Assembly (NCBI RefSeq): GCF_014202975.1
Contig: NZ_JACHHZ010000004.1
Span: 434,001-498,000, forward strand
Length of the DNA stretch: 64,000 bases
Reading direction: 5' to 3'
DNA from: Povalibacter uvarum
GTDB lineage: Bacteria > Pseudomonadota > Gammaproteobacteria > Steroidobacterales > Steroidobacteraceae
Shown here: piece after piece, positions 1 to 64,000 of the stretch
How the letters are laid out: every line of letters starts with the position of its first letter
How positions within the stretch are numbered: position 1 is the first letter of the stretch
Translations under genes and position numbers: made by a program
Notes under the pieces: model-generated
What the model was told of the DNA's origin: nothing
What the model saw: only the letters and a program-made list of their open reading frames with translations
Database searches by the model: none

Positions 1-251
1 AACAGGTAGCGGCAGCGAAGCGCGCGACCCTCATCGAGCAACACCCACACACCGATCCGGTCGATGCTCAGCGCTTCGACGACGATCTTTGCCAGTTGCA
101 GCCAGGTTTCGCGCAGCGAGCCGCCGGAGGTGGCATGCAGGCGGGCGAGCTGCAGTCGGGCCTGTTCGAACAATCGGGTCTGCCCGAAGACCGGCGCGGA
201 TCCAGGTTCCATGGGTGCGCTCTTGGCGGCCGTGCGATCAGGTGTGTCCAT
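1..251 (-). CDS. GAF-domain sensor protein, N-terminal fragment
   Basis: The start codon is the ATG read on the minus strand at 251, and the frame stays open to the window edge, so only about 83 N-terminal residues are visible. After a short polar leader the sequence reads as a helical segment rich in Leu and Arg (FEQARLQLARLH). It continues into a pattern typical of the start of a GAF domain (LAKIVVEALSIDRIGVWVLL). GAF domains of this kind usually precede a diguanylate cyclase, phosphodiesterase or histidine kinase output module. The output lies outside the window, so the function cannot be given. It is divergent from the UPF0114 gene, with about 150 bases between them. Confidence 0.6.
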   Translation of the reverse strand, partial: MDTPDRTAAKSAPMEPGSAPVFGQTRLFEQARLQLARLHATSGGSLRETWLQLAKIVVEALSIDRIGVWVLLDEGRALRCRYL

Positions 252-401
252 TAATGCCCGACTCTACGCTGCGGCCGTGGGTTCGGCCAATAGCGGAATC
301 GCGCCGGCCAACGGTGCGATCCCCAGGGCTGCGACGTAACACGGCCGACATCGGGCCGGTTAGAATCAGCCCCCCGACACAGCCAGAGAAAATGCATCGT
401 G

Positions 402-935
402 ATGGAGCGTGCGATTGAGAAGTTGTTGTTCGCCAGCCGCTGGATCCTGGCGCCCGTTTACCTTGGCATGTCGCTGGCGCTATTCGCCCTGGGCATCAAG
501 TTCTTCACGGAGGTGTATCACCTCCTGCACACGATCATGGTGGTCACCGAAGCCGACCTCGTGCTGCGCCTGCTGGCCCTCGTCGACCTGGTGCTCGTCG
601 GCAGCCTGATCGTGATGGTGATGTTCTCGGGCTACGAGAACTTCGTGTCCAAGATCGACGTCAAGGACGGCGGCGACAATCTCGGCTGGCTCGGCAAGCT
701 CGATGCGAGCAGCCTCAAGCTGAAAGTGGCCGCGTCGATCGTCGCCATCTCCTCGATCCACCTGCTGCGCGCGTTCATGGGCATCGGCGGGGATCCCACC
801 AAGGTGTTCGGCGAACCCGAACAGGACCGGCTCATGTGGTTCGTCATCATCCATCTGACGTTCGTGATTTCAGCCGTGATGATGGGCGTGCTCGACAAGA
901 TATCGTTCGCCAGCCACCGGGATGCGGAGCATTGA
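402..935 (+). CDS. UPF0114 (YqhA-like) inner membrane protein
   Basis: A 177-residue membrane protein that reads as a UPF0114/YqhA family member. The N-terminus ([20 protein letters not shown]) is the characteristic opening of the family. About four hydrophobic segments follow (roughly residues 10-35, 50-80, 105-125 and 140-160). The loop with [10 protein letters not shown] is also typical. The biochemical role of the family is unknown. A GTG lies directly before the ATG at 402 and could also start translation; the ATG is preferred. The stop TGA overlaps the TTG start of the next gene, which implies translational coupling with the gamma-carbonic anhydrase. Confidence 0.85.
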
Positions 936-1453
936 TCTACTCCCTCGCCAACCGCCAGATCGAAACGCACGGCGACGACTACTTCGTCGCGCCTAGTGCG
1001 GATGTGATCGGCAGCGTGCGTCTCGGTCGCTGGGCGAGCGTCTGGTTCAACGCCGTGCTTCGCGGTGACAACGACTGGATCGAGATCGGCGACGGGACGA
1101 ACGTGCAGGACGGCACAGTGATGCACACCGACTCGGGCGTACCGCTGATCGTCGGTGCCAATACGACGATCGGTCACAAGGCCTTCCTGCATGCCTGCCG
1201 CGTTGGCGATCATTCGCTGATCGCCAACGGCGCGATGATTCTCGATGGCGCCACGATCGGCAGCTACAGCATCGTCGCCGCCGGCGCTTTCGTGCCTCCG
1301 CGCAAGACGATTCCCGACGGCGTCGTTGTGATGGGCAATCCCGCGCAGGTCGTGCGCGAGATCACGGAGAAGGATCGATACCTGCTGCAGCACGCGGCGC
1401 TGCATTATCAGGACAATGCGAAGCGATACAGGACGGAGCTGGTCGTCCGTTGA
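932..1453 (+). CDS. Gamma-carbonic anhydrase family protein (YrdA-like)
   Basis: A 173-residue left-handed beta-helix protein of the gamma-carbonic anhydrase/YrdA group. Hexapeptide repeats run through most of the chain. The three metal-binding histidines are visible in VMHTDS, then IGHKAF and LHACRVG. Family members bind zinc or iron and some hydrate CO2, but the bacterial YrdA-type proteins have poorly defined substrates. The chosen start is the TTG at 932, which overlaps the stop of the UPF0114 gene and gives the usual family length. A reading frame extends further upstream but is only a shadow of that gene. The pair is likely co-transcribed. Confidence 0.85.
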
Positions 1454-1471
1454 TCAGGTGATCACACCCTG

Positions 1472-1936
1472 TCACGCACCCACGGTTCTCTGCTCAGGCT
1501 TCTCGCCTTCCGCGAAAAACTCCAGCGATATCGAGTTCAGACAATGTCTCTGATGCGTCGGCGGCGGACCATCGTCGAAGACGTGGCCGAGGTGCGCGTC
1601 GCAGCGCGCGCAGCGAATCTCCGTGCGGATCATGCCGTGGCTGCGGTCGACGATTTCTCGGATGTGAGCCGGATCGAACGGCTGATAGAAACTCGGCCAG
1701 CCCGTGCCCGATTCGAACTTCGAATCTGCCTTGTAGAGCGGCAGGCCGCACAAGCGGCACGCGTAAACTCCGGACTTCTTGTTGCCCAATAGCGTGCCGC
1801 AGAAGGGCCGCTCAGTGCCCTGGTGCAGGATCACGTGACGCTCTTCCGGCGTGAAGCCGGCTGCGTGCTTATCGCGGTCGGCGTCGGTGAATGGGCGCAG
1901 ATCGTAGCCGCTAGCGGAGACGGTCGGGGCTGGCAT
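1472..1936 (-). CDS. msrB: Peptide-methionine (R)-S-oxide reductase MsrB
   Basis: A 154-residue cytoplasmic repair enzyme that reduces the R-epimer of methionine sulfoxide in proteins. Two CxxC pairs (CRLC and CARC) form the structural zinc site. The catalytic cysteine lies in RHCLNS near the C-terminus, followed by the family signature for substrate binding. [16 protein letters not shown] and [11 protein letters not shown] are typical MsrB stretches. A second (resolving) cysteine is not obvious outside the zinc pairs. It converges with the gamma-carbonic anhydrase gene, 18 bases away, and is followed upstream by an amino acid permease on the same strand. Confidence 0.93.
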
Positions 1937-2010
1937 GGCGTCGTTCCTGGGGGAGAGGGGATGACGTCAGTATGAGGGCCGCGATCCGGCTCTCAAGCCC
2001 CCGCCACCGG

Positions 2011-3483
2011 TCACTTGCCCTGGGCTCTCAACTTGCTGTGGTGATAGCCATAGAAGCCGTAGATCGAGAAGCCGATCACCGACCAGATGGCGAGTCGCCA
2101 CCAGGTGTCGAGCGGCAGGAAGGCCATCATGGTGGCGCAGATGAGCGCGCCGAGGATGCAGGTCACCGGAGCGAAGGGAACACGGAAGGGGCGCGGGATG
2201 TCCGGTTTGGTGTATCGCAGGATGAGCACGCCGATGCAGACGCACGTGAATGCCAGCAGGATGCCGATGGAGATCAGTTCGCCCAGCACATCGAGCGGGA
2301 ACAGGCCGGCGAAGATGGCGGCGATGACGACGGCGGCGGCAGTAGCTACGTGCGGCGTGCGATAGACGGGGTGCACCTTCTTCCACGACGGTGGCAGCAG
2401 TCCGTCGTCGGCCATCGCGAGGAAGATGCGCGGCTGTCCGAGCAGCGACATCAGGATGACCGAGGTCATGCCGACGATCGCGCCGGTCGTCACCAGGATG
2501 TTCAGCCATGCCAGCTGCGGATGCGCGTCGAGCGCCACAGCCACTGGCGCATCCACGTCGAGCTGCGTGTACGGCACCATGCCCGTGAGCACTGCGCTCA
2601 TCGCGATGTACAGCACTGCGGAGATGACGAGCGCACCGAGGATGCCCAGCGGGACGTCGCGTTGCGGATTGCGTGCCTCGCGCGCGGCCGTGGACGCGGT
2701 GTCGAAACCGATGTACGAGAAGAAGATGATCGCGGCTCCCTGGAAAACGCCGCTCCAGCCGAACTCGCCGCGGGTGCCGGTGTTCTCCGGCAGGTAGGGG
2801 TGCCAGTTCGCGGTGTCGACATAGCTCATGCCCGCGAGGATGAACACGACGATGATGCCGACCTTGATGAACACCATGAAATTGTTGAGCGTCGCGGATT
2901 CCTTCACGCCGACGTAACAGACCCAGCCCAGCGCCAGCACGATGAGCACAGCTGGCATGTTGACGATGGCGCCCGTGGCGCCGAGCCGGCCGCTCTCGGT
3001 CTTCGCGAACGGAGCGTTGGACAGTACGTCAGGAAGATGGATGCCGATCTTGCCGAGCAGATTGACCACGTATGCGGACCAGCCGACAGCAACCGCTGAG
3101 GCCGACAACATGTACTCGAGCGACAGGTTCCAGCCGATGAACCAGGCGATGGCTTCGCCGAGCGTCGCGTAGGAGTAGGTGTACGCGCTTCCGGATACCG
3201 GGATCATCGCCGCGAATTCGGCGTAGCAGATGGCCGCGAGGGCGGACCCGATGGCCGCGATCAGCAGCGCGATCGTGAGCGCCGGGCCCGCGTGATTGGC
3301 GGCCACCGTGCCCGTGAGGATGAAAATGCCCGTGCCGATCGTCGCGCCGAGGCCGATCGCCGTCAGGGACCGTGCCGTCAGTACGCGATTCAACGGCGGC
3401 GCCGAGTTCAGGTCGCTGACGATGGAGTCGACGGAGCGGACCGCGAACAGGCGGCTCAGCAGGCTGGGCATTGCAGACCTCAT
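2011..3483 (-). CDS. APC-superfamily amino acid permease
   Basis: A 490-residue permease with about twelve membrane segments, resembling the cationic amino acid transporter (CAT/YfnA-like) branch of the APC superfamily. The TM1 signature GLGATIGTGIFILTG is present near residue 45, followed by the conserved AGPALTIA stretch and the acidic YAEFAAMIPVSGSAYTY segment. FFSYIGFDTASTAAREARNP is the diagnostic loop after TM6. Family members import amino acids by proton- or sodium-linked transport or exchange; the substrate cannot be read from the sequence. It probably forms a separate transcript from msrB, about 70 bases downstream. Confidence 0.88.
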   Translation of the reverse strand: MRSAMPSLLSRLFAVRSVDSIVSDLNSAPPLNRVLTARSLTAIGLGATIGTGIFILTGTVAANHAGPALTIALLIAAIGSALAAICYAEFAAMIPVSGSAYTYSYATLGEAIAWFIGWNLSLEYMLSASAVAVGWSAYVVNLLGKIGIHLPDVLSNAPFAKTESGRLGATGAIVNMPAVLIVLALGWVCYVGVKESATLNNFMVFIKVGIIVVFILAGMSYVDTANWHPYLPENTGTRGEFGWSGVFQGAAIIFFSYIGFDTASTAAREARNPQRDVPLGILGALVISAVLYIAMSAVLTGMVPYTQLDVDAPVAVALDAHPQLAWLNILVTTGAIVGMTSVILMSLLGQPRIFLAMADDGLLPPSWKKVHPVYRTPHVATAAAVVIAAIFAGLFPLDVLGELISIGILLAFTCVCIGVLILRYTKPDIPRPFRVPFAPVTCILGALICATMMAFLPLDTWWRLAIWSVIGFSIYGFYGYHHSKLRAQGK

Positions 3484-3607
3484 TGGAATTCTTCGGCGGG
3501 CCCGAAGGCCGCTCCAAGGCTACAGGCTCGGGCTGGAGGTGAACAGGGACGTGAACAGACAGTCATGAACTGTCGTCCGCTGGCCCTTGCGCCATTATCA
3601 TTCACGG

Positions 3608-4999
3608 GTGAATCCGCTCGCCGACCCCGCACCCGCTCGTCCCACGCCGCTGCCCAACACGTATTGGGTGTTGCCCGGACGGCTGCTCGCGGGGGAATAC
3701 CCCGGGTCGTCATCGCGGGCCACGGCCATGGATCGTATACATCGCCTGATGGGCGCTGGCGTGGACGCCTTCATTGATCTGACCCAGGACGGCGAACTCG
3801 CGCCGTACGAGCCGTACCTGCCCCCCACAGTGGCCTATCAGCGCTGGCCGATCAGGGATCACAGTCTTCCCGATTCCCCTGGCCATATGGCCGAGATCCT
3901 GGATGCGCTCGATGCATTGCTAGCGGAAGGCCGTTGCGTCTATGTGCATTGCCGCGCGGGTATCGGCAGGACTGGGACGGCGATCGGCTGTCACCTGATC
4001 CGCAGCGGGCTCGATGCCAACGCTGCGATGGATCATCTGCAGACGCTCTGGAAACAGAATGCGCGCAGTGCCTCGTGGCCGACTACGCCGGAAACGGATG
4101 AGCAATATCACTTCGTGCTTGAGTGGCGCGAGACACGTCGCGTCGTGCTCGACGTCGCGCAGCGTCGCGAGGGTGCGCTGCTGGGGCTGGCGTGCGCGGA
4201 CTCGATAGCGACGCTGCTTGCCGCCAATCGCTATTCGCCAGCGCAGTTGCTGCAGCAAACGGTTGCACCGGGCGTGACGCTCGACGTTGGTCCGAGCACG
4301 CTGACGACAACGGCAGTCGCGGAGAGCCTGCTCGAGCGCCGTGGCCACGACGCACAGGATCAGATGCAGCGCTATCTGCAGATTTCACGCACGCACGCGA
4401 ATCTGCTGTCCGCCGACTTCCGGCGTGCACTGGCGACCTGGCAGTGGTCGCGCAAACCGAACGCGGGATCGCACGATCCGAAGAATCTCGATTCGCATCC
4501 GCTGCCGCGCAGCCTCGCTGCGGCATTCTTCAAGCAAGAGGACGCGGCCGCGGCTATAGAGCTTGGCGCGGAGATCTCCCGGACTACGCAGCAATCGCCG
4601 GTTGTTCTCGATCTGTGCCGCTTCTGGACGGCGTTGTTCGTCGATGCGCTCGATGGTGTCGATCGCACTACGCTGCTCGATCTGCGAACCGGTGTGGCAA
4701 TGCAGATACTGCGCGGTCGCAAATTGCGCGCCGAAGTCGAAGCGATTCTCGAAGGCCGTGCCGCCGTGTCGCGCGGCTTCGACGCACTCTCGGCGACGGC
4801 GCAGGCACTGGCGGCGTTCGGACGCGGGCAGGACTTCGTTGAAGGGTTGCGTCTGAGTCTCGAGGGCGGCGAAGTCGCAGCAGCGCTCTATGGGGCGATT
4901 GCCGGCGCTCATGCCGGCAGCGCGTCGATTCCAGCGAGCTGGCTGCAGGCGCTGCCGCAGCAGCAGGCATTGCGCAGCATTGCGCGAAGGTTCGCCTGA
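3608..4999 (+). CDS. Dual-specificity phosphatase fused to a degenerate ADP-ribosylglycohydrolase-like domain
   Basis: A two-domain protein of about 463 residues. Residues 15-170 form a DSP/PTP-like phosphatase with the catalytic loop HCRAGIGRTG (Cys about 115). An upstream Asp in WPIRDHS is the likely general acid. From about residue 186, REGALLGLACADS begins an ARH/DraG-like fold. The motifs that bind the two magnesium ions in true ADP-ribosylglycohydrolases are lost: the usual TDDT reads GPSTLTTT (228-235) and the usual GGDADT reads GGEVAA (about 420-425). The second half is therefore probably catalytically dead. The GTG at 3608 is chosen; a TTG 21 bases upstream is possible and neither has a good ribosome site. 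The next gene starts two bases after the stop. Confidence 0.75.
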   Translation: MNPLADPAPARPTPLPNTYWVLPGRLLAGEYPGSSSRATAMDRIHRLMGAGVDAFIDLTQDGELAPYEPYLPPTVAYQRWPIRDHSLPDSPGHMAEILDALDALLAEGRCVYVHCRAGIGRTGTAIGCHLIRSGLDANAAMDHLQTLWKQNARSASWPTTPETDEQYHFVLEWRETRRVVLDVAQRREGALLGLACADSIATLLAANRYSPAQLLQQTVAPGVTLDVGPSTLTTTAVAESLLERRGHDAQDQMQRYLQISRTHANLLSADFRRALATWQWSRKPNAGSHDPKNLDSHPLPRSLAAAFFKQEDAAAAIELGAEISRTTQQSPVVLDLCRFWTALFVDALDGVDRTTLLDLRTGVAMQILRGRKLRAEVEAILEGRAAVSRGFDALSATAQALAAFGRGQDFVEGLRLSLEGGEVAAALYGAIAGAHAGSASIPASWLQALPQQQALRSIARRFA

Positions 5000-5001
5000 G
5001 C

Positions 5002-6066
5002 GTGGCGGTGTCGCGTAAGAAGAAGGTCTCCGCCCGCAAGGCGAAGCGTGCGCGTGAGCCAGCGTGGACGCGATTGAGCGATCACGAGCTGCTCCAGAAG
5101 CGCTTCTGTGATCTTCGCCTGTCGCTGCGCGGCACGATGGTGGAGAAGCACTGGAAGGAAGTGCAGAAAGACCTGGCTGGTCGCGGCATCCGTTTCCGTC
5201 CGCACTTGTGGCTGTCCGAAGAATGGTTCTCGCCGGACGGCGTGCCGGGCATTGCAGTGCCGTTCTACATGGCTCATCCGCGTCTCATGCGGCTCGAGCG
5301 GCTCATCATGGATGAAGTCGAAGGCGGCAACGCGAACTGGTTGACCCGCATCCTGCGTCACGAGGCGGGCCACGCGCTCGACAACGCGTTTCGTCTGCGT
5401 CGCCGCAAAGGATGGCGGAAGGCGTTCGGTAAACCCTCGCGTCCTTATCCCGATATCTATCGACCGCGTCCCGCGAGTCGCGATTACGTTCTTCACCTGG
5501 GCCACTGGTACGCGCAGAGTCATCCCACGGAGGACTTCGCGGAAACATTCGCGGTGTGGTTGCAGCCACGGGCCCGCTGGCGCCGCGACTACCAGGGCTG
5601 GCCCGCATTGAATAAGCTCGAGTACGTCGATTCGCTGATGCGCGAGCTGAAAGGCGCGCATGCGGCGGTTGCGAATCGCGATCTGATCGAGCCGCTGAGC
5701 GAAGACACGCGCACGCTGGCCGAGCACTACTACCAGAAGCGGGCGCGCTACGATCTTGATCGGCCCGGCGCGTACGATCTGCGCCTCAAGCGCATTTTCG
5801 GGCAGCGCAGCCGGCGCAAGCGTCACCTGCGGGCAAGCACGTTCGTGCGACGGGTGCGACCGCAGCTCGAGCGCCTGCTCATCCGGCGTTCACGCCTGCA
5901 CCCGTATCTGGTTCATCATGTGCTGCGAGTGGTGATCCATCGCTGCCGGGAGCTCGACCTGGTCCTCGAGACCTCGCAGCGCGATGCGAAGCGCGCCGTG
6001 CTCGGCGTGCTCGAGCGAATCATGATGGATATTCTGCGGCGTGACCGCGAAAGGTATGCGTTGTGA
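5002..6066 (+). CDS. Putative zinc-binding metallopeptidase (Peptidase_Mx type)
   Basis: A 354-residue, strongly basic protein. The zinc motif appears as RHEAGHALD near residue 117, followed by HPTEDFAETFAVWLQP, whose Glu probably completes the site. The SHP-EDFAETFAVWL and WPALNKLEYVD stretches match the putative zinc-binding metallopeptidase family. No signal peptide is seen, so a cytoplasmic role is likely. The N-terminus (RKKKVSARKAKRARE) and C-terminus are rich in Lys and Arg. The GTG start lies two bases after the phosphatase stop, and an ATP-grasp ligase follows 25 bases later, so the three are likely one operon. The substrate is unknown. Confidence 0.75.
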   Translation: MAVSRKKKVSARKAKRAREPAWTRLSDHELLQKRFCDLRLSLRGTMVEKHWKEVQKDLAGRGIRFRPHLWLSEEWFSPDGVPGIAVPFYMAHPRLMRLERLIMDEVEGGNANWLTRILRHEAGHALDNAFRLRRRKGWRKAFGKPSRPYPDIYRPRPASRDYVLHLGHWYAQSHPTEDFAETFAVWLQPRARWRRDYQGWPALNKLEYVDSLMRELKGAHAAVANRDLIEPLSEDTRTLAEHYYQKRARYDLDRPGAYDLRLKRIFGQRSRRKRHLRASTFVRRVRPQLERLLIRRSRLHPYLVHHVLRVVIHRCRELDLVLETSQRDAKRAVLGVLERIMMDILRRDRERYAL

Positions 6067-6091
6067 TGGCGACTAACCGCGTCTTCCCCAC

Positions 6092-7126
6092 ATGAAACCA
6101 TTGCGCGTCCTCGTCCTGATGCACGAAAGCCTGGTCCCTCCGTCGAGCCTCAGGGGCTACACGGTGAAGGAGATCGACGAATTCAGGACCGAATTCGACG
6201 TGACCAACGTGCTCGAGAAAGCGGGGCATACGGTGAAGGCGCTGGGGTTGCTCGACAACCTGGCGGATCTGCGCGCGGCCATCACCGACTGGAAGCCCGA
6301 CGTCGCCTTCAATCTGCTCGAAGAGTTCCAGGGCATCGTCACTTACGATCAGCACGTCGTTGCCTTCCTGGAGCTGATGAAGCAGCCGTACACGGGCTGC
6401 AATCCGCGCGGCATGATGATTTCGCGCGACAAGGTATTGTCCAAACAGATCCTGGCCTATCACCGCATTCCGACACCCGGCTTCGCGTTGTTCCGTCGCG
6501 GCCAGAAGTACAAGCTGCCACGGAAGCTGAAATTCCCGCTGTTCGTGAAGTCGGCGACCGAGGACGCTTCGCTGGGCATCTCGCAGGCCTCGATCGTTCA
6601 CGACGCCGACCGGCTCAAGGAGCGCATCCAGTTCATCCACGAACAGACGAACTCCGATGCGCTGGTGGAGGAATACATCGAAGGACGTGAGCTCTACGTG
6701 GGGGTGCTGGGCAACGAACGCCTGCGCACCTTCCCGGTCTGGGAAATGGATTTCGGCACGTTGCCGGATGTCATGGCCGGCATCGCGACCCGAAAGGTGA
6801 AATGGGATCGCAACTACCAGAAGAAGCACGGCATCAAGACCGGCGCCGCACCGCCGCTGCCGGATGGCATGCCTGCTTACCTCGACAAGCTCTCGAAGCG
6901 CATCTATCGTGCGCTCTACATGAGCGGCTACGCGCGCATGGATTTCCGCATGCGTCCCGACGGCAGCGTGTTCGTGCTGGAAGCCAACGCCAATCCGAAC
7001 ATCAGCCACGCTGAGGACTTCGCGGACTCGGCCCGCGCCTCGGGCGTCGAGTATCCGGCGCTCCTCGAGCAAATCGTTCGTCTGGGCTGCAACTACCAGG
7101 CGGCGTGGCGGGTGGATGAGGGGTGA
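6092..7126 (+). CDS. ATP-grasp ligase, D-alanine-D-alanine ligase-like
   Basis: A 344-residue ATP-grasp enzyme. The central domain has the nucleotide-binding pattern around YTGCNPRGMMISRDKVLSK and FPLFVKSATEDASLGIS. The acidic LVEEYIEGRELYVGVLG and the C-terminal metal-binding FVLEANANPNIS are typical of the Ddl-like branch. Such enzymes join a carboxylate, activated as an acylphosphate, to an amine. True Ddl is normally in the division cluster. Here the enzyme follows a zinc peptidase and a phosphatase fusion, so it more likely acts on another peptide or amino acid. Third gene of the run. Confidence 0.82.
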   Translation: MKPLRVLVLMHESLVPPSSLRGYTVKEIDEFRTEFDVTNVLEKAGHTVKALGLLDNLADLRAAITDWKPDVAFNLLEEFQGIVTYDQHVVAFLELMKQPYTGCNPRGMMISRDKVLSKQILAYHRIPTPGFALFRRGQKYKLPRKLKFPLFVKSATEDASLGISQASIVHDADRLKERIQFIHEQTNSDALVEEYIEGRELYVGVLGNERLRTFPVWEMDFGTLPDVMAGIATRKVKWDRNYQKKHGIKTGAAPPLPDGMPAYLDKLSKRIYRALYMSGYARMDFRMRPDGSVFVLEANANPNISHAEDFADSARASGVEYPALLEQIVRLGCNYQAAWRVDEG

Positions 7127-7192
7127 GGCGGGCTCGTCCCGCTCACCCCAAACCATGGGTCTTCCCGCACGTACCTGCTTACACTCCTTCGC

Positions 7193-8260
7193 ATGACCGT
7201 TCGCGAAGCTCCCGGCAATGTCGCCCTGTTCAGTCTCTGGGGGCTGTTCTGGCTGGCGATGTTCGTCGTGGCGTTGCAGGACGCGTCCCTCAATCCCGCG
7301 GTGAGCTGGTGGGAGCCGCTGCTCTGGGAAGGAAGTTCAGCGCTCATTGCCACGATGTGGCTCATCGCGCAGCGCCGCTTCGACGCGCACTATGCGGTTT
7401 ATCTCGACCGGCCACGGGTCTGGTTCGCCCAGCATCTCAAGTGGCTGCCGCTGATTGCGCCGACGTTCATCGCGTCGATCTATCTGATTCGCCATGGCGT
7501 CTACGGGCTGGTCGGCAGGTCCTACCACCATGAGCCCTGGCTCTTCGTCATCCCGTATGAAACCGCCAAGCTCGTGCTCTTCGCCGGGTTGTGGCTCGGC
7601 CTGGTCTTCGGATTCGATTCGTTCGCGCAGTGGCGCACGCAGCGCGAACGATTGCTGTCGGTTCAGAAGGCGCTCGCGGAATCGCAGCTGCAGCAGCTGC
7701 AGAGCCAGTTGCGGCCGCATTTCCTGTTCAACGCGCTCAACACGATCTCGTCGCTGATCCATTCGGATCCTGACCGGGCGGATCGCCTGCTCGTGCGCCT
7801 GAGCGACCTGCTCCGAGCCAGCCTGACCGTGCATCGGTCAGAGCTGACTTCGCTCAGGGAAGAACTGCGGATACTCGAGCTCTATGCACAGATCATGCAG
7901 GAGAGATTCGACGATCGCGTCGAGCTGCGATGGAACATTGCCCAGGAGACGCTCGGTGCGAGCGTGCCTGCGCTGCTGCTGCAACCGTTGCTCGAGAACG
8001 CCTTCAAGCATGGCGTCGAACGCAGCCAGTCGCCCGTCGTCGTTCGTGTCGAGACGAGCCGCGACGGGGATCGCCTGCTGATGGCGATCGCCAATACGGG
8101 CACGCTCGACTTCACCAATACGACCGGTGGGATCGGGTTGCGCAACTGTCGTGAACGGCTGCACGTTCACTATGGGCCGGACGCCTTGCTCGAGCTGCGG
8201 CAGGATGATGCCGATGTCGTCGCGCGAGTCCGGCTGCCGTGGCGGGAGTATCAGGCGTGA
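7193..8260 (+). CDS. LytS/YehU-type membrane sensor histidine kinase
   Basis: A 355-residue kinase of the His_kinase (LytS) class. Four hydrophobic segments occupy about residues 8-155. A short coiled-coil stretch (SQLQQLQSQL) leads to the phospho-acceptor loop RPHFLFNALN with His176. The N-box LLQPLLENAFKHG and the glycine-rich GGIGLRNCRERL of the ATP-binding domain follow. The GTGA overlap between its stop and the GTG of the response regulator at 8257 shows direct coupling. The signal is unknown. Family members typically control membrane, peptidoglycan or carbon-uptake genes through their LytTR partner. Confidence 0.92.
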   Translation: MTVREAPGNVALFSLWGLFWLAMFVVALQDASLNPAVSWWEPLLWEGSSALIATMWLIAQRRFDAHYAVYLDRPRVWFAQHLKWLPLIAPTFIASIYLIRHGVYGLVGRSYHHEPWLFVIPYETAKLVLFAGLWLGLVFGFDSFAQWRTQRERLLSVQKALAESQLQQLQSQLRPHFLFNALNTISSLIHSDPDRADRLLVRLSDLLRASLTVHRSELTSLREELRILELYAQIMQERFDDRVELRWNIAQETLGASVPALLLQPLLENAFKHGVERSQSPVVVRVETSRDGDRLLMAIANTGTLDFTNTTGGIGLRNCRERLHVHYGPDALLELRQDDADVVARVRLPWREYQA

Positions 8261-8994
8261 TCCGCGTGTTGATCGTCGACGATGAAGCACCAGCGCGGGA
8301 AAAGCTGCGCCGCTGGCTTGGTGAACAGGAAGACCTCGAGCTGGCGGGCGAGGCGAGCGACGGCCTTGCCGCGGCACAAGCGATCGAGAACCTGCGGCCC
8401 GACGTCGTCTATCTCGATATCCAGATGCCGGGCCTGAGCGGACTCGAAGTTGCCGCGCAGCTGGAGCCGGACAGTGCGCCGCTGATCGTGTTCGTCACTG
8501 CCTATGACGAGCACGCCGTGAAGGCGTTCGATCTGAACGCTGTCGACTACTTGCTCAAGCCCTACGACAAGGACCGCTTGCTGCGCACGCTGGCGCGAGT
8601 GCGCGAACGTATCGACACCGGTACGCGGGGCCACTCCGTCAGGGCAGCTCGCGGTCAGACCGGGTCGAGCGATCGATTGCTGGTGCCGGTGGGTGAACGA
8701 CTGGAGCTCATCGAGAGCCGCTCGATTCACTGGCTCGAAGCCGACGACAACTACGTGCATGTTCATGCGGCGTCACGCGTCTACATGCTCAGACGCACGC
8801 TGCAGGATCTGCTGACTCAGCTCGGCGAAGAGCGATTCGTCCGCATCCACAAGTCGACTGCCGTCAACGTGAGCGAAATCCAGTCGCTCACCCCGCTTTT
8901 CAAGGGCGACTACGAAGTTCATCTGCGCAACGGCCATACGCTGAGGCTGAGTCGGCGCTACAGGGATGAGCTGTTTGCGCGGATGGGGCGGTAG
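8257..8994 (+). CDS. LytTR-family response regulator
   Basis: A 245-residue regulator. Residues 1-118 form a receiver domain with acidic VDDE, phospho-acceptor Asp54 in VVYLDIQMPG and the conserved Lys in LLKPYDKDR. Residues about 140-245 form a LytTR DNA-binding domain, shown by IESRSIHWLEADDNYVHVH, RRTLQDLLTQL and FVRIHKSTAVNV. The GTG start overlaps the kinase stop. LytTR domains bind pairs of short direct repeats; no such pair was identified in this window. An inverted repeat follows the stop and may end the transcript. Confidence 0.93.
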   Translation: MIRVLIVDDEAPAREKLRRWLGEQEDLELAGEASDGLAAAQAIENLRPDVVYLDIQMPGLSGLEVAAQLEPDSAPLIVFVTAYDEHAVKAFDLNAVDYLLKPYDKDRLLRTLARVRERIDTGTRGHSVRAARGQTGSSDRLLVPVGERLELIESRSIHWLEADDNYVHVHAASRVYMLRRTLQDLLTQLGEERFVRIHKSTAVNVSEIQSLTPLFKGDYEVHLRNGHTLRLSRRYRDELFARMGR

Positions 8995-9002
8995 CATAGT
9001 CC

Positions 9003-9067
9003 GTCATTCCCGCGCAGGCGGGAATCCATGCCTTTCCCCGATGGATTCCCGCTTCCGCGGGAATGAC
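9003..9067. repeat. Inverted pair of dRS3-like GTCATTCCCGCG elements
   Basis: Two 27-base elements of the form GTCATTCCCGCG..GCGGGAATCCAT lie head to head (9003-9029 and 9041-9067) with an 11-base spacer. Each is itself a short palindrome, so the pair can fold as one long hairpin or two small ones. It follows the LytTR stop by a few bases and could act as a terminator without a U-tract. The same design recurs at 18116, 40300 and, diverged, at 51421. Confidence 0.85.
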
Positions 9068-9173
9068 AGAAGCGTCCCGCTCACCCCACCCATCGCCCCG
9101 CTGACCCCGGACTCGATGCGCCCCTGACCGCGCAAGCTCACTCTCTCTCTCCATGATCCAAGGAGAGACCGCC

Positions 9174-10328
9174 ATGACGACATCTTCGACCCGCTACGAC
9201 TTCCTGGACTGGCTGCGAGTGCTGGCCATCTTCGTGCTGCTGTTCTTCCATACCGGCATGATCTTCGTGGGCTGGGGCTGGCATATCGAGAACGCGCAGG
9301 TCATCGAGTCCCTGCAGCTGCCGATGGATATTGCGCACCGGTTGCGGATGCCGTTGCTGTTCGTCATCGCCGGCGCGGGGCTCTGGTTCGCACTGGGAAG
9401 TCGCACGGCGACGCAGGTGCTGCGCGAGCGGACCCTGCGACTGCTGCTGCCGCTGGTGATCGGCATGTTCCTGATCGTGCCGCCGCAAATCTATTTCGAA
9501 CGGCTCTTTCGCGGCGACTGGCAGGGCGACTACATCACGTTCTTCGTCGAGCGCGTGCTGCAGTTCCAGCCCTATCCGCAGGGCGATTTCAGCTGGCATC
9601 ACCTCTGGTTCATCGCCTACCTGTACGTCTACGTGATGCTGTTGTTGCCGTTGCTCGCGGCGTGGCGTCGCGGTCGCTGGACGCTGCAGCCGGGTCCGTG
9701 GCTGTACCTGCTCGGCCTGCCGCTCGCCATCAATGAAGCATTGCTCAAGCCGCTGTTTCCCGAATCGCACAATCTCGTGAGCGACTGGTACATCTTCAAT
9801 CACTACCTGATGCTGACGCTCTACGGATTCGCTCTCGCGTCCATGCCCGGCGTCTGGGACTGGTTCGCGAAGTGGCGTCATCGCTCGCTCGCGATCGGCG
9901 TCGCCATCTTTGCGTTGGTCATGACGCTGTTCGAGTTGGGTGTCATCCAGCGCGATACGCCTGCGGATGCAGTCGTCGCGAACGTATTCACGTGGTGGTG
10001 GCTGATGGTGTTCCTGGGTTATGGACGTCACCACCTGTCATTCAGCAATGGCTTGCTGCGATGGGCCCGTGAGGCGTCGTATCCCGTCTACATCCTTCAT
10101 CAGACGCTGATCGTCGCGATCGGGTACTACGTGATCCAGGCGTCTTGGGGACCGTGGGAGAAGTACGCGATGGTGCTGGTCACGACGATGATCGGATGCT
10201 TCGCCTTGTACGAAGCGGTCGTGCGGCGGTCCGCGCTGACTCGGGTGGTCTTCGGATTGAAGGGAAAGGACCCGGGCGGGGCACGGACGGCGCGAGTGAC
10301 GAGAGCGGAGCCCTCGTCACTCGCATGA
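9174..10328 (+). CDS. Acyltransferase family 3 / OpgC-like membrane protein
   Basis: A 384-residue integral membrane protein of the acyltransferase_3 family, similar to OpgC and related glucan O-acyltransferases. The opening YDFLDWLRVLAIFVLLFFHTGM carries the conserved Arg and the proposed catalytic His of the first membrane helix. Ten or so hydrophobic segments follow. The ATG at 9174 is chosen because AGGAGA lies 7 bases upstream. An earlier in-frame ATG at 9153 lies before that ribosome site. These enzymes transfer acyl groups to periplasmic or surface glycans; the acceptor is not predictable. It converges with the S9 peptidase gene. Confidence 0.85.
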   Translation: MTTSSTRYDFLDWLRVLAIFVLLFFHTGMIFVGWGWHIENAQVIESLQLPMDIAHRLRMPLLFVIAGAGLWFALGSRTATQVLRERTLRLLLPLVIGMFLIVPPQIYFERLFRGDWQGDYITFFVERVLQFQPYPQGDFSWHHLWFIAYLYVYVMLLLPLLAAWRRGRWTLQPGPWLYLLGLPLAINEALLKPLFPESHNLVSDWYIFNHYLMLTLYGFALASMPGVWDWFAKWRHRSLAIGVAIFALVMTLFELGVIQRDTPADAVVANVFTWWWLMVFLGYGRHHLSFSNGLLRWAREASYPVYILHQTLIVAIGYYVIQASWGPWEKYAMVLVTTMIGCFALYEAVVRRSALTRVVFGLKGKDPGGARTARVTRAEPSSLA

Positions 10329-10334
10329 AACGGA

Positions 10335-12404
10335 TCACTCAGACTTCGGCGCTGTCCATTCCTTCAGCCAGCGCTCGACTTCCTTGTGCCACTGGATGCT
10401 GTTCGCGGGGCGCAGCACCCAGTGGTTCTCGTTCGGGAAAAACAGGAAGCGGCTCGGAATGCCGCGACGCTGCAGGGCCGTGAACGTGCCGATGCCCTGG
10501 GTGTCGGGAACGCGGAAGTCCTGCTCGCCATGGATCACGAGCATCGGCACCGTCCACTTCGTCACGTGATTCGCCGGGTTGAACTTCTCATAGTTCTCGG
10601 GGACGTCGTAATACGGGCCGCCGTGCTCCCACTCGTCGAACCACAGTTCTTCGGTGGTGTAGGCCATGCCGCGGGCGTCGAAGATGCCGTCATGATTGAC
10701 CAGGCACTTGAAGGGCTCGGACCAGTTGCCGGCGATCCAGTTGATCATGAAGCCGCCATAGCTCGCGCCGAGCGCGCAGGCGCGGTTCGCATCGAGCCAC
10801 GGGTACTTCGCGAGCGCTGCAGCCAGGCCCTTCTGCAGGTCTTCGAGCGGTTTGCCGCCCCAGTCCTGCGAGATCGAATCGGTGAACGCCTGGCCGTAGC
10901 CGGGTGAGCCGTGGAAATCGATGAAGACCGCGGCGTAGCCGGCGCCCGCATACGTCTGCGGATTCCAGCGATAGCTCCACTGGTTGCCGAACGACACCTG
11001 CGGGCCGCCGTGAATGATGAAGGCGATCGGATAGCGACGCTGCGCATTGAAGCCCGCGGGCTTCATCACGTGGCCGTAAACCGTTTCGCCGTTTGCGCCG
11101 GCGAACGTGAATTGCTCCGGTTCACCCAGCGTGAGCTCCGACATCGCCTGCGCGTTCACACGCGGCAGCTCGCGCAGCTCGTTTCCCTTGAACGTCAGGA
11201 CCTGCAACTCGGCGGGCGACTTGAGGGAGGAGAGCGAGAAGACGATCTCACGATCACCGACGCTGAATCCTTCGACCCGACCCGGGCCGGTGATCATGGT
11301 CGGCTTGCCCGTCTTCACATCGATGGCGAACAGCGGATGCTGGCCGAAGTTGTCAGTCGCCACGTAGAGCGTCTTGCCGTCCGCGGAAAATTCCATCGCA
11401 TCGACGGAGCGGTCCCAGGTCTTCGTCAGCGGCCGCTTCTCGCCGGTCTTCAGATCCTGCAGGACGATGTGGAAACGGTCGGCTTCGAAGCCGGGCCGTT
11501 CCATCGCGCGCCACGCGAGGAGCGTGCCGTCGCGCGAAAAGATCGGCTGCGTGTCCCACGCCGGATTGTCCGCGGTGAGATTACGCGGCTCACCGCCCTC
11601 GGTCGCGACCTCGTACAGATCGAAGTTCGTCGACCACGGCTCGGACTTGCCCTTGATGCGGGCCGAGAACACGAGCTTCGTGCTGTCGGGAGAGAAACTG
11701 AATTCAGAGGCATCGCCGAAAGGTTTCGAGGGTACGTCGGCATCGAGCGATGCCGTGAGTGCCAGCGGGTCGCCTTTGATCTCGCCGTTCTCGAGCGTCA
11801 GTGCGAACAGCTGGGAGATCCGGCCGTCGCTCCACGTGTCCCAGTGACGCACGAAGATGCGGTCGTAAACGGCGCCGACGGCTTTGGACTTCGCCTTCTC
11901 GTCGACGCGATTCGTCGTGCATGCGAGATCCGCGCAGTCCGGGAAGACTTCGAGCGACACCACGAGCTTCGCGCCGTTCGGCGAAAGCTTGAACGAGCCC
12001 ACATCGAGCGGCAGCTTCGTCACCTGTTCGGCTTCACCGCCCAGGCTTGCAAGACGCCAGACCTGGTTGGAGCCGCTGCGGCTCGACGCGAAATAGAGGT
12101 AACGGCCGTCGTTCGACCATTGCGCGCTGCTGTCGTTTTCCGGATGCGACGTCAGCCGGCGCGGCTGCGCGCCTTTCGTGGCGATATCGAGCGACCACAG
12201 ATCCATGCGACCGCGGTTCGCGCTCATGTCCGTCTCGCGAACGGTGAAGACAACCGTCTTGCCGTCCGGTGAAAGCACGGGATCGGAAACGCGTTTCAGC
12301 CTGACGAGGTCTTCGATCGAAAAGGGATGCTTGTCCTGGGCGTGAACAGCTTGAATGGACAGCAACCCCAGGCAGAGGGCTGCAAGCGAACGCGAAAGGG
12401 GCAT
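10335..12404 (-). CDS. Secreted S9-family prolyl oligopeptidase-like peptidase
   Basis: A 689-residue serine peptidase of the S9C/dipeptidyl-peptidase type. A signal peptide is visible (about residues 1-23, ending VHAQD). A beta-propeller with repeated SPDGKTVVF-, SNDGRYLYF- and SADGKTLYV-type blades covers about 25-420. The alpha/beta hydrolase domain follows, with nucleophile Ser in GASYGGF, Asp in HGEQDFRVPD and His in NENHWV. It should cleave short peptides, probably in the periplasm. The start is placed at the ATG just before the signal peptide, because residues upstream of it look like intergenic sequence. It is followed upstream by a perfect 7-base tandem array. Confidence 0.92.
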   Translation of the reverse strand: MPLSRSLAALCLGLLSIQAVHAQDKHPFSIEDLVRLKRVSDPVLSPDGKTVVFTVRETDMSANRGRMDLWSLDIATKGAQPRRLTSHPENDSSAQWSNDGRYLYFASSRSGSNQVWRLASLGGEAEQVTKLPLDVGSFKLSPNGAKLVVSLEVFPDCADLACTTNRVDEKAKSKAVGAVYDRIFVRHWDTWSDGRISQLFALTLENGEIKGDPLALTASLDADVPSKPFGDASEFSFSPDSTKLVFSARIKGKSEPWSTNFDLYEVATEGGEPRNLTADNPAWDTQPIFSRDGTLLAWRAMERPGFEADRFHIVLQDLKTGEKRPLTKTWDRSVDAMEFSADGKTLYVATDNFGQHPLFAIDVKTGKPTMITGPGRVEGFSVGDREIVFSLSSLKSPAELQVLTFKGNELRELPRVNAQAMSELTLGEPEQFTFAGANGETVYGHVMKPAGFNAQRRYPIAFIIHGGPQVSFGNQWSYRWNPQTYAGAGYAAVFIDFHGSPGYGQAFTDSISQDWGGKPLEDLQKGLAAALAKYPWLDANRACALGASYGGFMINWIAGNWSEPFKCLVNHDGIFDARGMAYTTEELWFDEWEHGGPYYDVPENYEKFNPANHVTKWTVPMLVIHGEQDFRVPDTQGIGTFTALQRRGIPSRFLFFPNENHWVLRPANSIQWHKEVERWLKEWTAPKSE

Positions 12405-12452
12405 TGGACGAAGACTCCGGGAAACGTCGAGGGGCGGCAGTATCCTACCTTG

Positions 12453-12480
12453 CCCGTCACCCGTCACCCGTCACCCGTCA
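12453..12480. repeat. Four perfect CCCGTCA heptamers
   Basis: CCCGTCA is repeated four times without a mismatch in the 82-base gap between the FIST gene and the S9 peptidase start. No inverted partner is seen nearby. The same unit occurs as the right arm of the array at 17207-17270. Confidence 0.95.
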
Positions 12481-12486
12481 CCCAAC

Positions 12487-13671
12487 TCATCTGCGCTCGC
12501 TGAACACCGCAAACGCACTTGTATACCCATGCAGGTACGTCGAGTTCTGGACCGGGCCGATCTCGCCGTTGCCGAAAAAGCCCCCAATGGGAATGTCCGC
12601 GACCAGGCGGCGGAAGGCGTTGCTGTCGTGGTCGGGCTGCCCGTAGAGGTCATAACCACGGCCGGCACAAGAGAAGAGCAGGGCACCGCTCGGCGGTGCG
12701 GACAACGTCGCGGTGCGGTAGTGCGTGAGCGCTCTCTCCAGGTCGTACGCAGACGTGGAGGCATCACGCAGATGGAACTGCACGACGCTGTTGGTCGGCA
12801 CGTGGGCGTTCACCCACAACGCGCCGGACTGCGGATCCATGCCCAGGATGTTGCGGATGAGGAAGTCGCCCGGCACGTACTGATTCGCGTCCGGTCGCAT
12901 CGCAAGTCCGAGAAAGAGGGATTGGCTGAACAGCTCGCGATCGGTTCCCGGCAGCTGTTCGAACAAAGCGGCGAGCACGTCGCGTGGTGCGCGTCCGTCC
13001 AGTTCGCGGATGAGATTTTCATGCGCCATCGTGACGAACATCGGATCGCCTACGGGCCGGCACCCCTGTGCGACGATCGTGTCGATCTGCACGTTGCCGG
13101 TCAGCGAGAGCGCGATGGCGCCTGAGCGATACATTTCCTTGCCGAGGTAGAGCGCGCTGCCGCCGACCTGACGTGCGCCGCTCGCGAGGCCGCCGATCTT
13201 GGGCGAGATCGGGAACACGCGATCGAGTCCTTTCACGAAGGTCTCGGTCTCGAAGCTGAAGGGGTCGGCCAGGATGAGGAACGATGGCTGCTGGTTCGCA
13301 GTGAGATGCATGGCGTCTTCCCACACGCGAGGCTCCGCGTACACGGGCGGGACCTGGGCCGCATCCAGATGGACGCCTTTCATCCGTACGCCGGGCATCA
13401 GCGCGCCGGTGAGTGTGAGGCACGGGCGGTCTTCGATTTCCTTGCCGCCGCCGATCACGCCTCCAGCACAACAGCCGAAGAGATAGCTGCCGTCGAACTC
13501 GCGCATGAGCAAGTGCGTGAGCTCTTCGAAGCGCGCGGCATGATGGGCGCTGACGAAGACCGTCAGCAGATCCGGTTCCTGGTTGCCAAGGCCTTTGAAG
13601 ATCTTCGCGGCGGCATGCGTCACTGCCGCAGACAGCAGCGCGTCGGTGTCGATAGCGGATGCCCAACGCAT
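12487..13671 (-). CDS. FIST-domain sensory protein (FIST N and C)
   Basis: A 394-residue soluble protein with a FIST N domain (about 40-230) and FIST C domain (about 240-375). Supporting stretches are LFGCCAGGVIGGG, IGGLASGARQ, and the C-terminal GALLFSCAGRGYDLYG and PIGGFFGNGEIGPV, which are near-diagnostic. FIST domains are thought to sense small ligands such as amino acids. They often stand alone or next to signalling enzymes. No partner is adjacent here: the neighbours are a peptidase and a GST. It has no signal peptide or membrane segment. Confidence 0.88.
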   Translation of the reverse strand: MRWASAIDTDALLSAAVTHAAAKIFKGLGNQEPDLLTVFVSAHHAARFEELTHLLMREFDGSYLFGCCAGGVIGGGKEIEDRPCLTLTGALMPGVRMKGVHLDAAQVPPVYAEPRVWEDAMHLTANQQPSFLILADPFSFETETFVKGLDRVFPISPKIGGLASGARQVGGSALYLGKEMYRSGAIALSLTGNVQIDTIVAQGCRPVGDPMFVTMAHENLIRELDGRAPRDVLAALFEQLPGTDRELFSQSLFLGLAMRPDANQYVPGDFLIRNILGMDPQSGALWVNAHVPTNSVVQFHLRDASTSAYDLERALTHYRTATLSAPPSGALLFSCAGRGYDLYGQPDHDSNAFRRLVADIPIGGFFGNGEIGPVQNSTYLHGYTSAFAVFSERR

Positions 13672-13797
13672 AGTGTTCCCGCGAAAGCCTCAGGTGATGC
13701 GCTGGATTCTAGCCAGCGATGCCGCGGTTGTCCGTCGTGCGATGTACGGCTGGCACGCGGCTGTCAGCGGACGGACGACCCGCTGTCACGCGGCGCA

Positions 13798-14424
13798 TCA
13801 CGCCGCGATTTCCTCCTCGGCTGCGGCAATCCATTCAATGAGCGAGGGATCGGCCAGTGTCTGGGACACATAGGCAGCCGAGACCTCGGAAACGGATGCA
13901 CCGTAACTGCGAAAACGCAGCACGACCGGCGCATAGAACGCGTCTGCCGCGCTCCACTTGCCGAATAGCCAGGGCCCGGCATTGCGGTGGCGCCGGCGGC
14001 AGTCCTGCCAGAGCTCGTCGATCCGCGCGACATCCTTTCGCCCCTCGGGCGACAGCGGCACGCGAAGTCCAGTGGTTGCAGCCTGCAATGGCCAGCTCTG
14101 GCGGAGCGCAGCAAATCCCGAGTGCATTTCGGCGCTGATCGATCGTGCATGGGCGCGTTGCGCCGGATCGGAAGGCCACGCGCGTCCTGCGGATTTCTCA
14201 TGGAGGTACTCGATGATGGCCAGCGAATCCCAGATGCCGAGGTCGCCATCGACCAGCACAGGGACGCGCCCGGCGGCCGAATACTGCTGAATCGCAGGTC
14301 CGAACGAGGGCACGTCGAGCGTCAGCGGAATCTCGCGGAACGCAATCTCCAGGTGGCGCAGCACGAGCCAGGGGCGCAGCGACCAGCTCGAGAGTTGTTT
14401 GTTGCCAATGACCAGCGACAGCAT
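13798..14424 (-). CDS. Glutathione S-transferase family protein
   Basis: A 208-residue cytosolic GST. The thioredoxin-like N-terminal domain begins MLSLVIGNKQLSSWSLRPWL, with the catalytic Ser probably in SSWSLRP, and carries VPVLVDGDLGIWDSLAIIEYL for glutathione binding. The helical C-terminal domain contains the N-capping pattern KWSAADAFYAP. The start is the ATG at 14424; the frame runs further upstream but only with Arg-rich, unconvincing sequence. It is divergent from metZ, and the 135-base gap must hold both promoters. Confidence 0.88.
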   Translation of the reverse strand: MLSLVIGNKQLSSWSLRPWLVLRHLEIAFREIPLTLDVPSFGPAIQQYSAAGRVPVLVDGDLGIWDSLAIIEYLHEKSAGRAWPSDPAQRAHARSISAEMHSGFAALRQSWPLQAATTGLRVPLSPEGRKDVARIDELWQDCRRRHRNAGPWLFGKWSAADAFYAPVVLRFRSYGASVSEVSAAYVSQTLADPSLIEWIAAAEEEIAA

Positions 14425-14559
14425 CGGGACCTCGAGGCGTGGATTCTTGGGTTCGCGAGTATCACGCCGCCGGTGCCGGCGTCGCAAAAGGTAAAAAGTG
14501 AATCGGCGATCCGTTTTTCTTACACTGTCGGCCGTCCGTCGCTCACTACATACCTCCCC

Positions 14560-15741
14560 ATGTCAGACCATCATCTTTCGACCCTCGCCATCCGCGCGGG
14601 CCAGGTTCGCACGCACGAAGGCGAACACTCCGAGCCGATCTTCACTACATCGAGCTATGTCTTCCGCAACGCCGCGGAAGCAGCCGCACGCTTTGGCGAG
14701 ACCGCGAAGGGCAACATCTATTCGCGCTTCACGAATCCGACCGTGCGCTGCTTCGAAGAGCGACTCGCGGCGCTCGAAGGCGGCGCTGCCTGCGTCGGTA
14801 CGGCGTCCGGGATGGCGGCGATCCTTGCGACGTGCATGGCGCTGCTCAAGTCGGGCGATCACATCGTCTGTTCCGACAGCGTATTCGGCTCCACCATCGC
14901 GCTGATCAATCGCTACCTCGTGAAGTTCGGTGTCGAAGTCACGTACGTGCGACCCGACAGCAACGATGCGTGGCGCAACGCGGTCAAGGACAATACGCGT
15001 CTGTTCTTTCTCGAGACGCCGTCGAACCCGCTCTCGGTCATCGCCGATATCCGCGCGATCGCGGATATCGCTCACGCGCACGACGTCGTGTTCGTCGTCG
15101 ACAACTGTTTCTGCACGCCCGCGCTCCAGAAGCCGTTCGAGCTCGGCGCGGACATCGTGATCCATTCCGCGACGAAGTTCCTCGACGGCCAGGGCCGCTG
15201 CGTCGGCGGCGCGGTCGTCGGCAATGCGCAGCTCGTGGGAACCGATGTGTTCGGATTCATTCGTTCGGCGGGCCCGAGCATGAGCCCGTTCAATGCGTGG
15301 GTCTTCCTCAAGGGTCTCGAGACGCTCGAGCTGCGCATGCGTGCGCACTCCGCCGCAGCCCTCGAGCTCGCGCAATGGCTCGAAGGCCAGACCGGCATCA
15401 CCAAGGTTCACTACGCTGGTCTCGAGTCGCATCCACAGCATGCTTTGGCGCGATCACAGCAAAGCGGGTACGGCGGCATCATCGCGTTCGATGTGGAGCG
15501 CGGCCGGGAAGGGGCATGGGCCTTCATCGATGCGACGCGACTCATGTCGATCACCGCGAACCTGGGCGATACCAAGACGACGATCACTCATCCCGCAAGC
15601 ACGACGCATTCGCGCATCACGCCCGCTGAACGCGAACGCGCTGGGATCACGGAAGGCCTGCTGCGCATTTCGGTCGGGCTCGAGAACATAGACGATCTGA
15701 AGGCGGACCTCACGGCGGGTATCAAAGCTGTCAGGGGCTGA
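14560..15741 (+). CDS. metZ: O-succinylhomoserine sulfhydrylase
   Basis: A 393-residue PLP enzyme of the Cys/Met metabolism family. The best match is MetZ, which makes homocysteine directly from O-succinylhomoserine and sulfide. The PLP lysine is Lys206 in SATKFLDGQG. The phosphate-binding region (YSRFTNPT), GTASGMAAI and the substrate-binding LGDTKTTITHPASTTH are all present. The SATKFLDGQGRCVGG pattern favours MetZ over cystathionine gamma-synthase (MetB). The start follows a pyrimidine-rich leader with no strong ribosome site. The HAD phosphatase begins seven bases after the stop and is probably co-transcribed. Confidence 0.9.
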   Translation: MSDHHLSTLAIRAGQVRTHEGEHSEPIFTTSSYVFRNAAEAAARFGETAKGNIYSRFTNPTVRCFEERLAALEGGAACVGTASGMAAILATCMALLKSGDHIVCSDSVFGSTIALINRYLVKFGVEVTYVRPDSNDAWRNAVKDNTRLFFLETPSNPLSVIADIRAIADIAHAHDVVFVVDNCFCTPALQKPFELGADIVIHSATKFLDGQGRCVGGAVVGNAQLVGTDVFGFIRSAGPSMSPFNAWVFLKGLETLELRMRAHSAAALELAQWLEGQTGITKVHYAGLESHPQHALARSQQSGYGGIIAFDVERGREGAWAFIDATRLMSITANLGDTKTTITHPASTTHSRITPAERERAGITEGLLRISVGLENIDDLKADLTAGIKAVRG

Positions 15742-15747
15742 TGACCC

Positions 15748-16446
15748 ATGCTCCCCATCCGCGCCATCTGCTTCGATCTCGACAACACCCTGTGGGACGT
15801 GTGGCCCGTGATCCGTCGCGCCGAACAGGCGACGTTCGACTTTCTCGCCGAACGCTATCCACGGGCCGTGGAGGGGATGACGATCGAATCGATGCGTGAC
15901 GCCCGGGCGCGCGTTTCGCTCGACTTCCCACACATGGCGCATGACTTTTCGTTCCTGCGGCAGCAGGCGTTACGCGAGCATGCGGCGGCTTGCGGCTACC
16001 CCGAAGCGATGTCCCGGGAGGCATTCGACGTCTTCATCGCCGCCCGGAACGATGTGGAGTTGTATGCAGAAGTCCGTCCTGCCCTGGATCTGTTGCGTCA
16101 GCGATACCGCCTGTTCACCGCCAGCAATGGCAACGCGGACCTCGCCCGGATTGGCCTGGCCCCTTTGTTCGAACGGACCATCGCCGCGCGGGACGTCGGC
16201 GCGCTAAAGCCCGATCCGGCTGTTTATCGCAAGGTTCTGGAGGGGACCGACCTTCGCCCGGGGGAGACCCTGTTCGTTGGGGATGACCCGGAGCTGGACG
16301 TCGAGGGCGCCCGGAAGGCGGGGATGCCGACCGTGTGGGTGAATCGGACCGAGGCGGTCTGGCCAGTGGAACTGGAGCCGGCAACCTATTCTGTGACGTC
16401 GCTCACCGAACTGACCGCGTTGCTCGTTCCTGGTGCGAGGGGCTGA
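15748..16446 (+). CDS. HAD-superfamily hydrolase
   Basis: A 232-residue HAD phosphatase. Motif I is FDLDNTLWDV (nucleophile and general-acid Asp), motif II the Ser/Thr around LFTASNGN, motif III Lys in VGALKPDPAVY and motif IV GDDPELDVEGA. A helical cap lies between motifs I and II (about residues 20-100). The domain order fits the subclass that dephosphorylates small metabolites such as phosphoglycolate, sugar phosphates or nucleotides. The substrate is not resolved. It sits directly behind metZ, but no role in methionine synthesis is implied by its sequence. Confidence 0.88.
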   Translation: MLPIRAICFDLDNTLWDVWPVIRRAEQATFDFLAERYPRAVEGMTIESMRDARARVSLDFPHMAHDFSFLRQQALREHAAACGYPEAMSREAFDVFIAARNDVELYAEVRPALDLLRQRYRLFTASNGNADLARIGLAPLFERTIAARDVGALKPDPAVYRKVLEGTDLRPGETLFVGDDPELDVEGARKAGMPTVWVNRTEAVWPVELEPATYSVTSLTELTALLVPGARG

Positions 16447-16687
16447 CCGGGCGCGACTTTCCGGCGCGGTTGTCTGTGCAACGGGGGGCGCCTCAAAGCC
16501 CGTGGAATACGTTGTATGCCGGTGGTTCACTGCCCCTTGTAGCTATTTGCCTTGATTTGAGCTTTGGCGTAGATTTCGCGCCGTTCGTTGCCTTTGCCTG
16601 CTTTTTTCTCTGGCTTGGCCAGCCGGGTCATTGATGACCCCCCATGTTTCGGCCAACTTCTGAAAAATCCGACGAGACCGCGAACGT
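16447..16687. other. Intergenic stretch before the RRM leader
   Basis: About 240 bases without a convincing gene. The sequence is less GC-rich than its surroundings around 16540-16610, with several T-runs (for example CTTTTTTCTC near 16600). These may hold the promoter of the RRM transcript. A 75-codon frame on the minus strand here has no recognisable protein features. Confidence 0.5.
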
Positions 16688-16800
16688 AGGCCTGGGACCA
16701 ATACCGGCGTTCTGTGGCAACACAGACATCGGGGGAGGAGCCCGTTTGTAACCAGGCCTCGCAGTGTCATCGTCTGAGTGACGACGCTCGAGGCTTTTTT
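16688..16800 (+). promoter_or_regulatory. Attenuator-like structured leader of the RRM gene
   Basis: An outer stem pairs AGGCCTGG (16688-16695) with CCAGGCCT (16752-16759). Inside it CCG/CGG (16704-16706 with 16730-16732) and a perfect hairpin TCTGTG-GCAA-CACAGA (16711-16726) can form. Overlapping the right side of the outer stem, GCCTCG (16756-16761) pairs with CGAGGC (16789-16794) and is followed at once by six T residues (16795-16800). The two stems share 16756-16759 and exclude each other, the layout of a riboswitch or other attenuator. The RRM start codon is 21 bases after the T-run. The ligand or trigger is unknown. It could also be a small RNA ending in this terminator. Confidence 0.55.
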
Positions 16801-16820
16801 CAGAGAGAGACTGTTCGTTT

Positions 16821-17132
16821 ATGACGAAGATCTATGTTGGCAATCTGCCTTTCTCCGCAACCGAGCAGGACGTTCGTGCGCTTTTCGAAGCACACGGCGC
16901 CGTGCAGTCCGTCGCCCTGATCAACGACCGTGAAACCGGCCGTCCTCGTGGCTTCGGCTTCGTTGAAATGTCGAGCGCCGATGCACAGCGCGCTATCCAG
17001 TCCCTGAACGGCAAGGACATGGGTGGTCGTCCGCTGCGCATCAACGAAGCGCAGGAGCGCCAGGGCGGCGGCGGCGGCGGCGGCGGCGGCCGCGGTCCTC
17101 GCGGCGGTGGCGGCGGCGGCGGTCGCTGGTAA
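16821..17132 (+). CDS. RRM RNA-binding protein with Gly-rich tail
   Basis: A 103-residue single-RRM protein. RNP2 is KIYVGNLPF (residues 3-11) and RNP1 is RGFGFVEM (about 44-51). After residue 80 the tail is almost pure Gly with Arg (two G-runs flanking GRGPRGG), like plant and cyanobacterial glycine-rich cold-induced RNA-binding proteins. It should bind single-stranded RNA and act as a chaperone or cold-shock factor. It has a structured leader with an internal terminator and a strong terminator behind it, so it is a one-gene unit. A close paralogue without the Gly tail lies at 21647-21922. Confidence 0.95.
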   Translation: MTKIYVGNLPFSATEQDVRALFEAHGAVQSVALINDRETGRPRGFGFVEMSSADAQRAIQSLNGKDMGGRPLRINEAQERQGGGGGGGGGRGPRGGGGGGGRW

Positions 17133-17169
17133 TCCAGCGAGAGCTTAAGCAACTCAAGCAGAACGAAGA

Positions 17170-17204
17170 CCCCGCGGTGCGAGAGTGCCGCGGGGTTTTC
17201 TTTT
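17170..17204 (+). terminator. Rho-independent terminator of the RRM gene
   Basis: CCCCGCGG (17170-17177) pairs perfectly with CCGCGGGG (17188-17195) over a 10-base loop. TTTTCTTTT follows. It lies 38 bases after the RRM stop. Confidence 0.93.
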
Positions 17205-17206
17205 AT

Positions 17207-17270
17207 GGTGACGTGTGACCGGTGACGCATGACGCGAAGCCGGCGGCAGACTCTTGCCCGTCACCCGTCA
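17207..17270. repeat. Heptamer array with inverted arms (GGTGACG / CCCGTCA)
   Basis: Four 7-base units (GGTGACG, TGTGACC, GGTGACG, CATGACG; 17207-17234) face two CCCGTCA units (17257-17270) across a 22-base spacer. The arms are partly complementary and can fold as a hairpin. The remaining sequence up to 17471 holds no convincing gene or terminator. Confidence 0.75.
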
Positions 17271-17471
17271 GCACTTCCCCCTCGCGGCTGCTAATTCCAT
17301 CCCGCGACCCGCATCACAGCCTTCCGCCTCCGGAACCTGAATCCTCGTTTCAGGATTAGAAACATTGGCCGACAGAGAAAAGCAGGGAGCTCGTTTATTT
17401 TGCTGGTACGGAACTTGAAAGGCTCGAGGTACAACGTTTGAGGCAGGTGTCAGTGAACGAGGTGCTGTGCG

Positions 17472-18104
17472 ATGGAGGATGCAGAAGGTCCCAGTAGTCC
17501 TGTCGTGGCCGTGGCCAACCTGCGGGAGTTCTTCCATGACTCCATGCAGACCGCACTGCGACAGCAGAAGGTCGATGTCGATGCCCACACCGAGCACTAC
17601 GTCGTCAACGTGCTCACCATGTTCGCCCGCTCGGACGAACTCTACGAAGCGACGCCGGAAGGCGTTCGTCTCAAACCCCTCGCCAAGATGCTTGCCGATG
17701 CGTCCGATGCGCGGTCGCCGCAGCAACGCGATACCGTGTTGCGCCGACTCGGCGACGTCTCGCTGTTCATCGCAGGATTCTTCGCGCAGAGCTTCGCGCG
17801 CAAGCTGGTCGACGTCGACTATCACATCGCGATGGGCGGTCGCGCGTATGGAACGCTTGCGGACAGCATGCGCAATACCGTGCGCGGGCAGGCGTACTCG
17901 TCGGTGTTCATGGAGCTCGCGCAGAAATTCCAGCGGCTCGTCGACGTGCTGAACGATGTTGCGGAGATGTCGTACACGCACACGGACAAGGACATCCTGC
18001 GTCAGTACGAGATCTGGATGAAGACGGGCAGTCCGCGGGCGTACAACATTCTTCGCAAGCTGGGAGTGGCGCCTGTGCCGGTGGCGGCGCGCTGTGAACA
18101 CTGA
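17472..18104 (+). CDS. Conserved protein of unknown function
   Basis: A 210-residue soluble protein, mostly helical by composition, with no recognised domain. Visible features are a helix-rich opening (LREFFHDSMQTALRQQ), an HYVVNVLTMFARSDELYE stretch and a conserved-looking FFAQSFARKLVDVDYHIAMGG segment. That segment could pack in a helical bundle or touch a membrane. It carries no signal peptide. The next gene, also unknown, follows on the same strand after a repeat pair. The two may work together, but this rests on position only. Confidence 0.7.
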   Translation: MEDAEGPSSPVVAVANLREFFHDSMQTALRQQKVDVDAHTEHYVVNVLTMFARSDELYEATPEGVRLKPLAKMLADASDARSPQQRDTVLRRLGDVSLFIAGFFAQSFARKLVDVDYHIAMGGRAYGTLADSMRNTVRGQAYSSVFMELAQKFQRLVDVLNDVAEMSYTHTDKDILRQYEIWMKTGSPRAYNILRKLGVAPVPVAARCEH

Positions 18105-18115
18105 GAAGCTCATTC

Positions 18116-18173
18116 GTCATTCCCGCGAACGCGGGAATCCATCCGGATGGATCCCCGCGTTCGCGGGGATGGC
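18116..18173. repeat. Inverted pair of dRS3-like elements
   Basis: GTCATTCCCGCG..GCGGGAATCCAT (18116-18143) is followed almost directly by its inverted copy, in which the core has changed to CCCCGCG..CGCGGGG. The near-palindrome spans the gap between two unknown genes. Its right arm is open in frame with the downstream gene, so automatic gene callers may wrongly extend that gene into it. Confidence 0.85.
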
Positions 18174-18182
18174 GATGGCGGC

Positions 18183-18830
18183 ATGATTCTCCGGCGAATG
18201 CAGGAACTCCTCGCGCGGCTCTACGACGCGCCGGTAGAGCAGGACGTCGAGGACTATCTCATCCCGGACCGGGAGCGCCTCGCCGAGTTGTCGGGCGAGG
18301 AATGCCATGCCGATGAGCAGGTCGTGCTCGTCGAGAAGCGCGGCGAGGTTCGTGTCGGTGTCTATATCGATCGCAGCGTGCTCGCCCGACTGGAGCAACG
18401 CGATCCACTCGACGCATTGAGCGACGAGAACCTGCGTGACTACTGCACCGCCATCGAAGGCGTGAGTCACTTCAACTATCTGATGTGGAGTCTCGCGCGC
18501 AGCCGCAACGTGTCGCTACTGGAGCTGGAGCTGCAAGCCGACGTCGACAAGTATGCGGGCGCGGTGAAGCTGCTTACGGCACAGGAGTGCGGCCACTTTC
18601 CCGTGTTGCTGCATCGAAGGTTGTTCGACCGGGTGGGTTATCTGCCGCATCTCAACGAAGAGAGTCGCTGCCGGTATGAAGCGGCGAACCGGCATGCGGC
18701 GCGATTCTGTCGGTCGCTGGAGGAGCGGTTCCTGCGGCCGCGGCGATCGCGACCGGAGGCCTGGGTATCGGCGTTGAGACAGTTCTTTCGCAGCGGCCAG
18801 CAGGAGAAGCTGCGGCTCGCCGCGATGTGA
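18183..18830 (+). CDS. Conserved protein of unknown function
   Basis: A 215-residue soluble protein with no recognised domain. The N-terminal part (YDAPVEQDVEDYLIPDRERL) and LVEKRGEVRVGVYIDRSVL look like a conserved fold. A mid segment reads YCTAIEGVSHFNYLMWSLARS, and the C-terminus is rich in Arg. The start at 18183 is preferred to an in-frame ATG 36 bases upstream because those codons belong to the inverted repeat. It ends base-to-base against the convergent gene at 18831. Function cannot be assigned. Confidence 0.7.
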   Translation: MILRRMQELLARLYDAPVEQDVEDYLIPDRERLAELSGEECHADEQVVLVEKRGEVRVGVYIDRSVLARLEQRDPLDALSDENLRDYCTAIEGVSHFNYLMWSLARSRNVSLLELELQADVDKYAGAVKLLTAQECGHFPVLLHRRLFDRVGYLPHLNEESRCRYEAANRHAARFCRSLEERFLRPRRSRPEAWVSALRQFFRSGQQEKLRLAAM

Positions 18831-19226
18831 TCACTCGTCGTCGGAAGGCTTCTGGTCGAGTCTCTTCTTGGCCTCGATCCACTTCGACAGCTCACGCAGA
18901 TCGCGCTTCGGCTTCCATTCCTTCTTGGCGAGCATGCCGCTCTCGTAGGGGTTGTAGCCCACGCGCAGCCCTTTCGGATTCTGGCGGATCGGCGCATTGG
19001 GCGGCGGCTCGTCCTCGACGATCGACAACCCATGGTGAGAGAGTGCGCGCTTGCGCAGCTTGTCGCCCAGATCGCTGTCTTCGTTCAGCCGATCGCCCTG
19101 CCACTCGAACTGCGCATTGCCGCGCTCGTCGTGAGTGATCGTTCCCGGCGCCTCTGCCGGGGCATCGCGGCCGACCTTGCGGGGACGAAGGCGCAGGCCC
19201 AGTTTCTTGAGATCGTCTTTCAACAT
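18831..19226 (-). CDS. Small conserved protein with DERGNxxFEWQ motif
   Basis: A 131-residue, charged, cytosolic protein. Residues about 33-43 read DERGNAQFEWQ, followed about 20 residues later by LRKRALSHHGLSIVED. The same order (DERGDSVWEWQ, then LRRLEAPDLQIVE) occurs in the protein at 58973-59332, so the two are probably related. The C-terminal half contains NPYESGMLAKKEWKPKRDLRELSKWIE. It has no signal peptide and no known catalytic motif. Its stop codon abuts the stop of the convergent gene. Confidence 0.65.
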   Translation of the reverse strand: MLKDDLKKLGLRLRPRKVGRDAPAEAPGTITHDERGNAQFEWQGDRLNEDSDLGDKLRKRALSHHGLSIVEDEPPPNAPIRQNPKGLRVGYNPYESGMLAKKEWKPKRDLRELSKWIEAKKRLDQKPSDDE

Positions 19227-19363
19227 CGCAGCTGGTGGAACGAATCCGTGATGGAGTCGACGGACAGGATTCTAGGGCAGCCGCAATGCACACATTGTGT
19301 GCGGCGTCACGGGTAGCGCTCATCCGATGCCTGATGCCGGCCGCTTTGACGTAACGAGGCGTC

Positions 19364-19882
19364 TCAGCAGCGCGCCGCTGCGCGAAAAACGCCTACAAGG
19401 GACTTCGCATCCCGCAGCTCGCCGTTGCGAGCCATCTCGAGCACTTCTTCGAGCGGCTTCCAGTGCACTTCGAGGACTTCGTGCTCTTCCGGTTTCGCTG
19501 CAACGGCGCTGAGACCCGTCGCGAGATAGAGATGAATCACTTCGGTGAAGACACCGGGCGAGCTCACCAGGTCTCCAAGGCTGTCCCAGTGCGTTGCGGT
19601 GACGCCTGCTTCTTCTTCGAGCTCGCGTTGCGCTGTCTCCAGCGGCGGCTCGCGGTTGTCGATCTTTCCCGCGGGCAACTCCCACAACCATCCGTTCGCC
19701 GCGTGCCTGAACTGTCGCAGCAGACAGATCTCGCGACGCTCGTTGATCGCCGCGACCGCCGCGCCGCCGGGGTGATGGATGATCTCGAGATCGGCGACGT
19801 TGTCGTTGGGCAGCCTGACGCGCTCGACGTTGACTTCGATGACGCGGCCTTTGAAGACGTTTCTGGTTGAAAGGAGGGGCAT
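19364..19882 (-). CDS. Nudix hydrolase, ADP-ribose pyrophosphatase type
   Basis: A 172-residue Nudix enzyme. The Nudix box runs G-KIDNRE-x7-RELEEEAGV with every expected Glu. The upstream GGAAVAAINERREICLLRQFR and WELPAGKI are typical of the NudF/ADP-ribose diphosphatase branch, which splits ADP-ribose to AMP and ribose 5-phosphate. The ATG at 19882 is chosen; a TTG two codons earlier is possible. It follows a DUF6524-like gene on the same strand after 15 bases, so the two and the AstE-like gene behind them may be co-transcribed. Confidence 0.9.
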   Translation of the reverse strand: MPLLSTRNVFKGRVIEVNVERVRLPNDNVADLEIIHHPGGAAVAAINERREICLLRQFRHAANGWLWELPAGKIDNREPPLETAQRELEEEAGVTATHWDSLGDLVSSPGVFTEVIHLYLATGLSAVAAKPEEHEVLEVHWKPLEEVLEMARNGELRDAKSLVGVFRAAARC

Positions 19883-19897
19883 GTGCAATTCCAGTCA

Positions 19898-20320
19898 CTA
19901 CTTCTTTTCATCCACCTCATCCACCGTCGCCTGCCCCGTCCACCGTCGATACAGGTGCGACCAGGACATGCCGATGGAGAGGATGAGAGCAAGGATGATG
20001 AGACCGATCCAGGTGATGACATGGGTGTCGGAGAGGGTGACCCAGCCCCATGAAACGACCAGCCAGATGAGTGCGGCGAACAGGGCGAACGCGAGCATCA
20101 TGCCGAACACTCCGATCGACTTCAGTGTCGCGCCGAGGTACACGATCCAGGCGATGAGCAGCACGATGCCGAGAACGATTTCGAGCGGCGTCACGTGCGG
20201 GAACCCGTTCGACAGCATGTGGACGTACGAGTAGCCGCTCGGATTGAACGTCAGCAGCACGAGGGCGAGTGCGAGGGCGGCACGCAACAGGAAGCCGCTG
20301 ACATCGAGTTGTTCGTTCAT
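19898..20320 (-). CDS. DUF6524-like four-helix membrane protein
   Basis: A 140-residue inner membrane protein with four hydrophobic helices (about residues 8-27, 43-63, 68-93 and 100-120). The opening FLLRAALALALVLLTFNPSGYSY and the following WIVYLGATLKSIG are typical of the DUF6524 group; that name is recalled, not searched. The C-terminal tail is charged (DEVDEKK). No function is known for the family. It starts six bases after the stop of the AstE-like gene, indicating one operon. Confidence 0.72.
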   Translation of the reverse strand: MNEQLDVSGFLLRAALALALVLLTFNPSGYSYVHMLSNGFPHVTPLEIVLGIVLLIAWIVYLGATLKSIGVFGMMLAFALFAALIWLVVSWGWVTLSDTHVITWIGLIILALILSIGMSWSHLYRRWTGQATVDEVDEKK

Positions 20321-20326
20321 TTCAGA

Positions 20327-21499
20327 TCAGCCTCGCGGTCGGGCGTCTTCCGCCGATTCGTCGTCCTCGATCGCATCCGGACCTTCTTCGCCGCCGCCGT
20401 CGTCGGCCGTTTTCGGCGCGGTCGACTTCGAGGTTTCGATGCCGATGCGATAGGCGGCGAATCCCGGCAGCACGACCTGGTTCAGCGCCATGCCGAGGAT
20501 GCGTCCGCTGACGGGTGCGTAGATGCGGTACTGCTCATTCGACAGCGGATCGGTGACGACGCCGAGCAACTCTCCTTCGCTGACCCGCTCGCCCAGGGCG
20601 ACGTCGGAAAAGAGGATGCCGCCGTTGTCGACGCGGACCCATTTCGATGAGTAATACACGTGCTCGGGATCGCCCCAGTAGCGGCGCTGCTTGGTCATGC
20701 CCAGCGCGTAGAGCAGCGTTTCGATCGCCTTCGCGCCATGCTCGACCTGCTCGGGCTGCACGCGCATCGGCTCGCCCATTTCGAAGGTCACGGAAGGAAT
20801 GCCGGCATCATTCGCTGCACGTCGCAGAGAGCCCTTGTCGCCCGAGCTTTGCAGAACGACCGTGGCGCCGAAGGCGCGCGTCATGCGAGTGACCTGCGCA
20901 GAACGCAGGTCGGCGCGTACCTGCGGGAGATTCGTGCGATTGAGCGAGCCGGTGTGAAGGTCGATGAGCGCCGAGCAGTGCTTCACGACTTCGGTGAACA
21001 GCGAATGCGCCATGCGCGTCGCCGAACTGCCTTTCGCATTGCCCGGGAAGTACCGGTTGAGATCGCGCCGGTCCGGCAGATACCGGGTGCCGCGATAGAA
21101 ACCCTGGATGTTGACGATGGGGACGCCGATGACGGCGCCGTTGAGCTCTTCGACATCGATGTCGTCGAGCACGCGCCGGACGACTTCGATGCCGTTCAGT
21201 TCATCGCCATGAACGGCCGCCGTAAGGCACAGCACCGGGCCTGGCCCTTTGCCGTTCAGGACGATGACGGGGACCGGCACGACGAAGCCTTCGATCGCCG
21301 TCCCACTGCTCCAGGTCAGTCGTTTGCGCGTGCCCGGGGCGATTTCCGACCCCAGCAATCGCAGCTTGCCCTTGGGCTTCAGATCGGCGGACGCCGTGGA
21401 TTGAGCGGGTTCGGCCGCCCGGCCCGTGCCGGGCGCAACGGTCGTGCACACACCGGCAACGGCCAGTAACGCGAGGAGGCGGGCTGGGCGGAAATTCAT
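20327..21499 (-). CDS. Secreted succinylglutamate desuccinylase/aspartoacylase-family protein
   Basis: A 390-residue M14-related deacylase. A signal peptide covers about residues 1-30. The zinc site appears as AAVHGDELNG (His and Glu) and later LIDLHTGS (His), with YFPGN between them. VTFEMGEP carries the probable catalytic Glu. A C-terminal beta-barrel of the kind found in AstE/AspA-like proteins follows (EGELLGVVTD, IYAPVSGRILG). The last 35 residues are acidic and probably disordered. The family removes acyl groups from amino acids or amides; the substrate is unknown. The ATG at 21499 is preferred to a GTG three codons earlier. Confidence 0.82.
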   Translation of the reverse strand: MNFRPARLLALLAVAGVCTTVAPGTGRAAEPAQSTASADLKPKGKLRLLGSEIAPGTRKRLTWSSGTAIEGFVVPVPVIVLNGKGPGPVLCLTAAVHGDELNGIEVVRRVLDDIDVEELNGAVIGVPIVNIQGFYRGTRYLPDRRDLNRYFPGNAKGSSATRMAHSLFTEVVKHCSALIDLHTGSLNRTNLPQVRADLRSAQVTRMTRAFGATVVLQSSGDKGSLRRAANDAGIPSVTFEMGEPMRVQPEQVEHGAKAIETLLYALGMTKQRRYWGDPEHVYYSSKWVRVDNGGILFSDVALGERVSEGELLGVVTDPLSNEQYRIYAPVSGRILGMALNQVVLPGFAAYRIGIETSKSTAPKTADDGGGEEGPDAIEDDESAEDARPRG

Positions 21500-21646
21500 C
21501 CACCGCACGATAGTTGAAATACCGCAGTGCGGCTACTGAGCCGCGGGCCGACGCGGGGAGGGCGATGCACGATCGTGCATCGCAAACGTCATTCGAACGC
21601 CGGATTCGAGCCCGTGCGGCGACGGGCCCGAGCTCCGATGAGCGTC

Positions 21647-21922
21647 TTACCAGCGCGGAGCCTGGCGCGGCGGGCGCGATTCGCGCTCGCGTGCTTCGTT
21701 GACTCGCAGCGGCCGGCCGCCCATGTCCATGCCATTCGTGTGTTCGATGGCCTTCTGCGCATCGGACGGCGGCATGTCGACAAAACCGAAGCCGCGCGGC
21801 CGACCGGTTTCGCGGTCGTTCACGAGCTTGACGGATTGAACGCTGCCGTACTGTTCGAAGAGCTTGCGGACTTCTGCCTCAGTGGCGCTGAACGGAAGAT
21901 TTCCCACGTAGATCGTCGTCAT
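21647..21922 (-). CDS. RRM RNA-binding protein, short form
   Basis: A 91-residue single-RRM protein with RNP2 TIYVGNLPF and RNP1 RGFGFVDM. It is a close paralogue of the protein at 16821: the segment NDRETGRPRGFGFV is identical. The Gly-rich tail is replaced by a short Arg/Pro tail (ERESRPPRQAPRW). It probably has a similar RNA-chaperone or cold-response role. The 10-mer GGCCTCGCAG lies 55 bases before its start, against 56 bases before the other RRM gene. No terminator hairpin with a U-tract was seen directly behind it. Confidence 0.93.
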   Translation of the reverse strand: MTTIYVGNLPFSATEAEVRKLFEQYGSVQSVKLVNDRETGRPRGFGFVDMPPSDAQKAIEHTNGMDMGGRPLRVNEARERESRPPRQAPRW

Positions 21923-21977
21923 CGATAGTCACTCATTATCGCGGACCGAAACAGCAGTCGCTCACCCGCCCGAGGCC

Positions 21978-21987
21978 CTGCGAGGCC
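21978..21987 (-). promoter_or_regulatory. GGCCTCGCAG leader motif shared by both RRM genes
   Basis: Read on the minus strand, this 10-mer ends 55 bases before the RRM start at 21922. The same 10-mer at 16755-16764 ends 56 bases before the other RRM start, where it forms part of the attenuator. Here GCCTCG is repeated once more just downstream, and no T-run follows, so the terminator arm is not conserved. Confidence 0.45.
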
Positions 21988-22119
21988 GTCAAGGCGGAAG
22001 AGACGAGCTGCACCGTGGTCGTTCGCACAGGACTGAACAGCAAATCGTGCCAGAGGATCGGAAACGCTTGTCGCGATAGAGAGGTGGTCGCCTGAAATGC
22101 TTCAGTTGAATACGTTGTT

Positions 22120-22154
22120 GTGCTGACCGCGGGCGATACTACGTCAGCACTTTT
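22120..22154. repeat. Inverted repeat between small genes
   Basis: GTGCTGAC (22120-22127) and GTCAGCAC (22143-22150) form a perfect 8-base stem with a 15-base loop. Four T residues follow on the plus strand. No plus-strand gene ends here, so it may serve the minus-strand transcript of the 65-residue protein instead. The rest of the 339-base gap 21923-22261 contains a G-rich tract near 22237-22250 and no convincing gene. Confidence 0.6.
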
Positions 22155-22261
22155 GACCTTGCAACGGCGGGGGGCGCAGGAATCCCCGGAAAATCACCGG
22201 TTTTCTCTGCGTTTGCAAAAAGACTGACCCGGCCCCGGGGGGGGCGGGCGGGAGCTTAAGT

Positions 22262-22459
22262 TCAATCCGCGTGACGGCGCTCGGGACGCGAACGGGCAAT
22301 CCAGTGCTCGAAATTGCGCAGGTTGCCGAGGTCGCTGTCCTCGTCGTTCCAGAAGCGCAGCCAGTCCTGGAACAGCGGCGGTTCCTCGGGCCAGGTGGCC
22401 GACGGATTGCCTTGCTTCGACTGGCGGAGTCGGTCGTACAGGTTGGTGAGCGGGTCCAT
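22262..22459 (-). CDS. Small conserved protein, 65 residues
   Basis: A short acidic, tryptophan-rich protein (EEPPLFQDWLRFWNDEDSDLG, then NFEHWIA). AAGGAG lies 8 bases before the ATG, a good ribosome site that supports the gene. The stretch EDSDLGNL resembles EDSDLGDK in the protein at 18831, but the rest does not align. No domain is recognised. It stands alone between the second RRM gene and speA. Confidence 0.65.
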   Translation of the reverse strand: MDPLTNLYDRLRQSKQGNPSATWPEEPPLFQDWLRFWNDEDSDLGNLRNFEHWIARSRPERRHAD

Positions 22460-22543
22460 TGAGGGCTCCTTCGAGGATGAGGAGCATTCTGGGGTGGGCG
22501 CAAGAAGGGACTGTTGCGCGGGGATTACGGGGAGATGAAGGAG

Positions 22544-22645
22544 GCGGCGAGCGATGAGCTGCGAGCTGTGAGCCAGATTCGGAAACAGAGGCGATGAGCT
22601 TCCCGTCCTATTCCGGCTCGCGGCTCATCGCTCGCTGCTCATGGC
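22544..22645. repeat. Heptamer array with inverted arms (GCGATGA / TCATCGC)
   Basis: The left arm has four 7-base units (GCGGCGA, GCGATGA, GCTGCGA, GCTGTGA; 22544-22571). The right arm has four (TCGCGGC, TCATCGC, TCGCTGC, TCATGGC; 22618-22645). The arms are largely complementary across about 46 bases. The right arm ends three bases before the stop codon of speA, so the hairpin would form at its 3' end. Confidence 0.85.
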
Positions 22646-22648
22646 CTC

Positions 22649-24601
22649 TTATTCCCCTTCCAGATACGTATACCCCGCCAGCTCCCACTCGTAGAACCTT
22701 CTCAGCGCCTGACTTTCCTGCAGCGTCATCCGCCCTTCGCGAACGGCGCGCTCGCAATCGCGGGCGAACTGCGGGAAGAGGCGATCGACGTCGTACTGCA
22801 TGTAGCTGAGTACCTTGCCGGCGGTGTCGCCTTTCACGATTTCCTCGATCCACCAGCCGCCTTCGTCGTGCAGGCGGATGTGGACGACGTGAGTGTCGCC
22901 GAAGAGGTTGTGCAGATCGCCGAGTGTTTCCTGGTAGGCGCCGACGAGGAAGGCAGCGAGGTAGTACTCCTCGCCGGGGCGCAGCTCGTGCAGTTCGAGC
23001 GTGCGCTTCACGTCGCGATGACTCACGAAGCGGTCGATCTTGCCGTCGGAGTCGCACGTGATGTCGGCCAGCACGCCGTTGCGAGTCGGTTTCTCGTTCA
23101 GCCGGTGGATCGGCATGATCGGGAAGAGCTGGTCGATTGCCCAGCTGTCGGGCAGCGACTGGAACACCGAGAAATTGCAGAAGTACGTGTCCGACAGAAT
23201 CAGCTCGAGGCCTTCCAGCTCTTCCGGAGCGTTGTCGAGCTTGCGGCAATAGTCGCGGATGCGTGCACACGTCGCCCAGTACAGGCGCTCCGCGAGTCCG
23301 CGGAACTCGAGGCTCAGCAGGCCGAGATTGAACATCTGCAGTACCTGTTCGCGCGCCTGCACGGCATCGTGATAGCACTCGACCAGGCGTCGTTCGGAAA
23401 CGCTGCGGTACGCGACGAAGAGATCGGCGACGGGTTGCGGCAGTTCTTCCTCGCCGGTGTAGTCCTCTTCGACTCTCCCGGTGACACGGAACTGGTCGAG
23501 CGCCGATGAGCCCAGTGCATTGAAGATCAGGACGCTGTGATGCGCTGTCGTGGCGCGGCCCGATTCGCTCACGATGACCGGATGTTCGATGCCGCGCGCA
23601 TTGCAGACGCTGGCGATGCGGTACACGACGTCGCTCGCATACTCGTTCATCGTGTAGTTCATCGACGATTCGAAGTTCGTGCCGCTGCCGTCGTAGTCGA
23701 CGCCGAGACCGCCGCCGACATCGATGTACTTGAGTCCGGCGCCCATCAGCCGCAGTTCGGCGTACACGTGCGCAAGCTCGTTGATCGCGTCTTTGACACG
23801 GCGGATGTCCTGCAGCTGGCTGCCCGGATGACAGTGCACGAGCTCCAGGCAGTCGAGCATGTCGTGCTCGCGCAGGGTCTTCACGAGTTCGAGGATTTCG
23901 CTCACGAAGAGGCCGAACTTGGATTTCTCGCCAGCCGAATCGCGCCAGCGTCCTGCGCCTTCGCTCGCCAGCTTCACGCGCACACCGATTCGCGGCCGCA
24001 CCTGATATTTCTGCGAATGCTTGAGCACGAGCGCCAGTTCTTCGAAATTCTCGATCACCGGAATGATCGTGCGGCCGAGCTTGGTCGCGAGGATCACGGC
24101 TTCGATGTAGCTGTCGTCCTTGAAGCCGTTGCAGACGATCATTCGATCCGGTGCGTCTTCGGTCAGCGCCATCACCGCGAGCAGTTCCGGCTTCGAGCCG
24201 GCTTCGAGACCGAAGCTGAATTCCTTGCCGTAGCGATACACCTCTTCGACGACGAGGCGCTGCTGATTCACCTTGATCGGGAACACGGCGCAGTAGCGGT
24301 TCTTGTAGTCGTTCTCGGAAATCGCCTGGGCGAATGCGCCGTGCAACCGCTGCAGACGGTGCTTCAGGATGTCGGAAAAGCGGACGACGACCGGAGCCGT
24401 GAGGTCGCGCGCCTTCAGACCCTCGACGACTTCGCGCAGATCGATCTCGTGCGCCGAATCGCCGTCGGGTCGAACGACGACATTGCCCGCGGCGTTGATG
24501 CCGAAGTAGTGCTTGCCCCACGCGGGGACCTGATAGAGATCGAGCGAGTCCTCGATCTTCCAGTTCGAATTGGCGGCGAAGGGTTTGGGGGCGCTGTCCA
24601 T
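22649..24601 (-). CDS. speA: Biosynthetic arginine decarboxylase
   Basis: A 650-residue PLP enzyme that converts arginine to agmatine, the first step of the agmatine route to putrescine. The PLP lysine is Lys110 in VFPIKVNQQ. The TIM-barrel domain contains LELVHCHPGSQL, KYIDVGGGLGVDYDG and SESGRATTAHHSVLIF. The substrate-binding and dimer region NFSVFQSLPDSWAI is present, as is the C-terminal helical extension of SpeA-type enzymes (LHNLFGDTHVVHI). Length and order match the family. A large heptamer hairpin lies on each side. Homospermidine synthase is encoded nearby on the other strand. Confidence 0.96.
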   Translation of the reverse strand: MDSAPKPFAANSNWKIEDSLDLYQVPAWGKHYFGINAAGNVVVRPDGDSAHEIDLREVVEGLKARDLTAPVVVRFSDILKHRLQRLHGAFAQAISENDYKNRYCAVFPIKVNQQRLVVEEVYRYGKEFSFGLEAGSKPELLAVMALTEDAPDRMIVCNGFKDDSYIEAVILATKLGRTIIPVIENFEELALVLKHSQKYQVRPRIGVRVKLASEGAGRWRDSAGEKSKFGLFVSEILELVKTLREHDMLDCLELVHCHPGSQLQDIRRVKDAINELAHVYAELRLMGAGLKYIDVGGGLGVDYDGSGTNFESSMNYTMNEYASDVVYRIASVCNARGIEHPVIVSESGRATTAHHSVLIFNALGSSALDQFRVTGRVEEDYTGEEELPQPVADLFVAYRSVSERRLVECYHDAVQAREQVLQMFNLGLLSLEFRGLAERLYWATCARIRDYCRKLDNAPEELEGLELILSDTYFCNFSVFQSLPDSWAIDQLFPIMPIHRLNEKPTRNGVLADITCDSDGKIDRFVSHRDVKRTLELHELRPGEEYYLAAFLVGAYQETLGDLHNLFGDTHVVHIRLHDEGGWWIEEIVKGDTAGKVLSYMQYDVDRLFPQFARDCERAVREGRMTLQESQALRRFYEWELAGYTYLEGE

Positions 24602-24622
24602 GGGCGAAAGATTATCAGAAGG

Positions 24623-24756
24623 GGATGGCGGATAGCGGATAGCGGATAGCGGATAGCGGATAGCGGATGGCGGATAGGAAGAACGAACGCGCAGAAACTT
24701 CCTTCCGGTTTCTGCCTATCCGCTATCCGCTATCCGCTATCCGCTATCCGCTATCT
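24623..24756. repeat. Heptamer array with inverted arms (GGATAGC x8 / GCTATCC x6)
   Basis: Eight units, mostly perfect GGATAGC, occupy 24623-24678. Six units, mostly GCTATCC, occupy 24715-24756. Inside the spacer GCAGAAAC (24691-24698) pairs with GTTTCTGC (24708-24715). The whole block can fold into one very long hairpin between the start of speA and the end of the sulfurtransferase gene. The right arm overlaps the sulfurtransferase stop codon (TAG within the unit). Confidence 0.97.
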
Positions 24757-25600
24757 ACTTCTCCGTCGCGATGCCTCGCGAAGAGTCCCTGATCCATTCG
24801 CTCCACGAGCCTGCATACAGTTTCGCGCCGGGTTTGCCCGCGACTTCGAGCGCGAGCAGCAGATGACACGCAGTGACGCCGGAGCCGCACATGACGATCG
24901 TGTTGCGATCGTCGACGCCGTCCTGCGACGCCGCGAAACGCGCCCGCAATTCGCTCGCTGGCAGGAAGCGTCCCTCCGTCGTCAGATTCAGCGCAAACGG
25001 GTGATTGCGTGCGCCGGGCACATGGCCGGCCACTGGATCGATCGGCTCGACTTTTCCTGCGAACCGTTCCGGAGCACGCGCGTCGAGCAGGCGCCAATCG
25101 TTGCTGGCGACGTTAGCGGCAACTTGAGATGCATCGAGCCAGGCGCTGCGATCCGCGGCGACTGCGTAGTTGCTCGCAATGCGATGCGTCTTCTCCTGCG
25201 TCGTCGGCAGGCCCGCCGCAGTCCACGCTTTGAATCCGCCGTCGAGCACAGCGACCTTGCGGTGGCCGACCCAGCGCAGCAGCCACCAAAGTCTGGCTGC
25301 GTATGCGCCTGTATCCGCGTCGTATGCGACGACCTGAGTGTGCGGCTGCAAGCCCCAGCGTCCCAGCGTCGCCGCGAATTGCTGCGGATCCGGCAGCGGA
25401 TGGCGTCCGGTCGACGGCGTGATCGCACTGGCGAGATCGCGATCGAGGTGTGCGTACACCGCGCCCGGAATGTGGCTCGCGACATACGCCGCTTCGCCCG
25501 CCGTCGGCTGCAGGAGATCGGAACGGCAATCGACGACGAGCCAGTCGACGCGCTGCAGATGGGCGGCGAGGTCGGTCGCGGAGATCAGTGTGGAAAACAT
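24755..25600 (-). CDS. sseA: 3-mercaptopyruvate/thiosulfate sulfurtransferase
   Basis: A 281-residue protein with two rhodanese domains. The N-terminal domain carries VDCRSDL and HIPGAVYAHLDRDLA. The C-terminal domain carries the active-site loop MCGSGVTA with Cys238. The CGSGVTA sequence favours 3-mercaptopyruvate over thiosulfate as sulfur donor. The ATG at 25600 gives the normal family length; the frame is open further upstream but with no rhodanese-like sequence. Its stop codon lies inside a heptamer array. A GST gene is divergent. Confidence 0.92.
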   Translation of the reverse strand: MFSTLISATDLAAHLQRVDWLVVDCRSDLLQPTAGEAAYVASHIPGAVYAHLDRDLASAITPSTGRHPLPDPQQFAATLGRWGLQPHTQVVAYDADTGAYAARLWWLLRWVGHRKVAVLDGGFKAWTAAGLPTTQEKTHRIASNYAVAADRSAWLDASQVAANVASNDWRLLDARAPERFAGKVEPIDPVAGHVPGARNHPFALNLTTEGRFLPASELRARFAASQDGVDDRNTIVMCGSGVTACHLLLALEVAGKPGAKLYAGSWSEWIRDSSRGIATEK

Positions 25601-25717
25601 GGGCGGTACCACGGCGGATGAGGCGCAACGGCCGGAGGATGTGCGCGAATTCTGACTCCTTCCGCGCCTGCTCGCCACGCATCGGCCTTCTCCGACACGG
25701 CGACGTCGGACCTCCGC

Positions 25718-25723
25718 TACAAT
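25718..25723 (+). promoter_or_regulatory. Candidate -10 box for the GST gene
   Basis: TACAAT lies 31 bases before the GST start at 25755. No good TTGACA-like box is found at the usual distance, so the assignment is weak. Confidence 0.3.
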
Positions 25724-25754
25724 CCCGGGCAACGATCCTCGCGGCTGGGAATCT

Positions 25755-26432
25755 ATGGCACTCGAACTGTGGTGGGGCAGCGGAAGTCCGTATTCATGGC
25801 GGGCTTTGCTCGCGCTCGAATACAAGCAACTGCCTTATGTCTCGCACCAGGTGCAGTTCGCCAAGCAGGAGCACAAGTCGGCCCAGCTCCTGAAGATGAA
25901 TCCTCGCGGCCGCGTGCCCGTGCTGAAGGACGACGACTACGTCTGCTTCGAATCGCTCGCGATCCTTCACTACCTCGATCGCAAGTATCCCGAGATTCCG
26001 CTGTTCGGCAGGACGCCTGAGGAAACAGGCACGATCACGCGCGTCATCAGCGAATACCAGGCGTATGTCGAGGAGCACGTCAAGAAGGTCATGTACGCCA
26101 TTCTTTTTCAGGCAGCTGAAGGCGGACATTCCGATGACGTGAATCGCGCGATGCATCTGCTCGCGTCGGAGGCGCGCACGATCGAAGGGCGCCTGGCAGC
26201 ATCGTCCTGGCTCGTCGGTGAGCATTTCTCGGCCGCCGACGTCGTGATTTTCCCCGGCATCCAGATGCTCCTTCGCACCCTCGAGCGCCGCGAAGCTCAC
26301 GAGCTGCGCAGTCGTTTCCTGCCGGTCGAAACGAACTATCCCGCCATTGCCGCGTGGATCAAGCGCGTCGAAGCGCTGCCTGGCTACGAGCGCACGTATC
26401 CGCCGCACTGGCGCGAGCCCAGAGAAAGCTAG
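25755..26432 (+). CDS. Glutathione S-transferase family protein
   Basis: A 225-residue cytosolic GST. The N-terminal thioredoxin-like domain starts ALELWWGSGSPYSWRALLALE, with the catalytic Ser probably in SPYSWR. It contains MNPRGRVPVLKDDDYVCFESLAI for glutathione binding. The helical domain has the N-cap GEHFSAADVVIFP. The pattern resembles the maleylacetoacetate isomerase/zeta-like and beta-like groups, but the substrate is unknown. It lies between a sulfurtransferase and homospermidine synthase and seems independently transcribed. Confidence 0.88.
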   Translation: MALELWWGSGSPYSWRALLALEYKQLPYVSHQVQFAKQEHKSAQLLKMNPRGRVPVLKDDDYVCFESLAILHYLDRKYPEIPLFGRTPEETGTITRVISEYQAYVEEHVKKVMYAILFQAAEGGHSDDVNRAMHLLASEARTIEGRLAASSWLVGEHFSAADVVIFPGIQMLLRTLERREAHELRSRFLPVETNYPAIAAWIKRVEALPGYERTYPPHWREPRES

Positions 26433-26502
26433 AGCAGAGACACGGAATCCCCGTGGAGATCTTCCTCTCCGCGCAGTTTTCCGCGGGTTCGCTGCAGTGG
26501 GA

Positions 26503-26532
26503 AAAAATCAGTACACTCATCCGCTGATTTTT
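26503..26532. promoter_or_regulatory. AT-rich inverted repeat upstream of homospermidine synthase
   Basis: AAAAATCAG (26503-26511) pairs perfectly with CTGATTTTT (26524-26532) across 12 bases. It ends 23 bases before the start codon at 26556. Such an AT-rich palindrome stands out in this GC-rich DNA. It may be a protein operator or an RNA hairpin near the ribosome site. Confidence 0.5.
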
Positions 26533-26555
26533 CTCCGTCAGTCGAGTGTTTCGCC

Positions 26556-27971
26556 ATGCCCGATTTCCCCGTCCATGTCGTGTTCCCCGGCCGAATCGTT
26601 TTCGTTGGATTCGGCAGTATCGGTCAGGGAGTCTTGCCGCTCATCTTGCGGCACGTGGGCGTGAGTCCCGATCGCATCACGATCGTGACCGCGGAAGACG
26701 CCGGCCGCCAGGAAGCGCAGGAATACGGCATCAAGTTCGTGAAGCAGCCGATCACGCAGGAGAACCACGCGCAGGTTCTCGGCCCGCTGCTGTCGACCGG
26801 CGATTTCCTGCTGAACCTTTCCGTCGACGTGTCGAGCATCGCGCTCATCAAGCTAGCGCGCGAGAAAGGCGCGCTCTATCTCGATACCTGCATCGAGCCG
26901 TGGCCGGGTGGCTACACGGATCAGAGCGTGTCCGCCGCACGCCGTACGAACTATGCGTTGCGCGAATCCGCGCTCGCGCTGCGTACACCCGGAAACAAAG
27001 GCCCGACAGCTGTGCTCACGCACGGTGCAAATCCGGGCATGGTTTCGCACTTCGTAAAGCAGGCGCTGCTGAACATCGCAGCGGACACCGGCACGGATGC
27101 GGGCAACCCGCGCACTCGCGAAGAGTGGGCCGCGCTTTCCCACAAGCTGGGCATCAAGGTGATTCACATCGCCGAGCGCGACACGCAGGTTGCGAACATC
27201 CCGAAGAAGCTCGGTGAATTCGTGAACACCTGGTCGGTCGACGGCTTCATCAGCGAAGGCTGCCAGCCTGCGGAGCTCGGCTGGGGCACGCATGAGAAGA
27301 CATTGCCGCCGCGCGGCCACGAGTTCGACTTCGGCCCGAAGTGCGCGATCTACATGATGCAGCCCGGCGCCGGAACGCGTGTGCGCACATGGACGCCCAA
27401 GGCCGGCTCGTTTCACGGTTTCCTCATCACGCACGGTGAATCGATCTCGATTCCCGACTACCTGTCGCACCGGGAAGGCGGCAAGGTTGTGTCCCGACCG
27501 ACCGCGCACTATTCCTACCACCCCTGCAACGACGCCGTGCTTTCCGTGGCGGAGTTCGCTGGCCGCAACTGGCAGCAGCAGGAACGCAAGCGGATCATGA
27601 ACAAGGAAATCATCGACGGCATCGATGAGCTCGGCGTTCTGCTCGCGGGTCACAAGAAGAACGCATACTGGTTCGGCTCGCAGCTTTCGATCGAAGAAGC
27701 GCGCAAGCTCGCTCCGTACAACAGCGCCACCAGCCTGCAGGTCTGCGTCGCCGTTCTCTCCGGTCTCGTGTGGGCGATGGAAAATCCCACGCAGGGCATC
27801 GTCGAGCCGGACGAGATGGATTTCCGCCGCAACCTCGAGATCTGCAAGCCGTATCTCGGCCCCGTCGTGGGTTCTTACACCGACTGGACGCCGCTCACCG
27901 GTCGCAACTCGATCTTCAAGGAAGACGTGGATGCGGACGACCCGTGGCAGTTCAAGAACGTGCTTGTGTGA
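26556..27971 (+). CDS. hss: Homospermidine synthase
   Basis: A 471-residue NAD-dependent enzyme that joins two putrescines (or putrescine and spermidine) into sym-homospermidine. The N-terminal Rossmann fold is seen in GRIVFVGFGSIGQGVLP. The family stretches YLDTCIEPWPGGY, VLTHGANPGMVSHFVKQAL, ELGWGTHEK and SYHPCNDAVLS are all present. It belongs to the bacterial saccharopine-reductase-like type, not the deoxyhypusine-synthase type. With SpeA on the opposite strand a few kilobases away it suggests homospermidine as a main polyamine. An AT-rich inverted repeat lies just before the start. Confidence 0.95.
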   Translation: MPDFPVHVVFPGRIVFVGFGSIGQGVLPLILRHVGVSPDRITIVTAEDAGRQEAQEYGIKFVKQPITQENHAQVLGPLLSTGDFLLNLSVDVSSIALIKLAREKGALYLDTCIEPWPGGYTDQSVSAARRTNYALRESALALRTPGNKGPTAVLTHGANPGMVSHFVKQALLNIAADTGTDAGNPRTREEWAALSHKLGIKVIHIAERDTQVANIPKKLGEFVNTWSVDGFISEGCQPAELGWGTHEKTLPPRGHEFDFGPKCAIYMMQPGAGTRVRTWTPKAGSFHGFLITHGESISIPDYLSHREGGKVVSRPTAHYSYHPCNDAVLSVAEFAGRNWQQQERKRIMNKEIIDGIDELGVLLAGHKKNAYWFGSQLSIEEARKLAPYNSATSLQVCVAVLSGLVWAMENPTQGIVEPDEMDFRRNLEICKPYLGPVVGSYTDWTPLTGRNSIFKEDVDADDPWQFKNVLV

Positions 27972-27980
27972 AGGAGAAGC

Positions 27981-28140
27981 GGATAGCGGTTGGCGGTTAG
28001 CGGTTGGTTCAGAATCGCCGCGATCGCTGGCGCTCGTGCTCGTGTCCTCGCGCGCGGCAGTCGAGTCGACTGCCGCGCGCGTTCGTCTGCACGCTCCGCC
28101 TCTTCCTAACCGCTAACCGCTAACCGCCAACCGCTCCTCC
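27981..28140. repeat. Heptamer array (GGTTAGC / GCTAACC) enclosing a perfect palindrome
   Basis: Left arm: GGATAGC, GGTTGGC, GGTTAGC, GGTTGGT (27981-28008). Right arm: CCTAACC, GCTAACC, GCTAACC, GCCAACC (28105-28132). The left arm lies 10 bases after the homospermidine synthase stop and the right arm ends a few bases before the next start. In the spacer, 28049-28081 is a perfect palindrome with 16 pairs around one central G. Confidence 0.95.
28049..28081. repeat. Perfect 33-base palindrome (16-bp stem)
   Basis: The left half contains CGCGCGGCAGTCGA and the right half its exact complement TCGACTGCCGCGCG, centred on G28065. Sixteen consecutive pairs (28049-28064 with 28066-28081) can form. It is nested inside a heptamer array and has no T-run. 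Confidence 0.95.
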
Positions 28141-28143
28141 TTC

Positions 28144-28707
28144 ATGCCTCTTCGAATCAGTTTCAATCTCGGCGACTCCGACCTGCGCCACTTCGAAGAA
28201 GTCGCGCAGCAGACGCAGGCGAACGCCCGGCGATTGTCGGCTGCGGAAATCGTTGCTTCAGCCAAAGCGATGCTGCAGGCGGCGCAACGCGCGCAGCAGG
28301 CGGAGTTCGTGCGCGAGCGGTTCGCGCGACTGCAGGCGATGCTCGAGATGGCCGAAGACGCCGACTGGCCGCTCGGGCCGGAAGACAGTCAGCGCCTGCT
28401 CAATGCGCTCGCCTGTTTCAGCGGCGGCGAGCCGGCGTCCGGTGCCGGATTTCTCGATCACGCGATCATGGTGGAACTCGTCAGCCGCGATCTCGAGCAC
28501 GATCTCGCCGCGTACCGCGACTTCTGCAAAGCCCGCGAAGCCCAGAACAAGCGCCGGCGCTCAGGCGCGGAACAGGATGCTCACCGCGCCGAATGGCTCA
28601 CGCAGAAGCGTGAGGAGCTGCAGCGGAGGATGCATGAGAGGCGGACGGCGGCGCTCGATAAGGCGGGGAGTTCGGTGAGGAAGCTGTTTTCGCTGTTTGG
28701 GTTGTGA
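28144..28707 (+). CDS. YkvA/DUF1232-like protein with altered core motif
   Basis: A 187-residue, highly charged helical protein. ISFNLGDSDLRHF at the start, FVRERFARLQAMLEM, and GFLDHAIMVELVSRDLEHDLAAYRDFC resemble the YkvA/DUF1232 family. The usual short DD-IPD core before the GFLDD-like stretch is replaced here by GGEPASGAGFLDH. The C-terminal third is a probable coiled coil rich in Arg, Glu and Lys. The role of the family is unknown. The assignment comes from recalled family patterns and is moderate. It starts at the end of a heptamer array. Confidence 0.55.
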   Translation: MPLRISFNLGDSDLRHFEEVAQQTQANARRLSAAEIVASAKAMLQAAQRAQQAEFVRERFARLQAMLEMAEDADWPLGPEDSQRLLNALACFSGGEPASGAGFLDHAIMVELVSRDLEHDLAAYRDFCKAREAQNKRRRSGAEQDAHRAEWLTQKREELQRRMHERRTAALDKAGSSVRKLFSLFGL

Positions 28708-28721
28708 GAAGAGGCTGGGAA

Positions 28722-28805
28722 GCTGCGAGCTGCGAGCGACGAGCCAGGCTCAGAAGGTTCCGATCCGTATTTCCGGCTCGCAGCGCGCCGCTCATCGCTC
28801 GCCGC
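28722..28805. repeat. Heptamer array with inverted arms, overlapping the greB stop
   Basis: Left arm: GCTGCGA, GCTGCGA, GCGACGA (28722-28742). Right arm: TCGCAGC, GCGCCGC, TCATCGC, TCGCCGC (28778-28805). The right arm read on the minus strand includes the last codons (Ser-Gly-Glu-Arg) and the stop of greB at 28792-28794. The array lies between two convergent genes. Confidence 0.85.
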
Positions 28806-29304
28806 TCACTCCATATCTCACCGCGACCACCACATACGTCTTCCTCCCTCCCGGCACTTCCACGTTCACCTCATCGTCCAGTCCCTTCCTCATCAGCGCC
28901 TTCCCCAGCGGCGAGTCCATGCTCAGGTAGCGTTTCGCGACGTCGAATTCATCGGGGCCGACGATGCGGTATTCGGTCTGTTCGCCGTCGTCGTCTTCGA
29001 GCGTGACCCACGCGCCGAAGAAGACTTTCGAGCGATCTTTCGGGGGCTGATCGACGACGGTCATGCCGTCGAGCCGCTGTCGCAGAAACCGGACACGACG
29101 ATCGATCTCGCGCAGCTGGCGTTTGCCGTAGATGTACTCCGCGTTCTCGGAGCGATCTCCCTGGGCCGCTGCTTCCGACACTGCCTGAGTGACCTGCGGG
29201 CGCAAAACGCGCCACAGATGATCGAGCTCGTCCTTCAGTGTGCGTGCCCCTTCGGGCGTGATGAATTTCGAGCCCCGCGGTGCGGGCGGACGATAACGAC
29301 TCAT
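28792..29304 (-). CDS. greB: Transcription elongation factor GreB
   Basis: A 170-residue Gre factor that enters the RNA polymerase secondary channel and stimulates cleavage of backtracked RNA. The coiled-coil domain (about 15-85) carries the acidic tip region around GDRSENAEYIYGKRQLREIDRR, where the catalytic acidic residues lie. The C-terminal FKBP-like domain includes YRIVGPDEFD and SPLGKALM. The basic N-terminus and GDRSENAEYIYGK wording favour GreB over GreA. The ATG at 29304 is chosen. Its stop codon and last four residues come from a heptamer repeat arm. Confidence 0.95.
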   Translation of the reverse strand: MSRYRPPAPRGSKFITPEGARTLKDELDHLWRVLRPQVTQAVSEAAAQGDRSENAEYIYGKRQLREIDRRVRFLRQRLDGMTVVDQPPKDRSKVFFGAWVTLEDDDGEQTEYRIVGPDEFDVAKRYLSMDSPLGKALMRKGLDDEVNVEVPGGRKTYVVVAVRYGVSGER

Positions 29305-29416
29305 GTGATCCTGTTTGCTAATTGGAGCTAAGGCAACGCCTGATACTGTCAAAGCCCGGACAAATTGTGCGTTCCTTCACGGTACGTACAGGGTGCGGTC
29401 TCTAGTCTCATGCTCC

Positions 29417-29611
29417 ATGAGCGTCAAGTACTACACGCACTTTCTCCTCCAGGAAAGCAAGCCGAAAGGCCTGAGTGAGTTCCGCGGCGTGGTCGAGGTG
29501 AACCGCACGATGCGTCGCGGCGACCTCAAGGAAGCGGCAGCAGTACTGGCGCGGAATTTCGAGTGCGAGTCGCGGGACATCAAGGTCCTGCAGTGGTCGC
29601 GGCTGCACTGA
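29417..29611 (+). CDS. Small conserved protein, 64 residues
   Basis: A 64-residue protein starting MSVKYYTHFLLQESKPKGLS. It has a mixed composition, one Cys (FECESRDI) and no membrane segment. MRRGDLKEAAAVLARNF looks like a single amphipathic helix. No family is recognised. The gene is followed by two hairpins, the second a strong terminator, so it appears to be a short independent transcript divergent from greB. A start further upstream is open but not supported. Confidence 0.6.
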   Translation: MSVKYYTHFLLQESKPKGLSEFRGVVEVNRTMRRGDLKEAAAVLARNFECESRDIKVLQWSRLH

Positions 29612-29664
29612 TCCGTTTGCGTGCGAGTGTTGATGTGAGTTGACGTTTTTCCTGCGAATCCCCT

Positions 29665-29694
29665 AGCGGGCTTCTTCCCTTCAGAAGGTCCGCT
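29665..29694 (+). repeat. Interrupted hairpin before a terminator
   Basis: AGCGG (29665-29669) pairs with CCGCT (29690-29694), and TTCT (29672-29675) with AGAA (29683-29686) inside. It precedes the terminator hairpin by eight bases, giving a two-hairpin 3' end to the short transcript. Confidence 0.5.
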
Positions 29695-29702
29695 TCTTAT
29701 AG

Positions 29703-29731
29703 CCCCGAGCCACAAGCTTGGGGTTTTTTTT
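29703..29731 (+). terminator. Rho-independent terminator
   Basis: CCCCGAGC (29703-29710) pairs with GCTTGGGG (29716-29723), including one G-T pair, over a 5-base loop. Eight T residues follow. It ends the transcript of the 64-residue protein. Confidence 0.92.
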
Positions 29732-29743
29732 GTCTTGAGGCAG

Positions 29744-29824
29744 GCGATGAGCGGCGAGCGATGAGCTGTGAGCCGGACGCCGGCAGAAATGGCATCATCC
29801 GCCTCATCGCTCATCGCTCATCGC
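29744..29824. repeat. Heptamer array with inverted arms (GCGATGA / TCATCGC)
   Basis: Left arm: GCGATGA, GCGGCGA, GCGATGA, GCTGTGA (29744-29771). Right arm: three perfect TCATCGC units (29804-29824). The right arm ends four bases before the start codon of the M13 peptidase, so folding would cover its ribosome site. Confidence 0.9.
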
Positions 29825-29828
29825 TCTC

Positions 29829-31868
29829 ATGAAACCATCCGTCACTGCCGCTGCCAGCGCGGCGCTCATTCTTGCGGCTTGTGCCACCGATCAGTCTTCC
29901 GCTCCTGCCCGGCCCTCGGGTGTGCTGCTGCAGAACTTCGACCAGTCGGTTCGTGCGCAGGACGATTTCTATCGCCACGTAAATGGCCAGTGGCTGACCA
30001 CGACGGAGATCCCGGCGGATCGGTCGAACTACGGTGCCTTCACGCTGCTGGCCGAAGGAGCGGAGCGCAATCTGCGCGAGATTCTCGAGCAGGCGAGTGC
30101 GGCGAAGGATCTTCAGCCGGGATCGGATGAACAGAAGGTCGGCGATCTCTACGCCAGCTTCATGGACACCGGCACGATCGAGGCGCGCGGCCTGACGCCG
30201 CTCGCCGCCGAGCTTGCGGCGATCGATGCGATTGCCTCGAAGCGCGACCTGGCGCGGTCGATCGGCCATCTGCGCCGGATCGGGATCGGTCAGCCGTTCG
30301 TGTTCATGGTCAGCATCGATCGGAAGAACTCCACGCAGTACCTGCCCGTCCTGACGCAGTCCGGATTGTCGATGCCAGACCGTGACTACTATCTTTCCGA
30401 CGACGCACGGCTGAAGGGGATTCGCGAGAAGTACCATCTCTACGTCCGCGACCTGCTCGCGGCGGCGGATACGCCTGATGCGGAACCGGCGGCCGGGAAG
30501 ATCGTTGCGCTCGAAACGCAGATTGCGAAAGCGCATTGGACGCGCGTGCAGAACCGCGACGCGGAGAAGACATACAACCGTCGTGATCTCGCAGCGCTGC
30601 GCAACCAGATGGCGGCGTTCGACTGGGACGCCTTCTTCGAGGGCGCGAAGCTCCCGGCGGCAAAAGTGAGCGCCGCCAGCATCTCGCAGCCTGGCTACTT
30701 CGACGCCCTGAACAGATTGCTCGCGGAGGTGCCGGTCGCCGATTGGCGCGTCTATCTGCGTTTCAAGGTCCTGAATGCGTACGCGCCGAACCTGCCCGAG
30801 CGCTTCGCGAACCTGCATTTCGAGTTCAACGATCGCACGGTTTCCGGAATCGAGCAGATCAAGCCGCGATGGAAGCGCGGCGTCGACACGGTCGAGGGCG
30901 GCATCGGCGAGATTGCGGGCCGTCTCTATGTCGAGCGCCATTTCAGCCCGGAAGCCAAGCAGCGCATTCAGGTGCTGGTCGACAATCTCGTCGCGGCGTA
31001 CTCGCAAGGCATCGACGATCTCGAATGGATGACGCCGCAGACGAAGGTCCGCGCTCACGCGAAACTGAATCAGTTCACGACCAAGATCGGCTATCCGTCG
31101 AAGTGGCGTGACTGGTCGGCGCTCGAAATCCGTCGTGACGACCTGGTCGGCAACGAGATGCGTTCATCCGCCGTCGAATTCGATCGCGACATCGCCAAGC
31201 TCGGCGGTCCCGTCGACCGCACGGAATGGCGCATGACGCCGCAGACCGTGAATGCGTACTACAGCCCCCCGTCGAACGAGATCGTTTTCCCCGCCGCGAT
31301 CCTGCAGCCGCCGTTCTTCGATCCGAACGTCGACGATGCAATCAATTACGGCGCCATCGGCTCGGTGATCGGTCACGAGATCAGTCACGGGTTCGACGAC
31401 CAGGGTCGTCGCTACGACGGTGCCGGCAATCTCTCGGACTGGTGGGCACCGAAGGACAATGAAGAGTTCACGCAGCGCGCGAAGGCGCTGGGCGCGCAGT
31501 ACAACGCGCTGAGCCCGCTGCCGGGCCTCAGCGTCAACGGCGATCTGACCATGGGCGAGAACATTGCCGATCTCGCGGGTGTCGCGATGGCGTATCGCGC
31601 CTATCACCTGTCATTGAAGGGCAGGCAGGCGCCGGTGATCGACGGGTTGACCGGCGATCAGCGCTTCTTCATCGGCTGGGCGCAGGTCTGGGCCCGGAAG
31701 TATCGCGACGACGAGCTGCGCAAGCGCCTGCTGACCGACCCGCATTCGCCGAGCGAATACCGGACGAACAACATCCTCGGCAACCTCGCGCCGTTCTACG
31801 CGGCGTTCGAGGTGAAGCAGGGTGACAGGATGTTTCGGTCGGAAGGCGACAGGGTGAAGATCTGGTGA
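29829..31868 (+). CDS. M13-family zinc metallopeptidase lipoprotein (PepO-like)
   Basis: A 679-residue neprilysin-like peptidase. A lipoprotein signal ends in the lipobox LILAAC. The N-terminal domain has DDFYRHVNGQWL, typical of M13. The zinc site is VIGHEISHGFDD (HExxH) with the third ligand Glu in GENIADLAG. NAYYSPPSNEIVFPAAILQPPFF and the C-terminal EYRTNNILGNLAPFYAAFEV are family signatures. It should degrade oligopeptides in the periplasm while anchored to a membrane. The heptamer hairpin directly upstream leaves no clear ribosome site outside the repeat. Confidence 0.95.
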   Translation: MKPSVTAAASAALILAACATDQSSAPARPSGVLLQNFDQSVRAQDDFYRHVNGQWLTTTEIPADRSNYGAFTLLAEGAERNLREILEQASAAKDLQPGSDEQKVGDLYASFMDTGTIEARGLTPLAAELAAIDAIASKRDLARSIGHLRRIGIGQPFVFMVSIDRKNSTQYLPVLTQSGLSMPDRDYYLSDDARLKGIREKYHLYVRDLLAAADTPDAEPAAGKIVALETQIAKAHWTRVQNRDAEKTYNRRDLAALRNQMAAFDWDAFFEGAKLPAAKVSAASISQPGYFDALNRLLAEVPVADWRVYLRFKVLNAYAPNLPERFANLHFEFNDRTVSGIEQIKPRWKRGVDTVEGGIGEIAGRLYVERHFSPEAKQRIQVLVDNLVAAYSQGIDDLEWMTPQTKVRAHAKLNQFTTKIGYPSKWRDWSALEIRRDDLVGNEMRSSAVEFDRDIAKLGGPVDRTEWRMTPQTVNAYYSPPSNEIVFPAAILQPPFFDPNVDDAINYGAIGSVIGHEISHGFDDQGRRYDGAGNLSDWWAPKDNEEFTQRAKALGAQYNALSPLPGLSVNGDLTMGENIADLAGVAMAYRAYHLSLKGRQAPVIDGLTGDQRFFIGWAQVWARKYRDDELRKRLLTDPHSPSEYRTNNILGNLAPFYAAFEVKQGDRMFRSEGDRVKIW

Positions 31869-31878
31869 GGCGCGGACA

Positions 31879-31899
31879 GCTGTGAGCGAGGAGCAATGA
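31879..31899. repeat. Single-arm heptamer array (GCTGTGA-type)
   Basis: Three units, GCTGTGA, GCGAGGA, GCAATGA, followed by GCCGGA, just after the M13 stop. It has the same unit and ending as the left arms at 22544 and 29744, but no inverted right arm is seen. Confidence 0.7.
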
Positions 31900-31931
31900 G
31901 CCGGAAGCGGCGGCAGAGATCCTCGTCTTCC

Positions 31932-32008
31932 TGTGGGTCCGGCTTCAGCCGGACGTGATGCCGAAAGGCATGCTTCGCATGACGTCCGGCTAAAGCCGGA
32001 CCCACAGC
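31932..32008. repeat. REP-like inverted pair (GTGGGTCCGGCTT)
   Basis: CTGTGGGTCCGGCTTCAGCC begins the left arm (31932-31957). Its near-exact inverted copy occupies 31983-32008. Each arm also contains its own GTCCGGCT/AGCCGGAC hairpin. A smaller hairpin (ATGCCGAAAGGCAT) lies between. The design is that of REP/BIME elements; no REP-associated transposase is present in the window. Confidence 0.88.
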
Positions 32009-32121
32009 AGGAGCGGAACGTTCAGTCCGAAGGCGCTCGCCCAGCGGGAACTCCGCCTTGTATCCGCGAATTGCTTCCCCTATATCGGGCACTCTCCGCG
32101 GGCACAAAGAAGGGTCCTTCC

Positions 32122-32751
32122 ATGCAAGCCATCCGAGTCGTCGCCGTGCTCCTGCTGGCGTCGCTGTTTACTGGCTGTGGGTACAACACGCTGCAGTCGC
32201 AGGACGAGCAGGTGAAATCCGCGTGGTCCGAGGTACTGAACCAGTATCAGCGTCGCGCCGACCTGGTCCCCAATCTCGTGAACACGGTGAAGGGCGCCGT
32301 GCAGGCGGAGAAAGACATCCTCGAGAGCGTCGTCAACGCGCGTGCGAAAGCGACGTCGATCCAGGCGACGCCCGAGCTGATCAACAATCCCGCCGCTTTC
32401 CAGCAGTGGCAGGCAGCGCAGGGCGAATTGAGCTCAGCGTTGTCGCGCCTGATGGTCGTCGTGGAGCGCTACCCCGAGCTCAAGTCGATTTCCGGTTTCG
32501 ATGATCTGCGTGCGCAGCTCGAAGGCACGGAGAACCGGATTGCCGTTGCCCGCAAGCGCTACATCGACAGCGTGCAGACGTACAACACGACCGTGCGGCA
32601 GTTCCCCACGAATCTCACCGCGAAGATGTTCGGTCACAAGGTGAAACCGAACTTCTCCGTCGAGAACGAAGCGGAAATTTCCCGTCCGCCGAGCGTCGAT
32701 TTCGGAACGCAGCCGACCACGACACCGCCGCGGGTCGAATCGACGGGCTGA
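32122..32751 (+). CDS. LemA family lipoprotein
   Basis: A 209-residue LemA protein. An N-terminal hydrophobic segment ends in SLFTGCGYN, a lipobox, so this copy is probably lipid-anchored. The long helical LemA domain follows with VKSAWSEVLNQYQRRADLVPNLVNTVKG, the family hallmark, and ERYPELKS and RYIDSVQTYNT. Its molecular function is unknown, but LemA genes are usually next to TPM-domain genes, as here: two follow at 9 and 4 bases. The three form an operon of envelope proteins. The start is the ATG at the signal sequence. Confidence 0.93.
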   Translation: MQAIRVVAVLLLASLFTGCGYNTLQSQDEQVKSAWSEVLNQYQRRADLVPNLVNTVKGAVQAEKDILESVVNARAKATSIQATPELINNPAAFQQWQAAQGELSSALSRLMVVVERYPELKSISGFDDLRAQLEGTENRIAVARKRYIDSVQTYNTTVRQFPTNLTAKMFGHKVKPNFSVENEAEISRPPSVDFGTQPTTTPPRVESTG

Positions 32752-32759
32752 TCGAACTC

Positions 32760-33686
32760 GTGACCAGTCCCCTCGGTCCGGTCTGCGCCTCCAGGGCGAC
32801 GCGGGGAGCGGCTGCGCTTCGCTCGATCCTTCTCCCATTGCTTGCCTTCGCCTCCGCGCTGGCTTTGGCCCAGGTGCCGGTCCCCCGGCTCACTGCGCCG
32901 GTGATGGATCAGACGCAGACGCTCACGCCGCAGCAGATCGCCTCTCTCGACCGGACGATCCGGGATTTCCGCGATCGCAAGGGCAGCCAGATCTCGGTGC
33001 TCATCGTGCCGACGACGCAGCCCGAGAGCATCGAGCAGTATTCCATCCGTGTCGTCGATGACTGGAAGCTTGGCCGGCGCGATGTCGAAGACGGCGTGCT
33101 GCTGCTCGTCGCCAAGGACGACCGGGCGGTGCGGATCGAAGTGGGCTACGGGCTCGAAGGTGCATTGCCGGATGTGATCGCGAACCGCATCGTGCAGCAA
33201 GTGATCGTCCCGCGATTTCGCCAGGGCGATTTCGCGGGCGGCATCGCCGAGGGCATCGAGCGGATCATTGCCGTCGTCGAAGGCGAGCCGCTGCCAGAGC
33301 CGGAACGCCAGTCGCAGCCGTCGGTCGAAGGGATCGGACAGATCTTTCCGGTCCTGTTCATGCTCGTGATCGTCGGCGGCGGGATTCTCCGGCGCATGCT
33401 CGGCGGCTTCGGCGGCGCCACGGTGGTCGGTGGCCTGGCGGGCACCATTGCCTGGGCACTCACGAAGGTGATCGGTGTGGGAATCGGCGCCGGCGTCATC
33501 GCCTTCATCTTCACGTTGCTGGGCGGCGGCGGATTCGGAGGCAGCGGCTGGAGCAACCGGCGCCGCGGCGGATACGGCGGCGGCTGGGGCGGCGGTTTCG
33601 GCGGTGGCGGTGGTTTTGGCGGCGGCGGCGGCTGGAGCGGCGGTGGTGGCGGCTTCGGCGGCGGCGGCGCTTCGGGTCGGTGGTAG
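32760..33686 (+). CDS. TPM-domain membrane protein with Gly-rich tail
   Basis: A 308-residue protein with a signal sequence (about 20-38), a TPM domain (about 45-170) and two or three hydrophobic helices (about 190-260). The tail consists almost only of Gly with Trp, Phe and Ser (about 262-308). TPM landmarks are VMDQTQTLTPQQIASLD, QISVLIV and VEDGVLLLVAKDDRAVRIEVGYGLEGALPD. The domain faces the periplasm. The proposed roles, phosphatase activity or photosystem repair, come from plants and do not transfer safely. The GTG start lies 9 bases after lemA. A paralogous domain gene follows. Confidence 0.88.
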   Translation: MTSPLGPVCASRATRGAAALRSILLPLLAFASALALAQVPVPRLTAPVMDQTQTLTPQQIASLDRTIRDFRDRKGSQISVLIVPTTQPESIEQYSIRVVDDWKLGRRDVEDGVLLLVAKDDRAVRIEVGYGLEGALPDVIANRIVQQVIVPRFRQGDFAGGIAEGIERIIAVVEGEPLPEPERQSQPSVEGIGQIFPVLFMLVIVGGGILRRMLGGFGGATVVGGLAGTIAWALTKVIGVGIGAGVIAFIFTLLGGGGFGGSGWSNRRRGGYGGGWGGGFGGGGGFGGGGGWSGGGGGFGGGGASGRW

Positions 33687-33690
33687 AGAG

Positions 33691-34182
33691 ATGAAGTTCG
33701 CACGTGCATCCCGGCATCTGGCCACGACCGGCTTCGGTCTGCGGCGTGCCTTCAATCCGCAGGCGCTCGCGGCGATCGAGAATGCGATCCGCGAGACGGA
33801 AAGCCAGCATGGCGGCGAAATCCGCTTCGCCGTCGAGAACAATCTGAGCTTTGGCGAGTTATGGCGCGACGTATCGCCGCGGGCGCGGGCCATCGAAGCT
33901 TTTGCGCATCTAGGCGTCTGGGACACCGAACTCAACAACGGCGTGCTGATCTATGTGTTGTGGGCCGATCACGACGTCGAAATCGTTGCGGATCGCGGGT
34001 TCCGAACCACGGTCGCGGAACAGGAATGGGGCGAAATCTGTCATCGCATGGAATCGCTGTTCGCCTCGGGCGCACCGCAGCAGGCCGCTGTGGAAGGCAT
34101 CCGGGCCGTCGGTCAGCTGATCGCGCGGCATTTTCCGGCGGCGGATCGCAACGAGTTGCCGAATCGGCCCGTTTTGCTGTGA
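33691..34182 (+). CDS. Second TPM-domain protein
   Basis: A 163-residue protein carrying one TPM domain: HGGEIRFAVENNLS, then NNGVLIYVLWADHDVEIVADRGFRTTV and WGEICHRMESLF. It lacks a clear signal peptide and the membrane segments of its neighbour; the first 20 residues are basic (FARASRHLATTGFGLRR). It starts four bases after the Gly-rich TPM protein, completing a LemA-TPM-TPM operon. It might bind the cytoplasmic face or act with the partner. No catalytic motif is recognised. Confidence 0.85.
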   Translation: MKFARASRHLATTGFGLRRAFNPQALAAIENAIRETESQHGGEIRFAVENNLSFGELWRDVSPRARAIEAFAHLGVWDTELNNGVLIYVLWADHDVEIVADRGFRTTVAEQEWGEICHRMESLFASGAPQQAAVEGIRAVGQLIARHFPAADRNELPNRPVLL

Positions 34183-34291
34183 CTTTCGCAAAGCGGTGCT
34201 GTTGGTCATTGCCGACAGCGTGGCCGCCTCATCTTTCTTGAAGGTCAATTGCGGGTCGCGTCCACCTACGTCATTTGGTAAAACTCACTCC

Positions 34292-35689
34292 ATGAATCCG
34301 CGTCCGACTGTTTCTACCGGGGCCGGCAGCGTTGCCCGACTCGGTGCCGCACTGTCTCTTGGCCTTCTGCTCGCCGGTTGCCAGGCATTTCAATCCAAGC
34401 CCGAGCCTGTGGCCGCGGAACCCGCTCCGCCGCCCCCGCCGCAGATCCTCGAGCCGGTGGCGACCCACGAATTCCAGCTGCAGCCCGATGACGATGTGAT
34501 CGGTCAGCTCCAGGTCACGAAGGTCGAGGGCGAAGACACGTTTTCCGACATCGCCCGTCGCTTCAACGTGGGCTATGAGGAAATGGTCCGCGCGAACCCG
34601 GGCATCGATCCCTGGGTGCCCGGCGTCGGCCGCGAAGTCGTGGTGCCCACGCAGTTCGTGCTGCCCGATGCGCCGCGCGAAGGACTAGTGATCAACCTCG
34701 CGCAGCTTCGCGTGTACTACTTCCCGAAGGTCAAGGAAGGTGAGCCGCAGACTGTGCTAACTCATCCGATCGGCGTGGGCAAGGTCGGCTGGTCGACGCC
34801 CGAGGGCGTCACCAAGGTCACAGGCAAGCGCAAGGACCCGACGTGGTTTCCGCCGGCATCGGTTCGCAAGGAGCATCGCGAAGCCGGTGATCCGCTACCG
34901 GCGAAAGTCCCGCCGGGCCCGGACAATCCGCTCGGCGCGCACATGATGACGCTCGGCTGGCCGAGCTATCTCGTGCACGGAACCAACAAGCCCTACGGCG
35001 TCGGCATGCGGTCCAGCCATGGTTGCATCCGCTTTTATCCGGAAGACATCGCGCAGCTCTATGACGCCGTGCCCGTGGGCACCAAGGTGACGGTGGTGAA
35101 TCAGCCGTTCGTCTTCGGCTGGCATCGTGGCGCGCTCTACGTGCAGGCATTCCCGGTCGCGGAAGACGATCAGCGCGAGCATCCGAAGGGTGCCGATGCG
35201 CTGCTGAACGCCGCCATCTCCGATCGGATGTGGCAGAGCGTCACTCAGCACAACGTCTCGCTGGATCTGGAGCTGGTGAACAAGCTGGCCGAAGATTCGC
35301 GCGGTATCGCAATGCCTGTGTCCCGCAACGCCGTGCGTGCGGATGCGAACACGCAGAAGAGCCGCAAGAAGCAGCCTCCGCCGCAGCCGGTGCCGAGCCT
35401 CACGCTCGAGCAGTACATCGCGTCGGCGCGTCACGTCGAAAACAGGGTGCCCGAGGGAGCGAACTGGAACGGCAAGGATGAATTGCTCGTGACAGCCGCG
35501 GAGTTCGATGCCGCCCGCTCCGGAACGATTATTCCGAAGGCGAAACCGGCCGCAAAGAAGTCATCCGGCTCCACGGCAGCGCCGACCAAGAGCGCAGCGA
35601 AGCCCGCCGAAGAGGCTGCTCCGCGCAGTTCCGGCCCGACCTCTCGCGGCAAGCGCAGCGCCGCGCCGGTTGCAGCCGGCTCGACCTGA
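34292..35689 (+). CDS. L,D-transpeptidase (YkuD) lipoprotein with LysM-like domain
   Basis: A 465-residue ErfK/YbiS-type enzyme. A lipobox (LLLAGC) ends the signal. A LysM-like region (about 75-115, VEGEDTFSDIARRFNVGYEEMVRANPG) precedes the YkuD domain (about 130-270). The YkuD catalytic motif is HGTNKPYGVG plus SHGCIRFYPED with nucleophile Cys245. It should cross-link peptidoglycan or attach proteins to it in the periplasm. The last 100 residues are rich in Pro, Ala and Lys and probably disordered, an unusual extension. The start is the ATG before the signal. Confidence 0.93.
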   Translation: MNPRPTVSTGAGSVARLGAALSLGLLLAGCQAFQSKPEPVAAEPAPPPPPQILEPVATHEFQLQPDDDVIGQLQVTKVEGEDTFSDIARRFNVGYEEMVRANPGIDPWVPGVGREVVVPTQFVLPDAPREGLVINLAQLRVYYFPKVKEGEPQTVLTHPIGVGKVGWSTPEGVTKVTGKRKDPTWFPPASVRKEHREAGDPLPAKVPPGPDNPLGAHMMTLGWPSYLVHGTNKPYGVGMRSSHGCIRFYPEDIAQLYDAVPVGTKVTVVNQPFVFGWHRGALYVQAFPVAEDDQREHPKGADALLNAAISDRMWQSVTQHNVSLDLELVNKLAEDSRGIAMPVSRNAVRADANTQKSRKKQPPPQPVPSLTLEQYIASARHVENRVPEGANWNGKDELLVTAAEFDAARSGTIIPKAKPAAKKSSGSTAAPTKSAAKPAEEAAPRSSGPTSRGKRSAAPVAAGST

Positions 35690-35703
35690 AGAGAGGAAAG
35701 AGA

Positions 35704-35797
35704 TTTCACACGGAGTTCACGGAGATCACGGAGTAAAAAGGCAGCCTTCTCCGAAGGATTGCTTTGTCTCCGTGTACTCCGTGAGCTCCGTGTGAAA
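35704..35797. repeat. Nonamer (CACGGAG-type) inverted array
   Basis: The left arm TTTCACACGGAGTTCACGGA continues with ATCACGGAG (35704-35733). The right arm (35767-35797) is its inverted copy built from CTCCGTG units. Between them CCTTC-TCC-GAAGG forms a small hairpin. The block lies in the gap after the L,D-transpeptidase. A related pair lies at 38119-38203 and a single arm at 47392-47422. Confidence 0.93.
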
Positions 35798-35872
35798 CGT
35801 CTTCTCCCCTGTCATTCACTCGTCATCTGAGCCGCTTACGCTGCCGCCGCAAGGAAGCTGCTGGGCTGCCCA

Positions 35873-37063
35873 ATGCGCGTGCTGATGATTTCGGATGTCT
35901 ATTTTCCCCGGATCAATGGCGTGTCGACGTCGCTCCAGACGTTCCGCCGGGGGCTGCATGCGGCGGGACACGAAACCGTCCTGATTGCGCCTGAGTATCC
36001 GGTCGAATGGAGCGGCCGCGAGGAAGGCGAGATCATCCGCATTCCTTCCCGCTACCTGCCCCGCGACCCCGAAGATCGTGCAATGCGGACCAGCTTCATT
36101 CGCAAGCTGCGGCCCGGACTCGCACGCCGCAACTTCGATCTCGTGCACGTGCAGACGCCGTTCATCGCCCACTACCAGGGCGTGAGCATCGCGCGAGAGC
36201 TCGGCATTCCGGTTGTCGAGACCTATCACACGTACTTTGAAGAGTATCTGCATCACTACGTGCCGCTCATGCCCCGGGCAGTGATGCGGTTCGTCGCGCG
36301 GCGTTTCACTTCCTCTCAATGCAATGCGCTGGATGCGCTCGTGGTGCCGTCGCGCGCGATGCAGGACGCACTCGTGGACTACGGCGTGCGCTGTCCGATG
36401 CAGATCATTCCGACGGGCATGGAGATGGAGCGGTTCGCGGGCGGTGACGGCCAGAAATTCCGTGCCCAGATCGGGATCGAACCTGATCGCCCGGTGCTCG
36501 TTCACGTGGGTCGGGTGGCGCACGAGAAGAACATCGATTTCCTGTTCCGGATGTTCCGCAAGGTCGTCGATCAGCGGCCCGAGGCCATGATGATCGTCGC
36601 GGGCGAAGGTCCCGCGCTCCCGCATTGCAAGGCGTACGTCGAATCGTTGCGCCTGACGAAATACGTTCGCTTCGTCGGTTATCTCGCCCGTGATTCGGCC
36701 CTGCTCGATTGCTATCGCGCCGGCGACCTCTTCGTGTTCTCGTCGAAGACGGAAACGCAGGGGCTCGTGCTGCTCGAAGCGATGGCGCTCGGCGTTCCAG
36801 TCGTATCCACGGCGCACATGGGGACTGCCGACATCGTGCGTCCCGAGCGCGGTGCCCGCCGGGCGCCGGATGACGAGGAAGGCTTCGCGCAGCTCGTCCT
36901 GAAATTGCTAGCCGATCCCCAGGCCCGGATTGCGATGTCGAGCGAGGCTCGCGCCTACGCGGCAACCTGGTCGGCGGAGGCAATGGCCACGAAGATGGCG
37001 GGCTTCTACCAGGAGGTCGCGGACAGGGCGATCGAGTCTCGCGGTCTGCGACTCGAGACCTGA
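35873..37063 (+). CDS. GT4-family glycosyltransferase
   Basis: A 396-residue GT-B enzyme. The N-terminal acceptor domain begins MRVLMISDVYFPRINGVSTS with the Gly-rich GVSTSLQTFRRGL. The donor domain has HVGRVAHEKN, then VAGEGPALPHCK and the E-x7-E motif in SSKTETQGLVLLEAMALG. The pattern is closest to alpha-mannosyl or glucosyl transferases that use a nucleotide sugar on a lipid acceptor (MgtA/PimB-like). Donor and acceptor are not resolved. A signal peptide is absent, as expected for a peripheral inner-membrane enzyme. It is a single gene between repeat blocks. Confidence 0.88.
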   Translation: MRVLMISDVYFPRINGVSTSLQTFRRGLHAAGHETVLIAPEYPVEWSGREEGEIIRIPSRYLPRDPEDRAMRTSFIRKLRPGLARRNFDLVHVQTPFIAHYQGVSIARELGIPVVETYHTYFEEYLHHYVPLMPRAVMRFVARRFTSSQCNALDALVVPSRAMQDALVDYGVRCPMQIIPTGMEMERFAGGDGQKFRAQIGIEPDRPVLVHVGRVAHEKNIDFLFRMFRKVVDQRPEAMMIVAGEGPALPHCKAYVESLRLTKYVRFVGYLARDSALLDCYRAGDLFVFSSKTETQGLVLLEAMALGVPVVSTAHMGTADIVRPERGARRAPDDEEGFAQLVLKLLADPQARIAMSSEARAYAATWSAEAMATKMAGFYQEVADRAIESRGLRLET

Positions 37064-37255
37064 GCCCACCCGGGAGCTGAGCCAGAGGAACCGGGCCCTC
37101 GGTTCGCGGATTCTTTCCCCGGTCACAGTGTTTTCTGCCGTTTACTGCAACTGCGGAAGATCGCGCGTCGACCCTGCTCGACGCCGCCGGAGGGTTGGGC
37201 AAATAATCGGCGCACACCTCGCGATCCGCGAAACCTTCCAGGGGAGAGCCTACAG

Positions 37256-38098
37256 ATGCGTCTCGAAAATCGGCGCGAGAGCGGCAACGTCGAAGATCGT
37301 CGCGGCATTCGCTACGGGCGCGCGGGTGGCATCGGTCTCGGAACGATCGTGCTGGCGCTCGTTGCCATGTACTTCGGCCAGGATCCGTCGGTCGTGCTGC
37401 AGGGAGTGCAGAACCAGGGGCCTGTTCAACAGGAGCAGGTGCCTTATCAGGAGACGCAGGAAGAGGCCGAGGCCCGCGTGCTGGTATCGAAAGTCCTCGC
37501 CGATACCGAGGACACCTGGGACGCGATCTTTCAGGCCAACGGTCAGACCTACGAGCATCCCAAGCTGGTGCTCTTTTCTGAAGGTGTGGAAACAGCCTGT
37601 GGCTTCGCGCAGTCCGCGGTCGGTCCGTTCTATTGCCCCGGCGACCATAAGGTCTACATCGACCTCACGTTCTATCAGGACCTGCGCAGCCGCTTCGGCG
37701 CACCCGGTGACTTCGCGCAGGGCTATGTGATCGCCCACGAGGTCGGCCACCATGTGCAGACGCTCCTCGGCATCTCGGAGCGCAACATGGCCGCGCGTCA
37801 GCGTGCGAGCGAAGCAGAAGCGAACGCGCTCTCAGTGAGGCAGGAGCTGCAGGCGGATTGCTTCGCCGGCATCTGGGCGCACAACGCCAACGAATCGCGC
37901 CAGCTCCTCGAAGCCGGCGACATCGAAGAAGGTCTCAACGCCGCCAGCGCCATCGGCGACGATCGTCTCACTCAGGGTCGCGCTCCGCCGGAATCCTTCA
38001 CTCATGGCACTTCGGAACAGCGCGTGCGCTGGTTCAAGCGAGGATATGAGACGGGGTCGGTGCAGCAGTGCGACACGTTTGCGACGAGGAGCCTTTGA
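37256..38098 (+). CDS. YpfJ-type neutral zinc metallopeptidase
   Basis: A 280-residue membrane-anchored putative peptidase of the YpfJ/KPN_02809 family. A basic N-terminus (RLENRRESGNVEDRRG) precedes one transmembrane helix (about 25-42). The zinc motif is AHEVGHHVQ, preceded by CGFAQSAVGPFYCPGDHKVYIDLTFY, a strong family signature. ELQADCFAGIWAHNA probably gives the third ligand. The C-terminus contains QRVRWFKRGYETG. Its physiological substrate is unknown. It stands alone, with a nonamer repeat pair behind it. Confidence 0.92.
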   Translation: MRLENRRESGNVEDRRGIRYGRAGGIGLGTIVLALVAMYFGQDPSVVLQGVQNQGPVQQEQVPYQETQEEAEARVLVSKVLADTEDTWDAIFQANGQTYEHPKLVLFSEGVETACGFAQSAVGPFYCPGDHKVYIDLTFYQDLRSRFGAPGDFAQGYVIAHEVGHHVQTLLGISERNMAARQRASEAEANALSVRQELQADCFAGIWAHNANESRQLLEAGDIEEGLNAASAIGDDRLTQGRAPPESFTHGTSEQRVRWFKRGYETGSVQQCDTFATRSL

Positions 38099-38118
38099 GA
38101 TCCAGAGCCGGAGTCGGA

Positions 38119-38203
38119 TTTCACACGGAGTTCACGGAGAACACGGAGAAGGAGCTGGTATCCGTTCTGACGATCTCCGTGCTCTGCGTGAACTCCATGT
38201 GAA
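38119..38203. repeat. Nonamer (CACGGAG-type) inverted array
   Basis: The left arm TTTCACACGGAGTTCACGGA continues with GAACACGGAG (38119-38148). The right arm is the diverged inverse TCTCCGTGCTCTGCGTGAAC plus TCCATGTGAA (38174-38203). It lies between the convergent ypfJ-like and ppnP genes. Confidence 0.9.
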
Positions 38204-38221
38204 CCTTCTTCGTCCGTTCTC

Positions 38222-38509
38222 TTATCCCAGGAACTCACACAGATAGGCTGCCGGCCCGCCCACCGCCTGCACATCAAACCCGCTGTTCGCTGCGACCTCG
38301 AAGCTCGTTCCCTGCGGGTACGTCACCCAGTCGTTGCCGCCGGCCTGCTTTACCTTCAGCTGACCGCTCGTCACGGTCATTCGCTCCGCGGCGCCCGTGC
38401 CGAAGTGATATTCGCCGGGCTCGATGACGCCGACGGTCGCCTTCAATCCATTGCGTTCGAATCCGACGCTCTGCACGCGGCCGTCGAAGTAGGTGTTGTG
38501 TTTCAGCAT
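38222..38509 (-). CDS. ppnP: Pyrimidine/purine nucleoside phosphorylase
   Basis: A 95-residue cupin-like enzyme (formerly YaiE/DUF1255) that splits several nucleosides with phosphate. The start MLKHNTYFDGRVQSVGFERNG and GVIEPGEYHFGTGAAERMTV are diagnostic. TYPQGTSFEVAANSGFDV closes the barrel. Length matches the family (about 94 residues). It is divergent from the tail-sheath gene; the 123-base gap is AT-richer than usual near 38600-38620. Confidence 0.95.
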   Translation of the reverse strand: MLKHNTYFDGRVQSVGFERNGLKATVGVIEPGEYHFGTGAAERMTVTSGQLKVKQAGGNDWVTYPQGTSFEVAANSGFDVQAVGGPAAYLCEFLG

Positions 38510-38632
38510 GGCTTCTCTTGTGGTGAGCAGTAAAGGAAATCGACACGGTGAATTGCTCAACGCGAGTCTAGCGGATGCGTTGCACACTTCATCACCTCGC
38601 ATCAACTGTGCTAATTTAGCGACAAACAATGA

Positions 38633-40291
38633 ATGGGAGGTTCGGTGCCCGAGCATTCGCTCGAAGGTATCCGTAGTTCGGAGTCGCAGCACGCGGAGCA
38701 ATCGATTGCCCGCAACCGCGCATACCTCACCGCTTTTGTCGGCCGCACGCTGCGCGGTCCGATCAACACGCCGCTGATCGTCCGCAGCTTCGCTGATTTC
38801 CAGCGCCTGTTCGGCGGCCTGTGGCAACCCAGTCCGCTTTCGTACGCAGTCGAACACTTCTTCGAGCAGGGCGGACGCGCTGCCGTCATCGTGCGCGTCG
38901 TGAATGCGGCTGCTCCTGCCACCGTTTCACTTCGTTGCGAGCGTGAGAACCTCGTGCTCGAGGCGCGTGCGCCCGGGACCAGGGAATTTCTGCGTGCGTC
39001 GGTCGACTACGATCACATCGAGGCCGGCGACACGAAGAGCTTCAATCTGGTCGTGCAGCGGGTGCGTGCTCCCGGGTCCGAACGGATCGAGGAGCAGGAG
39101 AGCTTTCGCGGTGTCTGCGCCGATCCGCTGTCCGATCGATTCGTCGGCACGGTACTGCGCAACTCGACGCTGGTGACCGTGCGCGGCCAGGTGCCGATGA
39201 CGCGTCCCAATGCGACGCTCATGCCCGGCACGAACCTGCCGGTCGGCTACGTCAGCTCGAATCCGGACGGCGACGACGGCCGGCCGCTGACTGACTACGA
39301 CATCATCGGCTCAGCTACGCGTCACACGGGCCTGTTCGCACTGACCGGAGTCGAGGACGTTGCATTCGTCTATGTACCGCCGCTCTCGCGCTCGACCGAA
39401 GTCGGAGCGAGCACGCTCCTCGTAGCCGCGCGATTCTGTCGCGAGCATCACTCGATCCTCATCGTCGATCCGCCGGTGAGCTGGGAAACGTCGACCGCCG
39501 CCCTGCAGGGTGTGAAGGATCTGAGTTTCTACAACGACACCGCGGTGATGTTCTATCCGCGGGTGAGTGCGATGGATCGGCTGCGCGGTCGCGTCGAAAC
39601 ATTCGCGAACGGCGGCGCCGTCGCGGGCATTCTTGCGCGAGTCGACGATCCTGCCGTGATGGTTCCCGTGACTCCAGAGCCCGAGGCGTTGCTTCGTGCG
39701 GGCGTGCGCTTGTCCCGGGAGATTCCTGCCTCCGAGCGCTGGCGGCTCGCGCAGGTCGGTATCAACGTGCTGCAGACGGTGCGGAGCACCGAACGTGACA
39801 GGGCGCCCTTGCGCACACTTGCCTGCGGCGCAAGCGCATCGTCGGACTGGTCGCAGCTGGCACTGAGGCGTTTCGCTCAGTTCGTCCTGAGTGCCATCGA
39901 GCGCGGCACGCGCTGGGCCGTGGTTCGGCCCCACGAGGCACCCACACAGCAACGCGTGACGCAGGAAATCCTGGTCTTCTTCGCCGAGCTGCGCAAAGCG
40001 GGTGCCTTCAATACAGTGGTCGGGGATGACGCCTATCTGGTGATCTGCGATGAGCGCATCAACGATCCGCATGAAGGCCCGGGTGTGCTGAACATCCTCG
40101 TTCAGTTCGCCACGAGCCAGGCCGGCGGCTTCCACAGCTTCATGATCACCCACACCGCGCAGACCAGCACGGCCCGTCCGATCGTCGTCAATCGACTCGA
40201 AGCTTCGCTGCTGGTGGCGGACGATCTGGAGCGCGAAGTCACGATCCGGATCGATCAGGATCGGGATTTCCTGCGGATGCTGGCAGGCTAG
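38633..40291 (+). CDS. Orphan phage-type contractile tail sheath protein
   Basis: A 552-residue protein reading as a myovirus/eCIS tail sheath. The N-terminus has AYLTAFVGRTLRGPINTPLI and SFADFQRLFGGLW, then AVEHFFEQGGRAAVIVRVVN, all typical of sheath domain I. VEDVAFVYVPP and HHSILIVDPP mark the central domain. The C-terminal NPxR-like region and the RRFAQFVLSAIERGTRWAVVRPHE stretch mark the conserved attachment domain. No tube, baseplate, capsid, terminase or integrase genes are nearby. The ATG at 38633 is listed; a GTG at 38645 behind GGGAGG is an alternative. Codon use looks like the neighbours, so it may be an old resident gene. Confidence 0.85.
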   Translation: MGGSVPEHSLEGIRSSESQHAEQSIARNRAYLTAFVGRTLRGPINTPLIVRSFADFQRLFGGLWQPSPLSYAVEHFFEQGGRAAVIVRVVNAAAPATVSLRCERENLVLEARAPGTREFLRASVDYDHIEAGDTKSFNLVVQRVRAPGSERIEEQESFRGVCADPLSDRFVGTVLRNSTLVTVRGQVPMTRPNATLMPGTNLPVGYVSSNPDGDDGRPLTDYDIIGSATRHTGLFALTGVEDVAFVYVPPLSRSTEVGASTLLVAARFCREHHSILIVDPPVSWETSTAALQGVKDLSFYNDTAVMFYPRVSAMDRLRGRVETFANGGAVAGILARVDDPAVMVPVTPEPEALLRAGVRLSREIPASERWRLAQVGINVLQTVRSTERDRAPLRTLACGASASSDWSQLALRRFAQFVLSAIERGTRWAVVRPHEAPTQQRVTQEILVFFAELRKAGAFNTVVGDDAYLVICDERINDPHEGPGVLNILVQFATSQAGGFHSFMITHTAQTSTARPIVVNRLEASLLVADDLEREVTIRIDQDRDFLRMLAG

Positions 40292-40299
40292 GGACTGCC

Positions 40300-40375
40300 G
40301 TCATTGCCCGCGAAAGCGGGAATCCATTCTGACGGCAGGATTTCCAGATGGACTCCCGCTTTCGCGGGAGTGACG
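40300..40375. repeat. Inverted pair of dRS3-like elements
   Basis: GTCATTGCCCGCG..GCGGGAATCCAT (40300-40327) faces the inverted ATGGACTCCCGC..GCGGGAGTGACG (40348-40375). The pair fills the 86-base gap between two convergent genes and may end both transcripts. Confidence 0.88.
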
Positions 40376-40377
40376 CG

Positions 40378-42324
40378 TTATCCGAACAGAGTCGACAGCG
40401 GCTGCGGCTTCGCGAAATGGAAGCCCTGGGCGAAATCGATGCCCATGTTCAGCAGCTTCTCGTGGATTCTTTCGTTCTCCACGCACTCCGCAACGGTTTC
40501 GATGCCGCGATCCGCGGCGAGCTGTGCGACTGCGCGCACTTGCGATTCCGAACGTGAGCTCACGCCGATGTTGCGGATCAGCGAGCCGTCGATCTTCACG
40601 CGGCTGACAGGCCAGCGATTCGCGGGATCGAGCGTTCCCAGTCCGGAGCGGCAATTGTCGAGGGCGATGCGACAGCCGACGTCGCGCAGGCGGGCGGACA
40701 GCAGGCCCATCTCGTCTTCGTGTTCGAGCGCGGTGCGTTCGGAGATCTCGAAGACCAGGAGGCCGGCCGGGATGGCCGTGCGGCAGACTTCGGCCACGAT
40801 GAATTCGGCGAACTGATCGGTCGCGAGCGACTGGCCGGCGAGGTTGATCGAAAACTCGAGCGACGATGCGCGGACCGTGACGGCGCGCTTGCGCAGCGTG
40901 CGCAGGAGCTCGCCGATTACCCAGCAATCGAGATCGGGCAGCAACCGGCTGGATTCAGCGGCGGCAAAGAAGCTCGTGGGTCCGTGCAACTTGCCGGCAT
41001 CGCGCATGCGCACGAGCACTTCGAAACGCGGCGATTCCGGAGTGTTGCCCATCGGGGCGATTCTTTGCGCGTACAGATCGAACGACCCTTCGCGAAGCGC
41101 CGAGCGCACGCGCTCGTCCATGCTGATGGTGTTCGTTGCTGCCGACGCCGTCGTCGGAACGACGATTCGGGGCGCATCGGCGACGGTCACGCGCGGGGCT
41201 GCTGGCTTTACCGGAGCAGGGGCAGGCTTCGGCGCCATGGCTGCCGGTTGAGCGGCAACGCTGGGTCTTGCCGGAGGCAACGGAACGGCGGGCTTCTGTG
41301 CCACCTGCGGCTTCGCAACGGGTGCCGCCTGAGGTTTGACAACCGGAGGAGCTGCGACCGCCGGCGCTGCCGGCGGCAACTTCACGACGGAGGCGATGAC
41401 CGGCGGCTCCGGCGGCGCAAGCGCAGCCAATGCCTCGGTCGGAATTCGTGCCGCAAGCTGAGTCAGCTCGTCGACATCCACACCCGCGAAGTCACGCGCC
41501 TTGGCGCTACGGAACAGCATCAGCAGAGCAACAGGGCGCTTCGACGCATCGCGAAGCGGAACGACGAGCAGCTTGTGCGGCAGCTGGCCCCGGCCGGCGC
41601 TGTTGGCGACCAGCGGCTCGTTGCGCACCTTCATCCACTTCAGGACGTGTTCGCGGACGTTGTCGATCGCGGCCGTAATGGCGAGATCGGATTCATCGGG
41701 GCTTACACCGAGGCTCAGCGTGAACGGCCGATCCGGCAGGATCACGCCGCCGAATGCGCAATCGATCAGGTCCGTCGCGACCGACAGTGTCTTGCGCAGG
41801 AGGGCCGGAACAGGCATCGACGCCTGGAGCTGGGATGCAGCGACGGCGGCCTGCCGTGTGCCCGCGGCTTCGCGCGGAGCGCTGGCCATCGGTGCCGATT
41901 CGGCAGTGACCGGCCAGGCATGGCCGAGGATGTTCATGACCGGCGCGATGATGCGTTCGACCGCTTCGGCACTTCGATAGCGGGCGCCGTTTGCCAGATT
42001 GCGGCAGGCGATCCCGACTGCGCCCACGACCGCGCCGGCATTGTTGCGAACGGGGAAGACGTGAGCGGAGTCGTCGTGATCGAACGCAAGCGTCGGGCCG
42101 TGCGGCGCCGTGGATTGCCGGGCGCGCGCGATCACGAGCTCGACGTGCATCCGGAATTCGGGCTCGTCGACGCCGTCGTTGATCCAGAGGGCGTTGCCGC
42201 GCACGTCGTAGAAACTGATGCGCTCAGCCGGAGGCACGAGCATGCGGATGATCTGCGCGTAGCTCGCGAAAGGCAGTTCGCTGATGCCGGCACTGCCGGC
42301 CGGGGTTTTGAGAACAGAAGACAT
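40378..42324 (-). CDS. EAL-domain protein with degenerate catalytic motif
   Basis: A 648-residue cytosolic protein. The first part (about 1-330) looks like two small sensory domains, the second GAF-like (ATDLIDCAFGGVILPDRPF). A Pro/Ala/Val-rich linker (about 330-420) joins it to an EAL domain (about 430-648). The EAL domain keeps EVLVRM, INLAGQSLA, FEISERTAL, KIDGSLIRNIG and AECVEN. The metal-binding DDFG motif reads LDNCRSG, so c-di-GMP hydrolysis is doubtful and a binding or scaffolding role is more likely. The ATG at 42324 is chosen because GGGAGG lies 6-7 bases upstream. Confidence 0.85.
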   Translation of the reverse strand: MSSVLKTPAGSAGISELPFASYAQIIRMLVPPAERISFYDVRGNALWINDGVDEPEFRMHVELVIARARQSTAPHGPTLAFDHDDSAHVFPVRNNAGAVVGAVGIACRNLANGARYRSAEAVERIIAPVMNILGHAWPVTAESAPMASAPREAAGTRQAAVAASQLQASMPVPALLRKTLSVATDLIDCAFGGVILPDRPFTLSLGVSPDESDLAITAAIDNVREHVLKWMKVRNEPLVANSAGRGQLPHKLLVVPLRDASKRPVALLMLFRSAKARDFAGVDVDELTQLAARIPTEALAALAPPEPPVIASVVKLPPAAPAVAAPPVVKPQAAPVAKPQVAQKPAVPLPPARPSVAAQPAAMAPKPAPAPVKPAAPRVTVADAPRIVVPTTASAATNTISMDERVRSALREGSFDLYAQRIAPMGNTPESPRFEVLVRMRDAGKLHGPTSFFAAAESSRLLPDLDCWVIGELLRTLRKRAVTVRASSLEFSINLAGQSLATDQFAEFIVAEVCRTAIPAGLLVFEISERTALEHEDEMGLLSARLRDVGCRIALDNCRSGLGTLDPANRWPVSRVKIDGSLIRNIGVSSRSESQVRAVAQLAADRGIETVAECVENERIHEKLLNMGIDFAQGFHFAKPQPLSTLFG

Positions 42325-42590
42325 ACCCATCCTCCCGTGGCCATCATAGCCGCAGGCGCGGGCAATTCGATATTCCAATGAGTCGGGTTACGGCGACGCC
42401 GGCCGGGGGGTTTTGGTCATCGTGTATGGGAGTTCGACACTCGAGCCTGCGCATGCCGGCGCCTATGCCGGTTTTCCCCGACGACACGCTGAGCCAGAAG
42501 GCGCCGGGCTCGCCACGCTCCGGTATTCGCTTGTCATAATCGCGAGACCGGCCAGGATTGTCCCCGGAGACATCCGATTCCGACCCCTCT
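42325..42590. other. Intergenic stretch, no gene seen
   Basis: About 270 bases between the EAL protein start and a heptamer block. It contains an imperfect GC-rich inverted repeat near 42450-42475 (GCATGCCGGCGCCTATGCCGG). It also presumably holds the promoter of the EAL gene. No coding frame with protein-like features was found. Confidence 0.5.
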
Positions 42591-42625
42591 GGCTCACGCC
42601 TCACGGCTCATGCCTCAAGCCTCCC
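42591..42625. repeat. Single-arm heptamer array (GCCTCAC-type)
   Basis: Five 7-base units, GGCTCAC, GCCTCAC, GGCTCAT, GCCTCAA, GCCTCCC, end five bases before the stop of the cyclase-family gene. No inverted partner is seen. Confidence 0.8.
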
Positions 42626-42629
42626 CGGG

Positions 42630-43535
42630 TCAGAAGGTCGCGAAGGCCCGGACCGGGAATGTGCCCATTCCTTTGATCTTCGGCGGCACGGCCGAGAAGC
42701 GGAAACCGCTGGCGGGAAGCTGCCCGAGTCCGCACAGGTGTTCGACGATCGGAATGCCCGCGCCCAGCAGGCTGGTATGCACGGGCCGGCGACGGTCCCC
42801 GGTGTCGTCGATGTTGTAGGAGTCGATGCCGACCAGCTGCGCGCCCTGGTTTTTGAGCCAGTTTGCCGCGTCCTCCGTCAGGAACGGATGGCCCTCGAAG
42901 TACTGATCGGTTCGCCAGTGCGCATCCCAGCCTGTGTGAACGAGCACGGCCCGGCCGCGTACATCGAGTGAAGTGAATGCTTCGCGCGGAATCGAGCGTC
43001 CCGCCATGCCCGTGACCCGGACCAGCACGGCGTCCAGCCCGGCGAGCACATCGAGATTCATTGCCGAGAGATCGCTGCCGTCCGCGAACCGGTGAAAAGG
43101 CGTATCGAGGTACGTACCGGTGTTGGACACCATCGTGATCCGGCCGATCTGGAACTCGGTCCCTTCCGCGTACAGCGCACGCGAATCGGCACGGCTCAGG
43201 TGATCGCAGATCAGCGGTGCCGGCAGACCTTTGTACGTGATCATGCCGTCCTCGATCGTGTGACTGAGATCGATGCGACGTTCGGCGTCACCGTCGTCCG
43301 CCCGTGCGGCGGATCGCTTGTGCGGCTCGACGAGAATCTTCTTGTTGAGGATGCCGACGCGGCCGACCATCAGCAGCCGCAAGTCGCGTACGAGATAGTC
43401 GGCGAGGGCGCGATCGTCGATGTCATCACCGTCGATATCGAGACGGAATCCCTGTCCCTGCAGTCCGCCGCCGTTGAGAAATTCGACGTCGAAGTCGAAC
43501 TGCACGCGTCGCTGCGTGGATGATGGCTCCGTCAT
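42630..43535 (-). CDS. Cyclase-family (kynurenine formamidase-like) protein, altered metal motif
   Basis: A 301-residue protein. An N-terminal region (about 1-85, with QFDFDVEFLNGGGLQGQGFRL) precedes a cyclase/formamidase domain (DLSHTIEDGMITYKG, then VLVHTGWDAHW and LVGIDSYNIDD). The usual metal-binding pattern HxGTHxDxPxH reads NTGTYLDTPFH, so two metal histidines are replaced. The Asp and last His remain. Family members hydrolyse amides or lactones; this variant's activity is uncertain. The ATG at 43535 has GGAG upstream. It lies 117 bases behind fucP and might be the last gene of that operon. Confidence 0.78.
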   Translation of the reverse strand: MTEPSSTQRRVQFDFDVEFLNGGGLQGQGFRLDIDGDDIDDRALADYLVRDLRLLMVGRVGILNKKILVEPHKRSAARADDGDAERRIDLSHTIEDGMITYKGLPAPLICDHLSRADSRALYAEGTEFQIGRITMVSNTGTYLDTPFHRFADGSDLSAMNLDVLAGLDAVLVRVTGMAGRSIPREAFTSLDVRGRAVLVHTGWDAHWRTDQYFEGHPFLTEDAANWLKNQGAQLVGIDSYNIDDTGDRRRPVHTSLLGAGIPIVEHLCGLGQLPASGFRFSAVPPKIKGMGTFPVRAFATF

Positions 43536-43652
43536 GACTTGCTCCGCTGCTGGATATCGCGGCGGCCGGTTGGCCACCGATTCACGTGCACACTAGCAGT
43601 GTGCGCCCGGCTACCGCGGACGGAAACCGGACGAATTCGGCAATGACCGCGA

Positions 43653-46520
<2,868 letters not shown>

Positions 46521-46522
46521 CG

Positions 46523-47368
46523 CTACGACGCGCTGCGACAGACCTGGCGCTGTTCGCCGAGCCCGTCGATGCCGAGGCGAATCACGTTGCCGGCGCGAAG
46601 GTAGACCGGCGGCTTCTGACCCAGGCCGACACCCGCCGGGGTGCCCGTCGAAATGACATCCCCTGCCTGCAGACTCATGAAGCGGCTGAGATACGCGACG
46701 ATGAATGGAATTCGGAAGATCATGTTCGACGTGCTGCCGTTCTGGTATCGGCGGCCGTCGACTTCGAGCCAGAGGCCCAGCGAGTGGGGATCCGGAATCT
46801 CGTCCGCGGTCACGAGCCAGGGACCCGTCGGACCGAAGGTGTCGCAGCCCTTGCCCTTGTCCCACTGGCCGCCGCGCTCCAGCTGGAATTCGCGTTCCGA
46901 GACGTCGTTGATCACACAGTAGCCCGCTACGTGATCCAGCGCGGCGGACTCGTCGATATAGCGGCCGGGCTTGCCGATGACGACACCGAGCTCGACTTCC
47001 CAGTCGGTCTTCAGCGAGTTGCGCGGGATCTCGACATCGTCGTTCGGACCGACGACCGCACTCGTCCACTTGTTGAAGATCACGGGCTCGGCGGGTGGCG
47101 TCATACTCGACTCCGCCGCGTGATCCGAATAGTTGAGGCCGATACAGACGAACTTGCCGATGCGGCCGACGCAGGCGCCAAGACGCGAGCCCGGTGCAAC
47201 GATCGGCAGCTTGCCGACGTCGAGCGCGCGCAGTCGATCGAGCCCTGCCGGCAGCAACGTGGAGCCAGCGATGTCGTCGACCACTGATGACAGATCGCGA
47301 ACATTTCCATCGCGATCGAGCAGCCCGGGTTGTTCCTGCCCCTGGGGGCCATAGCGCAGCAATTTCAT
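46523..47368 (-). CDS. Fumarylacetoacetate hydrolase-family 2,4-diketo-3-deoxy-L-fuconate hydrolase
   Basis: A 281-residue FAH-family enzyme. Metal-binding and catalytic stretches are FVCIGLNYSDHAAES, VIFNKWTSAVVGPNDDVEIP, DWEVELGVVIGK and IPFIVAYLSRFMSLQAGDVISTGTPAGVG. In the non-phosphorylating fucose route it cleaves 2,4-diketo-3-deoxyfuconate to pyruvate and lactate. The substrate is assigned from context. A 121-base gap with repeats separates it from the upstream 2-keto-3-deoxyfuconate dehydrogenase gene, so it may need its own promoter or readthrough. Confidence 0.87.
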   Translation of the reverse strand: MKLLRYGPQGQEQPGLLDRDGNVRDLSSVVDDIAGSTLLPAGLDRLRALDVGKLPIVAPGSRLGACVGRIGKFVCIGLNYSDHAAESSMTPPAEPVIFNKWTSAVVGPNDDVEIPRNSLKTDWEVELGVVIGKPGRYIDESAALDHVAGYCVINDVSEREFQLERGGQWDKGKGCDTFGPTGPWLVTADEIPDPHSLGLWLEVDGRRYQNGSTSNMIFRIPFIVAYLSRFMSLQAGDVISTGTPAGVGLGQKPPVYLRAGNVIRLGIDGLGEQRQVCRSAS

Positions 47369-47391
47369 GTGTTCAGATCCGAATCAGCAGA

Positions 47392-47422
47392 GTTTCACAC
47401 GGAGTCCACGGAGATCACGGAG
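47392..47422. repeat. Single-arm nonamer repeat (CACGGAG-type)
   Basis: TTTCACACGGAGTCCACGGA followed by GATCACGGAGG matches the left arms at 35704 and 38119. No inverted copy follows; a heptamer block takes its place. Confidence 0.85.
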
Positions 47423-47453
47423 GTCGTCGCGAGCGGAGTCCCGTTCTTGGATC

Positions 47454-47480
47454 CCGCTAACCGCCAGCCGCTAACCGCCA
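47454..47480. repeat. Single-arm heptamer array (CCGCTAA-type)
   Basis: CCGCTAA, CCGCCAG, CCGCTAA and CCGCCA match the right arm at 28105-28132. The block lies inside the fucose operon, nine bases from the stop of the dehydrogenase gene. Confidence 0.85.
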
Positions 47481-47489
47481 TTCACTTCT

Positions 47490-48248
47490 TCAGTTACACC
47501 AACCGCCATCGATGACGTGCACGGCGCCGGTTGTGAACGCTGACTCATCGCTGGCGAGGTAGACCGCAAGTGCAGCGATCTCCGCTGGCGTTCCGAGTCG
47601 GCCCATCGGCTGGCGAGCGACGAACTGTTCGTGCACGTCGTCGACATCGACCTGCTGTGCGCGTGCCTGTGTGGCGATGCGATCCAGCAGCGAAGGCGTC
47701 TCGACGGTGCCCGGGCAGATCGCGTTGCAGCGCACGCCCTTGCCGATGAAGTCCATCGCGACGGATTTCGTGAAGCCGATGACGGCGGCTTTCGTCGTGC
47801 TGTAGGCAAATCGATTGGGCACGGCTTTCAGGCTCGATGCGATCGAGGAGATGTTGATGATCGAGCCGCCGCCTGCCGCGATCATTGCGGGCAGCAGCGC
47901 CCGGCAGACGTTGAACATGCCGCCGACGTTGAGTCGCCATGCGGCGTCGAGTTGCTCGTTCGTGCAGTCGAGCAGGGTGCCGGCGTGAACGATGCCTGCG
48001 CAATTGAAGAGAACGTTGAAAGCGGAACCGGGCTCAGCATGGTCGCCCGCCACGGCCTGCAAGGCACGAGGATCGGTGACATCCAGAACACGAGTGCTCA
48101 GTCGATCTCCCGCGAGATCGGTGAGCGAATCCGCATTGATATCGGTTGCCAGCACTTGTGCGCCTTCGCGTGCAAACGCTTGCGCTACCGCGCGACCAAT
48201 TCCCTGTCCCGCGGCGGTGACGAGTGCGCGCTTGCCGGCGAGTCTCAT
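47490..48248 (-). CDS. SDR-family 2-keto-3-deoxy-L-fuconate dehydrogenase
   Basis: A 252-residue short-chain dehydrogenase. The cofactor loop is TAAGQGIG, FNCAG replaces NNAG, and the catalytic residues appear in NISSIASSL and YSTTKAA. By context it oxidises 2-keto-3-deoxy-L-fuconate to the 2,4-diketo acid with NAD. Its ATG overlaps the stop of the fuconate dehydratase gene (ATGA), and the frame upstream of it is only a shadow of that gene. A repeat-filled gap follows. Confidence 0.87.
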   Translation of the reverse strand: MRLAGKRALVTAAGQGIGRAVAQAFAREGAQVLATDINADSLTDLAGDRLSTRVLDVTDPRALQAVAGDHAEPGSAFNVLFNCAGIVHAGTLLDCTNEQLDAAWRLNVGGMFNVCRALLPAMIAAGGGSIINISSIASSLKAVPNRFAYSTTKAAVIGFTKSVAMDFIGKGVRCNAICPGTVETPSLLDRIATQARAQQVDVDDVHEQFVARQPMGRLGTPAEIAALAVYLASDESAFTTGAVHVIDGGWCN

Positions 48249-49531
48249 GGCGCACCGCCAAAACGGTAGCGCTGCCGTGATTGCAGTTTCATCGCGATCG
48301 AGAATCCGGGCGCCTTGGGCGGCATGTAAGCAGCGTTGCGCACGACGCACGGATCTTCGAAATGCTCGTGGAGATGATCCACGTATTCGATGACGCGGCC
48401 CGCGGAAGTGCCGGCAATGCAGAGGTAGTCGATCATCGACAGGTGCTGCACGTATTCGCACAGTCCCACGCCACCGGCGTGCGGGCACACGGGCAGGTCG
48501 TATTTCGCGGCCATCAGCATGACAGCGAGCACTTCGTTGACGCCGCCGAGCCTGCATGCATCGATCTGGATGACATCGATCGCTCCGCGCATGATGAACT
48601 GCTTGAACATGATGCGGTTCTGGCACATTTCGCCCGTCGCCACTTTCACGGGGGCGATGGATTCGCGGATGCGCCGATGACCTTCGACATCGTCGGGACT
48701 GGTCGGCTCTTCGATGAACCAGGGCTTCGCGAAGGAGAGCTCGCGCACCCACTCGATCGCCTGCGGCACTTCCCAGATCTGGTTCGCATCGATCATCAGG
48801 TGGCGATCGGGGCCGAGCACTTCGCGAGCGATGCGCAGACGCCTGACATCGTCCGCCAGATCCCGGCCGACTTTCATCTTGATGTGCGAGAAGCCGGCAT
48901 CGACTGCCTGCTGGCAGAGCGCTCGCAGTTTGTCATCCGAATAGCCTAGCCAACCGGCGGACGTCGTGTAGCAGGGATAGCCGTGCTGAAGCAGATGCGT
49001 GCGGCGCTGTTCCTTTCCCGCCGAGCGCTGCTTCAGCAGTTGGAGCGCTTCATCAGGCGTCACGCAGTCGGTGAGATAGCGAAAGTCGATGCAGCGCACG
49101 ATCTCCTCAGGTTCCATGTCGGCAACGAGTCGCCACACGGGCTTGCCGACGGACTTCGCCCAAAGATCCCACGCTGCGTTGACGACGGCGCCCGTCGCAA
49201 GATGAATCGCGCCTTTGTCCGGCCCGATCCAGCGCAACTGACTGTCCGAGGTGACGTGGCGCCAGAAGCGGCCCATGTCATCCGCGATCCATTGCAGGTC
49301 GAGGCCCACCAGGAGGTGCTGCATGGCCCGGATCGCCGCGCAGCAGATGTCGTTGCCGCGACCGATCGTGAACGTGAGGCCGTGTCCTTCGAGACCGGGT
49401 TGACTCGTGCGCAGAATGACGTATGCCGCGGAGTAATCCGGATCGGGATTCATCGCGTCCGACCCGTCGAGATGCAGCGACGTCGGAAAGCGGATGTCCT
49501 CGACGTCGAGGCCAGTGATCTTGATGGACAT
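48245..49531 (-). CDS. L-fuconate dehydratase (enolase superfamily)
   Basis: A 428-residue enolase-superfamily enzyme that dehydrates L-fuconate to 2-keto-3-deoxyfuconate. Catalytic Lys lies in HIKMKVGRD, and metal ligands lie in LMIDANQIW and WFIEEPTSPDD, with GEMCQNR supplying the next. The catalytic His is in CPHAGGVGLCEYVQH. The N-terminal VEDIRFPTSLHLDGSDAMNPDPDYSAAYV is typical of FucD rather than other acid-sugar dehydratases. It is the first gene of the minus-strand fucose operon; the divergent glycosidase operon starts 210 bases away. Confidence 0.94.
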   Translation of the reverse strand: MSIKITGLDVEDIRFPTSLHLDGSDAMNPDPDYSAAYVILRTSQPGLEGHGLTFTIGRGNDICCAAIRAMQHLLVGLDLQWIADDMGRFWRHVTSDSQLRWIGPDKGAIHLATGAVVNAAWDLWAKSVGKPVWRLVADMEPEEIVRCIDFRYLTDCVTPDEALQLLKQRSAGKEQRRTHLLQHGYPCYTTSAGWLGYSDDKLRALCQQAVDAGFSHIKMKVGRDLADDVRRLRIAREVLGPDRHLMIDANQIWEVPQAIEWVRELSFAKPWFIEEPTSPDDVEGHRRIRESIAPVKVATGEMCQNRIMFKQFIMRGAIDVIQIDACRLGGVNEVLAVMLMAAKYDLPVCPHAGGVGLCEYVQHLSMIDYLCIAGTSAGRVIEYVDHLHEHFEDPCVVRNAAYMPPKAPGFSIAMKLQSRQRYRFGGAP

Positions 49532-49538
49532 ATGAACC

Positions 49539-49609
49539 GGTGACGTGTGACGGAGCGACGCAGTGGCGACGGAGGATCCTCCCGTTCACCTGGTGTCGCT
49601 GCGTCACCG
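49539..49609. repeat. Imperfect GTGACG inverted repeat before the dehydratase gene
   Basis: GGTGACG, TGTGACG and GAGCGACG (49539-49560) face GTGTCGCTGCGTCACCG (49593-49609), with GGAGGATCCTCC between them. It resembles the GTGACG/CGTCAC heptamer family but is less regular. On the minus strand it would lie in the leader of the fucose operon. Confidence 0.5.
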
Positions 49610-49627
49610 AATCACTTCCCCCAAAAA

Positions 49628-49675
49628 TTGACACCCGGCCCGCGGCCGGACTAGATTCGATGTGACCGGTAACAT
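49628..49675 (+). promoter_or_regulatory. Promoter with LacI-type operator between the fucose and glycosidase operons
   Basis: A perfect TTGACA (49628-49633) is followed after 18 bases by TAGATT (49652-49657). Directly behind it ATGTGACCGGTAACAT (49660-49675) is an almost perfect palindrome with central ACCGGT, the pattern bound by LacI/GntR-type sugar repressors. The position over the transcription start fits repression. On the minus strand TTGCTC and CAGAAT, 17 bases apart, end just before the same operator, so both operons could share it. No LacI-family regulator gene is in the window. Confidence 0.6.
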
Positions 49676-49740
49676 TCTGTAGAACAACGTGCCGATGAGC
49701 AAGCATCGGTGTCGCGCGTGGATTTTTTGGGGGATGGTTG

Positions 49741-51384
49741 ATGCGATCTGGCGTGTGGGCGCGGCGTGGGCGCGCTGCGATAGCTATTCTTGCAGCGCTT
49801 TCAGCCACACTGGCTGCCGCCGCTGATCTGCCGCGAGTCGTCACGCGTGACGGTCGTCATGCGCTTCTCGTCGATGGCGAACCGTTCCTGGTGCTCGGCG
49901 CCCAGGTGAACAACTCGAGCGCATGGCCTGCTGCATTGCCAAAAGTCTGGCCGGCGGTGGAACAGATGCACGCGAACACGGTCGTCGTTCCGATCGCGTG
50001 GGAACAGATCGAAGCTGTCGAAGGTCGCTTCGACTTCTCATTCCTCGACACGTTGCTGGCGCAGGCGCGCGAACGAAAGGTGCGTGTTGCCCTGCTGTGG
50101 TTCGCAACCTGGAAGAACAACGGGCCGAGCTACGCGCCGTCATGGGTGAAGCTCGACAACAAACGCTTCCCGCGAGTGATCACCGCTGAAGGCAAGGCGC
50201 TGAACTCGCTCTCGCCTCACGCGGAAGCGACGTTGCAGGCGGACCGCAAGGCATTCGTCGCGCTGATGAAGCATCTGAAGGCAGTCGACGCGCGGCGCAC
50301 CGTGATCGCTGTGCAAGTGCAGAACGAACCTGGGACCTACGGCAGCGTTCGTGACTATTCACTTGCGGCCAGCAAGCTGTTCGCGGGCAAGGTGCCGGCG
50401 GCACTCCTGAAGAAGCTGAACAAGAGCGCCGGATCCTGGCAGCAGGTCTTTGGTGCGGACGCCGAGGAATTCTTCCACGCATGGTCAGTTGCGCATTTCA
50501 TCGGCGAAGTAGCGACAGCAGGGAAGGCCGAGTACGCGCTGCCGATGTACGTGAACGCAGCGCTGCGCGATCCGTTCGAGCCCGGCAAACCCGGTGGCTA
50601 CGCGAGCGGCGGGCCAACGGACAACGTGATGCAGATCTATCAGGCTGCGGCGCCTGCGATCGACGTGATCGGGCCCGACATCTACATGCGCGAGTCAGCG
50701 AAGTACTTTCGAGTACTCGAACTCTATGGCCGTTTCGGCAATCCGCTCCTCGTCACCGAGACCGGCAACGACAAGCCGTATGCGCGCTATTTTTTTGAAA
50801 CGCTGGGTCGGCAGGGCATCGGCTTCGTACCGTTCGGTATGGACTTCACCGGGTACTCGAACTATCCGCTGGGTTCGATGGCCACTGACGCGTCGATGGT
50901 CGCGCCTTTTGCCGCTAACTATCGATTGATCGCGCCGTTCTCGCGCACATGGGCAAAGCTCAGTTTCGAAAGTGAAGTCTGGGGCGCCGCGCAGCCCGAT
51001 GACAGCAGCGATCGCAAGCTCGACCTCGGTCGTTGGGGCGCCGTCGTCAGCTGGAACGAATGGCAGTTCGGCATGAAGGAATGGAAGTGGGCTGGCGACG
51101 TTGGCGTTCCGCCGGGGCGCGAAGTTCCCGATGGGGGCGTGCTCGTTGCGAGGCTCGGGCGTGATGAATTCCTGGTCACAGGCCGCAACGCGCGCATCTC
51201 GATCAGCGCGTCCTCAACGCAGGGCAAGGTCAACGGCTCCTTGTATGAGCGCGTCGAGGAAGGACACTTCGACGAAGCCGGCACCTGGGTGTTCGAGCGC
51301 CTGTGGAACGGTGACCAGACCGACTACGGTCTCAACTTCACGACGCTGCCGCAGGTGCTGCGGGTAAAGATGGCGGCGTATTGA
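49741..51384 (+). CDS. GH35-like beta-galactosidase with DUF5597 domain
   Basis: A 547-residue secreted glycosidase. A signal peptide ends at about residue 28 (LAAAAD). The TIM barrel contains [28 protein letters not shown], the acid/base Glu in [11 protein letters not shown] and the probable nucleophile Glu in LLVTETGND. The C-terminal DUF5597 module reads [12 protein letters not shown] and [12 protein letters not shown]. Such enzymes release beta-galactose; in this neighbourhood the galactose of xyloglucan side chains is the likely target. The ATG at 49741 has a G-rich ribosome site. It is the first gene of the plus-strand glycosidase run, next to the LacI-type operator. Confidence 0.87.
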
Positions 51385-51390
51385 GAAGTA

Positions 51391-51410
51391 GATAGCGGAT
51401 AGCGGATAGA
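51391..51410. repeat. Single-arm heptamer array (GATAGCG-type)
   Basis: GATAGCG, GATAGCG and GATAGA match the left arm of the large array at 24623, but no inverted arm follows. It lies six bases after the beta-galactosidase stop. Confidence 0.8.
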
Positions 51411-51420
51411 CCGGAATGAA

Positions 51421-51459
51421 ACTGTCACGCCCGCGCAGGCGGGCGTCCATCCTGACAGT
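51421..51459. repeat. Nested hairpin, diverged dRS3-like element
   Basis: ACTGTCA (51421-51427) pairs with TGACAGT (51453-51459), and CGCCCGC pairs with GCGGGCG inside (51428-51445). It lies 28 bases before the alpha-xylosidase start. The frame through it is open and should not be added to that gene. Confidence 0.85.
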
Positions 51460-51487
51460 GCGGACTCATTTGGGGAGAGAGAGCGAC

Positions 51488-54367
51488 ATGACGATGAAGA
51501 AGGTTGTTGCGGCGCTGCTGGGTGTACTGATCCTTGCGATCGGCGGCTGCGCGAAGAAAGCGGAGAACTTCGAGAAGACGGCCGACGGTGTCGTCCTGAC
51601 GCCTTCGGAAGGGCCTGCGAAGAGAGTGCGGCTGCAGGTAATGAGCGACGCCATCGTGCGTGTCACTGCCGTGCCCGTCGAGAGTCTCGATCTTCCGGAG
51701 AGCCTCGCTGTGACGGCCAGGCCGGCAGGCGATGTGAAGTTTTCGGTCGAGCCGACTGACAGCGCGGTCATTCTGCAAACGGCTCAGGTCACCGCGGAAG
51801 TGAACGCGAAGACCGGTGTCGTTCGATTCCTCGATGCCGCCGGCAAGGAAATCCTCACCGAGCGCGATCGCGGGACCTTCGAGACAGTGAAGGCGGATGA
51901 GAAGTCTCTCTACCGCGTTCATCAGCTCTTCAATCCGGGTACGGACGAAGCTTTCTACGGCCTCGGCCAGCACCAGAACGCCCAGCTCAACTACAACGGC
52001 GAAGACGTGGAGCTGGCCCAGCACAACATGGACATCGCCGTGCCGTTCGTCATGTCGAACCGCAACTACGGCGTGCTCTGGGACAGCAACTCGATCACGC
52101 GTTTCGGCAACCCCCGCGTCTACGGCCTCGCGTCCCGCGATCTCACGCTGTATGACGCCGAGGGCAAGAAGGGCGGCTTCACTGCGAGCTACTTCATCGA
52201 CGGCAAGCTGAAGGTGAAGCGCACCGAGACGGACATCAACTATCAGTTCATCAAAGATCTTGCCGGCTGGCCCGAGGAGGTGCTGTCGGACAAGGTCTCG
52301 CAGACCTCGGGTTTCCGGAACAATGCGCATGGACTCACAGTGACCTGGGAAGGCAGCGTCGAGTCGGCGAACACCGGTACGCACAAGTTCCAGCTCTACG
52401 CATCGAACTACTACAAGCTCTACGCCGACGACAAACTGATCCTCGATGCCTGGCGCCAGAACTGGAATGCCTGGTATCACAACTTCGAATTGCCAATGAC
52501 CGCGGGCAAGCCGGTGAAACTGCGCATCGAGTGGACGCCGAACGACGGTCACATCGCGCTGCTTCACAACGATCCGCTGCCGGACGCGCAGCGCCATTCG
52601 CTGTCGCTCACTTCGGATGCGACTGCCGCGATCGACTACTACTACATCGCCGGCGGCAATCTGGATGAAGTGATCTCGGGCTACCGGCATCTCACCGGCA
52701 AGTCCGTGCTGCTGCCGCGCTGGTCATACGGCTTCTGGCAGAGCCGCCAGCGTTACAACACGCAAGCCGAAGTGCTCGACATCGCGAAGGAGTACCGCAA
52801 GCGCGGCCTGCCGCTCGACAACATCGTTCAGGACTGGTTCTACTGGCCCGAGAACGCGTGGGGATCGCACGACTTCGACAAGACGCGCTTCCCCGACCCG
52901 AAAGGACTCATCGATGCGCTTCACGCACAGAACGTGAATCTCATGATCTCCGTGTGGGGCAAGCTCTATCCGACGACGGACAACTACAAGGAGCTCGACG
53001 CGAAGGGCTACATGTATCGACGCAACGTCGAGCTCGGCGTCAAGGACTGGGTCGGTCCCGGCTACCTGAACTCGCACTACGATCCGTATTCGCAGGAAGC
53101 GCGCGACATCTTCTGGCGCCAGATGGACGAGAAGCTGAAGGCGGTCGGTGTCGATGCCTGGTGGCTCGACAACACGGAGCCGGACATTCATTCGAATGTC
53201 GATCGCGAAGAGCTGACGAAGCGCATCGGTCCGACGGCGCTCGGTCCCGCGGCTCAATACTTCAACACCTACCCGCTGATGCAATCACGAGCGGTCTACG
53301 AGGGCGAGCGCAAGAGCTCGACGCCCGACAAGCGCGTGTTCATTCTCACGCGTTCGGGATTCTCCGGATTGCAGCGCTACGGCGCGGCGACATGGAGCGG
53401 AGACGTCGTTTCGCGCTGGCACGATCTGTATCGCCAGATCGCGGCGGGCACGGGCATGTCGATGTCGGGATTGCCGAACTGGACGTTCGACATCGGTGGC
53501 TTCGCGCTCGAGCAGCGCTATCTCAATCCGTCTGCGAAGGATCTCGCGGAATGGCGCGAGCTCAACCTGCGCTGGTTCCAGTTCGGCGCGTTCGTGCCGA
53601 TCTTCCGTTCGCATGGTGAAGCACCGGCTCGCGAGATATGGAACATCGCGCCGGCGGGCACGGAGGTCTACAACAGCCTCGTTGAGTACAGCCGGCTGCG
53701 CTATCGCCTCATGCCTTACATCTACACACTGGCGGGAGACACGTACCACAAGGACGGCACGATGATGCGCGGCCTGGCAATGGATTTCCCGGCCGATGCG
53801 AAGGCGCGGGACATCAACGATCAGTACCTGTTCGGCCCGGCGTTTCTCGTGAGTCCCGTGTATGAATACGAAGCCCGTTCGCGCAAGGTGTATCTGCCGG
53901 CCGGGACTCGCTGGTACGACTTCTACTCCGCGGAAGCACATGACGGCGGCGCTGAGATCGATGCAGCCGCGCCTCTCGCACGCATGCCGCTGTTCGTTCG
54001 GGCCGGCGCGATCGTACCGGTAGGGCCGGCCGTTCAGCACACGGCCGAGAAGCTCGATGCGCCGATCACGCTCTATGTTTATCGTGGCGCGAACGGCAAG
54101 TTCGATCTCTATGAAGACGACGGTCTCAGCTACAACTACGAGAAGGGTGCGTTCGCGCGCGTTCCGATCACCTACGACGACGCGGCGGGCACGCTGACCA
54201 TCGGCGAACGCACTGGCAGCTTCCCCGGCATGGTCGAGAAGCGCACGTTCAATGTGCGGTGGATCGCGCCAGGCACGGCGAACGCATCGAATCTGGATTC
54301 GCCCGCGGATCAGACGCTCGAGTACTCGGGCACACCAATCACTTTCAAGGTCGGGGCGGCGCCATGA
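51488..54367 (+). CDS. GH31 alpha-xylosidase lipoprotein with PA14 insert
   Basis: A 959-residue glycosidase. A lipobox (LAIGGC) places it on a membrane facing the periplasm. The N-terminal GH31 beta-sandwich (FYGLGQHQNAQLNYNG) is interrupted by a PA14-like domain (about 270-390, GTHKFQLYASNYYKLYADDKLI). The (beta/alpha)8 domain has the nucleophile Asp in DAWWLDNTEPD and the acid/base Asp in AATWSGDVVSRW. The PA14 insertion is the mark of xyloglucan-active alpha-xylosidases such as the Cellvibrio enzyme. The stop overlaps the GH3 start by four bases. GGGGAGAG lies before the ATG. Confidence 0.93.
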   Translation: MTMKKVVAALLGVLILAIGGCAKKAENFEKTADGVVLTPSEGPAKRVRLQVMSDAIVRVTAVPVESLDLPESLAVTARPAGDVKFSVEPTDSAVILQTAQVTAEVNAKTGVVRFLDAAGKEILTERDRGTFETVKADEKSLYRVHQLFNPGTDEAFYGLGQHQNAQLNYNGEDVELAQHNMDIAVPFVMSNRNYGVLWDSNSITRFGNPRVYGLASRDLTLYDAEGKKGGFTASYFIDGKLKVKRTETDINYQFIKDLAGWPEEVLSDKVSQTSGFRNNAHGLTVTWEGSVESANTGTHKFQLYASNYYKLYADDKLILDAWRQNWNAWYHNFELPMTAGKPVKLRIEWTPNDGHIALLHNDPLPDAQRHSLSLTSDATAAIDYYYIAGGNLDEVISGYRHLTGKSVLLPRWSYGFWQSRQRYNTQAEVLDIAKEYRKRGLPLDNIVQDWFYWPENAWGSHDFDKTRFPDPKGLIDALHAQNVNLMISVWGKLYPTTDNYKELDAKGYMYRRNVELGVKDWVGPGYLNSHYDPYSQEARDIFWRQMDEKLKAVGVDAWWLDNTEPDIHSNVDREELTKRIGPTALGPAAQYFNTYPLMQSRAVYEGERKSSTPDKRVFILTRSGFSGLQRYGAATWSGDVVSRWHDLYRQIAAGTGMSMSGLPNWTFDIGGFALEQRYLNPSAKDLAEWRELNLRWFQFGAFVPIFRSHGEAPAREIWNIAPAGTEVYNSLVEYSRLRYRLMPYIYTLAGDTYHKDGTMMRGLAMDFPADAKARDINDQYLFGPAFLVSPVYEYEARSRKVYLPAGTRWYDFYSAEAHDGGAEIDAAAPLARMPLFVRAGAIVPVGPAVQHTAEKLDAPITLYVYRGANGKFDLYEDDGLSYNYEKGAFARVPITYDDAAGTLTIGERTGSFPGMVEKRTFNVRWIAPGTANASNLDSPADQTLEYSGTPITFKVGAAP

Positions 54368-56841
54368 ACGCACTTCGTGTCTGCATTGCCGCAGTCTGCG
54401 CGGCTCTGACAGTCTCCGCTGCATCCGCGGCCGAACGCGGCGTTGCGAATCCGGAGCTTTGGCCCACCGCGCACAGCCAGGGACTCATCGATCCGAAGAC
54501 CGAAGCCTTCATCACGGATCTGCTCACGAAGATGTCGCTGGAAGAGAAGGTTGGGCAGATGGTTCAGGGCGACACGTCGGCAACGACGCCGGAAGACCTT
54601 CGCCGCTATCCGCTCGGGTCGATCCTTGCTGGCGGCAACTCGCCACCGCTTGGCAGCGATGACCGCGCGCCGGCAAGCGACTGGATCAAAGCGGCGCAGG
54701 CATTTCGCGCCGTATCTCTGGAGAAGCGGGCCGGGCACACACCGATCCCGGTGATCTTCGGCGTCGACGCCGTTCACGGCAACAGCAATGTCGTCGGTGC
54801 AACGATCTTTCCGCACAACAGCGCGCTCGGTGCTGCGCGCGATCCGGATCTCATTCGCCGCATCGGCGCTGCGACCGCCGCGGAGACAGCGGCGGCGGGA
54901 ATCGATTGGGCGTTCGCGCCGACAGTCGCTGTTCCCCAGGATGATCGTTGGGGCCGCGCCTACGAGGGCTATTCGGAATCCCCAGATCTGGTGCGCGAAT
55001 ACGCACGTGCGATGGTGCTGGGGCTGCAAGGTGAGCCGGCGGATCGTGGGCTGATTCAGAAAGGACACGTCGCGGCTTCGGTGAAGCACTTCCTCGGCGA
55101 CGGCGGAACGAAGAACGGCATCGATCAGGGCGATACCGACGTCAGCGAACAGGACTTCATCCGCATTCACGGCGCCGGCTATCCCGCTGCGATCGATGCA
55201 GGTGCGTTGACGGTCATGGCGTCCTACTCGAGCTGGCAAGGCGTGAAGATGCATGGCAATCACAGCCTGCTCACGGATGTCCTCAAGGGGCGCATGGGAT
55301 TCGAGGGTTTCGTTGTCGGCGACTGGAACGGCCATGGACAGGTGCCGGGCTGTACCGAGGAGAATTGCGCGGCCGCGATCCTCGCAGGCGTCGACATGCT
55401 GATGGCGCCTGCGAGCTGGAAAGGCATCTTCAACAACACGCTCGAGCAGGTGCGTTCCGGAAAGATTGCGCAGGCCCGCATCGATGATGCTGTGCGCCGC
55501 ATTCTTCGAGTGAAGGCGAAGCTCGGGTTGTTTGAGAATGAGCGGCCGTTCGAAGGGCGCTCGAATGTGCTCGGCTCGCCCGAGCACCGCGCGCTTGCGC
55601 GTGAAGCTGTGCGCAAGACGCTCGTCCTGCTGAAGAACAACGGCAACGTGTTGCCGATCAAGGGCTCAGCGCGGGTGCTCGTTGCCGGTTCGGGCGCGGA
55701 TGACATCGGACAGCAATCGGGCGGCTGGACGCTGTCCTGGCAGGGAACCGGCAACAAGAACAGCGACTTTCCCAACGGCCAATCGATTCACGCGGGGCTG
55801 AAGGAAGCCCTGGAGCGCAGCGGCGGCAGCGCGGAGCTGAGCGTGAAGGGTGCGTTCAAGACGAAGCCGGATGTGGCCATCGTCGTGTTCGGCGAAACGC
55901 CGTACGCCGAGATGCAGGGCGACATCCGCACGCTCGAGTATCAGCCGGGCGACAAGCGCGACCTCGCGTTGTTGCAGAAGCTTCGCAAAGAAGGCGTTCC
56001 GGTCGTGTCCGTGTTCCTGTCCGGTCGCCCGCTGTGGGTCAATCCGGAGCTGAATGCATCGGACGCGTTCGTCGCCGCTTGGCTGCCGGGCAGCGAAGGC
56101 GGCGGTATTGCCGATGTGCTCATCGGCGATGCATCGGGCAAACCTCGCAATGATTTCCACGGCAAGCTGTCTTTCTCGTGGCCGCAGAGCGCCGCGCAGA
56201 CTAACCTGAACTACGGTCGTCAGCCGTACGATCCGCTCTTCGAATACGGTTACGGCCTGACCTACAAGGATCGGCGTGACGTTGCCGCATTGTCGGAAGA
56301 GTCGGGCGTCGGTGCCGCGGACTGGAACATCGACAAGTACTTCGCGGCGGGCCGCTTGCATGCGCCATGGCAGTTCGTCGTCGATCCGCGCAACGACAAA
56401 GTGCTGTCCGTCCGCAACGTCGATGCGGGTGGTGTTCAGGAAGCCGGTCGCCAGTTCGTCTGGAGCGGGACAGGCAAGGGTAGCGTCGCTCTGCGCGGCA
56501 CCGCGCCTATCGACGTCGCGCGGCAATCCAATGCCGATCTCGCCGTGCTGGTCGAGTATCGCGTCGATGCGCGGCCGACATCGTCGGTGCAGCTCGCACT
56601 CACTTGCGGCGATCGATGCGGTTCGACGCTCGACCTGACGCCGGTGCTGACCGCGGCGCCGCTCGGTCAGTGGCAGAAACTCAAGGTGAAGCTCGCCGAT
56701 TTCAGGAAGGCCGGTGCCGATATGTCGCGTGTCGTCGAGCCGTTCGTGATTCGCACTACCGGACAGCTCACGCTGACGCTGCAGACGGTGCGGCTCGACA
56801 GCGATTCGCAAGGTACGACGACCCTCCGGCCCGCGTCATGA
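54364..56841 (+). CDS. GH3 beta-glucosidase with C-terminal carbohydrate-binding-like domain
   Basis: An 825-residue secreted GH3 enzyme with a signal peptide (about 1-22). Domain 1 includes KMSLEEKVGQMVQGD, GVDAVHGNSNV and KHFLGDGGT. The nucleophile Asp is in GFVVGDWNG. Domain 2 includes VLLKNNGNVLPI and VVVFGETPYAEMQGD. A beta-sandwich domain of about 170 residues follows the usual end, as in ExoP-like marine and plant-degrading GH3 enzymes. It should trim glucose from oligosaccharides freed of side chains. Both ends overlap the adjacent genes by ATGA. Confidence 0.93.
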   Translation: MNALRVCIAAVCAALTVSAASAAERGVANPELWPTAHSQGLIDPKTEAFITDLLTKMSLEEKVGQMVQGDTSATTPEDLRRYPLGSILAGGNSPPLGSDDRAPASDWIKAAQAFRAVSLEKRAGHTPIPVIFGVDAVHGNSNVVGATIFPHNSALGAARDPDLIRRIGAATAAETAAAGIDWAFAPTVAVPQDDRWGRAYEGYSESPDLVREYARAMVLGLQGEPADRGLIQKGHVAASVKHFLGDGGTKNGIDQGDTDVSEQDFIRIHGAGYPAAIDAGALTVMASYSSWQGVKMHGNHSLLTDVLKGRMGFEGFVVGDWNGHGQVPGCTEENCAAAILAGVDMLMAPASWKGIFNNTLEQVRSGKIAQARIDDAVRRILRVKAKLGLFENERPFEGRSNVLGSPEHRALAREAVRKTLVLLKNNGNVLPIKGSARVLVAGSGADDIGQQSGGWTLSWQGTGNKNSDFPNGQSIHAGLKEALERSGGSAELSVKGAFKTKPDVAIVVFGETPYAEMQGDIRTLEYQPGDKRDLALLQKLRKEGVPVVSVFLSGRPLWVNPELNASDAFVAAWLPGSEGGGIADVLIGDASGKPRNDFHGKLSFSWPQSAAQTNLNYGRQPYDPLFEYGYGLTYKDRRDVAALSEESGVGAADWNIDKYFAAGRLHAPWQFVVDPRNDKVLSVRNVDAGGVQEAGRQFVWSGTGKGSVALRGTAPIDVARQSNADLAVLVEYRVDARPTSSVQLALTCGDRCGSTLDLTPVLTAAPLGQWQKLKVKLADFRKAGADMSRVVEPFVIRTTGQLTLTLQTVRLDSDSQGTTTLRPAS

Positions 56842-58760
56842 GAACGTGGCTGCTTGCAGCGCTGCTGCTGCCCATGGGGGCCGCAGCAGCCGATCTCCTC
56901 TCGCCGCTGTTTCAGGATCACGCGGTACTGCAACGTGACCGGCCGGTTCGTCTCTGGGGCAATGCGCCTTCGGGTTCGGACGTGACTGTCGAGATCGCTG
57001 GCCAGCGGGCCACCGCGAAGGCCGATGGTTCAGGCGAGTGGCATCTGTCGCTGTCACCGTTGCGTGCAGGCGGCCCGCATGTGCTTACGGCTCGCTCATC
57101 GAGCGGCGCAATTCAGACCGTGCGCGACGTGCTCATCGGCGACGTCTGGCTCTGCTCCGGCCAGTCGAACATGGAAATGCCGATGCGGCTCGTGAGCAAC
57201 TCGATCACGGAGATCGATGAATCATCGAACGACCGCATCCGATTGCTCACGATCGCGCGAGCCAGCAGCGCCGTGCCGCGAAAGACGTTGAGCGCGCCAG
57301 TGGCCTGGAGCGCGGCGAGTCCGGAAACTGTCAGGGACTTCGCTGCCGCCTGCTACTTCCTCGGTCGCGACCTGCTCAAAGCGCAGGGTGTTCCACAGGG
57401 CCTGATTCATTCTTCGTGGGGCGGCTCGATCATTCAGGCGTGGACCAGCGCGAGCTCGATGCGCGGACTGGGTTACGACGACGCGATCAACCTGCTGGAT
57501 CTCCACGTGCGATCGCCGCGGGAAGCGCAGCAGAGATGGTATGCGCTGATGGAAAAGTGGTGGCAGCAGAACGATCCGAATGCGGGCCGCTGGAACGCCG
57601 TAAATGTCGATGACACGGGCTGGTCGACGATCGTGCCCGACGATTTCTGGGAGAAGTCGGGAGGCCCCGAGCTGAAAAGTTTCGATGGGATCCTGTGGTA
57701 TCGAACGACGGTGACGCTGGATGCAAAGCAGGCGGCGCAGGATGCGACGATCTCGCTCGGCCCCGTGGATGATCTCGATTCGACCTGGGTGAATGGCGTG
57801 CGCCTGGGCAGTCTCGAAGGATGGAATACACCGCGTGAGTATCGGATCGCTCGCGGCGTGCTGAAGGTGGGGAAGAACGTCATTGCAGTCGGCGCGCTCG
57901 ATGCGGGCGGCGGCGGTGGAATGTGGGGAACGGCGCCGCGAAAGCTCACTTTCGCCGATGGCTCGGTTCTGCCGATCGATGGCGAATGGCGCTACCGCAT
58001 CTCGGCGCCGCTGACGCAGACCGGCGCACCGCCGCATGCGCCGTGGCTTGAATCGTCGGGTTCCACGACGTTGTACAACGCGATGATTGCGCCGCTCGGG
58101 AATCTCAGCCTGCGCGGCGTGGCGTGGTACCAGGGTGAATCGAACTCCAGCGAATCCGCGGAATACGCGCGATTGCTCCCCGCGATGATGCGCGACTGGC
58201 GTTCGCAGTTTGGAGCGGAGACTCCCTTTCTCATCGTCCAGCTCGCAGGCTTCGGCCCCGCTGCGAAGGAGCCGTCGCCTGCGTCCTGGGCGGACATCCG
58301 CGAAGTTCAGCGACGCGTCGTGGCTAGTGACAATCATGCGGCGCTGATCACGACGATCGACATCGGCGACCGCTACGACATTCACCCGACGAACAAGCAG
58401 GAAGTCGGTCGCCGTCTCGCGCTCGCTGCAAGACGTGAGATCTTCGATGAGCCTGTAAGCAGCTCAGGTCCGGACGCGGTGAGCGCTGAACGGAGCGGCG
58501 GACATATCGTCGTGAAGTTCGCGAATGCAACCGGCGGTCTCGTCGTGATCGGTGGCAATCGCCCGCTCGGCTTCGAGCTCTGCAACGCGAAGAAGGACTG
58601 TCGCTTCGTCGATGCGATGGTCCATGGCGATCGCGTCGTCCTCGACGCCGCTGCGGATGACGCGTTCGTGCGCTACGGCTGGGCGGACAGCCCTGTCTGC
58701 AATCTCTACAACGACGCCGATCTTCCCGCAGTGCCTTTCGAGATCGCGGTCACGCGGTAG
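56838..58760 (+). CDS. SGNH acetylesterase, CE20/sialate O-acetylesterase-like
   Basis: A 640-residue secreted esterase with a signal peptide (about 1-19). An N-terminal beta domain (FQDHAVLQRDRPVRLWG) leads into an SGNH fold with nucleophile Ser in CSGQSNMEM and the Asp-His pair in DIHPTNKQEVG; GVAWYQGESN is block III. The SGNH fold is split by a jelly-roll insert of about 150 residues (DTGWSTIVPDDFW, DDLDSTWVNGVRLG). That architecture matches the CE20 xyloglucan acetylesterase described in Xanthomonas. It probably removes acetyl groups before the glycosidases act. Last gene of the coupled run. Confidence 0.87.
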   Translation: MRTWLLAALLLPMGAAAADLLSPLFQDHAVLQRDRPVRLWGNAPSGSDVTVEIAGQRATAKADGSGEWHLSLSPLRAGGPHVLTARSSSGAIQTVRDVLIGDVWLCSGQSNMEMPMRLVSNSITEIDESSNDRIRLLTIARASSAVPRKTLSAPVAWSAASPETVRDFAAACYFLGRDLLKAQGVPQGLIHSSWGGSIIQAWTSASSMRGLGYDDAINLLDLHVRSPREAQQRWYALMEKWWQQNDPNAGRWNAVNVDDTGWSTIVPDDFWEKSGGPELKSFDGILWYRTTVTLDAKQAAQDATISLGPVDDLDSTWVNGVRLGSLEGWNTPREYRIARGVLKVGKNVIAVGALDAGGGGGMWGTAPRKLTFADGSVLPIDGEWRYRISAPLTQTGAPPHAPWLESSGSTTLYNAMIAPLGNLSLRGVAWYQGESNSSESAEYARLLPAMMRDWRSQFGAETPFLIVQLAGFGPAAKEPSPASWADIREVQRRVVASDNHAALITTIDIGDRYDIHPTNKQEVGRRLALAARREIFDEPVSSSGPDAVSAERSGGHIVVKFANATGGLVVIGGNRPLGFELCNAKKDCRFVDAMVHGDRVVLDAAADDAFVRYGWADSPVCNLYNDADLPAVPFEIAVTR

Positions 58761-58766
58761 CGATCA

Positions 58767-58798
58767 TTGCCGGGCGGCAAGAACTTGCCGCCCGGCAA
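58767..58798 (+). terminator. Perfect 15-bp hairpin behind the esterase gene
   Basis: TTGCCGGGCGGCAAG (58767-58781) and CTTGCCGCCCGGCAA (58784-58798) are exact complements with a 2-base gap. It lies six bases after the stop and probably ends the operon, although no T-run follows. The 170 bases after it hold no clear gene. Confidence 0.65.
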
Positions 58799-58972
58799 CG
58801 GCAGCGAACTGCCCGTGTTTCGACTACCCCTCAGCACGCATTTCTTACCGCATTGTCTGTCCGGGTCCTTCAGGTGATGCCTCATGCACGCCTGACAGGA
58901 TCGGGCCGATAGTCACTCAAGGCAGCGACTGAATCTCCAGTCGCGCATTTGGATCAACCCGGAGCGAGTGTT

Positions 58973-59332
58973 GTGAGCAGTCTGACGAGCGATTCCCTTT
59001 CACCGGTGCAGCCCTTCGCCATCGGCCGTGCCCGGGCATCCGGCCGTGCCGCACGCGACGAGCGCGGCGACTCCGTCTGGGAATGGCAGGTCGCGACGGG
59101 TGTATTCGAGCGCGATGTGACCGATGAGCAGCTGCGCCGGCTCGAAGCCCCGGATCTGCAGATCGTCGAATCCTTCCCGGCCGCCCAGGAATCGGGGCGC
59201 TGGATCCACGATTCGCTGCAGTCGGGTTCCTATAAGGCGACACGCTCCGCGACGGCGCCCACGAAGCGACCGGTTGCCGAATCACGCGGTGCCCTGCGGC
59301 AGCTCTGGGCACGGCTTCGCGGCAACGAGTAA
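58973..59332 (+). CDS. Small conserved protein with DERGDxxWEWQ motif
   Basis: A 119-residue cytosolic protein. DERGDSVWEWQ is followed by a charged segment and LRRLEAPDLQIVE, the same order as in the protein at 18831-19226. The C-terminal half is basic (LRQLWARLRGNE). GGAG lies 8 bases before the GTG at 58973, which decides the start against a TTG further upstream. No function is known. It precedes the hybrid kinase by 175 bases, in which a short TCCGCGGA inverted pair lies near 59355-59375. Confidence 0.65.
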   Translation: MSSLTSDSLSPVQPFAIGRARASGRAARDERGDSVWEWQVATGVFERDVTDEQLRRLEAPDLQIVESFPAAQESGRWIHDSLQSGSYKATRSATAPTKRPVAESRGALRQLWARLRGNE

Positions 59333-59507
59333 CCCTTCCCTGTTCCCGTTCCGCGGACACGGATCGTCCGCGGACCCCCGCCTTCCCGGCTTGCGGCTTC
59401 TGCTGCTTCAATTCCTCCTGACCAGCCGGCCATGCTGCACCGGCGGCCATTTCCACCCGATGCAATAAGACCGCACAATGCGGCGGTTCCCCTGACGGAG
59501 GGTATCG

Positions 59508-61517
59508 GTGAATCAGCAGCGCGACGCGGCGGCAGCGGCGTCCTTCGGCGAACTGTTCGCTCAGTTCGCTTCCATGGCGAGCCACGTCTTCTGGGTCTAT
59601 GACCTCGATCCGGAAGAGAACGTCGTTTACGTCAGCCCGTCGTTCGAGCGCATCTGGGGCCGGCCGGCCGCCGATCTCTATGCCCGTCATGGGCTGTGGA
59701 TGGACTGTATTCACCCCGAGGATCGCCCCCTCATGGCCCAGCGCTACGAGCACTGGCTCAGCGTCAGCGGCGATGATTCCTACCGGATGGAATTCCGCAT
59801 CCTGCGCCCCGATGGGGGCGTGCGGTGGATCTTCGATCATGGTCGTCGCATCAACGATGCGTCCGGTCGTGCGATCCGCGTCATCGGCATCGCCGAGGAC
59901 ATCACCGAGCGCAAGCATGCGGAGGCGGCGTTGCGTGCCTCCGAGGAGAGTCTCAGGGCGGAGCGTGATCGGTTTGCGAGCGTTTCATCGGCGGCCCCCG
60001 GCGTGCTGCATTCCTTTCGCCTGACCGACGACGGACGCATCTCATTCCCTTACGCGAGCGAGAAGATTCGCGACGTCTACGGTTTCGAAGCGTCGGAGCT
60101 CATCGCCGATGCGCAGAAGATCGGCGAGCGCATTCATCCCGACGACCGGCCGCGCGTGCGCCAAACCACGTTTCACTCGATGCAGACCATGACGCCGTGG
60201 AACCAGGAGTTCCGGATCCTGCATCCGGAGCGCGGCGAGATCTGGATCGAAAGTCACTCGATGCCGCGTCGCGAAGAGGGCGGCACGATCTGGCACGGCT
60301 TCCTCACGGACGTCACGAGCCGTAAACGCGCGGAGCGACAGCAACAGCATTCCCAGAAGCTCGAAGCGCTGGGAACCCTCGCGGGCGGCATCGCCCACGA
60401 CTTCAACAATCTCCTGCTCGCGATCCGCGGCAATACGCGGCTCGCGATGGCCGATCTGCCTTCGGATCACGAAGCGTTCGTGAGTCTCGGCGAAGTCGAA
60501 CGCGCCGCGATCCGTGCGACGGAGCTGGTGCGGCAGATCCTGTCGTTCAGTCGCCAGAGCGATGCTCGTCGCGAAGTCGTCCAATTGCAGCCGGTCGTAG
60601 AAGATGCGCTCAAGCTGCTGCGCTCGACCTTGCCGGCGATGATCCGCATCAACGCGCACTTCGAGCCGGATGTGCCGGCGATCGCAGTCGACGTCACGCA
60701 GATCCATCAGATCATCATGAACCTCGCGACGAACGCCGCGCATGCCATGGGCGATGCGGCCGGTGTGCTCGAAGTGAGTGTCGACGCGGTGTCGCTCCAG
60801 CCGGAGGAAGTCCTCTCTGCAAACGACCTGCACGCCGGCCGCTATGCGCGAATCACTGTCAGCGACAATGGCTGCGGTATGGATCGCGCGACGCTCGACC
60901 GCATCTTCGATCCCTTCTTTACGACCAAGCCGCCGGGCAAGGGCACGGGCCTGGGTCTGTCGGTCGTGCATGGCATCGTGAGAGGTCACGACGGCGCTGT
61001 CCGTGTCTACAGTCAGCCAGGCAAGGGCACGACTTTCAGGATCTATTTGCCCGTCAGCGGCAAGGCGACGGCCAGCAGCGCCGATGCGGATGTGCCGGAA
61101 GCGCGCGGTGCGGGCGAGCACGTCATGTATATCGATGATGAAGAGTCGCTCGTCTTCCTAGGCAAGCGCGTGCTGGAGAAGCTCGGCTATCGGGTCACCG
61201 GCTTCTCGGATCCTTCACAGGCATTGCTCGCGTTTCAGGAGCAGCCGCACGAGTTCGACGTCGTCGTGACGGATCTGTCGATGCCGGGCATGTCGGGTTT
61301 CCATCTCGCCGGCGCGATGCTGAAGACGCGGCCTGACCTGCCGATCGTGATGACGACGGGTTACGTGCGGCCCGACGACAAGGAAGAAGCGCGCCGCAGC
61401 GGTATCCGCGAGCTCATTCTCAAGCCCAACACGATCGAGGAGCTGGGTCGTGCGCTCGATCGGGTCTTTCGTCAGATCCGCGAAGGCGGCCAGCCGCAGC
61501 AGCCACCTTCGTCGTGA
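59508..61517 (+). CDS. PAS-PAS hybrid sensor histidine kinase with receiver domain
   Basis: A 669-residue soluble hybrid kinase. Two PAS domains with PAC tails occupy about 15-150 and 155-280 ([58 protein letters not shown]). The HisKA helix has His297 in [11 protein letters not shown], and the ATPase domain has [16 protein letters not shown] and [13 protein letters not shown]-terminal receiver carries Asp589 in VVTDLSMPG. No membrane helix is seen, so the signal is intracellular. No DNA-binding partner gene is adjacent. GGAGGG before the GTG at 59508 supports the start. Confidence 0.93.
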
Positions 61518-61533
61518 TTGCGCGCTGCCTTCG

Positions 61534-62937
61534 TCACTGCGCAGTCACGCGGTGCAGGATGAGTTCGGCGAGCTTGTCGTACGCCCCATCGAAATGGTGT
61601 CCGCCCGACAGCCCCTGTGCGGTGACACTCGTGGCCGGGAGCTTCGGGCACAGGGAATCGGCGTCATCCGTGCCGTACAGGCAGAGCGTCGCGGCGGCGG
61701 TGAGCTTCGTTGCTTCGGGGCGGATCGGCAGCGCATCGCGTTGCGCACCGAGCCAGTTCCCGAGATGAAACTCGAACGATGCGTTCTCACCGAGTCCCAG
61801 AAGCACGGTGTGCGCGACCAGCGAACGTGAAGCCGCCGGCAGCCGGTTGACGGCGAACGGCAGTACGTCCGCGCCCTGCGAATAGCCGATGAGCAGCGCC
61901 TGCGGCTTCTTCCAGTGAGCCGCGTAGTAACGAAGCACGCGATCAACGTCCATCGCGACGCCCTGTGGGGTTCGTGCTTTCCAGAAGTAACGGAGTGAAT
62001 CGAGCCCGACGACGGGAACGCCTTTCTCGGCGAGTGCAGCCGCGACATTCTTGTCGAGTCCTGCCCATCCGCCGTCGCCAGACAGCATAACCGCGAACCA
62101 GGGAGCATTTTTCTGCGCTGGCACTTCGACCAGCGGCAGATCAGCAAGGCTTGCGGGAGGCGGCGGCATGCTGATCGTGCTGCTTGTCGCGATCTTCGTG
62201 TAGGCATCGACGAACTGCGCTTGCCACCGTGGGGCGCTCGTGTAGTCGTGCCCCATGCCCGGCAGCAGGACGAACTGAGCATCGGGAATCTGCGCTGCGA
62301 AGCGTTGCGCAGCGCTGGTGTCGCAAACCTGATCGCTCGCGCCATGAAGCGCGATCCACGGTGCGAGCAGCTTCTTCGTCGGTATGAGATCGACACTCTC
62401 GCCACCGGGGCGAGGGGAGAAGTGCACGCCTTCTCCACGACACAGAGGCTTCTCCAGCTCGAGATCGGTACAGAAGCCGAGTGAGATCGCGCCTGCGAAC
62501 GTTCCCTTCGGTGCCTGCGCGATCATTGCGTAAGCGAGCGTTGCGCCGGAGGAATATCCAACGAGGATGGGCGTGTGATACGTCGACAGCCGTGCGTAGC
62601 CCTGGATGTAGTGGGAGAGGTTTTCGAGGTCGCCGTCCGGAAAGACGCAGCTGCCGCCGTCTGCTTCGAGATTCGAGAACAGGCGCGGGGTGCTGATGCC
62701 TGCGACCATCGCTCCTTCGGCAGCGAGCAATTGCGCCATGCGGTCGACGCCGCGCATCCATCCGTCGTCACCGGACAGAAGCATGACGAACTGCCGGGCT
62801 TCACCCTGCGGGCGGTACAGCGTGACGTTCTTGAATCGTCCGTGCGAAATCTGCTCCTGCGCGTGCACGGGTGCGCCCACCACGAGCAACAGGCACAGGG
62901 TCAGCAACCAGCGCAGCGAAGTCTTCATCGCGTTCAT
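61534..62937 (-). CDS. acvB: AcvB/VirJ-family lysyl-phosphatidylglycerol hydrolase
   Basis: A 467-residue periplasmic protein with a signal peptide (about 4-26, ending VHAQ). Two alpha/beta hydrolase-like halves are present: FVMLLSGDDGWMRG with VGYSSGATLA in the first, and FAVMLSGDGGWAGLD with LIGYSQGADVLP in the second. HHFDGAYD near the end supplies the probable catalytic His. AcvB-type proteins remove lysine from lysyl-phosphatidylglycerol. The gene directly upstream encodes the matching synthase and overlaps its ATG (62937) by four bases. Confidence 0.9.
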   Translation of the reverse strand: MNAMKTSLRWLLTLCLLLVVGAPVHAQEQISHGRFKNVTLYRPQGEARQFVMLLSGDDGWMRGVDRMAQLLAAEGAMVAGISTPRLFSNLEADGGSCVFPDGDLENLSHYIQGYARLSTYHTPILVGYSSGATLAYAMIAQAPKGTFAGAISLGFCTDLELEKPLCRGEGVHFSPRPGGESVDLIPTKKLLAPWIALHGASDQVCDTSAAQRFAAQIPDAQFVLLPGMGHDYTSAPRWQAQFVDAYTKIATSSTISMPPPPASLADLPLVEVPAQKNAPWFAVMLSGDGGWAGLDKNVAAALAEKGVPVVGLDSLRYFWKARTPQGVAMDVDRVLRYYAAHWKKPQALLIGYSQGADVLPFAVNRLPAASRSLVAHTVLLGLGENASFEFHLGNWLGAQRDALPIRPEATKLTAAATLCLYGTDDADSLCPKLPATSVTAQGLSGGHHFDGAYDKLAELILHRVTAQ

Positions 62938-64000
62938 TTCGAGATGATCCCTCGCAGTCCACCGCTGATGAGGGCGGCAATATCGGCGAGGACGAACAAA
63001 GGCGTCATGCCGCCCGGCGCAGCGAGATAGCGCGCTTCCCATTCCGGATGGAATTTTTCCTTGAACGCGCGCAAGCCCTGGAAGTTGTAGAAGTGCTCAC
63101 CGTGCGCAAACAGCAGGCGACCGAGGCGGTGCCAGCCTGGCGCGAGCGGATGCTGCGCCATGCCGGAGAGAGGAGCCATCCCGAGGCCGAAGCGCTCGAA
63201 GCCTTCGGACTGAAAGTGCTGCAGCAGCTTCACGAAAAGAAAGTCCATCGTGCCGTTGGGCGCGCCAGGCAGGTGGCGCATGAGGTCGACGCTGGCTTCG
63301 GTTTTTCGATCAGTCGCCATCAGCGTCGCGAATGCGACAGTGCGTTGCTGATCGCGAACCACGGCAACGGGCAACCGCTCGACATACGACTCGCTGAAGG
63401 AACCGAGTGAAAAACCTTTCTCCGCTGCACGATGCTGGCCCAGCCATGCATCGGAGATTGCGCGCAGCTCCCCCATCGCCTGCCGGACCGAAGGCCCTGA
63501 AAGGATTTCGAGGCTCAGGCCTTCGCGCTCACCGCGATTGACGGCCTGTCGCAGATCCGCGCGCGACTTGCCCTTGACGGAGAAATCCGTCAGACGCACC
63601 GAGGCGTATTCGCCGAGCTTGAACACACGCAGGCCGGCGTCGAGATACACAGGCAGCGTCTGCGGACGCACCTGGTAGAACGATGCGCGACCGCCTTGCT
63701 CGCGCGAGCGCTCGAGAAAGCGCCAGACGAGCTCTGACCATTCCGATTGCGGGCCGATGGGATCGAACAGGCCGACCCACGAGCGACCGCGGCGACCGAA
63801 CATCATGAAAGCGTTGCCGGAGTCGGAGAAGAGAAAGTGCTTGTCGCCCATGAGTGCGATACAGGCATCGGCCGCCGGCTGTTGCCGCAGGACTTCGGCA
63901 GCACGATCGAGTTCTTCGGTATCGGATTTCGGCAGCACCGTCGTCGGGGGTCTGAGCAACTGACGCAGCGCGATCGCCAGCGCAAGCAATGCGACGGCAA
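62934..64000 (-). CDS. lpiA: Phosphatidylglycerol lysyltransferase, C-terminal part (cut by window)
   Basis: The visible 355 codons are the C-terminal catalytic domain of an MprF/LpiA-type synthase, which transfers lysine from Lys-tRNA to phosphatidylglycerol. Diagnostic stretches are KHFLFSDSGNAFMMFGRRGRSWVGLFDP, FYQVRPQTLPVYLDAGLRVFKLGE, SVDLMRHLPGAPNGTMDFLF and FNLGMAPLSG-like FGLGMAPLSG. The last visible upstream codons are hydrophobic, the end of the membrane flippase domain, which lies outside the window. It is coupled to acvB by an ATGA overlap, as in the lpiA-acvB operons of alphaproteobacteria. Confidence 0.92.
   Translation of the reverse strand, partial: AVALLALAIALRQLLRPPTTVLPKSDTEELDRAAEVLRQQPAADACIALMGDKHFLFSDSGNAFMMFGRRGRSWVGLFDPIGPQSEWSELVWRFLERSREQGGRASFYQVRPQTLPVYLDAGLRVFKLGEYASVRLTDFSVKGKSRADLRQAVNRGEREGLSLEILSGPSVRQAMGELRAISDAWLGQHRAAEKGFSLGSFSESYVERLPVAVVRDQQRTVAFATLMATDRKTEASVDLMRHLPGAPNGTMDFLFVKLLQHFQSEGFERFGLGMAPLSGMAQHPLAPGWHRLGRLLFAHGEHFYNFQGLRAFKEKFHPEWEARYLAAPGGMTPLFVLADIAALISGGLRGIISK

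Follow-up and report, generated by a model that had tools for sequence, protein, structure and literature searches.

The window analysed here, a 64,000-nucleotide stretch of Povalibacter uvarum DNA, carries on its forward strand a small gene (16821-17132) whose 103-residue product combines an RRM domain (Pfam RRM_1, E = 2e-22) with a glycine-rich tail; four matches to this protein are present in the genome. The first-pass annotation described the gene as cold-shock-type. The RRM assignment stands, while the remainder of that label has the domain plus glycine-rich tail as its sole basis. A terminator-like site follows the gene (17165-17200, forward strand), and upstream of it lies a structured leader of about 220 nt, extending from a putative promoter (16547-16575) to a U-tract that ends at 16800. 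The features named in the first-pass annotation are present, but they cover only the last half of the element: an alignment of 19 leaders places the true start about 105 nt farther upstream. All leader features described below are on the forward strand.

Alignment of the upstream regions of 14 orthologs revealed conservation from a promoter-like TTGCCT-17-TAGATT arrangement to the U-tract and, judged by eye, past it to an AGAGAGA motif. The putative promoter consists of TTGCCT (16547-16552), a 17-nt spacer, and TAGATT (16570-16575); by eye, TTGC and TA are kept in the orthologous leaders and the remaining -10 bases vary. Counted by hand, it agrees with the consensus at 8/12 positions and so falls short of the threshold of the promoter scan, which detected no promoter, neither for the leader nor separately for the RRM gene. 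We infer a transcription start near 16582. Folded as a consensus, the 19 leaders reach -33.7 kcal/mol, compared with -5.0 ± 2.4 for 50 column shuffles (lowest, -10.2), and a conserved, structured RNA leader is very likely to be real. We rejected a leader peptide as the conserved entity: by eye, the 19 leaders have no reading frame in common, and the lengths from the 5' helix P1 to the start codon (235 to 264 nt) differ by non-multiples of three.

Fifteen leaders were used to build a covariance model of the 5' domain, which identified one copy each in 19 of 217 Steroidobacteraceae genomes, representing 3 of 25 genera, in a search whose stricter filters can lose weak matches. In a sample of the order, nine of 246 genomes carry a copy, all nine within the same family. 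In every one of the 19 copies, the RRM gene lies directly downstream. A nucleotide profile of 14 window-type leaders, searched against the leader set of RRM genes, recovered beyond these only L165 and one chance-level second match in L015.

The 5' domain, which the first-pass annotation had missed, comprises three predicted helices. P1 pairs CGTTCG (16582-16587), at the predicted 5' end of the transcript, with CGAACG (16681-16686); 97.4% of its cells are paired in the 19 leaders, and five of its six pairs are invariant. Inside P1 lie P2, formed by TTTTTC (16603-16608) and GAAAAA (16662-16667; 96.5% of cells paired, no compensatory changes in the 19 leaders), and P3 (TTGGCC/GGCCAA, 16615-16620 with 16651-16656). 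The latter encloses P3a, a short variable hairpin (GGGTC/GACCC, 16625-16629 with 16636-16640). P3 is paired in 92% of cells and P3a likewise in 92%, with one double change (in L010). A near-invariant block of 46 nt runs from the 3' strand of P3 through AGGCCTGGG (16651-16696) in the alignments of both 15 and 19 leaders. The 31 pairs of P1-P4 together contain one double change, a count that 37 of 500 shuffles also reach, so covariation neither proves nor contradicts P1-P3. In the window leader, the predicted probability of P1 falls from 0.99 when P4 is complete to about 0.1 in the finished leader, where other folds win, an argument against P1 lasting into the completed structure.

Directly after P1 follows P4, the outer stem and candidate antiterminator, and after P4 the terminator. 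The strands of P4, AGGCCTGG (16688-16695) and CCAGGCCT (16752-16759), are perfect complements, as first described, and all eight pairs are present in all 19 leaders; four of them show one-sided changes of the G-U type, with every cell remaining paired. The apical part of P4 (16697-16751) is variable except for a conserved GGAGCCCG (16737-16744). In the window it contains the GCAA-capped hairpin of the first-pass annotation (TCTGTG-GCAA-CACAGA, 16711-16726), whose sequence is not conserved in the alignment of 19 leaders; the tetraloop was accordingly dropped as a conserved feature.

The last four bases of the P4 3' strand are also the start of the terminator stem. This hairpin (16756-16794) pairs GCCTCG (16756-16761) with CGAGGC (16789-16794) and AGTG (16763-16766) with CGCT (16785-16788), and it is followed by six T residues (16795-16800), in agreement with the earlier description; 20 nt separate this T-run from the ATG at 16821. 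Across the 19 leaders, the U-tract is T6 in four, T5 in 13, and T4 in two. The terminator apical part varies in sequence, yet the hairpin folds in each of the 19, with an energy z-score below -2 in 14 (range -3.8 to -0.6). Its 10-bp stem is paired in 97.4% of cells. The covariation score of the terminator is 0.173 versus a shuffle mean of 0.121 and is reached by two of 500 shuffles, a comparison in which, as the tool warns, related sequences can beat shuffles without any structure; slid controls gave at most 0.10 versus 0.17. Of the two stems whose covariation the first-pass annotation proposed as a check, the terminator covaries, subject to that warning, and P4 is fully paired with one-sided changes only.

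The mutual exclusivity of the two stems holds throughout: over the named arms, both overlapping stems are fully paired in all 19 leaders. Five rows of the alignment carry substitutions in the competing stems, and both stems are intact in all five. Of the 72 single changes that are possible, by contrast, just 12 would leave both standing (12 of the 24 transitions). These possible changes were typed on six of the 19 rows, with the substitution check covering all 19, and the substitutions amount to few events among related sequences. An 86-nt piece with the outer stem and a 61-nt piece with the terminator each beat 200 of 200 dinucleotide shuffles (z = -2.9 and -3.5, respectively). For two longer pieces that include both stems, eight and six of 200 shuffles fold equally well, and the minimum-energy fold of both contains the terminator.

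A promoter-like site and a terminator around long conserved blocks are also what would be expected of a trans-acting sRNA of about 220 nt, with the RRM gene transcribed by leaky readthrough. We consider such an sRNA quite unlikely, as the element is located only before the RRM gene in 19 genomes and a plain sRNA would have no evident need for the preserved overlap between P4 and terminator. That no separate promoter was found for the RRM gene points in the same direction but is a weak argument, because the scan found no promoter at all. 6S RNA, another promoter-to-terminator unit, was considered and discarded, the only 6S match of the genome being on another contig.

Taken together, sequence and structure prediction give a pair of exclusive stems, of which the second is an intrinsic terminator that precedes the start codon. 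The attenuator layout recognized in the first-pass annotation is upheld in that the exclusive stems are conserved, similar in predicted energy, and preceded by a promoter-like site. To compare the energies, each state was enforced and the ensemble energies were calculated at 37°C for the 19 leaders, all at equilibrium. The two states lie less than 5 kcal/mol apart in 15 of the 19; the difference (terminator minus P4) ranges from -13.2 to +1.4 kcal/mol, and the terminator state is lower in 16, by 13 kcal/mol in leader L012. Default readthrough would therefore rest on kinetics. In the window leader, the one leader followed through chain growth, P4 forms before the terminator, with a predicted probability of 0.97 once its own last base appears; that of the terminator stays at 0.2 or below throughout. 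These predicted energies fit, but do not prove, an attenuator whose default state follows folding order and effector. That the leader is a transcription attenuator is likely, with moderate support overall.

Just downstream of the U-tract, a purine-rich AGAGAGAG (16802-16809) marks a possible ribosome-binding region that is complementary to UCUCUG (16607-16612). The AGAGAGA motif is kept in 18 of the 19 leaders; L020 differs there and also lacks UCUCUG. Among those 18, twelve have a predicted probability of UCUCUG-AGAGAGA pairing of at most 0.07, four lie between 0.38 and 0.49, and two exceed 0.9. The folds included 3 nt of coding region for L200, L201, L205, and L206 and 30 nt for the other 15, so the two high values are not strictly comparable with the rest. 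Sequestration of the ribosome site by UCUCUG was set aside, since strong pairing is predicted in two leaders only. These two, L205 and L206, belong to another genus, have a T4 U-tract, and show predicted pairing of 0.92 and 0.98 (with 3 nt of coding region), as if, according to the folds, their output had shifted from transcription to translation. The mixed effect of the fold on the ribosome site would also suit a leader that is structured yet unregulated and serves mRNA stability or constitutive partial termination. Such a leader would not predict exclusive stems in 19 of 19 cases or energies within 5 kcal/mol in 15 of 19, and we regard it as highly improbable.

The leader of cspA refolds and thereby changes translation; it too is long, structured, and located before the gene of a small RNA-binding chaperone. 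By analogy, the leader could be a temperature sensor that refolds in the cold and raises RRM synthesis. When the temperature is lowered from 37 to 15°C in the predictions, UCUCUG pairs less with the ribosome site (mean 0.22 falling to 0.04), which favours this reading, but the mean unpaired probability of the ribosome-site region stays nearly constant (0.21 to 0.25). Furthermore, the platform of the window leader is a terminator, and cooling from 37 to 10°C moves the predicted balance toward this OFF state in 17 of 19 leaders and away from it, by at most 0.4 kcal/mol, in two. A cold-ON thermometer is therefore not favoured, and the temperature switch suggested in the first-pass annotation gains little from these predictions. 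In favour of thermosensing, a cyanobacterial RRM protein, Rbp1, is needed for adaptation to cold (PMC9333190). On balance, we judge a temperature-sensing leader very unlikely.

Comparison with known RNA families gave no match at the Rfam 15 cut-off, either in the window or in 15 loci, in keeping with the initial impression that no named riboswitch class is present. With the threshold relaxed to E = 10, the stretch 16400-17300 gave 10 matches, none of them anywhere near its cut-off. A single one, HOTTIP_3 (10.2 bits versus 50), overlaps the leader; of the others, seven fall on the distal terminator and two within the coding region. These results bear on whether the same attenuator might respond to a small ligand or another protein, as a strict riboswitch or a ribosome- or chaperone-sensing leader. 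The near-invariant 46-nt block resembles a binding site, and the layout is that of a domain plus a terminator platform. However, the downstream gene encodes an RRM protein in all 19 cases and none of these genes serves metabolite synthesis or transport, and Rfam offers no family at cut-off. An effector of this kind appears unlikely.

Among known regulatory leaders, those of ribosomal protein genes come close in principle, since their fold picks the antiterminator or the terminator under control of the gene product. The choice of folds is the same, but the effector class is another, and the window leader has no Rfam match. As its name suggests, the Chlorobi-RRM motif (RF01697) sits upstream of RRM genes, a link also found for the window leader (19 of 19). 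It was unmatched in the window, in 16400-17300 up to E = 10, and in four genomes, and its model spans 73 positions versus about 220 nt for the window leader. Its published listing presents Chlorobi-RRM as a candidate structured RNA that is probably biological and probably cis-regulatory (Weinberg 2010, PMC2864571). Both are thus candidate structured RNAs with an RRM link, Chlorobi-RRM belonging to another bacterial phylum; we consider it the nearest published kind and a functional analogue. The 2010 paper was the only one found on this motif, and RRM does not appear in the main text of a 2024 survey of new bacterial noncoding RNAs (PMC11109978). Our literature search found nothing on Steroidobacter RRM proteins or Steroidobacteraceae riboswitches; its coverage of subscription journals was thin, and an earlier description is possible. 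For the Bacteroides RRM protein RbpB, a binding site in its own mRNA has been described, "implying the potential for autoregulation", and the accessible part of that description includes neither an attenuator nor a conserved leader (PMC11697453). The leader thus appears to be a new RNA family of an already known general type.

Our best reading is that the element is a previously undescribed cis-acting attenuator for RRM autoregulation. Transcription would begin near 16582, and the nascent RNA would fold P1-P3 and then P4, which would hold CCAGGCCUCG and block the terminator. If P4 were opened, the freed strand could pair with CGAGGC, and transcription would end near 16800, before the gene. Because the leader has two competing shapes, one of which would stop transcription, the gene probably tunes its own output. 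The RRM protein is a plausible ligand given the gene linkage in 19 of 19 copies and the similar leaders of paralogs, and our best single guess from the sequences is that it acts as the effector in a negative feedback. Alone or with its paralogs, it may bind the near-invariant 5' domain and open P4, which would limit its own synthesis. What the analysis shows directly is the sequence and its conservation, the gene linkage, the maintained complementarity of both stems, and their similar predicted energies; that transcription ends here in living cells, what the effector is, and which way the feedback runs are inferred. Taken as a whole, the view that this cis-acting structured 5' leader of the RRM gene is a transcription attenuator with the RRM protein as its most likely effector has, in our judgement, an even chance of being correct.

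Many other RRM genes of the family are preceded by leaders with a related outline: P1 at the 5' end, a P3-like hairpin, and a P4-like hairpin right after P1. P1 pairs in 117 of 150 cells with 25 distinct combinations (64 leaders), versus a shuffle mean of 109.4, a value that 46 of 10,000 shuffles match or exceed; because pairing guided the choice of anchors, this count is biased upward. Of the paralog leaders, the count took 45, leaving out L032, which failed the anchor, L116, and the partial-length, unrecognised, and MTTI-type leaders. In paralog leaders, the pair at position 3 of P1 varies in type. On average, the hairpin that follows P1 is stronger than in 100 of 100 shuffled sets (5.9 versus 5.09, maximum 5.51; 44 leaders, L156 excluded); one comparison used 34 of 36 paralog-leader references, without L003 and L141. 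In per-sequence folds of the paralogs, P3 takes the forms UGGCC/GGCCA, UGGUC/GACCA, UUGACC/GGUCAA, and UGGCU/AGCCG.

Paralog leaders are further predicted to form a rod (e.g., L129:527-619) in which helices of two to four pairs alternate with small internal loops, most of them symmetric (GG.UCG.AAC..UUC..UUUA), giving it an unusual periodicity. Covariation in this rod is no better than in shuffles among ten leaders, though far above slid partners. The MTTI type is represented in the window by a second RRM gene on the reverse strand (21647-21922), 4.5 kb away, with a leader at about 21923-22147. Aligned with 10 same-genus genomes (11 leaders, L143 excluded), this leader gives a consensus fold of -10.3 versus -2.1 ± 2.0 for 50 column shuffles, the lowest of which (-10.4) is equally low.

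A model built from ten paralog leaders (R2) matches six of the 19 window-type leaders at full length and in register, at weak E-values (0.03 to 0.8); the other 13 are unmatched, and the same E range includes one antisense match. Over 120 family genomes, R2 finds 26 places in 17 genomes (12 loci read directly, 14 by identity with loci already read). An RRM gene follows at 23 of these, a broken RRM remnant at two, and a glycosyltransferase gene at one. For two of the 23 linked RRM genes, a stop was counted inside the matched stretch. All 14 genomes matched in the order sample belong to the same family. Given the shared outline and the R2 matches to both, common descent of window-type and paralog-type leaders is likely on sequence comparison.

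Several paralog-type leaders stand apart from an intact RRM gene. L228 (G000:C3:502970-503058) precedes a glycosyltransferase gene, and no RRM motif was seen in the interval; this leader may have been captured, or it may mark where an RRM gene was lost. L232 (G000:C3:523646) and L230 (G003:C5:26732) lie before apparent broken RRM remnants, a hint that an RRM gene may be copied together with its leader and later degenerate.

By eye, the leaders of the other RRM genes show no clear terminator; an effector common to all of them would there have to act through a different output. A broader scenario, possible but doubtful in our view, is that most of the family's small RRM genes are under the control of one old RNA element. 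The P1-P3 rod would be a common receptor for RRM proteins, coupled in one paralog to a terminator switch and in the rest to different outputs, and the paralogs would sense their total level and cross-regulate one another.

To our knowledge, the targets of bacterial RRM proteins and the control of their amount are largely open questions. The leader before the RRM gene in 19 genomes would provide a defined RNA target with a readable ON/OFF platform, amenable to a simple transcription assay, and it would add an RNA family to Rfam.
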